From Thermoplasmata archaeon (lineage in GTDB: Archaea; Thermoplasmatota; Thermoplasmata; Thermoplasmatales; GCA-001856825), in the NCBI GenBank assembly GCA_021797855.1, contig JAJZYX010000007.1, positions 1 to 49,557 on the forward strand: a DNA stretch of 49,557 bases, written 5' to 3'. Every line of letters begins with the position of its first letter. Positions within the stretch are counted from its first letter, which is position 1. The notes under the pieces were generated by a model. The model saw nothing but the letters and a program-made list of their open reading frames with translations. It made no database searches and was not told where the DNA came from. A program made the translations under genes and the position numbers. Below, one piece after another: positions 1 through 49,557 of the stretch.

Positions 1-1
1 A

Positions 2-2647
2 AAGGAATTAATCTCAGATTATGACCAAATAAAGAAATCAGGCGAAATCAAGCATAAAAACGAAGCTGAAACCAGAGACAGTTTCATAAATCCTTTATTC
101 AAAGCTCTAGGATGGAATACGGAAAACAGGTTAAATAAAACCGACTCAGTAACCCCTGAGGAAAAAATCTCAAAAAAGAGGGTAGATTATGGATTCAGGA
201 TTAACGGAATACCTAAATTTTTCCTTGAAGCCAAATCACTGAAAGAAGATGATATTCAGAACAATCCAAAATACGTCACACAAGCAATTGACTACGCATG
301 GATGAAGTCTTGTTCATGGGCGATACTCACAAATTTTGAAACATTAGCAGTTTACAATGCAGACTGGAAATCCTCTAATCTGTACGGAAATCTGTTATTT
401 ATTCTGCATCCCAATGATTTTCTAACTGACAATAGATTCAAGATGCTGTCAAAAGCAGGATTTGAGAGAAATGAACTAGACAAGGAAGCACTAAGGTATG
501 GCAAAAAACAAATGAAAAATAAGATTGATAAACAGCTCTTGCTAGATATGATAAGATTCAGGGAAATTCTCTCAAAGGACATTGTTAGAAACAATCAGGA
601 TAAGCATCTCACTCAGGATGATATAGACGAATCAGTCCAGAGGATACTAGACCGTCTCATCTTCATAAGAAACGCTGAAGACAGAGGGCTAGAAGAGAAT
701 CAGTTACAATCCAATGTCAGGCAATGGTATTCAAGAGGAAAAGGTCATCTTCTGAAGGAAATATCAAGGATTTATGCCGATTACGATAAGAACTATAACA
801 GCAAGCTCTTTGCTCACCATTTGTGCGATGACCTTTACATAGAGAATGAAGCACTTCAAGATGTCATAGAAGGTCTTAATCATTCCGAGGACAACTCTTA
901 CAGATACGATTTCTCTATCATTGAATCAGATGTTTTGGGAAACATATATGAACAGTATCTAGGCAATATCCTCAAATCAACGCCTAAAAGGGCAAAACTT
1001 GAGGAATCCAAGACTCATAGGAAAGAGCAAGGCATCTACTATACGCCTTCTTACATTGTTGATTATATCGTCAAAAATACAGTTGGAGAATTCATTAAGA
1101 CCCATACACCAGAAGAAATTAAAAAAGTAAGAATCTTAGACCCTGCTTGTGGTTCTGGTAGTTTCCTTATTAAAGCCTATAAAGAGCTAGAGAATTATTG
1201 GTTACATAATTCCGATTTTGCTCAAACCACATTGGACAGCGAGGAATTCTATTCAAAGAAGGTAGAAATTCTCAAGAATAACATATTTGGCATTGACCTA
1301 GACCCAAAAGCTGTTGAAATAGCCCAGTTAAACCTATTATTGCAGATATCTGAAAGGAAACAGAGATTGCCTATACTTCAAAATAACATAAAAGTTGGAA
1401 ACAGCTTGATTGATGACCCTTCCATATCTGATAGGGCTTTCAAATGGGAAGAGGAATTTTCAGAGATTATGAAAGAAGGTGGATTTGACATTGTGATAGG
1501 GAATCCGCCTTATGGTGCTGAATTAAGCAAGATTTTAAAGGAATTTTTGACAAAAAAGTTTGAAACAGACCGAACAGGGAATTCTGCGTCTTATTTTATA
1601 TGGAACTCCATTAATAATCTGAAACTAACTGGCATATTTGCGATGATAGTGCCAAAGCAATTAACCTATATCACGAATTGGCAAGGAACAAGAAGCTTGT
1701 TGCTTAACAACGGAATTTCACAGGTAATTGATGTGTCCGAAGCCTTTGGAGATGTAGAACTTGAACAAGTTATAGTGATTGCAAATAAAACTGTCAAGAC
1801 TGATGATAAAGTGGTCGTAGGATTTTCAAATAAGAATACTTTTGAAATTAGGTCTATACGTCCAAAATGGTTTTCAGAAAATAGGTTCCCCTTATGGATT
1901 ACTCAAGATAATGAGTCAATATTTGAAAAAATACTTGAGAATGCCGTACCTTTGTCCTCAATAGCGAAATTAAACTGGGGAGGAATGGTAGCCAAATTTC
2001 TTACAACAAACAAATCTATTGACACTATTCCTTGCATACGAGGAAGAGATGTTCAAAGATATCGATTCGAAGTGAATTGGTATATCCCCAAAAAAGACAT
2101 CATTCAGTCTTATTACGTAAAAGGTGAAAAGATACTGTGTCAGAGAATAGTTTCAAGATTTGGGGAGAAACTTGTTTCGAATTATAGAAATGCGAGAATA
2201 GTTTGCACTTATACAAATGATGATTATTATGCTGATAAAACTGTCACCTTAGTATGGAATTCCAGTATAAACCTAATGTATCTGACAGGTCTTCTCAATT
2301 CCAAGCTTATCAGTTGGTTTGCACACAGGTACTTATACAACAGGTCTCAGCTTACTATGGAATTTATGTACGATTATGCGAAAAATTTCCCAATACGCAT
2401 AAGTATACCTCCTAATCTGGCAGAGCAGGTCACAGTCAGGGTTGAAAAAATCACATCAATTTTGTCTTCAATTGAAATTAATAGGGAATTCAATTCAGAT
2501 AGGGTCAATGAAGCATTGAAACTTGCAGAAAAACTGAGCAAGGAAATAGACCAAACAATATATGAAATATATGGCTTGACCCAGAAGGAAATTTCTATTG
2601 TGGAAAATGATTTTGCCTATTGGCCACTCACAAGCCTAAAGATGTAA
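2..2647 (+). CDS. Single-chain restriction-modification enzyme (nuclease plus N6-adenine methyltransferase), 5' truncated
   Basis: The reading frame is open from the left edge, so the start lies outside the window; the first ATG (302) is internal because the sequence before it is clearly coding. Visible residues 62-78 form a PD-(D/E)xK nuclease core (D62, E76, K78 in a V-D-Y ... L-E-A-K arrangement). The methyltransferase part has a GIYYTP motif, SAM motif I DPACGSGSF near visible residue 380 and the catalytic NPPY at about 501. The rest resembles a TaqI/Eco57I-type target-recognition region. Known relatives cut and methylate DNA with one polypeptide (type IIG-like) or act in larger complexes. 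No separate specificity subunit or helicase is visible to the right. The gene is A+T-rich compared with the ribosomal genes beyond 2.9 kb, which suggests transfer. The general class is secure; the recognition site and exact type are unknown. Confidence 0.88.
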   Translation, partial: KELISDYDQIKKSGEIKHKNEAETRDSFINPLFKALGWNTENRLNKTDSVTPEEKISKKRVDYGFRINGIPKFFLEAKSLKEDDIQNNPKYVTQAIDYAWMKSCSWAILTNFETLAVYNADWKSSNLYGNLLFILHPNDFLTDNRFKMLSKAGFERNELDKEALRYGKKQMKNKIDKQLLLDMIRFREILSKDIVRNNQDKHLTQDDIDESVQRILDRLIFIRNAEDRGLEENQLQSNVRQWYSRGKGHLLKEISRIYADYDKNYNSKLFAHHLCDDLYIENEALQDVIEGLNHSEDNSYRYDFSIIESDVLGNIYEQYLGNILKSTPKRAKLEESKTHRKEQGIYYTPSYIVDYIVKNTVGEFIKTHTPEEIKKVRILDPACGSGSFLIKAYKELENYWLHNSDFAQTTLDSEEFYSKKVEILKNNIFGIDLDPKAVEIAQLNLLLQISERKQRLPILQNNIKVGNSLIDDPSISDRAFKWEEEFSEIMKEGGFDIVIGNPPYGAELSKILKEFLTKKFETDRTGNSASYFIWNSINNLKLTGIFAMIVPKQLTYITNWQGTRSLLLNNGISQVIDVSEAFGDVELEQVIVIANKTVKTDDKVVVGFSNKNTFEIRSIRPKWFSENRFPLWITQDNESIFEKILENAVPLSSIAKLNWGGMVAKFLTTNKSIDTIPCIRGRDVQRYRFEVNWYIPKKDIIQSYYVKGEKILCQRIVSRFGEKLVSNYRNARIVCTYTNDDYYADKTVTLVWNSSINLMYLTGLLNSKLISWFAHRYLYNRSQLTMEFMYDYAKNFPIRISIPPNLAEQVTVRVEKITSILSSIEINREFNSDRVNEALKLAEKLSKEIDQTIYEIYGLTQKEISIVENDFAYWPLTSLKM

Positions 2648-2772
2648 GGGATATTGGAATATCTGAAAGGGAATTGAAGAGAAAAAAAGCTGAGATAAGG
2701 AAAGGTAAGAGGTTAAACTTCAATACTAAGGTAAATAGGATTCTGTTATCACTTTACAAATCCAGACCATAA
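2620..2772 (+). other. Short frame overlapping the 3' end of the restriction-modification gene
   Basis: A reading frame without an ATG (possible TTG at 2620) runs about 50 codons in the +1 frame. It overlaps the last 28 bases of the restriction-modification gene and ends at 2772. Its product would be strongly basic (many Lys/Arg), including an ERELKRKKAEIRKGKR stretch. It could be a small coupled gene, the original C-terminus lost by a frameshift, or chance. I see no family match. Confidence 0.2.
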
Positions 2773-2860
2773 ATAGGACGATTATTATTTTCATTGCTAT
2801 ATATTGCTTTATATAAGGGGTGACATTTTTTCGCTGTTATCTATATCCCCTTAAGCAAAG

Positions 2861-2935
2861 TGGGACCGCCGAGATTTGAACTCGGGTCACCAACACCCCA
2901 AGCTGGTAGGATGGTCCAATCTACCCTACGGTCCC
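2861..2935 (-). tRNA. tRNA-Pro (anticodon GGG)
   Basis: The reverse complement folds as a full cloverleaf: acceptor GGGACCG/CGGTCCC, anticodon stem CCAGC/GTTGG with loop TTGGGGT (anticodon GGG), T arm CGAGTTCAAATCTCG, discriminator A. There is no intron and no encoded CCA. The 5' end lies one base after the rpoN stop codon, so it is probably cotranscribed with rpoN. Its 3' end marks the edge of the A+T-rich restriction-modification segment. Confidence 0.95.
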
Positions 2936-2936
2936 A

Positions 2937-3158
2937 TCAGTCGAAAGGTAGTATCTCTTCTAGGAGGTCTGCGTTTGAAAGGATCATCCTTCTGCAGCAA
3001 TATCTTGTCACGTTCAAGTCATCGAGGATTCCAGAAATCTCCTCCGGGGTAGCTTCCCTGTTTTTTGTCTTCCTTATCTCCTCTACCCTGTCTGTGAACT
3101 TCACGTAATCTGACCCTATGACCCTTCCGCAGCTAAAACATCTAACCGGTATTATCAT
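2937..3158 (-). CDS. rpoN: DNA-directed RNA polymerase subunit N (Rpb10)
   Basis: This 73-residue protein has the family's N-terminal zinc motif (MIIPVRCFSCG) and the paired cysteines YCCRRM that complete the zinc site. Its length is normal for archaeal Rpo10, a small assembly subunit joining the two largest polymerase subunits through the Rpo3/Rpo11 platform. It follows uS9 with a 4-base gap, in the conserved archaeal order eL18-uL13-uS9-rpoN. The downstream tRNA-Pro begins after one base, so RNA processing must separate the two. Confidence 0.97.
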   Translation of the reverse strand: MIIPVRCFSCGRVIGSDYVKFTDRVEEIRKTKNREATPEEISGILDDLNVTRYCCRRMILSNADLLEEILPFD

Positions 3159-3162
3159 TATT

Positions 3163-3558
3163 TCACCTGTAGGACTTCTGCTTCTTCTTCCTAGCCCCTT
3201 TTCCTCCGGGCTTCTTTGGAAGTTTTCTCCTAACGTCGTTTACCAGCAACGCCCTATCGTAATCCTTGAAGGCCTTCTCCAGCTCCTGGTCTTTGAAGAA
3301 ATCGATTATTGCTCTCGATATGGCAGTCCTTGCAGCCTCAGCCTGGCCAATGACCCCTCCTCCTCTAGTGTTGACGGAAATGTCCACTTTCGTCACTCTG
3401 TCTCCAGCAAGCATCACTGGCTCCATCATCTTCAGCTTTGCCAGCTCTGGCTGATAGATCTCCAGCGGAATGCCGTTGATCCTGATCCTTCCCTTCCCCT
3501 CCTTTATCGTCGCCCTGGCGACTGCGGTTTTCCTTGCCCCGCTGGTTTCAATTACCAT
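3163..3558 (-). CDS. rpsI: Small ribosomal subunit protein uS9
   Basis: The 131-residue product shows the uS9 signature: an N-terminal S-G-A-R-K-T-A-V-A-R stretch, a central NTRGGGVIGQAEAARTAISR block, and a very basic C-terminus ending KKKQKSYR, which in this family reaches the P-site tRNA. The ATG start overlaps the end of uL13 by 11 bases, so translation is probably coupled. The length is usual for archaea. Confidence 0.97.
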   Translation of the reverse strand: MVIETSGARKTAVARATIKEGKGRIRINGIPLEIYQPELAKLKMMEPVMLAGDRVTKVDISVNTRGGGVIGQAEAARTAISRAIIDFFKDQELEKAFKDYDRALLVNDVRRKLPKKPGGKGARKKKQKSYR

Positions 3559-3979
3559 CTACTACCACCTTTGATCCCAGCTCTTTAGATACCTCGTATA
3601 GTGTTATGACATTTGATACGTGCTTGTTCTGGTACTTCTCGAGCTTCTCGAGCTCCTTCCCTTTGAAGTCCTTTGGGACGCCTATGTACACCCTCAGCCT
3701 CTTGTAAGCTTCCTTTCCCTTCGTGTTTTTCATTGGGAGCATCCCTCTTACCGTCCTCCTGAAGATCCTGTCCGCTTCTTTCGGGAATCTTGGCCCCTTC
3801 CTGACGGATCCAACATCCCTTTCCATCTTGTACCTCTCTATCGTGACTCTCCTTCTTCCCGTGACTACTGCCTTCTCTGCGTTCACCACAACTATCTCAT
3901 CGTTCTTCGTCAGGAGCTCCTTAGCTAGGTATGACGAAGCCCGTCCAAGAACTAAATTAGTGCCATCAATAATTCTAAT
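3548..3979 (-). CDS. rplM: Large ribosomal subunit protein uL13, probable AUU start
   Basis: Starting from ATT at 3979 gives 143 residues beginning (M)RIIDGTNLVLGRASSYLAK. This lines up residue for residue with archaeal uL13 N-termini of the form MRII-x-x-x-x-L-I-L-G-R. The first canonical start in frame (GTG at 3889) would remove 30 conserved residues. Between the stop of eL18 and GTG 3889 there is no in-frame ATG, GTG or TTG. A GGTGAT Shine-Dalgarno (3985-3990) sits exactly 5 bases before the ATT. uL13 is an early 23S-binding assembly protein. The gene lies between eL18 (6-base gap) and uS9 (11-base overlap). The family is certain; the start codon is inferred from alignment and spacing. Confidence 0.93.
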   Translation of the reverse strand: MRIIDGTNLVLGRASSYLAKELLTKNDEIVVVNAEKAVVTGRRRVTIERYKMERDVGSVRKGPRFPKEADRIFRRTVRGMLPMKNTKGKEAYKRLRVYIGVPKDFKGKELEKLEKYQNKHVSNVITLYEVSKELGSKVVVDGN

Positions 3980-3984
3980 TTCAC

Positions 3985-3990
3985 ATCACC
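3985..3990 (-). promoter_or_regulatory. Shine-Dalgarno GGTGAT that fixes the rplM start
   Basis: GGTGAT complements the conserved 3' end of archaeal 16S rRNA (AUCACCUCC). It overlaps the eL18 stop codon and lies 5 bases before ATT 3979, the same spacing as the GGTGAT (15411-15416) before the ATG of dnaG. Confidence 0.7.
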
Positions 3991-4342
3991 CTATTATCTT
4001 TATTTTCGTCCCCTTCGCATTTTCATTCATCAGCTCGTTAAGCGTGAGCGTCTTCCCGCCCGCTTCCTCTATCTTTGACTTGGCGGACTTGGAAAAGTAC
4101 AGCGCGGCCACCTTTACAGGCTCCTCTATCCTACCTGCGCCCAGAACTACCCCTGGAACCACAACGGTGGAATCTGCCGAAGCATACCTGGATATCTTTC
4201 CAACGTTTACTTCCACCAGGCTGTCCTTCGACTTCCTTATCCTTTTGGCTATGTCTTCCCAGAACCTTGAATCGTTAGCTATTGCTGTCTTCTTCAGTTC
4301 CAAGGCAAGTTTCTCCCTTTCCTTCTTTTCATTTACCCCCAT
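3986..4342 (-). CDS. rpl18e: Large ribosomal subunit protein eL18
   Basis: This 118-residue product matches archaeal eL18: the KTAIANDSRFWEDIAKRI segment, the VNVGKISRYA block, and VVPGVVLGAGRI followed by a short C-terminus. The ATG at 4342 is preceded by AGGTGCT, a plausible Shine-Dalgarno. It is the first gene of the eL18-uL13-uS9-rpoN-tRNA-Pro transcription unit, and a TATA-like element lies between it and folD. Confidence 0.96.
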   Translation of the reverse strand: MGVNEKKEREKLALELKKTAIANDSRFWEDIAKRIRKSKDSLVEVNVGKISRYASADSTVVVPGVVLGAGRIEEPVKVAALYFSKSAKSKIEEAGGKTLTLNELMNENAKGTKIKIIG

Positions 4343-4376
4343 TTATCTAGCACCTGGGTCGGAAGGTATGAATTAA

Positions 4377-4387
4377 CTATTAATAAA
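4377..4387 (-). promoter_or_regulatory. TATA-like promoter element of the eL18 operon
   Basis: On the minus strand the sequence reads TTTATTAATAG, between the folD stop (4390) and the eL18 ATG (4342). The distance would put transcription start near 4357 and leave a short leader containing the Shine-Dalgarno. Confidence 0.5.
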
Positions 4388-4389
4388 CC

Positions 4390-5196
4390 TTATCGGCTCT
4401 TTGCCAGTGTCACGGCATTTTTGAGGATAAGAACGCTCGTAATCGCTCCAACCCCTCCCGGTACCGGGGTATAATCTACGAGTTCATTCTCCCTATCTAC
4501 CTCGAAATCACCCCTGACCTTTCCGTCAACCACGTTTATCCCGATGTCCACCACTATCTTTCTGCTCTTTATGGATGATGATTTGAGATATCCTGCCTTT
4601 CCCACGGCCAGGAATATGATATCCGCTCTGTTCATCAAATCCTCCAGGTTCCTGGTTTTGCTGTGAGCTACAGTCACAGTCGCGTCCCTATTCAGCAACA
4701 TCTGCGACAGCGGCCTTCCGACTGTGACGGACCTATTAATAATGAGCGTGTCCTTGCCCTTCAGGTCTATTTTGTTTCCAAGAAGTATCTCTATGGATGC
4801 CTTTGGGGTAGCTGGAGCAATCGTCTCATCACCAAAGTAAATCTTTCCCATGTTCTGGTATGTCACGCAATCTGCATCCTTGTCGGGGTCAAGGGCATCT
4901 GCCACCATGTCGTTTGTGATCCCCTTCGGAAACGGTCTTCCCACTATTATTGCGTCCACGGTATCGTCGTTGTTGAGCTTCTGAACTGTGTCCATCAGTT
5001 CTTCCCCTTTAATTATATGTGTGCTGAAGTCTATGCCCACCTTTTCCGCGTTCTTTTTTATGCTGTTGAAATATACTATGGACTCCTGATCCTCTTCGTA
5101 CGCCACTCCTCTCATCACCACCCTACCTACCTGAGAGACCTCCTTCCCGATCTCTTCAAGCATCTTCTTCGATATCTGTTTGCCGTCGAGAATCAT
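4390..5196 (-). CDS. folD: Bifunctional methylenetetrahydrofolate dehydrogenase/cyclohydrolase
   Basis: The protein begins MILDGKQISKKML, the normal FolD N-terminus, so I prefer ATG 5196; an in-frame ATG at 5229 would add 11 unconserved residues. Family landmarks follow: an N-terminal substrate domain with Y-F-N-S-I-K-K (the catalytic-lysine region), a central VGRPFPKG block, the NAD(P)-binding loop RSVTVGRPLSQML, and the C-terminal TPVPGGVGAITS signature. It interconverts methylene-, methenyl- and formyl-tetrahydrofolate, which fits the purE gene further along. It is divergent from lonB. The length (268 residues) is near the family norm. Confidence 0.95.
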   Translation of the reverse strand: MILDGKQISKKMLEEIGKEVSQVGRVVMRGVAYEEDQESIVYFNSIKKNAEKVGIDFSTHIIKGEELMDTVQKLNNDDTVDAIIVGRPFPKGITNDMVADALDPDKDADCVTYQNMGKIYFGDETIAPATPKASIEILLGNKIDLKGKDTLIINRSVTVGRPLSQMLLNRDATVTVAHSKTRNLEDLMNRADIIFLAVGKAGYLKSSSIKSRKIVVDIGINVVDGKVRGDFEVDRENELVDYTPVPGGVGAITSVLILKNAVTLAKSR

Positions 5197-5289
5197 GTCC
5201 GTATATCCATTCTGGGAATTAAATATCATCTGCCGGCCTTCACGTTTAAAAACAAAACACTTAATTAGGGATTTTCACTTGCCTAACGA

Positions 5290-7227
5290 ATGGACGAGCT
5301 AGCAGAGTGGATAAAGTCTAAAGGCATCAATACCACTAATGACATCAAAGTCCCAGACAAGCTGGTAGATCAGGTAATAGGGCAGGACCAGGGCGTTGAA
5401 GTCATAAAGAGGGCTGCAAAGCAGAAGAGGCACGTTATTCTGATCGGTGAACCTGGAACTGGCAAGTCGATGCTGGCCCAGTCTATGACTGATTTCATTC
5501 CAAAGGAAGAGCTGGAGGACATTCTTGTTTTTCATAACCCGGAAGATCCGAATCGTCCAAAGATTGTGACGGTTCCTGCAGGGAAGGGCAAGGAGATCAT
5601 TAAGGACTACCAGAAGAGGGCTGATCAGGAGAAGACTGAAAGACAGAGGAGCGTGAGGATACTCGTCATCTTCATAGTGATAATAGGTCTGATATTTGCA
5701 TTCATCAACTATCCAACATCACATTCAATAGATTCCACTCCGATATTCCTGGCCATAATGGCGGCAGCGTTCCTCTACATAGCTCTTAACATGGGTCCAG
5801 TGGCCAGGGAGGACAAGACACTCGTACCGAAGCTTCTGGTCGGGCATGACAAGGATGACAAGCCACCGTTTATCGATTCTACAGGAGCTCAGGCAGGCGC
5901 TTTGCTTGGGGACGTTAGACACGACCCGTTCCAATCTGGCGGATTGGAAACGCCGGCGCATCTCAGGGTGGAAGCAGGGAACATTCACAAGGCCAATAAG
6001 GGAGTTCTCTTCATCGATGAAATAAATACGCTAAGGATGGAGAGCCAGCAGAGCCTGCTCACCGCAATGCAGGAGAAGAAGTACACGATTTCTGGACAGA
6101 GTGAAAGGTCCGCAGGAGCGCTGGTCCAGACGGAAATGGTCCCGTGCGATTTCATACTTGTGGCGTCAGGAAACCTGGACGCGCTTCAGGGAATGCACCC
6201 TGCTCTGAGGTCGAGAATACGGGGCTACGGTTACGAAGTGTATATGAACACAATGATGGATGATACCGAAGAGAACAGGGAGAAGCTGATGAGGTTCGTC
6301 GGGCAGGAAGTTGCCAAGGACAAGAAGATACCACCATTCGATTATACCGCCGTGGCGGAGGTCATCAGGGAAGCCCAGAAGAGGGCAGGAAGGAAGGGGA
6401 AGATTACCCTGAGATTGAGGGAGATGGGTGGCCTTATCAGAATCGCAGGCGATCTGGCCGTTCAGTCGGGTTCGCCGGTTGTGACGGCGGAACACGTGAT
6501 AAAGGCAAAGCTCAAGGCGAGGCCCCTGGAGCAGCAGATTGCCGATAAGCACATCGAGGCCTACAAGAACTACAGGACATTCACCAACGAGGGTTATTCG
6601 ATAGGCATCGTCAACGGCCTTGCCGTATTCAGTGCAGGTTCCGGGATGGCGGAATATTCAGGGATAGTCATGCCCGTGGCCGCGGAGGTCACTCCCGCGC
6701 AGGAGAAGGAGAGCGGGAAAGTTATAGCGACGGGGAAGCTGGGGGAGATTGCTAAGGAGGCAGTCCAGAACGTCTCCGCTGTGATCAAGAAATACACGGG
6801 GCAGGATATAGCAAATCACGATGTGCACATTCAGTTCATAGGAAGTTACGAGGGAGTGGAAGGCGATTCAGCCAGCATAACGATTGCGACCGCCGTCGTA
6901 TCTGCAATGGAGGGCATACCGGTTGACCAGTCCTATGCAATGACCGGCTCGCTCTCGATCAGAGGGCAGGTCCTGCCGGTCGGAGGGGTGACAGCGAAGG
7001 TAGAGGCTGCCATAGAAGCAGGCTTCAAGAATGTAATTGTGCCTGAGAGCAACAAGGGGGACATAATACTGGAGGAGACGCAAAGGGCGAAGATACAGAT
7101 CCATGTTGTAAGAACCATAAGCGAGGTCCTCAACCTTGTGCTGGCTTCCACCAAGTCAAAGACCTCCCTACTGTCAAAGTTCGAGCTTGCCGTACCCACC
7201 GGCCAGGTGATGGTCAATCCCAGTTGA
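5290..7227 (+). CDS. lonB: Archaeal membrane-bound ATP-dependent Lon protease (LonB)
   Basis: The 645-residue protein has an AAA+ domain (Walker A GEPGTGKS at 53-60, Walker B VLFIDEI at 239-245) interrupted by two membrane helices at about 112-130 and 149-167. That insertion is diagnostic of archaeal LonB. The C-terminal protease domain has the dyad Ser527 (EGDSAS) and Lys570 (GGVTAK), 43 residues apart as in characterised LonB enzymes. It degrades unfolded and regulatory proteins at the cytoplasmic face of the membrane. Its last codons contain the Shine-Dalgarno and start of the following cgi121 gene, an 11-base overlap. Confidence 0.97.
   Translation: MDELAEWIKSKGINTTNDIKVPDKLVDQVIGQDQGVEVIKRAAKQKRHVILIGEPGTGKSMLAQSMTDFIPKEELEDILVFHNPEDPNRPKIVTVPAGKGKEIIKDYQKRADQEKTERQRSVRILVIFIVIIGLIFAFINYPTSHSIDSTPIFLAIMAAAFLYIALNMGPVAREDKTLVPKLLVGHDKDDKPPFIDSTGAQAGALLGDVRHDPFQSGGLETPAHLRVEAGNIHKANKGVLFIDEINTLRMESQQSLLTAMQEKKYTISGQSERSAGALVQTEMVPCDFILVASGNLDALQGMHPALRSRIRGYGYEVYMNTMMDDTEENREKLMRFVGQEVAKDKKIPPFDYTAVAEVIREAQKRAGRKGKITLRLREMGGLIRIAGDLAVQSGSPVVTAEHVIKAKLKARPLEQQIADKHIEAYKNYRTFTNEGYSIGIVNGLAVFSAGSGMAEYSGIVMPVAAEVTPAQEKESGKVIATGKLGEIAKEAVQNVSAVIKKYTGQDIANHDVHIQFIGSYEGVEGDSASITIATAVVSAMEGIPVDQSYAMTGSLSIRGQVLPVGGVTAKVEAAIEAGFKNVIVPESNKGDIILEETQRAKIQIHVVRTISEVLNLVLASTKSKTSLLSKFELAVPTGQVMVNPS
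7206..7211 (+). promoter_or_regulatory. Shine-Dalgarno GGTGAT inside lonB that fixes the cgi121 start
   Basis: GGTGAT within the last lonB codons lies exactly 5 bases before ATC 7217 in the cgi121 frame. It matches the archaeal 16S 3' end and the spacing used before dnaG and rplM. Confidence 0.6.
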
Positions 7228-7621
7228 CCTCACCTATCATTTCCTTGACGTATTCGAAGAGGGGAGGTTAGAAGACTTCAAGAACTGCTCTCTTGTCAGG
7301 GAGGATAGGATACTGGGCAAAGCTCATCTGGAGGTAGCAATACTTTATGCATCCTCCAATTTCGAGGAGGGCAGGTCTATAAGCAAGTCCATCTGGAACG
7401 AGATCCTTCTCTACTTATCTCTCCAGAGGCAGATACACAAGGCTTTCGATATAGTGGGGGTGAAGGGATACTCAGGAAAGGTCATAAAGGTGGAATATCA
7501 GGAAGCGGGAGCAGCAAAGCCCCGCATCGAAATTACTGACGATAAGCTGTCCTACTGGAAAGTAAAATCTACTGATGAACTTCTCGAAAGGATGGCACTT
7601 TTCCACATAGAGAATCGCTGA
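7217..7621 (+). CDS. cgi121: KEOPS complex subunit Cgi121, probable AUC start
   Basis: An uninterrupted frame follows lonB with no ATG, GTG or TTG until deep inside the gene. From ATC 7217 it gives 134 residues. The centre carries the Cgi121/TPRKB signature: a SKSIWNEILLYLSLQRQI block, then HKAFDIVGVKGY, matching archaeal Cgi121 (S-x-W-x-E-I-L ... Q-R-Q-I-x-x-A-x-x-x-x-G). Cgi121 binds tRNA and the Bud32 kinase in the KEOPS complex, which makes t6A on ANN-decoding tRNAs. The frame opens after TGA 7208-7210; the Shine-Dalgarno at 7206-7211 supports initiation at 7217. A +1 frameshift from the lonB end is possible but less likely. I am sure of the family and moderately sure of the start. Confidence 0.85.
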   Translation: MPVDLTYHFLDVFEEGRLEDFKNCSLVREDRILGKAHLEVAILYASSNFEEGRSISKSIWNEILLYLSLQRQIHKAFDIVGVKGYSGKVIKVEYQEAGAAKPRIEITDDKLSYWKVKSTDELLERMALFHIENR

Positions 7622-7683
7622 AGGGTTCCCTGAAATTTTCCATATTTTCTAAATACCGCACTCCTTCAGAACGCCGTTAATAA

Positions 7684-7739
7684 GTGATGAGGGAATATAT
7701 CCTGCTGACTTTTCTGCGCATATACGTACTGCCCTCTGA
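7684..7739 (+). ncRNA. Weak candidate box C/D guide RNA
   Basis: In the gap between cgi121 and lhr there is GTGATGA (7684-7690), CTGA (7705-7708) and CTGA (7736-7739), spaced like boxes C, D' and D. A convincing C' box and a terminal stem are absent, so this may be chance. Confidence 0.18.
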
Positions 7740-7850
7740 ATAAGTCCTAATCATCCAGAAGTGGGGAAGGGGACAGATGTTTCGTCCCCTAAGGTCGCTG
7801 CAGGTGAAAGTGAAGAAACTGAGGAATAGGTGTGTTGCAATTTCCACATG

Positions 7851-7858
7851 TTTTTATA
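7851..7858 (+). promoter_or_regulatory. TATA-like element before the Lhr helicase
   Basis: TTTTTATA lies about 40 bases before the ATG at 7897, giving a predicted start near 7882 and a short leader. Confidence 0.45.
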
Positions 7859-7896
7859 GCTTCTACGTATACCTTTCCCACTTCGCAGGAATCTGA

Positions 7897-10800
7897 ATGA
7901 TAATAAGAGGTAATGGTGAATATAATCTCGAACAGTACCTGGACCCCCTAGTGCTAGAGTGGTTCACTAAGAAATACAACAACGCCACAGCTGCACAGAG
8001 GATAGGTATTCCGCTCATCCACCAGAGGAAGAACGTCCTCATCTCCTCACCCACTGGGACGGGGAAGACACTTTCAGGTTTCCTCGTGACAATCAACGAA
8101 CTTTTTCTTCTGGCGAAGGCCGATAAACTGGAGGACAAGATTTACTGCGTTTATGTATCGCCACTCAAGGCCTTGGCAAACGACATCCACAGGAATCTTG
8201 AAGTTCCTCTTGAGGAGATAAGGCAACTCGCTGAAGAAAAAGGAATGCACATTCCCAGGATAAGGGTCGGGGTCAGGTCAGGTGATACGAGCCAGTACGT
8301 TAGACAGAAGATGAACAAGACTCCGCCGCACATATTCATTACAACGCCTGAGTCCCTTGCTCTCGCTCTCTTCTCCCCTAAGTTCAAGGAGAAATTCAGG
8401 GGGGTCGAATTCCTGATAATCGACGAAATCCATGACCTGGCCTCGAACAAGAGGGGAGAACTTCTAAGCCTTATCATAGAGTTTCTTCAGCATAACACGG
8501 GTCCTTTGACGAGGATAGGATTGTCTGCGACAACAGAGCCCATAGACGAACTTGCCAAATTTCTGGTGGGAGATGTAGAAAGGAATGATGTGCATATCGT
8601 AGAGACGGAATCGAACAAGAACCTGGACATGAGGGTCGTATGCCCGGTCTCTGACCTGTTCTCAGCTCCGCAGGAACAGATCAATGAGAGAACCTACGAC
8701 ATAATAGAGTCGCTGGTGAAGGAACACACCACCACGCTAGTATTCACAAACACAAGGAGCGGAGCCGAGAGGGTCTCCTCAAAGCTGATTGAAAGGGGTA
8801 TCATGGACCTAGAGGCCCACCACTCCAGCCTATCAAAGGAATCAAGGTTCTCTGTTGAGGAGAGGCTGAAGAAGGGAGAACTGAAGTGCGCAGTCTCCTC
8901 CACCTCACTTGAGCTTGGAATAGACATAGGAAGCATAGACCTAGTTGTCCAGGTCGGGTCGCCGAAGGGAATAGCCAAGGGACTCCAGAGGGTCGGGAGG
9001 TCCGGCCATTCGGTATTCGCAACGGCGAAGGGAAGGATAATTCCGATGGACATTGACGACCTAGTTGAATCACTCGTCCTGGTGAGGGAGGCTAAGGCGA
9101 AGAGGCTGGACCGCATCACAATCCCCAGAAATTCACTTGACGTCCTCAGCCAATTTGTTACTGGAATCTCCCTTGAGAAGAAGTGGGGGGAGAAGGAGGT
9201 GCTGGAAATAGTCAAGAGAAGCTACTGCTACAGCGACCTCCCCGAGAGCGATTTCTTCAACGTCCTGAACTATCTGTCCGGAGGGTTCGAGGAAGGGAAC
9301 GTATACTCGAAGATATGGTGGGACAGGAAGGAGCACACATTCGGAAGGAAGAAGAGCACAAGGCTCATCTATTTCACTAACGCAGGAACTATTCCGGAGG
9401 AGGCGGATTACGATGCATACTCAGTTGACAACAGGCACCTCGGCTCCCTTTCGGAGAAATTCGTGGAGAAGCTTCACAGGGGGGACATATTCGTCCTCGG
9501 CGCAAGAACCTACGAATTCCTTAGGATGAGGGGGAATAAGGTATTCATAAAGGATGCGTCAGGGAGGAAACCTACAGTACCCTCCTGGGTAGGGGAGATG
9601 CTTCCGAGGACGTTCGACCTGTCTGTAGAGGTGGGGAGGTTCAGGAAAGTCCTGGAAGAAAAGATAAGGGAAGGGAGCGCGGAGAAATTCCTGAGGGATG
9701 AATACGGCGCTGACGACAACAGCATCAGGAGCATCCTCTCGTACATGACGAATCAGATGAACTACTGCGTCCCCACGAACGACAGGTTCCTGATAGAAGG
9801 GTATATCGATAAGGGGAACCAGTTCTCAGTCATATTTCACTTCCCCCTAGGGAGGAGGGTGAACGATGCCCTCAGCAGGATCATAGCCTACCACATCTCG
9901 AAGATATATTCGGTTAACTCCAGGATATCCCTCACGGATGACGGTTTCATGCTCACCTTCAACAGGAAGGTGGATGTTTCCAGGATCAAGGACCTGTTCA
10001 GTACTATGACGATAGGTGGATCGCTGAGAAATGCGGTAAAATCCACTGAACTTTTCAAGCAGCGGTTCAGGCACTGCGCGACCCGCTCCTTCATGGTGCT
10101 GAGGAGGTACAGGGGGCGGGAGGTGTCAGTTGCCAGGCAGCAGCTTAGGAGCGAGAGGGTACTGGATATCCTCTTCTCAATGGAGAATTTCCCGATCATC
10201 GAGGAAACGTTCAGGGAGATAGAAACAATCGTCATGGACCTTGAAAACTCGGAGAAGGTGCTGAAAGCAATAAGGGAAGGGGAGATAGAAATAGAAACGA
10301 GGGACTATTCACGGTACCCAAGCCCGTTCGGATTCGGCATTATATCAACAGGGATCACGGACGTTGTCCTTATGGAAGACAAGAGTGCCATCATAAGGGA
10401 GCTTCAGGAAGCGCTGCTCGCCAAGATGGGCCTTGAAGGGGGGTCCGAGGTAGACATAGAGTCCCTGATGAACTACCAGGAGTCGAAACAGCTCCTTGGG
10501 CAGGAGGGAGGGCTCATAGAATTCCTCAGGAGGGCTGGATTCTCCGATCTCTATTCCACTGTTTCCTTCTCCCCCCTGAAAAAATCTGAGAACCCCGAGG
10601 AGTATCTTGCGGAGCTTGAGGCCCACATTAAGTCGGGGGAGATAGTTCCAGTGTTCACAGGCAAGACCACCTACGCGCTGAAGGAAAACGTCCCATATCT
10701 TGCTTCTGTCTTCATGCAGGAGAGCGACGACATCATTTCGTTCAGGGACGGGGAAAGCACCAACTCCATAGCCAAGAACAACTCGATGGACCCGGGTTCG

Positions 10801-12993
10801 ACTTTGATAATTCTCAGGAAGATGGAGAGGGCATACAGGGCCTATTTCCTCAAGCACGGAAACAGGGTGAAGTGGTATAACAGAACTGTCGAGAAGGCAG
10901 ACAAGATAGAATCTGTGAAGAGGGTGGTGATGTGGCTGCTCTGGCAGAACGGTCCCCTGACAATTGACGAGATAGTTGACAGAATGGGTAAGATGAATGA
11001 GCTTGAGGAGGCCATCGAGGACCTGACGTCAAGGAAGATCATTTCATCGGGGAGATTTTTCCCGAAGAGGGAGAAACAGTACATACTTACCGAGGACTTG
11101 AAGAAGCTCAGGTCGTCTGACGAGATTGAAATCGGGAAGATTAGGCTTAACCGTGCTCTTGGGAGGTTAGGAACCAGGTATTTCGACGATTATCTTGTGG
11201 CCAGCGACGCCAGCTCGCTTGCCATAAGGGGCTACCCTGAAGAAGAGAGTAGGGAGAAGGGGATCGTTTTCGGTCAATTTGCAGGGTACATAAAGGGATA
11301 TTTTGACGAGAAATATCTCCCGCAGCTAATCTCGCTGAACAGGATGGAAGAGCTGACGAGGGATGAGAAGGAAGTCCTTGACATGATCAGGACAGGGAAA
11401 TATGGCAAGGAGGATGTGGAGGAGAGGACCCTCGAGAAGCTCATTAGAAACAGCTACGTTGTGTTCAAGCAGGGGAAGCTGAAGAAAGTGGATGAAGATG
11501 CTGAGGAACCGGTTCAGCTGCTGGAGAAATTCATTTCAACATACGGTCCGTTGAGCATTGAGGAGATGATGCACATCTTCGGTGCATCCGTCAGGAAGTA
11601 CATCGGAAAGGTCAATGTGCAGAAGATGGTCAGCGGCCACTCCACCTACCTTTACACCGATTTGAAATATACGAAGCAGAGGGCGGTCATAAGCATCAGG
11701 GACCCTCTCTACCTGGTGAACAGGGAGATGATTGAGGGGGAGACTGGCGAGGGGATGACATACTTCCTCCTCGAAGACGGGGCCGTAAGGCTAAGCTTCG
11801 AAACTGCTACGGAGAACGGGATACTTGAGATATTCGAGATAACGGGGGAATACGCCGGCAACTTCGACCAGGTGATGGAGGTGGTGAGCGAGATATCAAA
11901 ACTGGAAAGGTTCGATTCCCTTGTCGTCAGGAAGATCACCTTCCCTGTTCCTGACAGGGAGAAGATGGAAAGGATGGGATACACAATAGTCAGGAGCTTC
12001 ATAGTGAACGGTACGGAGGTTGATGACATTTCCATGGAAGAGGAGGACATGCTCCGTTACCTCGTGAAGAAGCATCACCTTATCGGCCAATACAAGTATT
12101 CGGACCCTGTCGTGGCCCTCGACTCAATACTCGGCTTCAAGGGGAATTTCGAGCTGATGATGAAGAGCAGGAAGAGCATCGACCTGGAAAAGCTTGTGAT
12201 GAGCAATCTCGCCGTTCAGGGGTATCTTTTGGACGGGTCCCAGGGGTACCTGAGTAAGGAGAACGTCTTCCTCCTCGCGTCAATAAAATACCTCTCGCTA
12301 TCGGATAACGCGAGGAAGCTTTACGAGATACTGAGGAAGATGCCTGCCCTTTCAAGGGAACTGATAGTCGAACGCTCCTGCTTCACGATAAATCAGACGC
12401 TCAACTATCTTGGCGAGATGATGAAGAAGTCGATCGTTTATAAGGACAACAAGGGGAGGTATCAGCTGGCCCCCATTCTTGACAGGAGCGAGGAGGCCAT
12501 GGACAGGATTACCAGGGAGCTCGGAATATTCAACGGCAGGATTCTATCCACCATCCTTGGGCATTCCATAAACGGGAACTTCATTTCCAGTTACCTTTCC
12601 AAAGGGATGGAACAGGGGAAATTCAGGAGAATACTTCCGCTCAAATCAAGGGACGAGATCATGTACGCCTGGACAAACGAAGACCTCTCCCCTGCATCTG
12701 GCGGCGAGGACGTAGTACTTCTCCCTAGGACAATAGCCATGGAGCACATCTCCCTCATTCTCGGATGGAAATCCCAGGGAAAGATGGTCCTCCTGAGGGA
12801 CGGGTACGACCCGATATTCTTCAAGGGGAAGAAGGCTGGCAACAAGCTTTCCATAACTACAGAGCTGAGGGACGAGACGAAGAAGAGGATATCGAAGTAT
12901 CTCCAGACAATAGACATCAAGCTGGAGAGGCAGGAGAGCGACGAAATGACGGAGAAGTGGTACGAGCAGATGATTCCGAAGAAATACAGGTAG
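7897..12993 (+). CDS. lhr: Very large Lhr-family superfamily 2 helicase
   Basis: The product is 1698 residues. The N-terminal helicase core has motif I SPTGTGKT (51-58), motif II DEIH (176-179), motif III SATT (about 210) and motif VI GRSGHS, with the Lhr-typical ERLKKGELKCAVSSTSLELGIDIG stretch between III and VI. About 900 residues form the conserved Lhr core; the remaining ~800 are a C-terminal extension with predicted winged-helix-like segments, as in long Lhr proteins of bacteria and some archaea. Lhr unwinds DNA-RNA hybrids and forks in a 3'-to-5' direction and is linked to repair. The frame is intact. It ends one base before the convergent purE stop. Confidence 0.95.
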   Translation: MIIRGNGEYNLEQYLDPLVLEWFTKKYNNATAAQRIGIPLIHQRKNVLISSPTGTGKTLSGFLVTINELFLLAKADKLEDKIYCVYVSPLKALANDIHRNLEVPLEEIRQLAEEKGMHIPRIRVGVRSGDTSQYVRQKMNKTPPHIFITTPESLALALFSPKFKEKFRGVEFLIIDEIHDLASNKRGELLSLIIEFLQHNTGPLTRIGLSATTEPIDELAKFLVGDVERNDVHIVETESNKNLDMRVVCPVSDLFSAPQEQINERTYDIIESLVKEHTTTLVFTNTRSGAERVSSKLIERGIMDLEAHHSSLSKESRFSVEERLKKGELKCAVSSTSLELGIDIGSIDLVVQVGSPKGIAKGLQRVGRSGHSVFATAKGRIIPMDIDDLVESLVLVREAKAKRLDRITIPRNSLDVLSQFVTGISLEKKWGEKEVLEIVKRSYCYSDLPESDFFNVLNYLSGGFEEGNVYSKIWWDRKEHTFGRKKSTRLIYFTNAGTIPEEADYDAYSVDNRHLGSLSEKFVEKLHRGDIFVLGARTYEFLRMRGNKVFIKDASGRKPTVPSWVGEMLPRTFDLSVEVGRFRKVLEEKIREGSAEKFLRDEYGADDNSIRSILSYMTNQMNYCVPTNDRFLIEGYIDKGNQFSVIFHFPLGRRVNDALSRIIAYHISKIYSVNSRISLTDDGFMLTFNRKVDVSRIKDLFSTMTIGGSLRNAVKSTELFKQRFRHCATRSFMVLRRYRGREVSVARQQLRSERVLDILFSMENFPIIEETFREIETIVMDLENSEKVLKAIREGEIEIETRDYSRYPSPFGFGIISTGITDVVLMEDKSAIIRELQEALLAKMGLEGGSEVDIESLMNYQESKQLLGQEGGLIEFLRRAGFSDLYSTVSFSPLKKSENPEEYLAELEAHIKSGEIVPVFTGKTTYALKENVPYLASVFMQESDDIISFRDGESTNSIAKNNSMDPGSTLIILRKMERAYRAYFLKHGNRVKWYNRTVEKADKIESVKRVVMWLLWQNGPLTIDEIVDRMGKMNELEEAIEDLTSRKIISSGRFFPKREKQYILTEDLKKLRSSDEIEIGKIRLNRALGRLGTRYFDDYLVASDASSLAIRGYPEEESREKGIVFGQFAGYIKGYFDEKYLPQLISLNRMEELTRDEKEVLDMIRTGKYGKEDVEERTLEKLIRNSYVVFKQGKLKKVDEDAEEPVQLLEKFISTYGPLSIEEMMHIFGASVRKYIGKVNVQKMVSGHSTYLYTDLKYTKQRAVISIRDPLYLVNREMIEGETGEGMTYFLLEDGAVRLSFETATENGILEIFEITGEYAGNFDQVMEVVSEISKLERFDSLVVRKITFPVPDREKMERMGYTIVRSFIVNGTEVDDISMEEEDMLRYLVKKHHLIGQYKYSDPVVALDSILGFKGNFELMMKSRKSIDLEKLVMSNLAVQGYLLDGSQGYLSKENVFLLASIKYLSLSDNARKLYEILRKMPALSRELIVERSCFTINQTLNYLGEMMKKSIVYKDNKGRYQLAPILDRSEEAMDRITRELGIFNGRILSTILGHSINGNFISSYLSKGMEQGKFRRILPLKSRDEIMYAWTNEDLSPASGGEDVVLLPRTIAMEHISLILGWKSQGKMVLLRDGYDPIFFKGKKAGNKLSITTELRDETKKRISKYLQTIDIKLERQESDEMTEKWYEQMIPKKYR

Positions 12994-13470
12994 CTAGAGG
13001 ACGAGCTGCTTCTCAGACGCTTCCTTCTTCTGCTTCCTAACGAATTCCTCCAATCTTTTCGAAATTTCCGAATCGTGGAGGGCAAGAATCCTTATTGCAA
13101 GCAGTGCCGCGTTCCTCGACCCGTTAATTCCCACGGTAGCAACTGGAACCCCAGGGGGCATCTGCACGATGCTCAAAAGGGAATCAAGGCCGCTGAGGCT
13201 CTTCCCCATGATCGGCACTCCGATGACTGGAATGTCGGTTAGGGCAGCTATCATTCCGGGCAGTGCTGCTGCACCGCCGGCTCCTGCAATGATGACCTCT
13301 ATCCCCGCCTTCTTGAGACCTGTGCAATATTCCACAAGCCTTTCCGGAGACCTGTGTGCAGAATAGACCCCGTAATCAACATCCACTCCAAAATCCTTGA
13401 GCGTGTTGATCGCATCCTTCATCACATCCAGATCGCTAGTGCTGCCCATAACAACAGAGACCTTCCTCAT
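12994..13470 (-). CDS. purE: 5-(carboxyamino)imidazole ribonucleotide mutase
   Basis: From ATG 13470 the protein has 158 residues starting [17 protein letters not shown]. It has the class I PurE phosphate loop GSTSDL, the catalytic SAHRSP motif, a [22 protein letters not shown] block and a [17 protein letters not shown]-terminal region. It catalyses carboxylate migration in purine synthesis. The longer frame to 13587 adds 39 residues with no PurE character, and a TATA box sits just upstream of 13470, so I reject the longer start. It is convergent with lhr. Confidence 0.96.
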
Positions 13471-13497
13471 AATCCTCAGCAGTAAGTAAGACGAACG

Positions 13498-13507
13498 GAT
13501 ATATATC
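13498..13507 (-). promoter_or_regulatory. TATA box of purE
   Basis: GATATATATC lies 28-37 bases upstream of the purE ATG at 13470, the right distance for a nearly leaderless transcript. It supports the shorter purE start. Confidence 0.6.
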
Positions 13508-13694
13508 AGATTTGTAGGCGCGAGAGAGGCATCAATGGTCAACGGGACTATCTCTTTCAATCCCTTCCGAATCCCTTCTCCCCTCACCAGAAAATGTTGC
13601 AGATAAGCTTTCCTGGATTCCTGGCCCTATCAGAACTAAAAGGATGCTACTGCCGTAAAGACAAAAATTATGAATACGTCCATTCGCTTTTTGG

Positions 13695-13994
13695 ATGATG
13701 GTAACCAAGGAAGAAGTGCTGGAGGTTCTTAAGACTGTCAGCGACCCTGAGATTGGGGTTGACATCGTCAATCTTGGGCTAATTTACAATCTTGACATAA
13801 ATGACGACAAGGTGAGCATCAGAATGACTATGACGGCGCCCAGCTGCCCGGTAACTGACTGGATTCTCGTTGAAGCCCAGAAGCGGGTTGAGGAACTCCC
13901 CGGAGTGAAGGAATGTGACATCGAGCTGGTCTGGGAGCCACAGTGGAATCTTGACATGATATCCGACGAAGCAAGAAAGATGCTCAATATGTGA
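13695..13994 (+). CDS. MIP18/SufT-family (DUF59) iron-sulfur assembly factor
   Basis: This 99-residue protein is a single DUF59 domain: a V-S-D-P-E-I-G-V-D-I-V-N-L-G-L-I-Y motif near residue 18, then MTAPSCPVTDWI with the family's reactive cysteine, and a C-terminal E-P-Q-W segment. Relatives (SufT, PaaD, MIP18) help deliver Fe-S clusters to client proteins; the clients here are unknown. Two adjacent ATGs (13695, 13698) are possible. The gene stands alone between divergent purE and convergent dnaG, with a likely terminator about 100 bases downstream. Confidence 0.92.
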   Translation: MMVTKEEVLEVLKTVSDPEIGVDIVNLGLIYNLDINDDKVSIRMTMTAPSCPVTDWILVEAQKRVEELPGVKECDIELVWEPQWNLDMISDEARKMLNM

Positions 13995-14093
13995 TTCCCG
14001 GAAAATCCAGGGACGCGGGGAAGCCTATCCGCTCTATAACGAATTAGGCGCACAGCTTCGTTTAAGGGATTTTATGACTTGATTGTTTTTGGG

Positions 14094-14128
14094 AATGTCG
14101 TTGGGGAATTCAATCCCAACGAGACATT
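14094..14128. terminator. Hairpin between convergent SufT-family gene and dnaG
   Basis: The arms AATGTCGTTGGG and CCCAACGAGACATT pair over 13 base pairs with a 2-base bulge and a short A+T-rich loop, followed by TTTTCTTTT on the plus strand. Its place between two convergent genes fits a two-way transcription stop or mRNA end protector. Its role is inferred from structure only. Confidence 0.5.
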
Positions 14129-14139
14129 TTCTTTTCCAC

Positions 14140-15405
14140 TTAGTTCCTTCCGAACTCCTTCGTGACGACCTTTATGTCTGCAGGTCTCTTTGCGATGTGA
14201 CCCAGCTTTATCCCGTATATCTCCCTGATCCCGTTTGTGTATGCGGTGTCAAGCAGCCTCTGTGAGACGATGCCTCCCGTCACTATCTTCGTATATTTTT
14301 TGTCAACCGAGTCGAATTTCTCTATTACCTCGTTCAGGGGGAGCTTCCCTATGAGCTCCCATGAGTCGTTGTAGAACCTGACTTCCTTCCCCTGTGATGC
14401 TTCGTCAAGGAGCTTCATGTAGGCCTTGGCGCCCTGCGTCTTCTGCCCGTTGTCAGAGGCTGAGACTGAGTTGCCCTGCTTTTCGTCGCCGTTCGCAGGT
14501 GCGGCTGCTGTTTCCGCCTCCCTCTTCCTCGGGGCACTCTCATTCTTTGCATTCAGTGTCTTGAGCTCCTCCTGCATCCCGTGAGACGCAAGATACTGGT
14601 CCAGTGGCGTCTTGTCCCTGAGCGCCTTGACCACCTGCTTGTAAGTCAGCTCCTCCACCTCAAATCCGTTAGGTGCCCTTGCGACGAAGTCAATGTCAGC
14701 CACCTGAAGTAGCTCCTTAAGAATGAGGTCTCCCCCTCTATCTCCGTCCAGGAACGCAGTCGCTGTCTTCTGCTTCGTCAGGTCAGAAATTGTCTTTGAA
14801 ATGTTCGTACCTTCCACCGCTATGGTATTTTTAATACCAAACTTAAGAAGGTTCAGAACGTCGTTCCTGCCTTCTACTATGATTATCGATTCGCTTGAAT
14901 TCAGGTTTGGTCCTCCTGGAAGCTTGTCGGGTCCGTAGGCTGCAATCTCAGCATTCTCTACCTTGCTCCTGACAGCCTGGACAAGGTCCTCTCCGAGGTT
15001 CTTGTTGTTCAAGAGCATCTTCTCCAGAATCTCCTTCGCCCTCTCTATTACCTTCTCCCTCTTGGCCACCCTGACATCCTCTACGCTCAGCACTTCGACC
15101 TTCGCCTTGCAAGGTCCGATTCTGTCAATGGTCTCCAGGCTGGCGGCAAGTATGCTCGTCTCCACTTGGTCCACACCTGAGGGAATGTATACAATGCCCT
15201 CGGATTTTCCGCCCTTCGATTCTATGTCTACTTCTATTCTTCCGATTTTTCCTGATTTTTGCAGATCTCTTAGATCTAGCTCGTCACCTAGCAAGCCCTC
15301 CGTCTGGCCAAAAATAGCTCCCACCACATCGGGTTTTTCTACTATCCCGTCGGTGACTATCTTTACCTTCATGAGATACTTGGTGATATTTGGATCTATA
15401 TTCAT
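14140..15405 (-). CDS. dnaG: Archaeal DnaG-like primase (exosome-associated)
   Basis: The 421-residue protein has the archaeal DnaG N-terminal domain, a TOPRIM domain with EGRND at 178-182 and DGDRGGD at 220-226 (metal-binding acids), then a charged linker and a C-terminal domain. Archaeal DnaG primes DNA in vitro and is also a stable part of the exosome, where it promotes binding of A-rich RNA. The start is well fixed: GGTGAT (15411-15416) lies 5 bases before the ATG. It is divergent from psmB, with about 295 bases between them containing both promoters. Confidence 0.96.
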   Translation of the reverse strand: MNIDPNITKYLMKVKIVTDGIVEKPDVVGAIFGQTEGLLGDELDLRDLQKSGKIGRIEVDIESKGGKSEGIVYIPSGVDQVETSILAASLETIDRIGPCKAKVEVLSVEDVRVAKREKVIERAKEILEKMLLNNKNLGEDLVQAVRSKVENAEIAAYGPDKLPGGPNLNSSESIIIVEGRNDVLNLLKFGIKNTIAVEGTNISKTISDLTKQKTATAFLDGDRGGDLILKELLQVADIDFVARAPNGFEVEELTYKQVVKALRDKTPLDQYLASHGMQEELKTLNAKNESAPRKREAETAAAPANGDEKQGNSVSASDNGQKTQGAKAYMKLLDEASQGKEVRFYNDSWELIGKLPLNEVIEKFDSVDKKYTKIVTGGIVSQRLLDTAYTNGIREIYGIKLGHIAKRPADIKVVTKEFGRN

Positions 15406-15648
15406 TTCTAATCACCTCATTATTACTGTGAAAGTAATTTATTGAAACCCTCACGTCTGGATTAATAAAGAGTGAAATATAATGTTATCGTATTCAAATC
15501 CCTGACTTTCCATGACCCGTTTGATCTTGATATTTACGGGTCTTCGGGCATTTCTGAGCTCAATTTGAACTCGCTTTCCCCATTCCATCCTCCGGCAGAT
15601 TCCCAAACAGTGGACGGGGCCCTCAGAATCCACAGCCAAACAACGAAG

Positions 15649-15658
15649 TTATTAAATA
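15649..15658 (+). promoter_or_regulatory. TATA-like element of psmB
   Basis: TTATTAAATA lies about 45 bases before the ATG at 15701, giving an expected leader of about 20 bases that includes the GGTG at 15691. Confidence 0.45.
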
Positions 15659-15700
15659 ACGCATATGCATTGTCCAGTAAGTTTTGAAAAGGTGCTAATT

Positions 15701-16324
15701 ATGGAAGAACTTAAAACTGGGACTACAACGCTGGCGTTGGTAGTAAAGGGCGGCGTAGTGATTGCCGCAGATCACAGGGTAACGGCAGGCTACATGGTGG
15801 CCCACAAGGTGGGGAAGAAGGTATACAAGATAGACGACTTCATAGGGATGACTACAGCAGGGCTGGTGGGTGACCTTCAGACTCTGTTCAGGTACCTCAA
15901 GGCAGAGGCCGAACTTTACAAATACAAGAAGGGAACAAGGATAACCGTTTCGGGCCTTGCCACCCTTCTCGCAAACATGCTTAACCAGACCAAGTTTGCT
16001 CCGTTCTACGTCCAAATAATCATAGCAGGTTACGACACTGGTCCCCATGTCTTCTCAATAGACGAGGCAGGGGGGTCCGTGGAGGACAAGTACGTGAGCA
16101 CTGGTTCAGGGTCACCGTTCGTCTACGGTGTCCTTGAGGACAGCTTCAAGGAGAACATGAGTAAGGAAGACGGCATAGACCTGGCGATAAGGGCAATATC
16201 CACATCGTTACAGAGGGATGCTGCAACCGGGAACGGTATAGATATAGTGACCATAACCCCCGACGAGGGGTACAAGGAGATTCCCGAGGAAGAGGTGCAG
16301 AAGAGAATAAAGAAGCTTAAATAG
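15701..16324 (+). CDS. psmB: Proteasome beta subunit
   Basis: From ATG 15701 there are 207 residues: a short propeptide MEELKTG followed by TTTLAL, in which the first Thr becomes the catalytic N-terminal nucleophile after self-cleavage. The GSGSPFVYGVLE, H-V-F-S-I-D-E-A-G-G-S-V-E-D and conserved lysine regions match Thermoplasma beta subunits. An upstream in-frame ATG (15665) would add 12 residues not found in the family, and GGTG at 15691 supports 15701. It forms the inner rings of the 20S proteasome; the alpha gene is not in the window. Confidence 0.97.
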   Translation: MEELKTGTTTLALVVKGGVVIAADHRVTAGYMVAHKVGKKVYKIDDFIGMTTAGLVGDLQTLFRYLKAEAELYKYKKGTRITVSGLATLLANMLNQTKFAPFYVQIIIAGYDTGPHVFSIDEAGGSVEDKYVSTGSGSPFVYGVLEDSFKENMSKEDGIDLAIRAISTSLQRDAATGNGIDIVTITPDEGYKEIPEEEVQKRIKKLK

Positions 16325-16332
16325 TTATAATT

Positions 16333-16341
16333 TTTATATTT
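16333..16341 (+). promoter_or_regulatory. TATA box of fttA
   Basis: TTTATATTT lies about 26-34 bases before the ATG at 16367, consistent with an almost leaderless transcript. Confidence 0.5.
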
Positions 16342-16366
16342 TTGATTTTAAGCAGAGGAATTTTTA

Positions 16367-18289
16367 ATGAGATATGAAGAAGTAATTGCTATTACGAAGG
16401 AAAACCTGGAATCAATATTCCCGGGTTTGGAGTACACAAGCCTGGACATGGAAGGGGCAAATGTGGTGCTCTACTCCAAAGAGAGCCACAGGTTTCTGGA
16501 GGACCCGGAAAAGATCAAGAAGCTTGCCCAGTCAATAAGGAAAAGAATAATCATCAGGCCGGATTCGTCGTCCCTCATAGACGAGAAGGAGGCAGAGGAG
16601 AAGATCAGGAACATTATGCCTGAAGGAGTTTCCATATCCGATATATTCTTCGAGCATGACTCGGGGGAAGTCCTGATAGAGGTGGATGACCCGGAGAGGA
16701 TCCAGGGCTACGACTCCCAGATAATTGCGACGATCAGGAAAGAGGTGAAATGGGCGCCTAGGATAATCAGGACACCTCCAATTAAGAGTGCGACCATAAG
16801 GATGGTCAGGGAGTTCCTGAAGGCTGAATCAGAAGAGAGGAGGAAATTCCTTAGAAATCTCGGAAAGAGGATCTCCAGGGACCCGCTCCCCGGGGAGAAT
16901 TACGTCAGGCTTGCGTGTCTGGGGGCGTGGAGGGAGGTAGGCAGGGCCTCTTCCCTGCTTATGACCAAGAACTCAAAGGTGATGATAGACTGCGGCATAG
17001 ACCCAGCGGCAATAGACAGCGACGATCCTGCGAGCGGCGCCCCCTACCTCAATGCTCCTGAGATATGGCCTCTGAACTCCATAGACGGTGTTGTCCTGAC
17101 CCATGCGCACATGGACCACGGAGGCTTCCTCCCCTATCTCTACAGTATCGGTTACGACGGTCCGGTCTATCTAACCGCCCCCACAAGGGACCTGCTCCTC
17201 CTCCTTCTTATGGACTATGTGAAGCTTGGGATGTCAGAGAACAGGAAGGTACCGTACAAGATGGAGGATATACGAAACCTGATAAGGCACACGGTGACGC
17301 TCAACTACAACGAAACCACAGATATTTCTCCGGACGTGAGGGTCACTCTAAGAAATGCAGGGCACATACTTGGCTCTTCCGTCGTGCATTTCCATATTGG
17401 AGAGGGGTTCCACAACCTCCTTATGTCGGGGGACATAAAATACACAAACTCATGGCTGTTCAACGCAGCTGACAGCAGGCTTCCCAGGGTCGAAACATTC
17501 GTGACGGAGAGCACATACGGAGGCAAGAACGATTTTCAGCCGTCGAGGCAGGAGGCCGGCGAAAGGCTTGCTCAGATCGTTAGGCTTGCAGCGGAGAGGA
17601 AGGGGAAAGTCCTGATACCGGTATTCGCAGTTGGCAGGAGCCAGGAGGTAATGCTCGTTCTGGAGGAGAAATACAGGCTGGGGGAGATACCAAAGATGCC
17701 TGTCTACCTGGACGGAATGATATACGAGGCAACAAGCATCCACACCGCCTACCCCGAATTCCTGAATTCAAACCTCAGGGATCTCATTACGAGGAAGAAA
17801 GAGAATCCATTCCTTTCCGACATTTTTGTCAGGGTGGACGCTCCGGACACAAGGGAGGAGATAGTGAGCGACGTAGGGCCGCTCGTAGTTCTCGCAACCT
17901 CCGGAATGATGAATGGTGGACCGGTAATAGAATATTTTTCGAACTGGGCGGATGACGAAAGGAATTTCCTAGTCTTCGTGGGATACCAGGCTGACGGTAC
18001 CCTCGGTCGCAGGATTCTGTCAGGAGCGAAGCAGCTGAACGTAAGGAGGAATGACGGGATTAAGGAAGTGAAGATAGGACTTACGGTTGAGAGCGTGGAT
18101 GGATTCTCGGGTCACTCGGACCGCAGGCAGCTTACCAAGTACATAGAGGCGCTGGAATTCAAACCCAAGAGAATACTTGTCAACCACGGTGACGCCAAGA
18201 ATGCAGTGGAATTCTCCAGGGCCCTTTCCATAAAATTCGGGGTTGACACCTATGCACCCTACAATCTGGAGACAATAAGGCTGAGGTAA
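16367..18289 (+). CDS. fttA: KH-domain metallo-beta-lactamase/beta-CASP nuclease aCPSF1 (transcription termination factor FttA)
   Basis: The 640-residue length is typical. The first ~150 residues are the archaeal tandem KH-type RNA-binding region. The metallo-beta-lactamase motif 2 HAHMDHGG is at 246-253, with a later GHILGSS segment (motif 3), a beta-CASP insertion, and the C-terminal G-F-S-G-H-S and VNHGD motifs. aCPSF1/FttA is a homologue of eukaryotic CPSF73 that cleaves nascent RNA after U-rich stretches and ends transcription together with Spt4/5. It has its own promoter; eS19 follows after 53 bases with another promoter. Confidence 0.97.
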   Translation: MRYEEVIAITKENLESIFPGLEYTSLDMEGANVVLYSKESHRFLEDPEKIKKLAQSIRKRIIIRPDSSSLIDEKEAEEKIRNIMPEGVSISDIFFEHDSGEVLIEVDDPERIQGYDSQIIATIRKEVKWAPRIIRTPPIKSATIRMVREFLKAESEERRKFLRNLGKRISRDPLPGENYVRLACLGAWREVGRASSLLMTKNSKVMIDCGIDPAAIDSDDPASGAPYLNAPEIWPLNSIDGVVLTHAHMDHGGFLPYLYSIGYDGPVYLTAPTRDLLLLLLMDYVKLGMSENRKVPYKMEDIRNLIRHTVTLNYNETTDISPDVRVTLRNAGHILGSSVVHFHIGEGFHNLLMSGDIKYTNSWLFNAADSRLPRVETFVTESTYGGKNDFQPSRQEAGERLAQIVRLAAERKGKVLIPVFAVGRSQEVMLVLEEKYRLGEIPKMPVYLDGMIYEATSIHTAYPEFLNSNLRDLITRKKENPFLSDIFVRVDAPDTREEIVSDVGPLVVLATSGMMNGGPVIEYFSNWADDERNFLVFVGYQADGTLGRRILSGAKQLNVRRNDGIKEVKIGLTVESVDGFSGHSDRRQLTKYIEALEFKPKRILVNHGDAKNAVEFSRALSIKFGVDTYAPYNLETIRLR

Positions 18290-18299
18290 GGAAAACGAA

Positions 18300-18308
18300 T
18301 TTTATATA
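18300..18308 (+). promoter_or_regulatory. TATA box of the eS19-DRG translation cluster
   Basis: TTTTATATA lies 35-43 bases before the eS19 ATG at 18343. It is the only clear promoter seen before eight tightly packed genes, which suggests one long transcript. Confidence 0.5.
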
Positions 18309-18342
18309 TTGATTCCCTATACGGTTAAGGAAGGATGTTGAG

Positions 18343-18789
18343 ATGGTCAATTTCAAGGATATACCACCTGAAATGTTGATAAGGGAGATTTCGAACAGGC
18401 TCTCCAAGGAAATCCAGGAGCCGAAGTGGACCAAGGATGTCAAGACAGGACAGCACAAGGAGAGGGGGCCTTACGAAGCTAACTGGTATTACATCAGGGT
18501 GGCCTCAATTCTCAGGAAGATCGCTGTGAACTCTCCAATAGGCATAGAGAGGCTTGCGGCCGAATACGGAGGGAAGGTTGACAGGGGATCCAAGGCGCAT
18601 CATGCCGGCAAAGGCTCCAGGAAAGTCATAAGGAGCGCCGTACAGGACCTTGAAAAGCTCGGCTATATTCTGAAGAGCAAGAAGGGAAGGTCTATCTCGT
18701 CCATGGGGACCAAGATGCTGAACTCCGCGGCCCTCACAGCGTCTGCGGGGCTGAAGGAGAAGGTGCCTGCGATCGAGAAGTACTTATGA
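18343..18789 (+). CDS. rps19e: Small ribosomal subunit protein eS19
   Basis: The 148-residue product has the eS19 hallmarks: an EPKWTKDVKTGQHKERGP segment, W-Y-Y-I-R-V-A-S-I-L-R-K, then G-I-E-R-L-A-A-E-Y-G-G and a GSRKVIRSAVQDLEKLGYI helix. eS19 takes part in 18S/16S-side assembly of the small-subunit head. It is first in a compact cluster with a PDCD5-like gene, eL39, eL31 and aIF6, an order conserved in archaea. Confidence 0.97.
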   Translation: MVNFKDIPPEMLIREISNRLSKEIQEPKWTKDVKTGQHKERGPYEANWYYIRVASILRKIAVNSPIGIERLAAEYGGKVDRGSKAHHAGKGSRKVIRSAVQDLEKLGYILKSKKGRSISSMGTKMLNSAALTASAGLKEKVPAIEKYL

Positions 18790-18804
18790 CGGAGGTGTTT
18801 GCAG

Positions 18805-19146
18805 TTGACTGACGACAGGGAACTGGAGGAAATAAGGAGAAAGAGACTGATGGACCTCCAAAACCAGGCGGCAGCCAATCAGGCAGTCCAGGAGAGGGAG
18901 GAAGCGCAGAGGAAGGCAGCCGAGAAGGAGAGGCAGGAGATAGTCAAGAGGTACGTGACGCCGGAGGCCTACGAACGGCTTACGAATGTCAAGCTTGTCA
19001 GACCGGAAATAGTGGAGAACGTGGAAAACCAGATAATAATGCTGGCCCAGTCCGGGCGCCTGAACAGGCAGATAAACGACGCGGAAGTGAAGTCCCTGCT
19101 GGCAAGGCTGTCGGAGAAGAGGGAGACAAGAATAGAGAGGAGATGA
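18805..19146 (+). CDS. PDCD5-family DNA-binding protein
   Basis: The protein is a short, charged helical bundle: an E-E-I-R-R-K-R-L repeat-like N-terminus rich in Gln, Arg and Glu, then the core RYVTPEAYERLTNVKLVRPEI and a conserved LAQSGRL segment. This matches archaeal relatives of PDCD5/TFAR19. The role in archaea is not settled; DNA binding is reported for some members. I choose TTG 18805 because GGAGGTG (18791-18797) is correctly spaced from it; the TTG at 18799 is one base from that site and too close. 113 residues. Confidence 0.92.
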   Translation: MTDDRELEEIRRKRLMDLQNQAAANQAVQEREEAQRKAAEKERQEIVKRYVTPEAYERLTNVKLVRPEIVENVENQIIMLAQSGRLNRQINDAEVKSLLARLSEKRETRIERR

Positions 19147-19152
19147 AATCAG

Positions 19153-19308
19153 TTGGCAAGAAACAAGCATGTGGCAACGAAGAAGAGGCTGATGGCGAAG
19201 GTGAACGAGAATTCCAGGGTTCCGGCCTGGGTGATGATGAAGACCAATAGGCGGGTCACAACTAACCCGAAGAGGAGGACCTGGAGACGGAACAAGCTGA
19301 AGGAGTGA
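19153..19308 (+). CDS. rpl39e: Large ribosomal subunit protein eL39
   Basis: This 51-residue, very basic protein starts at TTG 19153: (M)[15 protein letters not shown], then [20 protein letters not shown], ending in RRNKLKE. That is the complete eL39 pattern, lining the exit tunnel of the ribosome. It lies 6 bases after the PDCD5-like gene and 5 before eL31 and is easily missed because it is short and uses TTG. Confidence 0.95.
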
Positions 19309-19313
19309 TTTGA

Positions 19314-19583
19314 TTGGCAGAGAAAGAGATAGAGATGACCATTTCCCTGAGGGAAGTGGTGTACGTTTCAAGGAAGAGAAGGAGCTCGGCTGCAGTTTCC
19401 CTCCTCAGGGGAAAGGTGGCCAGGTTCATGAAGGTCCCATCAGATAATGTCTGGATAGACGATGCCGTGAACAAGTTCATCTGGAAGAGGGGGATCGAGA
19501 AGCCCCCGAGGAAACTGAGGGTGAAGATTCTAAAACTGGAGGAAGACAACTCGGCGGAGGTCCTTCTCCCAGACCAGGCATGA
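19314..19583 (+). CDS. rpl31e: Large ribosomal subunit protein eL31
   Basis: Starting at TTG 19314, the 89-residue product shows the eL31 fold: T-I-S-L-R-E-V-V-Y-V, basic RKRRSSAAVSLLRGK and WKRGIEKPPRKLRVKI. A GGAGTGAT Shine-Dalgarno, overlapping the eL39 stop, precedes the start. Its stop overlaps the aIF6 start by 4 bases (ATGA), so the two are translationally coupled. eL31 sits near the exit tunnel rim. Confidence 0.96.
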   Translation: MAEKEIEMTISLREVVYVSRKRRSSAAVSLLRGKVARFMKVPSDNVWIDDAVNKFIWKRGIEKPPRKLRVKILKLEEDNSAEVLLPDQA

Positions 19584-20236
19584 TACAGGTAACAAGAATA
19601 TTCAATTCCCCCTTTGTTGGGGTCTACCTGCGGACGTGGGAGGAATACACCCTCGTCCCAAGGAGTGCTGATCGTGACATCAAGAAAATCGTTTCCCACT
19701 ACCTTGGAACTGAACCCCTTGAAATGACTATAGGAAGCTCCAACCTCCTCGGCTCCCTTTCAGTGATGAACTCCAACGGAGTGATCCTCAGCAACATCGT
19801 TTCCGACGAGGAACTCCGGGCGCTGCCCAGGGGGATGAACGTTGCGGTCCTCAGTGACAACCTGAATGCCGTGGGCAACAACATACTAGCTAACGACAAG
19901 GCGGCCCTGATACACGAGGATTTCAGCAGTGAGTCCGAGAGGAAGATAGGGGACGTCCTCGGTGTGGAGGTCATAAGAGGGAGGTTCAGGGAGGTCAAGA
20001 CTGTGGGATCGAGCGGTCTCGTCACCTCTTCAGGCATGGTCATTCCGCCAAACATGACGGACGAGGAGATCGAAGAGCTGGGAAGGATGTTCGGAGTTAA
20101 GGGGAGGGTCGGGACGGCAAATTTCGGGAGCATATACGTAGGCGCTTCAGTGGTTTCAAACAGCAAGGGTGCGCTCATAGGAGAGGACAGCACAACCGTA
20201 GAGATATCGAACCTGGAAGAAGCACTAAACTTATGA
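19580..20236 (+). CDS. eif6: Translation initiation factor 6 (aIF6)
   Basis: The 218-residue protein shows the pseudo-five-fold repeats of eIF6, seen as recurring blocks such as GVILSNIVSDEE, AALIHEDFSSESE, GMVIPPNMTDEEIEEL and GALIGEDSTTVEISNLEEAL. aIF6 binds the large subunit at uL14/sarcin-ricin loop and blocks subunit joining. It overlaps eL31 and the following methyltransferase by 4 bases each. Confidence 0.97.
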   Translation: MIQVTRIFNSPFVGVYLRTWEEYTLVPRSADRDIKKIVSHYLGTEPLEMTIGSSNLLGSLSVMNSNGVILSNIVSDEELRALPRGMNVAVLSDNLNAVGNNILANDKAALIHEDFSSESERKIGDVLGVEVIRGRFREVKTVGSSGLVTSSGMVIPPNMTDEEIEELGRMFGVKGRVGTANFGSIYVGASVVSNSKGALIGEDSTTVEISNLEEALNL

Positions 20237-20769
20237 GAATAGAACGGTGCGCAGGAGTATATGAGCCGGACGATGACTCTTACCTTCTCATGGGAATTGA
20301 AGAGATAAAGGGGAGGGTCGTAGAGGTTGGGTGCGGTACCGGTATAGTTGGATTGAGCTACGCAGAGAAGGGGGCTAGCGTAACACTGATTGATATTTCG
20401 GCGCAGGCGGTGGCCTGCGCAAGGAGGAATGCAAGGATGAATGGGATGGATGTCAGTGTGATTAGGGGCGATATGTTCCAGGGTTTGAGGGGGAAGTTTG
20501 ACTACTGCATCTTCAACCCTCCCTACCTTCCCAGCTCCCATCCGGACGATGATACCTGGACCGGAGGGCCAAGGGGTTATGAGGTGACAGAGCGGTTCCT
20601 CAGGGATTTTCCACGCCTGTCACGTAACGCGTTTTATATCGAATCCTCATTATCACCCATCGCTAGAGAGAGGTTTGGAAACCTCGAATTCAGTGTGGAA
20701 AGAAGGATGAGGTATGAGTTTGAGGAGCTGGATCTGGTAAGGGTCACGGTAAATGGCTTCGATCGATGA
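20233..20769 (+). CDS. HemK2/Mtq2-like class I SAM methyltransferase
   Basis: The 178-residue Rossmann methyltransferase carries motif I EVGCGTG (31-37) and the catalytic NPPY (95-98) used by enzymes that methylate glutamine or adenine amides. An N-terminal Y-E-P-D-D-D-S-Y-L-L motif is typical of Mtq2/HemK2, which methylates the GGQ glutamine of class I release factor together with a zinc-finger partner (Trm112). Its place in a translation operon fits that role. The substrate is inferred, not proven. It overlaps the DRG gene by 17 bases. Confidence 0.85.
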   Translation: MRIERCAGVYEPDDDSYLLMGIEEIKGRVVEVGCGTGIVGLSYAEKGASVTLIDISAQAVACARRNARMNGMDVSVIRGDMFQGLRGKFDYCIFNPPYLPSSHPDDDTWTGGPRGYEVTERFLRDFPRLSRNAFYIESSLSPIARERFGNLEFSVERRMRYEFEELDLVRVTVNGFDR

Positions 20770-21844
20770 TGAGATAAGGGAACTGGAAGCGGAAATAAAG
20801 AAGACCCAGTACAACAAGGCTACTGAGCACCATATTGGAAGACTTAAGGCAAAGATTGCGAGGCTGGAGAAGGTCAAGGAGGAGAGGTCAAGGAAGGGAG
20901 GGGGAACAGGATTCTTCATCAGGAAGGGTATTTACCCGAATATAGGCCTGCTGGGCCCTCCGTCGGTGGGGAAGAGCAGCATACTGAACGCAATAACGAA
21001 TGCAGAAAGCAGGGTTGGAGCCTATGATTTCACCACCCTTTCAATCGTTCCCGGCGTGATGGAACACAAGGATATGAAGTTCAGAATACTTGACTTACCG
21101 GGGGTCATAGAGGGTGCCCATGAGGGGAAAGGCAGGGGGAGGGAAGTTATTGCAGTTCTGAGGAACGTTGACCTGATAGTCGTAGTCCTTGACCCGTTCA
21201 AATACGACCCCTCCTACATACTGAGGGAACTGAACAGGGAGGGGATCAGAATAAATCAAGCCCCTCCAAAGATGTCAGTGATACTCAAGGACAGGGGGGG
21301 CCTGACCATATCAAGAGGCGGGAAGGCCTCATTTGACGAGGAATTGTTTGAATCAATATGCAGGGAGTTCGGGATAATTAATGCGGACATTATAATCAGG
21401 CAGCCCATGTCCCCGGAAACGTTCATAGATGGTCTCCTGGGCAACAGGGTGTACATCCCTGCCCTCTTCATACTGAACAAATCAGACGTCCCAGAGTTCA
21501 AGAAGGCGTACGACTATCTCACATCGCTCGGTCTGGAACCCGTCGGCCTTTCAGTAGTCGAAAGAAGGAACATAGAGGTTTTGAAGGAAAAGATTGCAGG
21601 GAAGGTGAGGATGATCAGGGTCCATCTCGTACCGTCAAATGCACCGGAGGACGAGGAGCCGATGGTCATAAGGGAGGGAAGCACGGTGGAGGATGTATGC
21701 AGGGCAGTCCACACAGAATTCGTGGAGAGATTCAAATTCGCGACAATCACCGGAAGCTCGGTGCGGTTCCCCAACCAGAGGGTCGGTCTGGAGCACGTTG
21801 TGCACGATGGCGATCGCCTTACGGTTTTCCTCAGGAAGGGGTAG
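20753..21844 (+). CDS. drg: DRG-family GTP-binding protein with TGS domain
   Basis: The 363-residue protein begins with a helical region (1-48), has G1 GPPSVGKS at 68-75, the effector T-T-L-S-I-V-P-G block, G3 DLPG, G4 NKSD and a C-terminal TGS domain from about residue 285. DRG GTPases are translation-linked Obg relatives shared by archaea and eukaryotes, associated with stalled ribosomes. It is the last gene of the cluster; an A+T-rich gap with a TATA-like TTTTTATATGG follows. Confidence 0.95.
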   Translation: MASIDDEIRELEAEIKKTQYNKATEHHIGRLKAKIARLEKVKEERSRKGGGTGFFIRKGIYPNIGLLGPPSVGKSSILNAITNAESRVGAYDFTTLSIVPGVMEHKDMKFRILDLPGVIEGAHEGKGRGREVIAVLRNVDLIVVVLDPFKYDPSYILRELNREGIRINQAPPKMSVILKDRGGLTISRGGKASFDEELFESICREFGIINADIIIRQPMSPETFIDGLLGNRVYIPALFILNKSDVPEFKKAYDYLTSLGLEPVGLSVVERRNIEVLKEKIAGKVRMIRVHLVPSNAPEDEEPMVIREGSTVEDVCRAVHTEFVERFKFATITGSSVRFPNQRVGLEHVVHDGDRLTVFLRKG

Positions 21845-21926
21845 AAACGGGAGGCACTCCGGAGGACCTAACTAATATTTTTATATGGATATACTATGAG
21901 GGGCAAACCCAACGGGTAGTGAAAAA

Positions 21927-22199
21927 TTGGCAGACAGAGTACTTGCTTTCGTGGACTTGTTCGTGGACTCACAGAAGATGGATGAGGTGATATCATCCCT
22001 CAAGGAAATCAAGAACGCGGTCCAGATTTACGAGGTTACTGGGGAATTCGACATAATAGTTCTCGTCAACGTTGCGAGCATAGAGGAATTCAGGGACCTG
22101 CTCAAGAACAGGATAATGAAGATACCCGGTATAAAAAGCACGGTCACCTCAATAGTTCTTAAGTCCCACAGGAATCACACCCTGGAGATTCCCGAGTGA
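21927..22199 (+). CDS. Stand-alone Lrp/AsnC effector-binding (RAM) domain protein
   Basis: The 90 residues form only the C-terminal alpha/beta domain of Lrp/AsnC regulators (FVDLFVDSQKMDEVISSLKE ... V-T-G-E-F-D-I-I-V-L-V). There is no helix-turn-helix DNA-binding part. Such RAM-only proteins form ring-like oligomers and bind amino acids or other small effectors. The start is TTG 21927. It precedes kdpA by about 98 bases with a separate promoter; a role in sensing for kdp is possible but unsupported beyond position. Confidence 0.85.
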   Translation: MADRVLAFVDLFVDSQKMDEVISSLKEIKNAVQIYEVTGEFDIIVLVNVASIEEFRDLLKNRIMKIPGIKSTVTSIVLKSHRNHTLEIPE

Positions 22200-22297
22200 C
22201 ACTTGTCGTAAGCTTTTATCCGAGAAATGCTTAAAGGTTGATATGGCTACCTCCCTTGGGATGGGTTCGCTCAGAGGTCCAGCTGGCAGGTGATTTG

Positions 22298-23959
22298 ATG
22301 CTCACGTTAGAGGACCTGTTTGTGGTGGTTCCCGTCTGGGGTCTGGTCATAGTACTCTCCTGGTTCCTCTCCAGGTACCTGCTCACCGTCTTCACAGGCG
22401 GGAAGAGCAGACTAGACAGGATTTTCTCGCCAGTCGAGGGGTTCATCTACAGGCTGGCAGGGGTTGACGCAGCAAAGAAGATGGGGTGGAAGGAATACTT
22501 TCTCTCCCTCCTTTACCTGAATGCAGGCCAGGCGGTTGTCGCGTTCTTCATCCTCATGTTCCAGCAATCCCTCCCCCTCAATCCTATGCACTACCACGGT
22601 ATGTCCTGGTCACTGGCGCTCAACACGGCCCTCTCCTTCTCATCCAACACGAATCTCCAGCACTACAACGGAGAAACCGCCCTTTCCTATCTGAGCCAGA
22701 TGTCTGCTATCCAGTTCCTGCAGTTCACATCTGCAGCCACGGGTCTGGCAACAGGGGTTGCAGTGATAAGGGGGTTTGCGGGGAAGGCAAAGACCATAGG
22801 CAACTTCTATTTTGACTACGTAAGGGCACTAACCAGGGTTCTCCTGCCCCTGGCGTTCATAGCCACTATAGTGCTCATCGCCATGGGGGTACCGCAGTCA
22901 CTGGGAGGGTATAGCTACGAACCCACACTACAGAAGGATGCTTACGAGTGGATCTACAGGGGTCCCATCGCGTCCCTCGTCTCGATCATGCAACTGGGAA
23001 CAAACGGAGGCGGGTACTTTGGAGCGAATTCCGCGTACCCCCTCCAGAATCCAAGCCAGCTGAGCGACCTCTTTGAGATAGGTCTTATGATGTTCATTCC
23101 TACTTCCCTCCTCTTTCTCTTCGGAAGGATGGTCGGGAGCAACAGGGAAGGCAGGACGCTTTTCCTCGCGGCTTACGCAATATACGGGATAGATCTCCTC
23201 ATTGCGTTCCTCCCCCACTTCAGCATAGGAAGGGGGGTGGAGGTGAGATTCGGTGCAGCAGCGTCCGTGTTCTGGACGGTGACTACAACGGCATTTACCA
23301 CGGGTTCCGTCAACGCCTCCCTTTCCGCGTTCAACCCTGTGGTTATTCTCACTGCATTCTTCGGGATGCTGATTCAGGCGGTGCCCGGCGGAATCGGAAC
23401 GGGGGCGATGTACCTCCTTATGTACGTCATTGTTACAATATTCCTTGTTGGCCTCATGGCAGGGAGAACCCCGGAATACCTGGGATTCAAGATCGAGGGG
23501 CAGGACGTAAAGCTGGCGGTGGCATCGTTCCTTACTCATCCAATCATAATCCTAATACCAACCGTCCTGGCCTTCGCAGTCGGTGCTGAAAGGGGTGCAG
23601 GACTGTCAGCGGATTCCATAGGATTCACCAAAGTATTCTATGAATTCACCTCTGCCGCTGCGAACAACGGTTCTGATTTTCTAGGCTCCGCTGCAAACAC
23701 TGTATTCTTCAACGTTTCAACTGGGATTGTTATGTGGCTGGGCAGATTCCTGCCGATGCTCTTCATGCTGGCTATAGCGGACGGGGTGGCAACAAGGAAA
23801 AGGGGGTATGGCCAAGGGCTCAAGACCGGGAGCATGAGTTTTGTGATCGTCCTGATAGTCAGCATTTTCATACTGACTGTCCTTACGTTCTTCCCATTCC
23901 TGGTACTGGGACCTATACTGCAGTTCCTCCAGGGATTCAGGACGAGTTTCGGGGTGTGA
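22298..23959 (+). CDS. kdpA: High-affinity potassium transporter KdpA
   Basis: From ATG 22298 (GGTGAT 3 bases upstream) the product has 553 residues and about ten membrane helices. The four pore loops are recognisable: SNTNLQHY, GTNGGGYFG, TTTAFTTGSVNAS and AAANNGSDF, the divergent selectivity filters of KdpA. It forms the K+ channel-like subunit of the P-type KdpFABC pump that works at very low K+. An in-frame ATG at 22238 would add 20 soluble residues and lacks a Shine-Dalgarno. No kdpF frame is obvious. Confidence 0.96.
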   Translation: MLTLEDLFVVVPVWGLVIVLSWFLSRYLLTVFTGGKSRLDRIFSPVEGFIYRLAGVDAAKKMGWKEYFLSLLYLNAGQAVVAFFILMFQQSLPLNPMHYHGMSWSLALNTALSFSSNTNLQHYNGETALSYLSQMSAIQFLQFTSAATGLATGVAVIRGFAGKAKTIGNFYFDYVRALTRVLLPLAFIATIVLIAMGVPQSLGGYSYEPTLQKDAYEWIYRGPIASLVSIMQLGTNGGGYFGANSAYPLQNPSQLSDLFEIGLMMFIPTSLLFLFGRMVGSNREGRTLFLAAYAIYGIDLLIAFLPHFSIGRGVEVRFGAAASVFWTVTTTAFTTGSVNASLSAFNPVVILTAFFGMLIQAVPGGIGTGAMYLLMYVIVTIFLVGLMAGRTPEYLGFKIEGQDVKLAVASFLTHPIIILIPTVLAFAVGAERGAGLSADSIGFTKVFYEFTSAAANNGSDFLGSAANTVFFNVSTGIVMWLGRFLPMLFMLAIADGVATRKRGYGQGLKTGSMSFVIVLIVSIFILTVLTFFPFLVLGPILQFLQGFRTSFGV

Positions 23960-23962
23960 TGA

Positions 23963-26089
23963 ATGAGCTCAAACAATCTTCGCGAATTTGAAAACAGGTT
24001 GCACTGGCCGTCCATCATCATTGACTCACTGAAAAGGTTAAACCCCTACATTCTGAGAAACAATCCTGTGATGTTCGTAACGGAGCTCACGTTTTTCATA
24101 GTGCTCGTAATGGCAGTTCATCCAAGTCTCATTCCCGTGGTTTCAAACCCTTCGGAGAGAATATTTTACTGGGAAGTGGCCTTGATCCTGATAATCACCG
24201 TATGGTTCAGCACCCTGTCGGATTCCATAGCTGAGGCGCAGATACGCATCACAGCCTCGAGTCTCAGGAAGATGAAGGAGCAGACGACCGCCAAGAGGCT
24301 GAACTCATCCAACAGGAAGAATTACGAGGTCATTCCGGCGGAACAGCTCAAAAAGGGCGATATAATCCTAGTGGAGCATGGGGACAGAGTGCCAATAGAC
24401 TCCGAGGTCATGGAGGGAATTGCTATGGTTGACGAATCCCTACTTACCGGGGAATCTGCAAACGTGAGGAAATCTGTAGGGTCTACCCTCCTGGGTGGCT
24501 CTGTCGTGACCAGCGACAGCCTTGTAGCAAGGGTCTCGGTCAATCCTGATGAAACCTACGTCAGCAAGCTGATAAGTCTCGTTGAGTCTTCCTCAAGGCC
24601 AAAGACCCCCAATGAAATGGCGCTGACCATTCTCATCACCGGCTTCACTGCCATCTTCACAATAATAATCGTCGCCCTCCTCTTCCTTGGGATCACTCTG
24701 CGTCTGGGGATAGACCTGGCCGTTGTTATAGCCCTCTACGTCTGCCTACTTCCAACAACTATAGGGGCCCTCCTGCCGGCGATAGGGATCTCGGGTATAA
24801 ACAGGATGTCCGTCAGGAGGATCATTGCGAAATCCGGGAAGGCAATAGAGGCTGCGGGAGATACGGATGCACTCCTTCTCGACAAGACTGGGACCATAAC
24901 TAAAGGGATGAGGAAGGCAGTGAAATTCGTTCCCATAGGGAAGCACACAGAGAGGGAGGTTGGCGAAGCAGCGCTGCTCTCATCCTGGGACGACGACACG
25001 CCAGAGGGCAAGAGCATTGTGGAACTAGCCTACAACCTCGGTTTCGTTCCTCACGAGTTCAGCACCATAGAGAGGTCTGAGTTCGAGGAATTCAGTGCTG
25101 CGACGCGGAGGAGCAGCATCAGGCTGACGGACGCGCATGAATTCCTCCTCCCAAAGAGTGGAAGGGGGATACTTCAGAGGAAGAGGATAAGACGCAAGTT
25201 CGAGGCCGGGGTCCCATCCTTGGATCTTGAGATAGTGAAAGGCGCACCGGACGCGATTCTCGAGTATGTGAAGAAGAAGCCTGAGGATTTCGATTCCATC
25301 CTAACAAAGATATCGGAGGACGGCGCAACTATAATGGCAGTTGCTGAAGGGGGCGAGGTACTTGGGTTCGTGAAACTAAAGGACGAGGTGAAGCCCGGGG
25401 TGAAGGAGAAGATAAAGTCTCTCAGGGATATGGGGATTGAGGTTGTCATGGTGACTGGTGACCAGCCGCTCACTGCCGGGGTGATTTCCAGGGATGTCGG
25501 GATAGACGACTACATTGCAAAGGCGAGGCCAGAGACAAAGTATGAATTTGTGAAGGAGGAACAGAAGGAAGGAAAGATAGTCTCGATGATAGGTGATGGT
25601 ACCAACGATGCGCCTGCGCTTTCTGCGGCAGATGTCGGTCTAGCGATGGCATCAGGGACGGAGCCCGCAAAGGAGGCCGCAAATATGGTCGATCTCGAAT
25701 CCAACCCTTCCAAGATAATGGACGTGGTAATGCTAGGGAAGCAGATCCTTATGACAAGGGGGACAGTGACGACGTTCAGCATTGCAAACGACATTGCTAA
25801 GTATTTCGTGATTGTCCCCATAATGTTTGCTGCTCTCCCGGAACTTGGGGCTCTCAACCTCCTGCACCTTACCCCTCACATTGCTGTCATTTCAGCCCTC
25901 ATATACAACGCAATAATAATACCCGCTCTCATTCCACTGGCGCTCAGAGGGACTGTATTCAAGCCCACCAGCACAATGCGCATATTCCTAAGGAACGTCA
26001 CGGTCTACGGATTAGGGGGCATAATTCTTCCGTTCATAGCCATAAAGCTCATAGCGGTCCTTATAGCCGTCCTCGGGGTGACCGTATGA
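23963..26089 (+). CDS. kdpB: Potassium-transporting P-type ATPase KdpB
   Basis: The 708-residue P-type ATPase has TGES at 162-165 (actuator), PTTIGALLPA in the membrane core, the phosphorylated Asp307 in DKTGTIT, and the M-I-G-D-G-T-N-D-A-P-A-L hinge. It hydrolyses ATP to drive K+ transfer through KdpA. An insert rich in basic residues (GRGILQRKRIRRKF) lies in the nucleotide-binding domain. It begins 3 bases after kdpA and overlaps kdpC by ATGA. Confidence 0.97.
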   Translation: MSSNNLREFENRLHWPSIIIDSLKRLNPYILRNNPVMFVTELTFFIVLVMAVHPSLIPVVSNPSERIFYWEVALILIITVWFSTLSDSIAEAQIRITASSLRKMKEQTTAKRLNSSNRKNYEVIPAEQLKKGDIILVEHGDRVPIDSEVMEGIAMVDESLLTGESANVRKSVGSTLLGGSVVTSDSLVARVSVNPDETYVSKLISLVESSSRPKTPNEMALTILITGFTAIFTIIIVALLFLGITLRLGIDLAVVIALYVCLLPTTIGALLPAIGISGINRMSVRRIIAKSGKAIEAAGDTDALLLDKTGTITKGMRKAVKFVPIGKHTEREVGEAALLSSWDDDTPEGKSIVELAYNLGFVPHEFSTIERSEFEEFSAATRRSSIRLTDAHEFLLPKSGRGILQRKRIRRKFEAGVPSLDLEIVKGAPDAILEYVKKKPEDFDSILTKISEDGATIMAVAEGGEVLGFVKLKDEVKPGVKEKIKSLRDMGIEVVMVTGDQPLTAGVISRDVGIDDYIAKARPETKYEFVKEEQKEGKIVSMIGDGTNDAPALSAADVGLAMASGTEPAKEAANMVDLESNPSKIMDVVMLGKQILMTRGTVTTFSIANDIAKYFVIVPIMFAALPELGALNLLHLTPHIAVISALIYNAIIIPALIPLALRGTVFKPTSTMRIFLRNVTVYGLGGIILPFIAIKLIAVLIAVLGVTV

Positions 26090-26529
26090 GAGCAGGTGCC
26101 AAGATCTCTCCCGCGATAAGGATGACGCTGATATCCCTTGTAATATGTGGACTGGTATTTCCCATAGTGATGACAGGCATAGGGGAAGTGGCAATGCCGT
26201 GGCAGGCGAACGGGTCGCAGGTATACTACGACGGAAGACCCATAGGTTCTGAGTTGCTTACCCAGGACTTCAGCCTCCCTGTCTTCTTCCATCCGAGGAA
26301 TGACTCTGCCTCAGGGGTAGACCCAGACATAACCATGAGCTCTGCCATCAGCCAGGTCCCGAGGATTCACAATGCCACAGGAATTCCGGAATCATTCTTG
26401 AACGAATCGCTGCAGAAGTACCGTCAGTATACCCTCTTCTTCTTCGGTACGGAATATGTCAATGTTCTGGAAGTCAATCTGTACCTGGTTGAGACCTACC
26501 CTTCAATCTATGCACCATACATTCAGTAG
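26086..26529 (+). CDS. kdpC: KdpC subunit, compact form
   Basis: The 147-residue protein has an N-terminal membrane helix (about 10-30), a P-W-Q-A-N-G-S motif, G-S-E-L-L-T-Q-D-F and FHPRNDSASGVDP, then a C-terminal VNVLEVNLYL match to KdpC. It is about 40 residues shorter than bacterial KdpC; the missing part is the middle of the periplasmic-side domain (after the S-x-x-x-x-D-P segment). KdpC stabilises the KdpA-KdpB assembly. No sensor KdpD or regulator KdpE follows. Confidence 0.93.
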   Translation: MRAGAKISPAIRMTLISLVICGLVFPIVMTGIGEVAMPWQANGSQVYYDGRPIGSELLTQDFSLPVFFHPRNDSASGVDPDITMSSAISQVPRIHNATGIPESFLNESLQKYRQYTLFFFGTEYVNVLEVNLYLVETYPSIYAPYIQ

Positions 26530-26610
26530 CATCCCACTTTCTTTCAACGTTTGTCTCTCAGGGAGAAATGAAAGGTTTAAGTTGTATTTTCGCTGAACCT
26601 CACGGGCACA

Positions 26611-27639
26611 ATGCAAGACGGGGAGGAAGGGTCGAACGTCAAATTCTTTAAGAGGAAGGCAGCAGTAAGGGGCGTTACAACGCTTTCCATTCTTGTAGTT
26701 GCCCTGGCCTTTTATTTCACTACCGACCAGAAGAATTTCATTTCCGACTTACTTCTGGAAATCGCAATCATCATCCCCATGATGTTGTTCTCTTCAATAT
26801 TGACTTACGTCCTCGATGTGAACTACAGGAAGGTTGAAACCAGTCCCCTTATATACTTCAGGAATTCCCTTTACTATCTTGTCATCGCGATGCCATTCTG
26901 GTTGATGTCTATCGCAATAATCCTTTCTTATGGAAGGACGTTCCCGGTGCTGCTATTCCTCAATGCTATACTCCTTGTCACGATGGGCTCGACAGTTGCG
27001 AACGTCAGGGTGAGGGTATGGAAAAGAATGTCAAAGGACATCGAGAACAAGAAGGTGGTCGAAGAGGCCATGGGAATAGCTGGGAAGATGGGCATAGACA
27101 TCTCGGGGTTCAAGGTGGTAGACTGGAGTAAGGCCAAGATTGCCAACGCATTTCAGGCGGGACTACTTCATTACTACGTATTCGTAACCAACTACCTGCT
27201 GGAAAATCTGACAGAGGAAGAGGACGTCGCAATCCTGGCGCATGAAATTGCGCATGCAAAGATGAAGCATCTGAAGAAGACGCTCATCGTTGTAGGAATT
27301 GCCCTTCTTTTAATAGGCAACTCAGCTTTCTCCCTTATTGTTTTCACCATGGGGCTGGGAGTAAAACTCGGGCTTGTTGCGTCTATTGTTCTCTCAATCT
27401 TTATGCCGGGTTATGCTATTCTCCCTTACCTGCAGAGAAGGTTCGAGCGGGAAGCAGACATTGTTGCCGCGAAGTTCACCGACCCGGTTCTGCTTGCCGA
27501 ATCCCTCCTTAAAATTTCAAGGCTGAATCATTCACCCATAAACTTCCCAAGACACTGGAACCTGAGTCATCCAAGCACCTCAGAAAGAGTTGCATATCTG
27601 ACGGATATGAAAGGCTCAAAGGCCAAATTAGGGGAATGA
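26611..27639 (+). CDS. M48 (HtpX-like) membrane zinc metalloprotease
   Basis: The 342-residue protein has membrane helices near 20-38, 47-68, 85-106 and 110-130, then the zinc site HEIAH at 211-215 and the third ligand in READIVAAKF, with two further helices between them. HtpX-type enzymes cut misfolded membrane proteins. It differs from classical HtpX by its long N-terminal four-helix part. A TATA-like element (GTTTAAG) lies about 30-35 bases upstream. It complements LonB in membrane quality control. Confidence 0.92.
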   Translation: MQDGEEGSNVKFFKRKAAVRGVTTLSILVVALAFYFTTDQKNFISDLLLEIAIIIPMMLFSSILTYVLDVNYRKVETSPLIYFRNSLYYLVIAMPFWLMSIAIILSYGRTFPVLLFLNAILLVTMGSTVANVRVRVWKRMSKDIENKKVVEEAMGIAGKMGIDISGFKVVDWSKAKIANAFQAGLLHYYVFVTNYLLENLTEEEDVAILAHEIAHAKMKHLKKTLIVVGIALLLIGNSAFSLIVFTMGLGVKLGLVASIVLSIFMPGYAILPYLQRRFEREADIVAAKFTDPVLLAESLLKISRLNHSPINFPRHWNLSHPSTSERVAYLTDMKGSKAKLGE

Positions 27640-27690
27640 GTAAAAGAGCCACCACGAGATTTAGTCCCGGATATTACTCAGCTGATATGA

Positions 27691-27763
27691 TGCGAGCGCC
27701 GGGATTTGAACCCGAGGCATGAGCTTGGCAAGCTCACGTGTTACCAGGCTACACCACGCTCGC
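27691..27763 (-). tRNA. tRNA-Gly (anticodon GCC)
   Basis: The reverse complement folds with acceptor GCGAGCG/CGCTCGC, anticodon stem TGAGC/GCTCA around loop TTGCCAA (anticodon GCC), T arm CGGGTTCAAATCCCG, discriminator A. There is no intron and no encoded CCA. It is divergent from the next tRNA. Confidence 0.96.
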
Positions 27764-27851
27764 TACGCACCTTATATCTATAATGATAAAAAACTAACTG
27801 ATTGTTATTTTCACTGCCACATGAACCATTGATTCCCATTTACTGCACACC

Positions 27852-27859
27852 TTTTATAA
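27852..27859 (+). promoter_or_regulatory. TATA box of tRNA-Arg(TCG)
   Basis: TTTTATAA lies 21-28 bases before the tRNA 5' end at 27880, the expected archaeal spacing. Confidence 0.6.
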
Positions 27860-27879
27860 CTCATGTTTGATTTAGTTTC

Positions 27880-27954
27880 GGGCCCGTGGGGTAGTTTGGA
27901 TCATCCTTTTGGCCTTCGGAGCCGACGACCCGGGTTCAAATCCCGGCGGGCCCG
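27880..27954 (+). tRNA. tRNA-Arg (anticodon TCG)
   Basis: Acceptor GGGCCCG/CGGGCCC, anticodon stem TTGGC/GCCGA around loop CTTCGGA (anticodon TCG), T arm CCGGGTTCAAATCCCGG, discriminator G. It is intron-less. Its 3' end is the left edge of the A+T-rich island that follows. Confidence 0.95.
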
Positions 27955-27980
27955 TATCGTATAAGGTGGAAGTTCTACAT

Positions 27981-28112
27981 GCGCATGAATAAAAGTTGAA
28001 GTAAGCAAGGAAATCCCTTGTGAGTTTTCCTCTTCACCTTCTTCATCAGATTGTCGTTTTGGAACGCGCCCAATGTATTGCCATAGTAGTATGCCGGTTT
28101 CGGAACTTAAAG
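27981..28112 (-). pseudogene. Possible short protein remnant
   Basis: On the minus strand an open stretch of about 43 codons with no ATG at its head reads A-Y-Y-Y-G-N-T-L-G-A-F-Q-N-D-N-L-M and then a basic stretch, ending at TAG 27981. It looks protein-like but I recognise no family. It may be a decayed gene end or chance. Confidence 0.15.
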
Positions 28113-28192
28113 AAGAATATTCTTCTCCAGACCTCTATAAAACAAAAAAATTCTCCTATGAGGGTGTTATGACGACAAACCGAAATTACTAA

Positions 28193-29593
28193 ATGCATTC
28201 ACAGGTTAAAGAAACGATAGGGGATGTTATAGTGGATGAAAAAGAATTTTATTTCCCGATTAGACATAAAACGGAAAAGTCAAAAGAGATTTGGAGTAAG
28301 AGCCTGAAATATACGCCGTATGGGGTGCATAGCAATTACAGAGCGCTGGACCCGTATCCTATGTATTTTAAAAGTGGAAGGGGTTCCAGAATTACAGACG
28401 TTGACGGAAACAGTTACTTAGACTTCAATATGGCATTCGGTGTTCTCTCGACCGGGCATTCAAACCCACTTCTAATCAACAAGTTGAAGGAGAGATTAGA
28501 GAATGGAACAATACTTGGCTTCGAGTATTATAATTCGTATAAATTAGCCAAGCTTATAACGAGTAGGTTCAGGACGGATAAGGTTAGGTTTTCAACAACT
28601 GGAGGAGAGGCTACTCAGGCAGCAATCAGGTTTGCTCGTTCATTCACAGGAAGAAATAAGATCATAAAATTCGAGGGGTGTTATCACGGTTCGCACGATT
28701 CTTTACTGGTCAGCACGAAGCCATCCTCTGAGAAGGCAGGAGATCCGAAACTTCCTAACAAGGTTCTCTCGGGAACCGGAGTTGTACGGTCCGTTCTAGA
28801 AGATACAGTAGTTCTGCCTTTCAACGATGTTGAAGCTCTCGTTGAAACGTTTAGGCACCAAGGAAATGAAATCGCAGGAGTTATTCTTGAACCGGTTCCT
28901 ATGAACATGGGACTTGTCATTCCAAAGAAGGAATTCCTGCAGACCTTGAGAGAACTCACAAAGGAGTATAACTCAGTCCTTATTTACGACGAAGTGAAAA
29001 CCGGTTCTAAACACTATGGAGGAGCCTCGGAATATTTTAAGATAAGACCTGATTTATTGACATTAGGAAAGGCTATTGGTGGTGGAATCCCAATATCTGC
29101 AGTAACGGGTTCTGAGGAAGTAATGAAAGGAGTAGGACCGGGAAAAACACCTCACGCGGGCACTTTTAACTCTAATCCACTATCAATTGATGCAGGCATA
29201 GTTTGCATGGAAGATATTCTTACGGAAAGGAACCTTAAACAGGCTGAGAAGCTTAGTAGTGAATTGTCCAAAGCATACAGGGATATAATTGAGGATGATG
29301 ACGTTCCGCTGGGCGTTCAAGACTGGAGTTTGAGTGGCTCCATTTACTTTACAAAGAAACAGATACGTAACTGGCGTGATTTTCTCTCAACCAACGTAAA
29401 CCAGTGGTATAGGTACTACTACATGATGGTAGATAACGGTGTAATTCCAGCAGCGCCTGGCCCGGATGAACAATGGACCGTTTCAGTAATGCACACCAAG
29501 CAGGATATCTTAGAGCATATAGAAGCGTTCAAGGACGTGTCAAAGAATTTAAAGCACGTTTCATCCCAACTTCAGATAGAGGAAGCCCTTTAA
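28193..29593 (+). CDS. Class III PLP-dependent aminotransferase (glutamate-1-semialdehyde aminomutase-like)
   Basis: The 466-residue fold-type I enzyme has R-I-T-D-V-D-G-N-S-Y-L-D-F at about 66-78, the E-G-C-Y-H-G-S-H-D cofactor-side motif (161-169), YDEVKTG (265-271) and the PLP lysine K293 in T-L-G-K-A-I-G-G-G. Sequence style is close to HemL, but the Asp-Glu-Val-Lys motif and neighbours (agmatinase-like enzyme, aldehyde dehydrogenase, permease) suggest an omega-aminotransferase acting on putrescine or aminobutyrate. The substrate is not determinable here. A 7-codon frame (ATG 28169 to TAA 28192) ends directly before its ATG. Confidence 0.88.
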   Translation: MHSQVKETIGDVIVDEKEFYFPIRHKTEKSKEIWSKSLKYTPYGVHSNYRALDPYPMYFKSGRGSRITDVDGNSYLDFNMAFGVLSTGHSNPLLINKLKERLENGTILGFEYYNSYKLAKLITSRFRTDKVRFSTTGGEATQAAIRFARSFTGRNKIIKFEGCYHGSHDSLLVSTKPSSEKAGDPKLPNKVLSGTGVVRSVLEDTVVLPFNDVEALVETFRHQGNEIAGVILEPVPMNMGLVIPKKEFLQTLRELTKEYNSVLIYDEVKTGSKHYGGASEYFKIRPDLLTLGKAIGGGIPISAVTGSEEVMKGVGPGKTPHAGTFNSNPLSIDAGIVCMEDILTERNLKQAEKLSSELSKAYRDIIEDDDVPLGVQDWSLSGSIYFTKKQIRNWRDFLSTNVNQWYRYYYMMVDNGVIPAAPGPDEQWTVSVMHTKQDILEHIEAFKDVSKNLKHVSSQLQIEEAL

Positions 29594-29598
29594 TTTTT

Positions 29599-30372
29599 CT
29601 ATCTTTTCTTTTCTTCAGGAAGCTCATACCATCTTACTTTTTCTCCTATCCTTGCTCGCATTTTCCACTTTAATGATTTCTCTGAATTCTCAATGCTTTT
29701 AGTAATTTCTTCAATTTTGGAATTCAAAAGATAGAGGTCCTCATTCACGAATGGCAAGGATTTGGCATACTCCTTCACTTTATTGAGGTTGCTGGTAATT
29801 GTTTTGTAGACCCCCCAGTCATCAGAACAAAGCCTCATTAAGAATTCCTTAGGGCTATAATCTCTCCCACCTTTATCGTTGAGATCGGAATATAGAATTA
29901 GCCTAATAACATCCTTGATGTCCTTTTCATTTATTTCGACTATCTGAAGTTTCGTGAAAAGTAATTCACCCAAGCCTATTGCGTCGTCAAAATAATTTAG
30001 CGTTTCTGATAAGTCAAGCGTGTGACACATCTCAAATTTGTCCAAAAACACGTCTATTACCTCAGAACCCTTCCTGAAAACTAGTCTGCTATCGCCATAC
30101 AACCCGTTAAACCTATCATCGGAAACGTAGCCGCATCTTGAGAGGGTCTCGAAAATTTTCTTCTTCTCCTTTCCCTTTCCAACTATATCGATATCTGCGT
30201 ATTTTCTCTGTAGAAAGTCATATGTTCTACTTACGGACTTATAGTTAGTTCGGTAAAAAATCGCCCAGCCACCTATGAGTTGTATATGTGTGTTTGATTC
30301 CCTCGCATTTCTAATTATGCACTCGCAGTCTTCGCATTTTTGCGCGTATTCGGTATTCATCGTATTAACCAC
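29599..30372 (-). CDS. Nucleotidyltransferase-fold protein
   Basis: The 257-residue protein (GTG 30372; alternative ATG 30360) shows the pol-beta nucleotidyltransferase pattern: G-G-W at 34-36, the metal pair D60/D62 in Y-A-D-I-D-I-V and a third acid D107 in VIDVFLD. The rest is helical with a charged C-terminus. The core resembles AbiEii/MNT-type enzymes, whose members transfer nucleotides to tRNA, proteins or antibiotics. The target is unknown. Its start overlaps the stop of the metallophosphoesterase by one base, so the two are probably made together. Confidence 0.7.
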   Translation of the reverse strand: MVNTMNTEYAQKCEDCECIIRNARESNTHIQLIGGWAIFYRTNYKSVSRTYDFLQRKYADIDIVGKGKEKKKIFETLSRCGYVSDDRFNGLYGDSRLVFRKGSEVIDVFLDKFEMCHTLDLSETLNYFDDAIGLGELLFTKLQIVEINEKDIKDVIRLILYSDLNDKGGRDYSPKEFLMRLCSDDWGVYKTITSNLNKVKEYAKSLPFVNEDLYLLNSKIEEITKSIENSEKSLKWKMRARIGEKVRWYELPEEKKR

Positions 30373-31343
30373 TATCCTGTTATCAGAATTTGATTTAATA
30401 CCTCGTTTCCGTTTAGTAGCACGAGGGCCCCGTGGAGCACGCCCTCAGTGTACTCGCTTCCGGGGTTGATGCATATGGTTTTTCCTATTCTATCAATTCC
30501 TCTTGATTCGTGTATGTGACCGTGCAGGGAAAGAACCGGTTTTCTCTCTTCTATTGCCTTCCTCACAGAAGAGCTTCCGACGTGAACCATGATTTGTTGT
30601 CCTCCGGAACTTGCATAACTAAGGTCCTTCTCAACCTTAGGTGCGAGGTCCAGATTAGTATCTATCGGAGGAGGGTGGTAAGCCATTATAACTTTGTCGT
30701 TCTGATCAACACTGGAAATTTGTTTTTCTATAAGCTTCCATAACTCGTCCTCTTCCACGTCCCTGGGAGCGTGCCAGGGCGTCATATTTGCCTTTGAAAT
30801 CCCTAGAATTTTATAACCGTCTAATTCAGTAATCTTCTCTCCAATATTCGTCGATACGTCGGAGTCAAAAAGGCTTTCAATTCCCTCGAAATCGTCATTA
30901 CCGGCCTCGATATATAATTTGGTCCCTGTAGACCTGAGTCTTTCATTGGCAAGAGAAATCCACTCTCTCACACGATCAAACATGAGCCGTCGGAATAATT
31001 CCGTTTTTTTCTCTTTGTTAGCTGAAATTTCTTCATATTCTGAAGGGTCCATTATCATTGGATAGTAGCCCGTGTTACCCTGAATCTTTATAAATGAGGA
31101 CAACTCTTCTTCCGTTGTTAAGGTCTTTTGCTGCCCAAAATGATTTGTTAGGTATGTTCCGTCAGACCTTCTCACGATAGGAATTATTGCCTTTCCTGTG
31201 ATATCTCCTCCAAAAATGAGTGCATCAGCGTCGTACATTTTCGCAGCATTCAGAAATTTTCTAAAGACAACATTTGATCCATGAAAATCAGATGCAAAAA
31301 GAATCCTAAGGGAAGGTTTTTTCTTCTCTTTCCTTTCAAACAT
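30372..31343 (-). CDS. Calcineurin-like metallophosphoesterase
   Basis: The 323-residue protein has D19-x-H21 (S-D-F-H-G), G-G-D-I (45-48), an A-G-N-D-D block where most family members have G-N-H-D/E, an M-A-Y-H-P-P-P segment and the C-terminal H-G-H-I-H-E. The set of metal ligands is nearly complete; Asn-Asp replacing the usual Asn-His is also seen in some archaeal members. It could hydrolyse a phosphodiester or nucleotide. It is coupled to the nucleotidyltransferase gene downstream, with its own TATA-like element at about 31366-31375. Confidence 0.88.
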   Translation of the reverse strand: MFERKEKKKPSLRILFASDFHGSNVVFRKFLNAAKMYDADALIFGGDITGKAIIPIVRRSDGTYLTNHFGQQKTLTTEEELSSFIKIQGNTGYYPMIMDPSEYEEISANKEKKTELFRRLMFDRVREWISLANERLRSTGTKLYIEAGNDDFEGIESLFDSDVSTNIGEKITELDGYKILGISKANMTPWHAPRDVEEDELWKLIEKQISSVDQNDKVIMAYHPPPIDTNLDLAPKVEKDLSYASSGGQQIMVHVGSSSVRKAIEERKPVLSLHGHIHESRGIDRIGKTICINPGSEYTEGVLHGALVLLNGNEVLNQILITG

Positions 31344-31408
31344 TAAGAAACAAAAGAAAATGTGATAATAAATTTTACTCAGTCTCTCTAATTCATGCCC
31401 AACAGGTG

Positions 31409-32992
31409 TTACTCCGGCGGGATTTCTTTATATGCGTGTGTTATGTTAATCCCCTTCCTTCTATTTACGAAGTACATAGTTACGAATATGATCGCTGCTG
31501 CAATGTAAACCAACCCTAGTGAAATTCCTGTTGTTGCATTTATGGGCATTAAGTAAGAGTTCCACAGACCGATTATACCGTATATGATTCCGGCGAGTGC
31601 GATTATCCCCAGCCAGGTAATCAGTGGAACCCCTGCGATCTTTCTCTTTATTACAAATGAATTGTTATAGAGGTCCTTCCTCCAAAATGGAACCAGAATC
31701 GCAGTAATAGCAGGAATTATGAAGCCGAAATCAAATATTGGGATGATGTCTATGATGGCAGCAGACGGGATGTAAGCATATGCGAGAACACCTATAATCC
31801 CTATTACCCCAACAGTAATAGTAGTAACAAAGGGCGTCTTTGTTCTAAGTGAAACCTTGCTGAAAACCTCCGGCATTGCCCGGTCAAACGACCAGCCAAA
31901 TAGATACCTGGAGGCACCTATCATCGTCGGCACAAAAAAGAGTACATCAGGAAGCCAGAATACAAGAACCCCTAATATCGGTATGATAGGGTTATCGTAG
32001 ACGAGAGAGACGAAGAAGGGAGTATAGGTTCCTATAAATGAAAACGGAAGCGATAGTCCGTTCACATAATTAAATGACCACGCTGTCATGAAAAGCTGAC
32101 CAAACGCGTGAAAAGTTGTGAAGTAAAACGCAAGGTAGAACACCAGTATGAAAGCAAGTGCATATATTATTGCAATCGGCAGTGACTTTCTTACTTGTTT
32201 CATTTCACCAGACCAGTTGGCTGGGAGGGTGTACCAAGTAAAGGCATACCAAGCAATAGGAAGTGCCAGAAGAGTGCTGGATAAATGAGTATTATATAAC
32301 AGACCATTTGACAAAGCTGTAGATATTACTCCCGAATAGGCTCCAGCTCCTCCAAATTTATCGAATGCAGAAACAAAGGTAGAATGAGAGATTGTTGCAG
32401 TTATCCCAAAGAGTATTACAGTAGAAATGACTTCGAGAATACCTGTTATGTAAATCACCCTGAAGGCTGTCCTGGTGGAGACAAATGTGAGCAGTAAAAG
32501 AAATACCAGGATAACAATGATCGCTGATACAACCTCTACATTCAAAGAAAGCATTGTCGATGCTATATTCACCAAAGCACCATTGCTGTACATGAAGCCG
32601 TAGGTGTATATTGCATATGCCAGATATTGGGCTGCAAAAAGGGAATATATCCCCAGACTGAAGACGTAAGCGAAAAATAGGCCGAAAGAGTTGAGGAAAC
32701 CGAGGACTGAGTTCAACCCCCTACTTACAAATACGTAGTCTCCCCCAGACCGAGGCATAGAAATGCCAAAAATCGTATAGACCGCTCCAAGGGCGGCACT
32801 CGGGATAAACATTATAGCTAGTGCAGCATACATATTGGCACCAGGCGTAAGGAACAGAAGGGATATCAGAAATATTGGAACCCCGCCTGTTACCAGGGCA
32901 AAAGTTGCAAAGAAAGAAGAGCCCCCGCTTACGTTTCTTACAAGTCCTGTTGCGTCTCTTACAAATACCTTAACTTCCTCATGTTGGGACAT
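31409..32992 (-). CDS. APC-family amino acid/polyamine permease
   Basis: From ATG 32992 there are 527 residues with about 12-14 hydrophobic helices and an early N-V-S-G-G-S-S-F-F substrate-binding loop plus a later G-I-S-M-P-R-S-G-G-D-Y-V block, both typical of APC transporters. The longer frame to 33052 adds 20 hydrophilic residues; an A+T-rich TTTAAGTA at about -25 of ATG 32992 favours the shorter, leaderless start. Position next to an agmatinase-family gene suggests an amino acid or polyamine substrate; this is inference. Confidence 0.9.
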   Translation of the reverse strand: MSQHEEVKVFVRDATGLVRNVSGGSSFFATFALVTGGVPIFLISLLFLTPGANMYAALAIMFIPSAALGAVYTIFGISMPRSGGDYVFVSRGLNSVLGFLNSFGLFFAYVFSLGIYSLFAAQYLAYAIYTYGFMYSNGALVNIASTMLSLNVEVVSAIIVILVFLLLLTFVSTRTAFRVIYITGILEVISTVILFGITATISHSTFVSAFDKFGGAGAYSGVISTALSNGLLYNTHLSSTLLALPIAWYAFTWYTLPANWSGEMKQVRKSLPIAIIYALAFILVFYLAFYFTTFHAFGQLFMTAWSFNYVNGLSLPFSFIGTYTPFFVSLVYDNPIIPILGVLVFWLPDVLFFVPTMIGASRYLFGWSFDRAMPEVFSKVSLRTKTPFVTTITVGVIGIIGVLAYAYIPSAAIIDIIPIFDFGFIIPAITAILVPFWRKDLYNNSFVIKRKIAGVPLITWLGIIALAGIIYGIIGLWNSYLMPINATTGISLGLVYIAAAIIFVTMYFVNRRKGINITHAYKEIPPE

Positions 32993-33133
32993 CAAAAAAT
33001 TATACTTTCGAATCATACTTAAACATTTCTTTTTGGACTCTATTGCAAGCATTCAGGAAAAAAAATTCTGTCGTCCTGAAGAATGAAGAATTTTTTTCGT
33101 TCAAATAGTCTCCTTATGCATTCATAATATTGA

Positions 33134-33141
33134 TTTTTATA
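33134..33141 (+). promoter_or_regulatory. TATA box of the agmatinase-family gene
   Basis: TTTTTATA is about 23 bases before ATG 33161 and only 2 before ATG 33143, which argues that the downstream ATG is the start of a leaderless transcript. Confidence 0.55.
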
Positions 33142-33160
33142 GATGCAGGAATACCAAAGA

Positions 33161-34033
33161 ATGGCCGGAACATTAAAATTTGCGGGTTCTTCTGCAGATT
33201 TTTTATCGGCAAAATTTGTGATATTTGGGGTACCGTTCGACTCAACAACGTCTTTTAGATCAGGGCAGAGGTTTGCTCCAAATCGCATAAGGGAAGCCTC
33301 TGCAACTCTTGAGAGATTTATTTATGGTAACAATGTAAACATTAAAGAAGCAAAGGTTCACGATATCGGAGACCTTGGGTCCACAGTACTTCCTAAAGTA
33401 ATGGTAGATAACGTTTCTGAAATGGTGAACAAGATAATTACAGAGAACAAATTCCCAATAATGCTTGGTGGTGAGCATTCAGTAACTATTGGGGTTGGTG
33501 ACGCAATTAAGAAGAAAGATGTAGCCGTACTGTTTCTGGATGCCCATCCGGATTTCAGGGATAAATTGCTTGACCAGAAGTTAAGTCATGGCTCAGTTGC
33601 TAAGAGGATGGTAGAGAAAATTGGGATAGAAAGAGCAGGTGCTATCGGAATTAGATCGGTTTCCTTCGAGGAAGACAGTGATCCTTTGTTTAAGAAATAT
33701 GCGTATTATACGACCGATCAAGTCAGAGAAAAAGGAGTGAGGGCGACGCTACAAGAGTTTCTCAGAAAAATAAGAAGTCGGAAAGTATATCTTTCTCTTG
33801 ATTTAGATGTAATGGACCCTGCATTTGCTCCAGGCGTTTCAACCCCTGAGCCGTTCGGGATCGATCCTTTTCAAGTCAAGGAAATAATTCATTTGATTGG
33901 GAAGAGGATGGTTGGTGCAGATATAGTGGAACTGGATCCGCCATATGATAACGGAAATACTGCAATATTAGCTGCAAGATTTGTGCAGGAAATTATCGCC
34001 TCTGTTGTTAAAGCACAGACACAGCCCGGGTAG
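33161..34033 (+). CDS. Agmatinase/arginase-family ureohydrolase
   Basis: Numbered from the alternative ATG 33143, the Mn ligands are H112 (G-G-E-H-S), the D133-A-H-P-D137 motif and D220/D222 (S-L-D-L-D-V-M-D-P). All three family signatures are intact. Enzymes of this family release urea from agmatine, arginine, guanidinobutyrate or formiminoglutamate. Agmatine is favoured by nearby aminotransferase and aldehyde dehydrogenase genes but the substrate is not fixed by sequence. The TATA box supports ATG 33161 (290 residues). Confidence 0.9.
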   Translation: MAGTLKFAGSSADFLSAKFVIFGVPFDSTTSFRSGQRFAPNRIREASATLERFIYGNNVNIKEAKVHDIGDLGSTVLPKVMVDNVSEMVNKIITENKFPIMLGGEHSVTIGVGDAIKKKDVAVLFLDAHPDFRDKLLDQKLSHGSVAKRMVEKIGIERAGAIGIRSVSFEEDSDPLFKKYAYYTTDQVREKGVRATLQEFLRKIRSRKVYLSLDLDVMDPAFAPGVSTPEPFGIDPFQVKEIIHLIGKRMVGADIVELDPPYDNGNTAILAARFVQEIIASVVKAQTQPG

Positions 34034-34152
34034 TTTATTTCTTATCAACAGTTTCTTGTTCAGATGGTCAACAGATAAAGCAGTTACAATCAAATCAGAA
34101 GAGATTTGAAAATTAAATGCTACTCTTTTACATAAATTTGATTAAGATCGGC

Positions 34153-34295
34153 TTACCTGTTGGCGCTACTATAGAAGTTATAATCTTCCAGGGCCTTACG
34201 GACGACCTGGGGGTTCTTGTATGCTCCGTTCGCTCATGATCATCCCAGCGGCAAATTCCAATTCTTTTGCAATTAGTAGCTTTCAGAGAATTTTC
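34153..34295 (-). pseudogene. Frameshifted gene remnant
   Basis: On the minus strand one frame reads K-L-L-I-A-K-E-L-E-F-A-A-G-M-I-M-S-E-R and the next continues G-A-Y-K-N-P-Q-V-V-R-K-A-L-E-D-Y-N-F-Y before TAA at 34153. The join near 34230 needs one frameshift, and the piece has no head. It looks like a decayed enzyme C-terminus. I cannot assign a family. Confidence 0.3.
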
Positions 34296-34304
34296 CATTC
34301 GCCT

Positions 34305-35450
34305 CTAAATAGAATCTTTGTCTACCTTATTTTGATCTGCAAATACCGGAGGGTCCTTTCGGTATGAATAGATCATTCTGTTGTTCTCTGTTATAGGTAA
34401 CTTAGAAAAGAGCATATTCTTCGACCGAACATTTTGCTTATCTATGAATTTAGCTAGCTCGTGGTCCCTAAGTATGTCAGAAATTTTGTTAATCGGGGCA
34501 GCAGGTATCGATTTCCTTCTGAATAGTGTTAACCACTCTTTCGTGCGTTTTCCCTTCATTATTTTTGCTAGTAAAGGAATTAGTGTTTTTCTGTTCATTA
34601 CTCTTTCTTCGTTAGACCTGAATCTTTTGTCTATCAAAAGACCGTCCCTATGAATCGCCCTGCAGAATTTTTCCCAGTGGTTGTTATTTGCTATTGCAAT
34701 TATGATTTTCCCGTCCTTCGTATCAAAGGCCTGGTATGGCACTATTCCCGGATGTGCAATTCCCAGGGGGACAGGATCTTTACCTGTTGCTGCGAATGAC
34801 CCCAAGAGATAAGGCATAGAATAGATTGCGCTCCCAATGAGAGGGATATCAAGTCTAAAACTCCTCTTTCTTTTTAAGGTTGAATTGTAAAATAGGTACG
34901 AAAGGATCGCAGTAGCGCATGAGTACCCTGCATAAATGTCTACAGTGGAATTTCCAACCCTAGCTAGAGTGTCTTCATCTTTCCCCGTGACACTTAATAG
35001 GCCAGATTCGCCTTGCATGAGGATGTCGTATCCTGGAAGATTTGACCTCCTGCTTTTTCTTCCATATGTTGAAATGGTGACATACAAAATTCTTTCGTTT
35101 GCTCCCTTTATTTCCTTAAATGTAACTCCAAGTTTCTTTTCAACGCGAGGTAGGAAATTATGAACAAAAACATCAGACTTCTTGACCAGAGACAGTAGCT
35201 TCTCTCTCGCATTCTTTTCTGTAAGATCCAGGAATACTGATTCTTTATTTCTATTAACGGATAGGAAGTAAGAACTTTCGTTTCCTATCATCGGCTGATA
35301 TTTTCTAGTTTCGTCACCGCTCCAAGGATCTTCTATCTTGATCACCCGGGCTCCCAAATCTGAAAGCAGCATAGTACAAAATGGGCCAGCCAAGACTCTG
35401 GATGCGTCTAAAACTGTAATTCCGGAGAGTGGCAGTCTAGACGTGTTCAT
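34305..35450 (-). CDS. CaiB/BaiF-type (class III) CoA-transferase family protein
   Basis: The 381-residue protein opens with L-S-G-I-T-V-L-D-A-S-R-V-L-A-G-P, has A-R-V-I-K-I-E-D, and the catalytic aspartate in N-L-P-G-Y-D followed by Q-G-E-S-G-L-L-S-V-T-G. These are the family's signatures. It is slightly shorter than most members (about 400). The enzymes move CoA between carboxylic acids. The substrate is unknown. The start has a good GGAGGA site; a 21-codon frame ends inside its ATG (ATGA). Confidence 0.9.
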   Translation of the reverse strand: MNTSRLPLSGITVLDASRVLAGPFCTMLLSDLGARVIKIEDPWSGDETRKYQPMIGNESSYFLSVNRNKESVFLDLTEKNAREKLLSLVKKSDVFVHNFLPRVEKKLGVTFKEIKGANERILYVTISTYGRKSRRSNLPGYDILMQGESGLLSVTGKDEDTLARVGNSTVDIYAGYSCATAILSYLFYNSTLKRKRSFRLDIPLIGSAIYSMPYLLGSFAATGKDPVPLGIAHPGIVPYQAFDTKDGKIIIAIANNNHWEKFCRAIHRDGLLIDKRFRSNEERVMNRKTLIPLLAKIMKGKRTKEWLTLFRRKSIPAAPINKISDILRDHELAKFIDKQNVRSKNMLFSKLPITENNRMIYSYRKDPPVFADQNKVDKDSI

Positions 35451-35512
35451 TCCTCCTTATGAATGACCGCTGGATATCCGTAAGTGCTCATCCTCTTATT
35501 TGTCATGACCAT
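35447..35512 (-). other. Short frame translationally coupled to the CoA-transferase gene
   Basis: A 21-codon frame from ATG 35512 ends at TGA 35447-35449, overlapping the CoA-transferase ATG. The open stretch extends further up to about 35551 without another ATG, so it may be the tail of a lost upstream gene or a leader frame. Confidence 0.2.
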
Positions 35513-36129
35513 ACGAACAACGATACATTTCTCGAATTTGACATTTACTTCTCATATTCCCGCTGAGGCATGATCTGAATCTTAATGTTATGTTTGCTAT
35601 GATGAATACAGATAGGGCACAGCATTCAGGTGAATTATGATGATGCGGCTTGACGACCATACCTCAGGTATGGGCAGCATCAATATAAGATTGTGAATTG
35701 CTAAATCCAATATTTGTATTAATTTTTCATCACTATCTTGAAACGACTGTAAACATCAAGAGGAAGATGTATAGCAGACTGTTGGCGTAGCTTCACACTC
35801 ATAGAAGATAACAATTATTTAAAAGACTATACGAATAATCAAATTACAAATTTTCGCGGGTACTGTAAAATACGCCTTGCAAAATAATTCTTGTCAACGG
35901 TCTAATCAAAACTTCAAGTTACCCAATGTCTGAGATTTTGAATTGCACATATTTACTGAAAAGATTTTAGAATTTTTATCAGGATTCTTTCAAATATGAC
36001 GTTGCATGGTGAACCAACAGAATAGCCGTTGACATTTACTGCTGATACCCTTTCTTCCCTGAAGAATCAAGGCTTTCTTGTTCATACATCCGGAGAGAGC
36101 ATGCTTTGGTTCAGATTCTGATTTTGCAT
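35451..36129. other. Long A+T-rich gap with a perfect palindrome
   Basis: No convincing gene. It contains the interrupted palindrome CCATACCT-C-AGGTATGG at 35657-35673, a TATA-like ATTATTTAAAAG near 35815, and a segment near 35780 sharing CTGTTGGCG with the remnant at 34159. The first ~60 bases hold the short coupled frame above. Confidence 0.5.
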
Positions 36130-37617
36130 CTAAGGTCGGTCACCATAAATCTGATAGTACCAGCCTTTCCTTACTTGACCGGTAAGGTCAACGTACACGT
36201 GCTTGAGAGTAGTAAATTCTTCAAGCGAATATCTGGACGTGGATGCACCATATCCAGATTTTTTCATAGGAGACCAAGGCATTTCTGAGGGTATCGGAGC
36301 GTGGTCGTTCACCCAAACAGTTCCGAATCTTAGATCCCTCGCGGCCATCATCGCCAGTCTAACATTCTTCGTCCAGACGGACGACCCCAGCCCGTATGTA
36401 ACGTCATTTGCCTTTTCTATAACCTCTTCGTAGGTACTAAACTTTAAAATGACCGGGACTGGTCCAAATATCTCTTCTTGAACGATCCTGGCCTTATTGT
36501 TCTCTGTTGAAATAAGAATAGGTTTTATGAAAAAGCCAGAGTTGAACTCCTTGTTCTCACCCTCATATAGCACCTCGCCCTCTTTTTTTCCGATTTCAAC
36601 ATACTGCTTAACCCTTGTCAGCTGATCTCTGGATATTAGCGGCCCAAGATCGGTTTTTGGGTCTGTTGGGTTTCCCACCCTAATCTTCTTTATCTTTTCA
36701 ATGAGAAGATTCTTGAATCTTTCAAAAATCCCTCCTTGCACATAAATCCTAGTAGCCGCGGAGCAATCCTGACCGTTATTTATGAATGCTCCTATGATTG
36801 CCCCTTCGGTTGCAGCTTCAATATCTGCATCATCAAAGACGATAAATGGTGCCTTTCCACCTAGTTCCAGGGAAAGTCTCTTCACCGATTCAGAAGCAAC
36901 TTTCGATATCTTCTTACCCACCTCATTCGATCCCGTGAATGCGACCATATCAACCTTGTCGCTCTTCGCAAGTTCTTCCCCCACCACCGACCCGGATCCA
37001 GTAACTACATTGAATACCCCTTTAGGAAGACCAACCTTTCTTATCGCTTCTGCAAGCTCCAGTGTTGATAGAGGAGTATAGGAAGCTGGTTTTACAACAA
37101 CGGTGTTTCCTGATGCAAGTGCTGGTATCGCCCTCCAGCCGACCATCATCAACGGGTAATTCCAGGGAGTAATAGCAGCTACAACACCAACGGGCTCTCT
37201 TCTAATCATACTTGTTCCATCAGGTACATACTCCTTTGTGGCAACTCCGTCTAATACTCTTGATGCACCCGCAAAGAACTTCAGATTATCGAGCGTGTAA
37301 GCTACATCGTAATCGACTACTTGTTTCACGGGTTTCCCGGTATTTTGTAACTCAATCTCCCCATATTTTAGCAAACTCTCTTCAAGTATCTTAGCAAGCT
37401 TTAATATGAATTCTGCTCTAGATGCTGGTGGAAGTTTTGGCCATTCTCCGACATCAAACGCTGTTCTGGCCGCATCTATGGCTGCCCGCGCATCTTCTTT
37501 GGTACCCTTTTGAATTGTTGCAATAGTTTCTTCAGTAGCTGGATTTATAACCTTATCTTCCTCCTCCTTGTAAGATTTTACCCATTCATTGTTGATAAAA
37601 AGGTTATAATTTTTCAT
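36130..37617 (-). CDS. NAD(P)-dependent aldehyde dehydrogenase (aminobutyraldehyde/betaine aldehyde type)
   Basis: The 495-residue protein has the full ALDH set: oxyanion Asn153 (P-W-N-Y-P), general base Glu251 (L-E-L-G-G-K), catalytic Cys285 (N-G-Q-D-C-S), and E-E-I-F-G-P. Its length and N-G-Q-D-C-S context are like 4-aminobutyraldehyde and betaine aldehyde dehydrogenases. With an agmatinase-type enzyme and an aminotransferase close by it could oxidise 4-aminobutanal. A TATA-like element lies about 30 bases before the ATG at 37617. Confidence 0.9.
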   Translation of the reverse strand: MKNYNLFINNEWVKSYKEEEDKVINPATEETIATIQKGTKEDARAAIDAARTAFDVGEWPKLPPASRAEFILKLAKILEESLLKYGEIELQNTGKPVKQVVDYDVAYTLDNLKFFAGASRVLDGVATKEYVPDGTSMIRREPVGVVAAITPWNYPLMMVGWRAIPALASGNTVVVKPASYTPLSTLELAEAIRKVGLPKGVFNVVTGSGSVVGEELAKSDKVDMVAFTGSNEVGKKISKVASESVKRLSLELGGKAPFIVFDDADIEAATEGAIIGAFINNGQDCSAATRIYVQGGIFERFKNLLIEKIKKIRVGNPTDPKTDLGPLISRDQLTRVKQYVEIGKKEGEVLYEGENKEFNSGFFIKPILISTENNKARIVQEEIFGPVPVILKFSTYEEVIEKANDVTYGLGSSVWTKNVRLAMMAARDLRFGTVWVNDHAPIPSEMPWSPMKKSGYGASTSRYSLEEFTTLKHVYVDLTGQVRKGWYYQIYGDRP

Positions 37618-38279
37618 GATATTCGATACAATAACACCTTTGGAGAATAAAAAGCCTTCACTATTTCATATGCAGCCTTTTAGCGGAAAAAATATTTCAC
37701 AGTATCTTGTAATTAGAAGAATAATTTTCTTTTACTGCTAAATATTCTTGTACTCACCTACCGAGGGTAACGTATCTTTGCAGACTTGAGGAAATCTGAA
37801 AACCTTTTTTGCGCGGGAGGATGAAGGAAGGCATCGTTTGGCTTTTAAGCGTAAAAGATGATGCCTGCGTAGAAATCCAAGAATATGCGTTTTTACCTAT
37901 TAACAGCGATGGACTATTGTTACTATTAGGACTTACGGTATGTTATCGATGCTCTGCAGTCCTGCGTTTTCTCGTAGTCTTTTTCCTTTCATGGTCATGA
38001 GCAGAACTGCAGCCGCTTAATCTAAGGGGAAATGGAACTAGAGAAGATGAAGCCTGTCATATTATGAAATAATGTTGTATTATCTGAGATGATAATGCCT
38101 CATGACAAGTAGAGGTAATTCAGACGCAACTATCCGTCGGGCTTCATTACTCTGGGGTAGCTCAAGAAAAATCATTGCTGACGATTAGCTGAAATGCATA
38201 AGAAGGTTATCAAGAACTAATTGGACGTAGCGAGTTTTTAATTAAAATACTTTGATTCGAAATCCTAGAACATATTTGA
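37618..38279. other. Gap with inverted repeat and a possible transposase remnant
   Basis: No intact gene; a 63-codon frame at 37809-38000 lacks any family look. An inverted repeat, CTGCAGTCCTGC at 37954-37965 and GCAGAACTGCAG at 38001-38012, has one mismatch. Downstream, 38080-38240 resembles an IS630-type transposase N-terminus. Confidence 0.5.
38080..38240 (+). pseudogene. Possible IS630-family transposase N-terminal remnant
   Basis: Joining frames across stops, the plus strand reads S-D-A-T-I-R-R-A-S-L-L-W, then S-S-R-K-I-I-A-D, then a helix ending K-K-V-I-K-N and W-x-x-R-V-F. This follows the helix-turn-helix start of IS630-type transposases. Several stops and one or two shifts show it is dead. 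No transposase C-terminal DDE part follows. Confidence 0.33.
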
Positions 38280-38792
38280 TTAGAATTTCTCTCTCTTAGA
38301 TTGTTGAATTAGCTCGAGTGCTTCCTTTCTTCCTTTGAATCCTATAAACTCCATGAATTTCCCCCTCTCTAACTCTTTGTAGTGTTCAAAGAAATGCTTG
38401 AATATATTCTTTTGAAATTGAGGCACGTCCCCAATGTCCCTTATTGTTTCAGAGTTGGGATCCACTCTATCAACAGGAACTGCCACTATCTTGTCATCTG
38501 GGCCCTCCTCATCTCTCATCTCTGCGATTCCAACGGCCCTACATTTAACTATTATTCCTGGTTGAATAACTGCTGAGGAGATCAGCAGGACGTCGAGAGG
38601 ATCTCCATCTCTTGCCTCAGTCAAGAGAATCATTCCATAATTAGCTGGGTACTTCATTGGAGTAAACAAGACTCTATCCAAAATGATGCTATCTAATTCT
38701 TCGTTGTATTCATATTTGCAGTTACTTCCCATGGATATCTCAATGAGTGCATAGAATGAATTTGGGAAATCTTCTGTCTGAGCAATTCTCAC
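38280..38792 (-). CDS. ppa: Inorganic pyrophosphatase, family I
   Basis: The 170-residue soluble pyrophosphatase has the D-G-D-P-L-D metal motif and E-I-S-M-G-S-N-C-K-Y-E-Y near the start, K-Y-P-A-N-Y-G, and V-D-P-x-S-E-T-I. It hydrolyses PPi from biosynthetic reactions. The length matches archaeal hexameric enzymes. It is a housekeeping gene at the right end of the island. Confidence 0.96.
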   Translation of the reverse strand: MRIAQTEDFPNSFYALIEISMGSNCKYEYNEELDSIILDRVLFTPMKYPANYGMILLTEARDGDPLDVLLISSAVIQPGIIVKCRAVGIAEMRDEEGPDDKIVAVPVDRVDPNSETIRDIGDVPQFQKNIFKHFFEHYKELERGKFMEFIGFKGRKEALELIQQSKREKF

Positions 38793-39196
38793 ACTTTAAC
38801 TCAAGGAAATCTCGAATATATTAATTGCGAAGAACCCAACGAACTCGGCCAAATCCGTGGAGTGACAGGGTTGAATTTATAATAGTTGTGGCCACTCCAC
38901 TTGGGAGCCAAAACTTAGAAATCTATAGCAGACTGATCAATACCGGGTGAAAGTTCGTCATTGGGTGGAACTCCTTTATTAATCATTGATCAATAAGAAT
39001 GAAAATACGTTTAGATTGTCAACTCTCGGGGTGATATTCTGTTCACAGGGGTGATTAGACATATGTAGATGGATTAATTTCGCAGAAATGCGAATTTGAG
39101 GTGTATCATCGAATGTAGATTTCTATAAATTTTAGTAACTCTATCCCGAGTATAAAATGGGAGGCTTATTATAAGATTGAAAGCAATGACCGTAGG
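38793..39196. other. Gap with repeats before threonine synthase
   Basis: No gene seen. It holds an 8-base inverted repeat GTGGAGTG (38857-38864)/CACTCCAC (38893-38900) with a TATA-like TTTATAATAG between its arms, a direct repeat TGATCAATA at 38934-38942 and 38987-38995, a GAAA-loop hairpin at 39079-39094 and an A+T-rich promoter-like stretch before 39197. Confidence 0.5.
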
Positions 39197-40222
39197 ATGC
39201 TAAGGGCTGTTTGCTCATCTTGCGGGAATGAAAGGACCAAATTTACAGGGAAACCAACGTGTGACTGCGGAGGCATATTTGTTTCCAAGATTGATTTCAG
39301 GTATCGGGAAGGGGACTATAGATCAAACTTCCCTTACGTTGAGAAGGAGGTGAGTCTCGGTGAAGTAGTTACTCCCCTTGTCGAGGCAAGTGGCATCAAG
39401 TTCAAGCTAGATTATTTCCAGCCGACGTACTCCTACAAAGACAGGGGGAGTAAGGCCCTAATTTCAAGTCTTGCTTCTGTCCTTCCCAGGGGTTATGAGA
39501 TAAATGAGGACTCCTCAGGGAATGCAGGCGCCTCGATAAGCGCCTATGGAATCTCAGCTGGGTTTAATGTCAACATTTTCGTGCCTGAATCAACGAAACC
39601 AGGCAAGATAAGCCAGATAACGGCTTACGGAGCAAGCATCCACAAGGTTAGCGGAACTAGGAACATGGTCGCGAAGGAAGCTGAGAGACACCATGGTTAC
39701 TACGCCAGTCACGTACTCAACCCAGAATTCAGGGATGGGATCAGGCAGCTCAGCTATGAGATCTACCGGCAGCTGGACCATAAGATCCCGGACAGGATAT
39801 TTGTACCCGTATCAGCAGGAACCCTCTTGCTTGGTCTCATTTCCGGCCTTGAACATCTGGTAGAATCAGGTGAAGCAGATGAGGTACCGGAAATTGTGGG
39901 TGTGCAAACTGAGGCTATCTATCCTGTTTGCGCAGCCCTCAACAATTTCAGCTACGATAAGGAGAACACTATGATTTCAGTTGCAGATGCGTTGGTCTCA
40001 AAGGAGCCACCATTGCTATCCCTTATGGTTCAAGCCCTCAAAAAATACGGAAGGTGCGTAACGGTAGGTGAGAATGAAATTGTGGAGGCAAGGTCAAAAC
40101 TCGCGTTACTCGGGATGTACGTAGAGTACAGCTCAGCGACGGTTCTTGCGGCTCTAAGGAAGGGACGATTCGAAGGGGAGAACGTTTTGGTACTCACTGG
40201 TAATGGACTAAAAACTCCGTAA
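39197..40222 (+). CDS. thrC: Threonine synthase-like PLP enzyme
   Basis: The 341-residue fold-type II enzyme has an N-terminal zinc-ribbon-like region (C-S-S-C, then C-D-C-G), the PLP lysine K81 in S-Y-K-D-R-G-S, D-S-S-G-N-A-G-A-S as the phosphate-side loop, and a V-P-V-S-A-G-T-L cofactor loop. This matches archaeal threonine synthases, which turn phosphohomoserine into threonine. It is somewhat short; a threonine dehydratase or another member of the family cannot be fully excluded. Confidence 0.85.
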   Translation: MLRAVCSSCGNERTKFTGKPTCDCGGIFVSKIDFRYREGDYRSNFPYVEKEVSLGEVVTPLVEASGIKFKLDYFQPTYSYKDRGSKALISSLASVLPRGYEINEDSSGNAGASISAYGISAGFNVNIFVPESTKPGKISQITAYGASIHKVSGTRNMVAKEAERHHGYYASHVLNPEFRDGIRQLSYEIYRQLDHKIPDRIFVPVSAGTLLLGLISGLEHLVESGEADEVPEIVGVQTEAIYPVCAALNNFSYDKENTMISVADALVSKEPPLLSLMVQALKKYGRCVTVGENEIVEARSKLALLGMYVEYSSATVLAALRKGRFEGENVLVLTGNGLKTP

Positions 40223-40271
40223 ATTCCCCTTGGGAGAGTGTCAAATATTCCCGCTGACTTTAAAGACTCAC

Positions 40272-41138
40272 CTAGCGTCTTCTCTTGATACCTGCCACAC
40301 CCAACCCTCCAAGGATAACGGAGCCTCCAAAAATTGTTGTAAAGGTCATGGGCTCAGAAATCAGCACTGATGCAAATATTACAGTAACGAATGGGGTAAT
40401 GTACAGTGTAGTCCCTGCAGTGACCGGCTTCACCTTCTTGAGGCCGTCAAACCATAGTAGATATCCTACGAATGTTGCGAAAATTCCTATAAATAAGAGG
40501 GATACTATGAGGTAAAGATTTCTGATGTGGAACAATGGGATAATTCCTCCATTTACAAACGGTAATAGCATTATAAGGCCAAATATTGAAACATAACCGG
40601 TTACGTTCAGCGGATTATGTTTCCCTAGGAGGTCCTTTCCTACAATCGTAAATATGGCCCACGACAAGGCGCTCAGGAGTACCAGTATGGCGGAGAAGAA
40701 TTCTGAAGGCGGAAGGGAGGTCGGCTTGAGAAGGATTGCCATTCCAATTGTGGAAATTGTGAGCCCAGCGACGATTGCCCAGCGTAGGCTGTCCCTCTTC
40801 ATTGAAATGCCCAGAATTGCAATGAATATCGGCTCGAAGGAAACGACGAAGCTTGCGTTCCCTGCGGTCATTCCCTGCTCTCCCCAAATGAAGAGCAGTT
40901 GGTATAGCAGTACGCCAGTCAAAGCCAGGACCAGGATAGTCAGTATCTCCCTTCTGGTGTACTTTTCGCGAACTATTATAAGGAGAGGAACGAAAAGGAT
41001 CGCTGCAATAAGAAACCTAGAAAAGGCTATCTGCTGGGGATTCAGAAACGAAAGGGAGAACTTCATTAGGACGTAAGTGACCCCCCATATTATTGAGGTT
41101 ATGACCAGCTCGATGTAGCCTACAGTTCCACTCTTCAT
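40272..41138 (-). CDS. EamA/DMT-family transporter
   Basis: The 288-residue protein has ten hydrophobic helices in two EamA halves, with S-I-I-W-G-V-T-Y-V in helix 1 and L-L-S-A-L-S-W-A-I-F opening the second half. Such transporters export amino acids or metabolites; the substrate is unknown. It ends about 50 bases from threonine synthase, convergent, and is divergent from the next gene. Confidence 0.9.
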   Translation of the reverse strand: MKSGTVGYIELVITSIIWGVTYVLMKFSLSFLNPQQIAFSRFLIAAILFVPLLIIVREKYTRREILTILVLALTGVLLYQLLFIWGEQGMTAGNASFVVSFEPIFIAILGISMKRDSLRWAIVAGLTISTIGMAILLKPTSLPPSEFFSAILVLLSALSWAIFTIVGKDLLGKHNPLNVTGYVSIFGLIMLLPFVNGGIIPLFHIRNLYLIVSLLFIGIFATFVGYLLWFDGLKKVKPVTAGTTLYITPFVTVIFASVLISEPMTFTTIFGGSVILGGLGVAGIKRRR

Positions 41139-41173
41139 CTTATCTTCTATTCCATTTGCGGTAAGGCTGGTAA

Positions 41174-41183
41174 ATTAATAAAT
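41174..41183 (+). promoter_or_regulatory. TATA box of the COG4280-like membrane gene
   Basis: ATTAATAAAT-like sequence about 22-31 bases before ATG 41205, giving a leaderless transcript. Confidence 0.5.
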
Positions 41184-41204
41184 ATTGTCAGTTGATGCCG
41201 ATTA

Positions 41205-41852
41205 ATGGTGCTTCTTGAACCCGGAATATTTCTCGCTGCAATGGGAATCACACTCCTGGAAATTTCCGAAGCCTCAGCAGTCGGTCTTGCCATCTCCGCA
41301 GAAGGGGGGAACAAGACATTCCTTTACGTTGCATTTGGGATTCTTATCGTTTTTGTAATAACCTTCGCAGTTGGCCAGCAGATTGCAAGGTTACCAATAC
41401 TCTTCGTGAGAATAATAGCAGCAGTACTCCTCCTATATTTCGGTCTTAGGCTCGCAAGGAGTGCTAGAAGGGCAGTTGTAAGGGCTAGGAATACCGGGTT
41501 CACGAATGAAGAGAGCATAGAGAAGGGTGTTTTCTATACCGCGTTCTCCGTTGGTCTGGTTGAAGCGTTCGAGGCCGCGATAGTGCTCGTTGCCCTAATT
41601 CCCAATGGTTTTTATTCCACTATATACGGAATGGTGGTTGGACTCTTGATAGTAGTGGCCGGAACTGTCGTATTGAAAACGCAGGTCAGAAAGATAAAAC
41701 AAGCGAATATGAAGGTGGTTGTATCCGCCCTGCTCCTTTCGTTCTCAGCTTTCTGGTTTGTCGAGGCCATTACGGCTTTATCAGATCTATGGCTGATCCC
41801 TCTATTCTTGATCTTCGGGATTGGTGTATATCTGTTTGCCCACAGAAAGTAA
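41205..41852 (+). CDS. COG4280/GDT1-like integral membrane protein
   Basis: The 215-residue protein has six predicted helices arranged as an internal repeat. Helix 1 carries L-L-E-I-S-E-A-S-A-V-G-L-A and helix 4 V-E-A-F-E-A-A-I-V-L-V, so each half has an E-x-x-E-A motif. The arrangement recalls UPF0016/GDT1 and related cation transporters. Function is unproven. Two basic loops (R-S-A-R-R-A-V-V-R-A-R) suggest a cytoplasmic linker. Confidence 0.65.
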   Translation: MVLLEPGIFLAAMGITLLEISEASAVGLAISAEGGNKTFLYVAFGILIVFVITFAVGQQIARLPILFVRIIAAVLLLYFGLRLARSARRAVVRARNTGFTNEESIEKGVFYTAFSVGLVEAFEAAIVLVALIPNGFYSTIYGMVVGLLIVVAGTVVLKTQVRKIKQANMKVVVSALLLSFSAFWFVEAITALSDLWLIPLFLIFGIGVYLFAHRK

Positions 41853-41911
41853 GGGTGAAAATAACAACGAAGGCATGGGAGTCCTGGTCGCCTCACTAAC
41901 GCAGGAAGCGG

Positions 41912-42274
41912 TTACCATACCCCCTGTCTACTGAACCACTTTCTAACTCCTTCAGGTACCACTAGGTAAACGATAACCAAACCTCCTAACATCGTGCCAA
42001 CAGGGAAATTCAGGATCGCAACGAGTACAGCGACTACTATACCGAGAGCCCACCCAATCTTGGCTCCCTTCCAGAACCAGTAGGATGTCAATAGCCATAC
42101 CATGCCAATCAATAGCCTAAGGGGGAAAGCTGTCCCACCAGGGAAATGAATTCCAAACAGAAAGTCGATGATTACGGAGGCGAATGAAAGGAAAGAACGG
42201 AGCATCTCTACCAGTCCTATAAGTGCCGCAGCTATAGCCAGGAATGCAACTCCCAATGGCCTATTCATGAGCAT
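41912..42274 (-). CDS. Small four-helix membrane protein, unknown function
   Basis: The 120-residue protein has about four hydrophobic segments (8-28, 32-44, 52-66, 73-105) and a basic C-terminus (V-R-K-W-F-S-R-Q). I see no catalytic motif and no family I can name. It is convergent with the COG4280-like gene. Confidence 0.65.
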   Translation of the reverse strand: MLMNRPLGVAFLAIAAALIGLVEMLRSFLSFASVIIDFLFGIHFPGGTAFPLRLLIGMVWLLTSYWFWKGAKIGWALGIVVAVLVAILNFPVGTMLGGLVIVYLVVPEGVRKWFSRQGVW

Positions 42275-42598
42275 TTCATAAGGGTGGGGGTATAATTCGT
42301 TTGGTACAATTTTCTACTCGTATTTTCTACTCGTTAGACCCTAAAGGAAGAATGGTCACCCTTATAGAATGGATGCGGTCTGTTAGGTTGCCACCCTTGG
42401 TGAATTCTTCTTGTAATTGTCTTGTGTTTCAGGACCTGATATGAAAATTGACCAAATGCATCAGTCTCCTAAGGGGTTTACTCCATTCCAAATCCCCTAA
42501 AAAGGGTCGACAGGAGTGAAGGCGGATTGAATCCCATTTATAAAGCCCTTTTTAGGCCATCACATCTTTTCGTGAGGTTTTAATTCACCGTTTTTCGA
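42275..42598. other. Gap with a 13-base tandem repeat
   Basis: TTTTCTACTCGTA is repeated back to back near 42310-42334, the second copy ending in T instead of A. No gene is visible; the right end is A+T-rich. Confidence 0.5.
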
Positions 42599-42973
42599 CT
42601 ACTTTGTGGTAGCTTTAGCCGCAACAACGTCAATCTCAACCAAAACTCCTTCAGAAGCGAACCCAGTCACCACGGTCGTCCTGGCAGGTGGATTATCCTT
42701 GAAGTACCTCCCGAACAGGTCGTTCATTCTATTGAAATCCCCGCCATAGGCGAGAAAAACAGAGACTTTGACAACATCATTTAGGCTGGAACCAGATGCA
42801 TCAAGTATCTTCTTTATCTTTTCCATCGCATTGTCAAATTGCTGGTCAAAATTCAGAACCCTGTTTGGGACGTTTCCTGTCTGACCAGACAGAAATATAT
42901 GGTCTCCTGAGACTACAGCGTGAGAATACGGACCTCCCTTCGGTATATCGGGGACATTAATTGCTTTGTTCAT
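42599..42973 (-). CDS. ridA: RidA-family reactive intermediate deaminase
   Basis: The 124-residue protein has the RidA pattern: a P-x-x-x-P-Y-S-H-A-V start, L-S-G-Q-T-G, the catalytic Arg in N-P-P-A-R-T-T-V and a closing V-E-I-D-V-V-A. RidA hydrolyses reactive imines/enamines formed by PLP enzymes, which fits the threonine synthase and aminotransferase genes in the window. Standard length. Confidence 0.94.
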   Translation of the reverse strand: MNKAINVPDIPKGGPYSHAVVSGDHIFLSGQTGNVPNRVLNFDQQFDNAMEKIKKILDASGSSLNDVVKVSVFLAYGGDFNRMNDLFGRYFKDNPPARTTVVTGFASEGVLVEIDVVAAKATTK

Positions 42974-43068
42974 CTTTTATTATAATAACTCGCTATATTT
43001 AGTTTGCATCAAAAAGTCCCAACATGAGCATGGGTTTGACATCAAGAGGAAAAAATTATTCCTCAGCA

Positions 43069-43141
43069 TGGGCCCGGCCGGATTTGAACCGGCGGCCTTC
43101 GCTGTGTGAGAGCGATGTCATAACCACTAGACCACGAGCCC
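43069..43141 (-). tRNA. tRNA-Val (anticodon CAC)
   Basis: The reverse complement gives acceptor GGGCTCG/CGGGCCC with one G-T pair, anticodon stem TCGCT/AGCGA around CTCACAC (anticodon CAC), T arm GCCGGTTCAAATCCGGC, discriminator A. No intron and no CCA encoded. Confidence 0.95.
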
Positions 43142-43263
43142 TGAGGATAATTTTGTGGACTATAATTACCTTTACTCGTGCAGTCCCCAAGTCAAGTTGG
43201 GTAGCCATCTTCAAAATACAAATCTTCCATTTAATGAGATGATAATCTTTTATCTTTTTAGTG

Positions 43264-44271
43264 ATGAGGTCTCTGTTGAACGATTATTCTCTCTCAAACT
43301 ATGATTTCAATCTTCCGAGGGAGTTGATAAGACAGGTTCCTCCAGACGAGAGGACGGACTGCAGGCTGATGGTCCTAGAAAAGGAGAGGATAACCCACAC
43401 GGAGTTTCCGAAGATCCTGGACATCCTGGAGAAGGGGGATCTCTTGATACTTAACAAGACGAGGGTAAGGAGGTCCCTTGTATACGGATCGAAGACTACA
43501 GGTGGAAAACTGGAGATAAATTTCCTGAGGAAGGAGAAGGAAGGATTCATTGCACTGATAAAGGGACGGATCAGGGAAGGGGAAGAGATTTACGTTGGGG
43601 GGAAGAATGTGAGGGTGACAACCAATCAGGAAGGTTTCCGGGTGATAGAAGGGAATCTGGATTGGGATTTCATTGAGGGAATTGGTCACCTTCCTTTGCC
43701 ACCGTACGTCAAGGAGAGAAGAGATTTCCCATACTATCAGAATGAGGTGGGGGATACAACAGGATCAATCGCAGCTCCAACCGCGAGTCTCCACTTCAGC
43801 AAGAGTCTCCTAGATTCACTGATCAAGAAAGGGGTGAAGGTAAAGTATGTCCTGCTGGAGGTTGGGTATGGGACTTATAAGGAGATCAAGGACGACTGCA
43901 TCAGAAAACACGTTGTGGATGAAGAGGAAATCGAGGTACCTGGAGATGTGGTATCTGAGATAGAAGGGGCAAAAGGGAAAGTTGTGGCCGTTGGAACGAC
44001 AGTGGTCAGATCCCTTGAGACATCCTCATACCCAGGAAGACTGATACCATACAAGGGACTGACGAGAATATTCATATACCCTGGATGGAAGTTCAATTCC
44101 AACCTGACACACCTTGTAACAAATTTCCATATCCCCAGGAGCTCCCTTCTCTCTCTTGTGTATGCTTTCGGCGGGGAAGAGAGGATAAAAACCGCATACA
44201 AGGAGGCGATATCTAAGAGATATTATTTCTACAGCCTCGGTGACGCAATGCTTATGGATAGGGCACCTTAA
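43264..44271 (+). CDS. queA: QueA-like S-adenosylmethionine:tRNA ribosyltransferase-isomerase
   Basis: The 335-residue protein is collinear with bacterial QueA: N-terminal F-N-L-P-R-E-L-I-R-Q-V-P, G-D-L-L-I-L-N-K-T-R-V, T-G-G-K-L-E-I-N, G-H-L-P-L-P-P-Y, A-A-P-T-A-S-L-H-F, V-G-Y-G-T, G-T-T-V-V-R-S-L-E, I-Y-P-G and the C-terminal G-D-A-M-L. In bacteria the enzyme adds an epoxycyclopentane from SAM to preQ1 in the tRNA anticodon. Archaea usually make archaeosine at position 15 and lack this step, so the role here is open. GTG 43261 or a downstream TTG are alternative starts. It overlaps pfdB by 4 bases, convergent. Confidence 0.9.
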   Translation: MRSLLNDYSLSNYDFNLPRELIRQVPPDERTDCRLMVLEKERITHTEFPKILDILEKGDLLILNKTRVRRSLVYGSKTTGGKLEINFLRKEKEGFIALIKGRIREGEEIYVGGKNVRVTTNQEGFRVIEGNLDWDFIEGIGHLPLPPYVKERRDFPYYQNEVGDTTGSIAAPTASLHFSKSLLDSLIKKGVKVKYVLLEVGYGTYKEIKDDCIRKHVVDEEEIEVPGDVVSEIEGAKGKVVAVGTTVVRSLETSSYPGRLIPYKGLTRIFIYPGWKFNSNLTHLVTNFHIPRSSLLSLVYAFGGEERIKTAYKEAISKRYYFYSLGDAMLMDRAP

Positions 44272-44633
44272 TTTTTAGAATTCCCTTTCTGGTAGAGCTT
44301 GTTGATCTCGTCAGAAATGCTCTTTAGCTTTGCGTTCAGCTGATTAACTTGCTCCTTTATGGACTTCAGCCTCATTTCTGAGATCTCAACATCCTCCTCG
44401 ATTTCTTTTTTGAAAGATTCTACATCCTTCACCTTTACTAGTATTGCGCCCACTTCCCTGTAGATCTCGTCGTCTTCCTTGGACTTATTTAGGTATTCAA
44501 GCGTTTTCTTGTCCTCTCTCGCCTTCACTTCATACTGATATTGCTGCGCAAGGAGGGTTTCCAGCTGCTTTTGTAGGGTCTCTGCCTGCTTAACCTGATC
44601 TTGTAGGTACGGCCCAAGATTTAGATCTACCAT
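44268..44633 (-). CDS. pfdB: Prefoldin beta subunit
   Basis: The 121-residue protein is a long coiled-coil pair flanking a short beta hairpin (Y-R-E-V-G-A-I-L-V-K-V), the archaeal prefoldin beta plan. Four beta subunits join two alpha subunits in a jellyfish-shaped co-chaperone that passes unfolded proteins to the thermosome. The alpha gene is not in the window. It is convergent with queA. Confidence 0.95.
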   Translation of the reverse strand: MVDLNLGPYLQDQVKQAETLQKQLETLLAQQYQYEVKAREDKKTLEYLNKSKEDDEIYREVGAILVKVKDVESFKKEIEEDVEISEMRLKSIKEQVNQLNAKLKSISDEINKLYQKGNSKN

Positions 44634-44745
44634 TGTTTCCGGATAATTAGATGGAATATTAAATTATAGATGTTTTCCAGACGAACACTGTTTCCACGAT
44701 CTTATTTCGTGAAGAAGATAAAGATTGACTTCAGCGCATCTAAAT

Positions 44746-45471
44746 TCATAGGTTTCCGCAAACTTTGCACTCCTCGTTCCTGGGTATGGGCAGTATGTCA
44801 AGTACCGGCTTCCAGACATCCATATAAACCAACTCCCCCTGCGATTCCCTATTGATTAGAAACTTAATCGCGGATGTCACTGCAAGGGAGGATATGGCCC
44901 TGATGGCAGTTGGCACTACTCCCTGAATAGTGCAGGCGACCCCTTCGCCCCTGTCGGGATACCCGAAGCACGATAGGCATGAAGTTTTTCCCGGAATTAT
45001 TGTCTTTACATAGCCGAATGTCCCCTCTACCGCGGTGAATATCCAGGGTTTCCTGAGTCTGGCCGAGACCACATTGATAACATTTCTTGCATCGTAGTTG
45101 TCCGTTCCGTCCATTATCAGGTCAACCTGGGAGAGTATCTCGTCTGCATTGTTGAAGGATAGTCTCTTGTCTATTGCGTTCACCTGGGTTTCTCCGTTGA
45201 TTCTGAGCAACTCAGTTCTTGCAACATCCACCTTCTTCAGTCCAATGTCATCTTCCTTGTACATTGCCTGCCTGTTCAGGTTGCTTGGTTCTATCTTATC
45301 ATCATCTACAATGGTGATCTTTCCTACTCCCATCCTAACAAACATTTCAGCTATTGACGACCCGGTACCTCCCATCCCTATGACAGCTATTGACGATTCC
45401 TCTATTATCCTCTGCCCGGAAGGAAATATCTCCTTGACAGCAACCTGGCTGAGATACCTTTCCATCTGCAT
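44746..45471 (-). CDS. moeB: E1-like ThiF/MoeB/UBA family adenylyltransferase
   Basis: The 241-residue protein has the nucleotide loop G-M-G-G-T-G-S (from about 31), D-D-D-K-I-E-P-S-N-L-N-R-Q (with the adenylation Arg), a zinc site formed by C-L-S-C and the C-terminal C-K-V-C and L-I-M-D-G-T-D-N. It activates the C-terminal Gly-Gly of MoaD-type carriers with ATP. Its neighbours moaD, moaA and moaE say molybdopterin, though dual use for thiolation is known in archaea. Confidence 0.92.
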   Translation of the reverse strand: MQMERYLSQVAVKEIFPSGQRIIEESSIAVIGMGGTGSSIAEMFVRMGVGKITIVDDDKIEPSNLNRQAMYKEDDIGLKKVDVARTELLRINGETQVNAIDKRLSFNNADEILSQVDLIMDGTDNYDARNVINVVSARLRKPWIFTAVEGTFGYVKTIIPGKTSCLSCFGYPDRGEGVACTIQGVVPTAIRAISSLAVTSAIKFLINRESQGELVYMDVWKPVLDILPIPRNEECKVCGNL

Positions 45472-45499
45472 GGAATGTTATTGAAGAACGAATAATAAG

Positions 45500-45739
45500 T
45501 TATCCTCCGCTTACCGGTGGAAAAATTGAAACCGTAGCACCGTCTGAAATTTGCGCCTCTTCTCCTACAAACTTGTCGTTGATTGCAATAAGGGAGCGCC
45601 TATCTTCCTTGAGTTTCGGATGTCTTTCCCTCACTATGTTCAGCAGATCTCTGAGCGTAATGATGTCAGTTTCGATGTCCTCCATCCTGGTGCCTGCGTA
45701 ATCCGCATATTTCGCGTAGTACTTAATATGAACCTTCAT
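45500..45739 (-). CDS. moaD: MoaD/ThiS-like ubiquitin-fold sulfur carrier
   Basis: From ATG 45739, the 79-residue protein ends in a Gly-Gly (V-S-G-G), the thiocarboxylated tail of MoaD proteins. It starts M-K-V-H-I-K-Y-Y-A-K; a longer frame to 45808 has an unrelated N-terminus and overlaps moaA more. It overlaps the end of moaA by 17 bases and precedes moeB by 28 bases. Confidence 0.93.
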   Translation of the reverse strand: MKVHIKYYAKYADYAGTRMEDIETDIITLRDLLNIVRERHPKLKEDRRSLIAINDKFVGEEAQISDGATVSIFPPVSGG

Positions 45740-46679
45740 CGGCCTCCCTCCAGTATGGAACCCTGGCATAAACTGCCTCCCTGAACATATCGAGGACTCC
45801 TGCATCATCCTTGCCCCTGAATGCGAAGAGCTGATCGCCTCTGTTAAGGCAAGTCTGGAATTCTCCCTTAGACGTTACCCTTAATCTTGTGCAGTGATTG
45901 CAAAAATCAGCATTCCTTTGAGGTCTTACGAATTCCACTGTTCCCCAATGCCCAGTCAACGACTGGAGGTGAATCCTCTTTCTGTTATGAAGGGAATTAT
46001 ACTCAACAGACTTCGCCCTCTTTGCTAGTTTCTCTTCAATTATACGTAGGTCGTAGTGGTATTTTTTGTAATTTTCAGAGTTTTCTCCCTTCCTGTCCGT
46101 CTCATATTCAATGAGCTGGAGCATCGCGCCTTTCCTGGCAGTGAAATCTATCATCTCCTCCACCTGATCCTCGTTTACTCCTTTCAGGACGACAAAGTTC
46201 ACCTTAACAGGATGGAGGCCTGCATCAAGGGCGGCATCTATCCCCTCCTCGACAACATCAAGCGCCTTAACCTTGGTGATTTCCACAAACTTGTCCTCCC
46301 TGATGGAATGCATCGATATGTTTATCCTGTTGAGTCCGGAATCCCTGAGACCTTTCACCCTTTCCTTTAAAAAATAGGCATTAGTTGTGAGCGAAATGTC
46401 ACCGTCAATGTGTCTTCTCGTCCTTGCGATTATGTCTTCAAGGTCCTTACGCATGAGCGGTTCCCCTCCTGTAAATTTTATTCTGTTGACCCCGTTTCTC
46501 GCAGCCACTTCAATCACCCTCTCAATTTCCTCGGGGGTTAGGGTCACGGCGTTTTCATCCGTCCCTTCCATGTGGCAGAAGAAACATTTGAAGTTGCAGG
46601 AAGCGTTGACCTGAATCCTGAGACTATTCAGAGGTCTTCCGAAATAGTCATGAAGCATTGGAAACTTTAACAGATTCAT
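45723..46679 (-). CDS. moaA: GTP 3',8-cyclase MoaA (radical SAM)
   Basis: The 318-residue protein has the radical SAM cluster C28-x3-C32-x2-C35, the G-G-E-P motif and the C-terminal second [4Fe-4S] cysteines (F-C-N-H-C ... T-C-L-N), the MoaA hallmark. It turns GTP into the cyclic pterin precursor. The MoaC partner is not in the window. It follows moaE by 37 bases. Confidence 0.96.
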   Translation of the reverse strand: MNLLKFPMLHDYFGRPLNSLRIQVNASCNFKCFFCHMEGTDENAVTLTPEEIERVIEVAARNGVNRIKFTGGEPLMRKDLEDIIARTRRHIDGDISLTTNAYFLKERVKGLRDSGLNRINISMHSIREDKFVEITKVKALDVVEEGIDAALDAGLHPVKVNFVVLKGVNEDQVEEMIDFTARKGAMLQLIEYETDRKGENSENYKKYHYDLRIIEEKLAKRAKSVEYNSLHNRKRIHLQSLTGHWGTVEFVRPQRNADFCNHCTRLRVTSKGEFQTCLNRGDQLFAFRGKDDAGVLDMFREAVYARVPYWREADEGSY

Positions 46680-46716
46680 ATATCAAAACTTTGTGAAGTG
46701 CAGAACGCAAAATAAG

Positions 46717-47121
46717 TCAGTGCCACGTCTCCTCCCCATCTACGAAGTGGTCCTTCTTCCAAATAGGAAGTCGCTCCTTTATTGCATCGACAATGAAACT
46801 GCACGCCTTGAAGCCTTCGTTCCTGTGGCCGGAATTTACAACAACTAGTAGTGAGATTTCGCCAGGATTGACTATCCCGATCCTGTGAACAGCTAGAGCA
46901 TCTATAAGATTGAACTTCTCCTTGGCTTCAGTTAATAGCCTGGTAAGCTCTTCAGTGGCCAGCTTCTCCTCGGCCTCGTAAAATAGGTATTCCAGTTCCC
47001 GGGAGGATTCGGTCTTTCTTACTATTCCCTGGAACGTGATGATTGATCCCACTCCCATATCGTATGATTTGAGGAAAGGCTCAACCTCAATTGGTTCCCT
47101 CTGGATTCTTCCCACTACCAT
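46717..47121 (-). CDS. moaE: Molybdopterin synthase catalytic subunit MoaE
   Basis: The 134-residue protein ends I-W-K-K-D-H-F-V-D-G-E-E-T-W, the MoaE signature, with the conserved Lys and H-R-N-E-G motif. It takes sulfur from MoaD thiocarboxylate to form molybdopterin. It is first in the moaE-moaA-moaD-moeB operon. Confidence 0.95.
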   Translation of the reverse strand: MVVGRIQREPIEVEPFLKSYDMGVGSIITFQGIVRKTESSRELEYLFYEAEEKLATEELTRLLTEAKEKFNLIDALAVHRIGIVNPGEISLLVVVNSGHRNEGFKACSFIVDAIKERLPIWKKDHFVDGEETWH

Positions 47122-47184
47122 CTATTACCTCCCCATTTTAATTCTGCGCTTCCAACGACCTGAAGTGGGAGAAATAAAGAGAGA

Positions 47185-48735
47185 TTATACTTCAAATCTT
47201 ACCCCCTGGGCAAGCGGTATGTCCTTACCCCAGTTTATAGTCACCGTCTGCCTCCTGGTATAGTTCTTCCATGCATCGCTTCCGCTCTCCCTTCCGCCAC
47301 CGGTATCCTTCTCCCCGCCGAACGCACCACCGATTTCAGCACCAGCAGTCGCCGTGTTTACGTTTGCCAGTCCACAGTCACTTCCCAGCGCTGAGAGGAA
47401 TCTCTCCTCCTCCCTCAAGTCCGTAGTAAAGATGCTAGAGGAGAGTCCCTGGGGCACCGAATTGTGTATCTTGATTGCCTCTTCAAGGGTTCTATACTTG
47501 AAAACGTACAGGATTGGCGCAAAAGTTTCCTCGCATGTAATTGGGGTCACCTTTGGCATCTCTATTATCGTGGGTTCTACATAGAATCCTCCTTCCAGGC
47601 CTTTCACTTTAACAGCCTTGCCTCCGACTAGAACTTTACCTCCCTCCTTCTTTGCCCTCTCAATAGCACCCAGGAAATTGGAAACAGCGTCTCCGTCTAT
47701 CAGTGGGCCAACCAGAACACCTTCTTCCAACGGATTTCCAACCTTCACCTTCCTGTATATATCCTTAAGCCTTGGCAAGAACTTATTGTAAATCCCTTCA
47801 TCGACGATCAATCTCCTTGTGGTTGTGCATCTCTGCCCAGCAGTTGCCAAGGCCCCGAAGGCTACTCCTTTGAGCGACAGTTCTATATTTGCTTTGGATG
47901 TGACAATTGATCCGTTGTTCCCCCCGAGTTCAAGAATGGTTTTCCCGAACCTTCTGGCTACGGTCTCAGATACGATCCTCCCCGATTTAACGGAGCCTGT
48001 GAATGAGATCAGCTTAACTCTTGGATCAGCGGATAACAGGTTCCCTATTTCAAAACCTCCGCCTGTTATTAAGCTGAATATTTCGGGATAATTATATTCC
48101 TTTACCACCTTGGTAATTATCTTCATCACTGATATAGCCGTAAGTAGGGCCTTAGAAGATGGCTTCCATATTACCGTATCACCCACTACTGCAGCGATGA
48201 AAGAGTTCCATGACCAGACGGAGGACGGGAAATTAAATGACGTTATTACCCCAATGACCCCAAGAGGCAAGTATTGTTCGTACATCCTGTGTTCAAACCT
48301 CTCACTTGCCATCTGAAGCCCATGAAGCTGTCTTGACAGGCCGACTGCGAAGTCTGCGATATCTATCATTTCCTGTATCTCCCCCTCCCCTTCCACCTTA
48401 GTCTTGCCCGTCTCCAGGGAAACTATTCTCCCGAGCTTGCTTTTCTGGATTCTAAGCTCGTTTCCGATCAACCTGATGAGCTCCCCCCTCTGTGGCGGTG
48501 TTAGGGCAACCCATTCCTCATAGGCTGCCTCAGATCTTCCCACCACACGTTCATAATCCTTCTTTGAGCCCGTAATTACAGTTGCAATTGCCCTCCCGTC
48601 AATTGGACTTATCGAAGTGACTCTCTTGCCTGAGGGTTTGGCGACCCATCCGTTCGAGTAGACGCCAGAATTCACCGAATTCAATTCCAAGTCCCTCAGG
48701 ATATCCTTCCTTAGGGAATTTAGATCAGTGCTCAT
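47185..48735 (-). CDS. ALDH7 (antiquitin)-type aldehyde dehydrogenase
   Basis: The 516-residue protein has the ALDH7 markers N-F-P-S-S-V-W, L-E-L-G-G-N-N with Glu269, G-Q-R-C-T-T-T-R-R with catalytic Cys303, and a C-terminal G-G-A-F-G-G-E-K-D-T-G-G-G-R-E-S-G-S-D-A-W. ALDH7 members oxidise alpha-aminoadipic semialdehyde and related aldehydes. It is distinct from the aldehyde dehydrogenase at 36-37 kb. Substrate here unknown. Confidence 0.94.
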   Translation of the reverse strand: MSTDLNSLRKDILRDLELNSVNSGVYSNGWVAKPSGKRVTSISPIDGRAIATVITGSKKDYERVVGRSEAAYEEWVALTPPQRGELIRLIGNELRIQKSKLGRIVSLETGKTKVEGEGEIQEMIDIADFAVGLSRQLHGLQMASERFEHRMYEQYLPLGVIGVITSFNFPSSVWSWNSFIAAVVGDTVIWKPSSKALLTAISVMKIITKVVKEYNYPEIFSLITGGGFEIGNLLSADPRVKLISFTGSVKSGRIVSETVARRFGKTILELGGNNGSIVTSKANIELSLKGVAFGALATAGQRCTTTRRLIVDEGIYNKFLPRLKDIYRKVKVGNPLEEGVLVGPLIDGDAVSNFLGAIERAKKEGGKVLVGGKAVKVKGLEGGFYVEPTIIEMPKVTPITCEETFAPILYVFKYRTLEEAIKIHNSVPQGLSSSIFTTDLREEERFLSALGSDCGLANVNTATAGAEIGGAFGGEKDTGGGRESGSDAWKNYTRRQTVTINWGKDIPLAQGVRFEV

Positions 48736-48748
48736 AACACCCTCATCC

Positions 48749-48757
48749 TTTTAATAG
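48749..48757 (+). promoter_or_regulatory. TATA box of tRNA-Arg(CCG)
   Basis: TTTTAATAG is 27-35 bases before the tRNA 5' end. Confidence 0.5.
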
Positions 48758-48783
48758 TAAAGTCTTTTACGCAAGTGCTCTAA

Positions 48784-48857
48784 GGGCTTGTGGTGTAGTC
48801 TGGATAGCACAGGAGCCTCCGGAGCTCCTGATTCGGGTTCAAATCCCGACAAGCCCG
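48784..48857 (+). tRNA. tRNA-Arg (anticodon CCG)
   Basis: Acceptor GGGCTTG/CAAGCCC, anticodon stem GGAGC/GCTCC around CTCCGGA (anticodon CCG), T arm TCGGGTTCAAATCCCGA, discriminator G. No intron. Its 3' end is followed by the A+T-rich right edge. Confidence 0.95.
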
Positions 48858-49364
48858 TATCATTTTTAGTCCCATGAAATACCACATATTTGAAAACGTT
48901 TTAACATTCCAGTTTCCTATATTTAAGGTGACCAGATCGCTACAGGTGTGTTTTATCAGTCAATCATATTTTTAACCGAGTAGGTAGGTTATGATTACCC
49001 GGATCGTTTCTTTGTACACATACAGCCCTGACAGTTCTTATGGAGTCTTTCGGTAAATTGTAATTTCTGTTGGTGTATTGGAAATATGAAGGAAGATTCC
49101 GAGAACACACCTTTGGGCGGCAACGCCGTTCGTGCGGGGAAGCAATTGAAACTTCAATTAAGGTCTTAAAGGACGGTAGTCATATTGTTCCAAACAAAAT
49201 AATAATAGTGTCATACGTAGAATTGGAACATTAAGTGGGTTGCGAAGGCCAGTTAGCCTTGTGAGGCATCTTTGTATTGTAGAGGCCAAAACATGCAATT
49301 CCAAAATTGCACAATAAAATATAAGTATTGAGGTATCGCTCAAGTGTTTAAGCGAATTGAAATT
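48858..49364. other. A+T-rich gap before the right-edge gene
   Basis: No firm gene. A plus-strand stretch (about 49138-49233) reads G-E-A-I-E-T-S-I-K-V-L-K-D-G-S-H-I-V-P without a start and may be a decayed frame. It has short inverted repeats (AATTGAA/TTCAATT near 49145; TGCAATT/AATTGCA near 49292) and a TATA-like AAAATATAAG near 49316. Confidence 0.45.
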
Positions 49365-49557
49365 ATGAGTTACAAGCCCGCAATTGCAATTATAATAGCG
49401 TTGGTTGTCGTTTCTTCCACCGGTGCTTTCTTTGTTTCACAAAACTTCGATAAAAATCCAAATCACCAGGGAGAAACGCATTTGGTCATGAATGCACATA
49501 TCCAGAACGGTCCCCCCTTGAGTAATTCGACAAATCAAACATCTCTTGTGATTAATT
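49365..49557 (+). CDS. Exported or membrane-anchored protein, 3' truncated
   Basis: The frame runs from ATG 49365 to the right edge (64 residues). Residues 5-24 (P-A-I-A-I-I-I-A-L-V-V-V-S-S-T-G-A-F-F) form a signal peptide or anchor, followed by a polar segment with two N-glycosylation-type sequons (N-S-T, N-Q-T). This fits archaeal cell-surface proteins. The function cannot be told from the visible part. Confidence 0.6.
   Translation, partial: MSYKPAIAIIIALVVVSSTGAFFVSQNFDKNPNHQGETHLVMNAHIQNGPPLSNSTNQTSLVIN

What the first reader, a model, noticed from the sequence alone, without database searches (positions are those of the whole stretch)
43264..44271. Complete QueA homologue in an archaeal genome
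All QueA blocks are present and in order, so it is not a remnant. Bacterial QueA works on preQ1 at anticodon position 34; archaea are known for archaeosine at position 15 made by ArcTGT/ArcS and related enzymes. Either this archaeon makes a queuosine-like anticodon base (from transfer), or the enzyme has a new substrate such as a deazaguanine derivative on another tRNA site.
Basis: partly seen in the sequence, partly recalled or inferred. Interest (0 to 1): 0.58.

Follow-up and report, generated by a model that had tools for sequence, protein, structure and literature searches.

The report
Archaeal queuosine pathway gene, QueA
This is an intact gene for a tRNA-modifying enzyme known from bacteria, and close relatives of this archaeon carry the other enzymes needed to make the wobble base queuosine, which archaea are usually said not to make.

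Summary
The ORF is real: window 43264-44271 (+) encodes a full-length QueA (Pfam 318 bits; above NCBIfam TIGR00113's cut-off, slightly below a second model's). It keeps all 26 residues invariant in 44 other QueA rows and occurs in 14 of 15 genomes of its archaeal family, the I-plasma group of Thermoplasmatales.

It is not a lone enzyme. The window's half-complete genome also has a bacterial-type, preQ1-pocket TGT, a QueF and a QueC. Relatives add QueG (14 of 15). In I-plasma, QueA, QueG, TGT, QueF and QueC sit on one 568-kb contig, and all four GUN tRNAs have U33-G34-U35. Among 78 genomes tested, 39 of 40 with canonical QueA have a bacterial-type TGT, against 0 of 38 without.

Best explanation: ordinary QueA chemistry in queuosine-34 synthesis, beside arcTGT. 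Trees join QueA and TGT with same-order archaea, so recent bacterial transfer is not supported. A queuosine pathway in other archaea is in print (PMC8204110). Q itself was not measured. A separate QueA-like family, paired with an SDR gene in archaea lacking that TGT, is the stranger side-finding.

The parts
43264..44271 (+). queA: SAM:tRNA ribosyltransferase-isomerase, full length
   Evidence: PF02547 318 bits; TIGR00113 over cut-off; 26 of 26 invariant residues kept
43266..43270 (+). GAGGT, possible ribosome-binding site for a TTG start at 43276
   Evidence: read from the sequence; inference
43276..43278 (+). TTG, probable true start codon, matching the I-plasma start
   Evidence: alignment, pLDDT under 50 for residues 1-5; inference
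44268..44633 (-). prefoldin-type gene, convergent neighbour; synteny marker that fixes the locus as archaeal
   Evidence: PF01920; same neighbour in 10 of 10 distinct family loci

Best explanation
The gene encodes a working, orthodox QueA. In this archaeal family preQ0 (QueC and upstream enzymes) is reduced to preQ1 by QueF. A bacterial-type TGT exchanges G34 for preQ1 in the four GUN tRNAs. QueA then moves the ribosyl part of S-adenosylmethionine onto preQ1-34, giving epoxyqueuosine, and QueG reduces that to queuosine. A separate arcTGT uses preQ0 at position 15 for archaeosine. Shown here: the genes, their family assignments, conserved catalytic and pocket residues, co-occurrence, and target tRNAs. 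Inferred: every reaction, and Q in the tRNA. The pathway looks old in this archaeal order rather than newly imported. In this family QueG stands where related families have QueH.
For: QueA over the TIGR00113 cut-off in 14 of 15 family genomes; 26 of 26 invariant residues kept in 10 family rows. TGT of the window's genome over TIGR00430's cut-off (312.9 vs 306.75 bits), against 104 bits to arcTGT model TIGR00432, whose cut-off is 350. Its D89, D143, C145, Q187, G214, E219, D264 and zinc ligands C302/C304/C307/H333 (E. coli numbering; roles recalled) are kept in 6 of 6 family rows; I-plasma arcTGT has F and M at C145 and E219. QueF over TIGR03139's cut-off, with EFTSICPKTG and ELKSLKLY or a close variant (motif roles recalled). 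QueG over TIGR00276's cut-off in 14 of 15. In I-plasma five pathway genes lie on contig C4, 567,734 bases, the length of ATMD01000004.1. Co-occurrence over 78 genomes: bacterial-type TGT 39 of 40 canonical-QueA genomes vs 0 of 38 others, QueH or QueG 36 of 40 vs 0 of 38, QueF 27 of 40 vs 0 of 38 (tests, which ignore shared ancestry). tRNA-Asn, Asp, His and Tyr with U33-G34-U35 in I-plasma. Trees.
Against: No chemistry was measured. The window's own genome is 52% complete and no QueG was found in it. NF001140, a second QueA model, is missed by 14 bits. Eleven positions conserved in at least 88% of other QueA rows differ in this family, among them H206E, R67L and R333Y in E. coli numbering, and the family sits on long branches (0.84 in QueA, 1.16 in TGT), so a shifted product is possible. 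QueF was not found over cut-off in 13 of 40 canonical-QueA genomes, so not every lineage has the textbook set. I did not search for QueD, QueE or FolE.
Confidence: 0.88

Rival explanations
1. Altered product: the family's QueA still acts on the TGT product at position 34 but makes a queuosine variant, or the pathway stops at epoxyqueuosine in some members.
For: Eleven otherwise conserved positions changed in the family; long branches in both QueA and TGT; QueG instead of the QueH of relatives.
Against: All 26 invariant residues kept; TGT preQ1 pocket kept; QueG present in 14 of 15 family genomes.
Confidence: 0.07
2. QueA acts on another site or another deazaguanine, for instance at position 15 together with arcTGT.
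For: ArcTGT is in all 5 of 5 family genomes at 89% completeness or more that were searched. A divergent QueA-like clade elsewhere in the phylum occurs with arcTGT only.
Against: Canonical QueA tracks the bacterial-type TGT, 39 of 40 vs 0 of 38. The window's protein is not in the QueA-like clade (100/99 support).
Confidence: 0.03
3. Recent bacterial transfer or a contig mix-up.
For: QueA is classed as a bacterial invention in an older survey (PMC1282579, passages).
Against: Same archaeal neighbour in 10 of 10 family loci; trees group it with same-order archaea; 14 of 15 family genomes have it. One QueA-positive genome, G332, does look like contamination: its QueA falls with bacteria and it has no bacterial-type TGT.
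Confidence: 0.02

Closest known systems
Bacterial QueA (TIGR00113; structures 1vky, 1yy3, 1wdi)
   Same: Full-length match, invariant residues, top four fold hits are the QueA structures
   Different: 35-40% identity to ten bacterial rows; 11 family-specific substitutions at conserved sites; not beside tgt as in E. coli or Magnetococcus
Queuosine pathway reported in DPANN and Methanosarcinales archaea (PMC8204110, passages seen: QueA, QueH-like, Tgt; 34 archaeal genomes)
   Same: QueA with a bacterial-type TGT in archaea
   Different: Here QueF and QueG (not QueH) are present, genes are scattered, and arcTGT coexists. Whether its supplement lists Thermoplasmatota I could not see
Queuosine genes of other Thermoplasmatota (families f2, f4, f20, f22 and others)
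   Same: f2 and f4 are nearest in both trees; canonical QueA plus bacterial-type TGT
   Different: QueH in 31 of the 78 genomes, none of them in this family, where this family has QueG; in several, queA and tgt are adjacent
QueA-like clade of f3 and f5 Thermoplasmatota
   Same: PF02547 family
   Different: Three of three scanned are below the TIGR00113 cut-off; only 12 of the 26 invariant residues shared by all seven QueA-like rows; no bacterial-type TGT; next to an SDR gene

Membership tests
QueA | Full-length match over the curated cut-off of TIGR00113 | tested here: met
   293.2 vs 267.45 bits
QueA | Match over the cut-off of the second equivalog model NF001140 | tested here: not met
   309.7 vs 324 bits; a narrow miss, while TIGR00113 and Pfam passed
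QueA | Residues invariant in other QueA rows | tested here: met
   26 of 26 in all 10 family rows, against 44 other rows
QueA | QueA two-domain fold | tested here: met
   AF2 model pLDDT 85.9, pTM 0.85; best four PDB hits are all QueA, TM 0.56-0.68 with rmsd near 9, so the domains may be set at another angle
QueA | SAM-dependent epoxyqueuosine formation on preQ1-tRNA | not testable with these tools
   needs an enzyme assay
Queuosine-34 pathway | preQ1-type TGT for position 34 | tested here: met
   TIGR00430 over cut-off, pocket and zinc residues kept
Queuosine-34 pathway | preQ1 supply by QueF | tested here: met
   6 of 6 family genomes given; TIGR03139 over cut-off for the window's genome
Queuosine-34 pathway | Epoxyqueuosine reductase QueG or QueH | tested here: met
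   QueG in 14 of 15 family genomes, not found in the window's 52%-complete genome
Queuosine-34 pathway | tRNAs with U33-G34-U35 | tested here: met
   Asn, Asp, His, Tyr in I-plasma
Queuosine-34 pathway | Q nucleoside present in tRNA | not testable with these tools
   needs mass spectrometry
QueA-like clade with SDR | Placement in that clade; SDR neighbour | tested here: not met
   Window protein outside the clade; neighbours are a prefoldin-type gene and a tRNA-Val gene

The most novel reading that the evidence does not exclude
A whole archaeal family puts two different 7-deazaguanines on its tRNAs (archaeosine in the D-loop, a queuosine-type base at the wobble position), and its fast-evolving QueA/TGT pair, with QueG standing in for QueH, makes a queuosine variant not seen in bacteria.
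Probability: 0.08. Interest if true: 0.75.

Novelty: new member of a known kind. Interest (0 to 1): 0.45.

Why it matters
[quoted passage not shown] A pathway from preQ0 reduction to QueG, kept in a whole archaeal family and with a QueH version in many other Thermoplasmatota, makes the opposite directly testable by LC-MS. Archaea with both TGT types would let one ask how two transglycosylases share preQ0 and preQ1 and keep to their own tRNA sites.

Tried and rejected
Considered and rejected: recent bacterial transfer, mix-up, and a position-15 substrate (see rivals). The first residue table mixed f11, f12 and f19 rows into 'f1' through a careless pattern; I discarded it and redid it. The PDB fold search gave only modest TM-scores, so I use it as support for the fold class only. 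ArcS: every genome (38 of 38) has some match, much of it cross-match to TGTs, and five family-f1 genomes score 210-217 bits, far below the 440 cut-off, so I make no firm claim about archaeosine completion. ARAGORN without the intron option missed the intron-bearing tRNA-Tyr; the run with the option found it. 'QueA-like', 'QueA homolog', 'QueA homologue', 'QueA family' as search terms gave one paper, of 2005. Searches for queuosine with Thermoplasmatota (2 papers), with Thermoplasma (12) and with archaeal terms listed, judging by titles and the passages read, only PMC8204110 as reporting queuosine genes in archaea; most listed papers were not opened, some lists were longer than what was shown, and subscription journals are missing.

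Rows dropped: one search found 82 QueA-family genomes of 389. I carried 58 of the 82 into the partner searches (40 canonical, 17 QueA-like, 1 fragment G331) plus 20 of the 307 without a match. The 24 left out are 23 canonical by score and one QueA-like by score (G043). The 20 negatives are the 20 printed by the tool and all come from family f3 of the same order, so the contrast is not drawn evenly from the phylum. The classification canonical / QueA-like is mine, from score and profile range; only 6 archaeal QueA-like proteins were aligned. The tests ignore relatedness. The ArcS search was given 38 of the 78 genomes.

Full report
THE OBSERVATION. The open frame 43264-44271 (+) is real and codes for a complete QueA. 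It passes the TIGR00113 cut-off and misses NF001140's by 14 bits. Codon changes against four relatives are mostly at third positions.

WHOSE GENOME. The window is contig C20 of an 886-kb, 52%-complete genome. A search of named genome contigs found seven relatives, all labelled Thermoplasmata, Thermoplasmatales or Thermoplasmatota, at 73-78% identity, including 'Thermoplasmatales archaeon I-plasma'. The convergent prefoldin-type gene next to queA recurs in 10 of 10 distinct family loci, and the I-plasma locus shares the MoaA/MoaD/MoaE/ThiF block (the I-plasma genes matched by eye). Of 15 genomes of the family, 14 have QueA over the TIGR00113 cut-off; the miss is a 78%-complete genome.

PARTNERS. 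The window's own genome also holds a TGT (C7:38333-39319), a QueF (C7:52461-52694) and a QueC (C7:65058-65690). The TGT passes TIGR00430, not the arcTGT model, and keeps the preQ1 pocket, catalytic and zinc residues in 6 of 6 family rows (residue roles recalled). The QueF passes TIGR03139 and carries the catalytic-cysteine stretch and an E-x-K-S-x-K-L-Y stretch (roles recalled), which argues for a reductase rather than the archaeosine amidinotransferase QueF-L. QueG is over cut-off in 14 of 15 family genomes and missing only from the half-complete window genome. QueH is in 0 of 6 family genomes tested. In I-plasma, QueA 164172, QueG 317820, TGT 472541, QueF 486061 and QueC 499425 are all on contig C4 of 567,734 bases, while arcTGT is on C1. 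I-plasma has tRNA-Asn(GUU), Asp(GUC), His(GUG) and Tyr(GUA, with an intron), each with U33-G34-U35.

CO-OCCURRENCE. PF02547 occurs in 82 of 389 genomes of the phylum. I tested 78 for partners; Tried and rejected tells how they were chosen. Bacterial-type TGT (344 bits or more): 39 of 40 canonical-QueA genomes, 0 of 38 others. The exception, G332, has a QueA that falls with bacterial rows and is probably contamination. QueH or QueG over cut-off: 36 of 40 versus 0 of 38; the four without are G000, G253, G017 and G332. QueF over cut-off: 27 of 40 versus 0 of 38. QueC-family matches are in 78 of 78, as expected where preQ0 is needed for archaeosine (in G332 only a weak one).

TREES. In the QueA tree of 61 rows, the 10 family rows form one clade (100/100) and join the 9 rows of two same-order families (99/98); the 10 bacterial rows lie elsewhere, together with G332 (97/98). 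In the TGT tree of 33 rows, 6 family rows join 3 same-order rows (95/97), with bacteria apart (100/100). Forks deeper in the phylum are unresolved, bacterial sampling is ten (QueA) and eight (TGT) plasmid-record rows, and DPANN and Methanosarcinales rows could not be had, so an old transfer is neither shown nor excluded. The family's branches are long.

WHERE THE FAMILY IS UNUSUAL. Eleven positions held by at least 88% of 44 other QueA rows differ in the family, among them A16R, R67L, G182S, H206E and R333Y in E. coli numbering. All 26 strictly invariant positions are kept. Only three QueA sequences turned up in the PDB search, and I know of no ligand-bound one (an older survey says a SAM complex was unavailable; PMC1282579, passage), so I cannot say whether the changes touch the active site. 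This is the main reason for keeping a changed product open.

WHAT IS KNOWN. PMC8204110 (passages seen) reports complete or partial queuosine pathway in 34 archaeal genomes, with QueA, QueH-like and Tgt, and names DPANN and Methanosarcinales. PMC5372724 (passage) says archaea cannot make Q; PMC13329287 of July 2026 (passage) still gives queuosine to Bacteria and Eukarya. PMC1282579 (passages) calls QueA bacterial only. So the idea of archaeal queuosine is in print; the QueF-TGT-QueA-QueG set in this family I did not find described in the searches listed under Tried and rejected.

SIDE-FINDING. The divergent PF02547 proteins of families f3 and f5 belong to another clade (100/99), share only 12 of the 26 invariant residues, live in genomes without bacterial-type TGT, QueF, QueH or QueG over cut-off, and in 6 of 6 loci examined lie directly behind a short-chain dehydrogenase gene (similarity, Pfam for five of the six, sequences). 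Three loci also have a SufR-like regulator nearby. A more distant relative is on a Streptococcus salivarius plasmid beside thymidylate synthase and PqqD-family genes. These may transfer SAM ribose to something other than preQ1-tRNA; nothing here tests that.

VERDICT. A well-supported, orthodox QueA in an archaeal queuosine pathway: ordinary enzyme, less ordinary owner.

Noticed in passing
L050 7971-9625, L051 8195-9893, L052 8891-10659, L053 7395-9707, L054 7331-9055, L059 7362-9036: QueA-like proteins outside the QueA clade sit directly behind an SDR oxidoreductase gene in 6 of 6 loci, in archaea with no bacterial-type TGT, QueF, QueH or QueG over cut-off. Possible second SAM-ribose transferase system of unknown product.
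   Followed up: partly
L052 10656-11414, L053 7268-7945, L059 6653-7315: A SufR-like winged-helix regulator lies near the QueA-like/SDR pair in these three loci (the L053 copy by similarity to L052 only).
   Followed up: no
L130 2992-7029: Streptococcus salivarius plasmid: QueA-like gene beside a thymidylate synthase, an AAA ATPase, hypothetical proteins and a PqqD-family gene; looks like a biosynthetic cluster.
   Followed up: no
G332:C39 6072-7124 (L009, L057): QueA groups with bacteria and the genome has no bacterial-type TGT or QueH; the 9.8-kb contig is probably bacterial contamination.
   Followed up: partly
G331:C20 73707-73913: QueA-family fragment with an inner TAG stop in a genome without bacterial-type TGT; possible decayed gene.
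   Followed up: no
window 2-2647: Open frame of 881 aa running off the contig start, resembling by eye the 893-aa restriction-modification-like protein that in I-plasma sits next to queA (L042 9803-12484).
   Followed up: no
G000:C7 38333-65690: tgt, queF and queC lie 13-14 kb apart in the window's genome and at similar spacing in I-plasma, G329 and G370; loose linkage of pathway genes.
   Followed up: no
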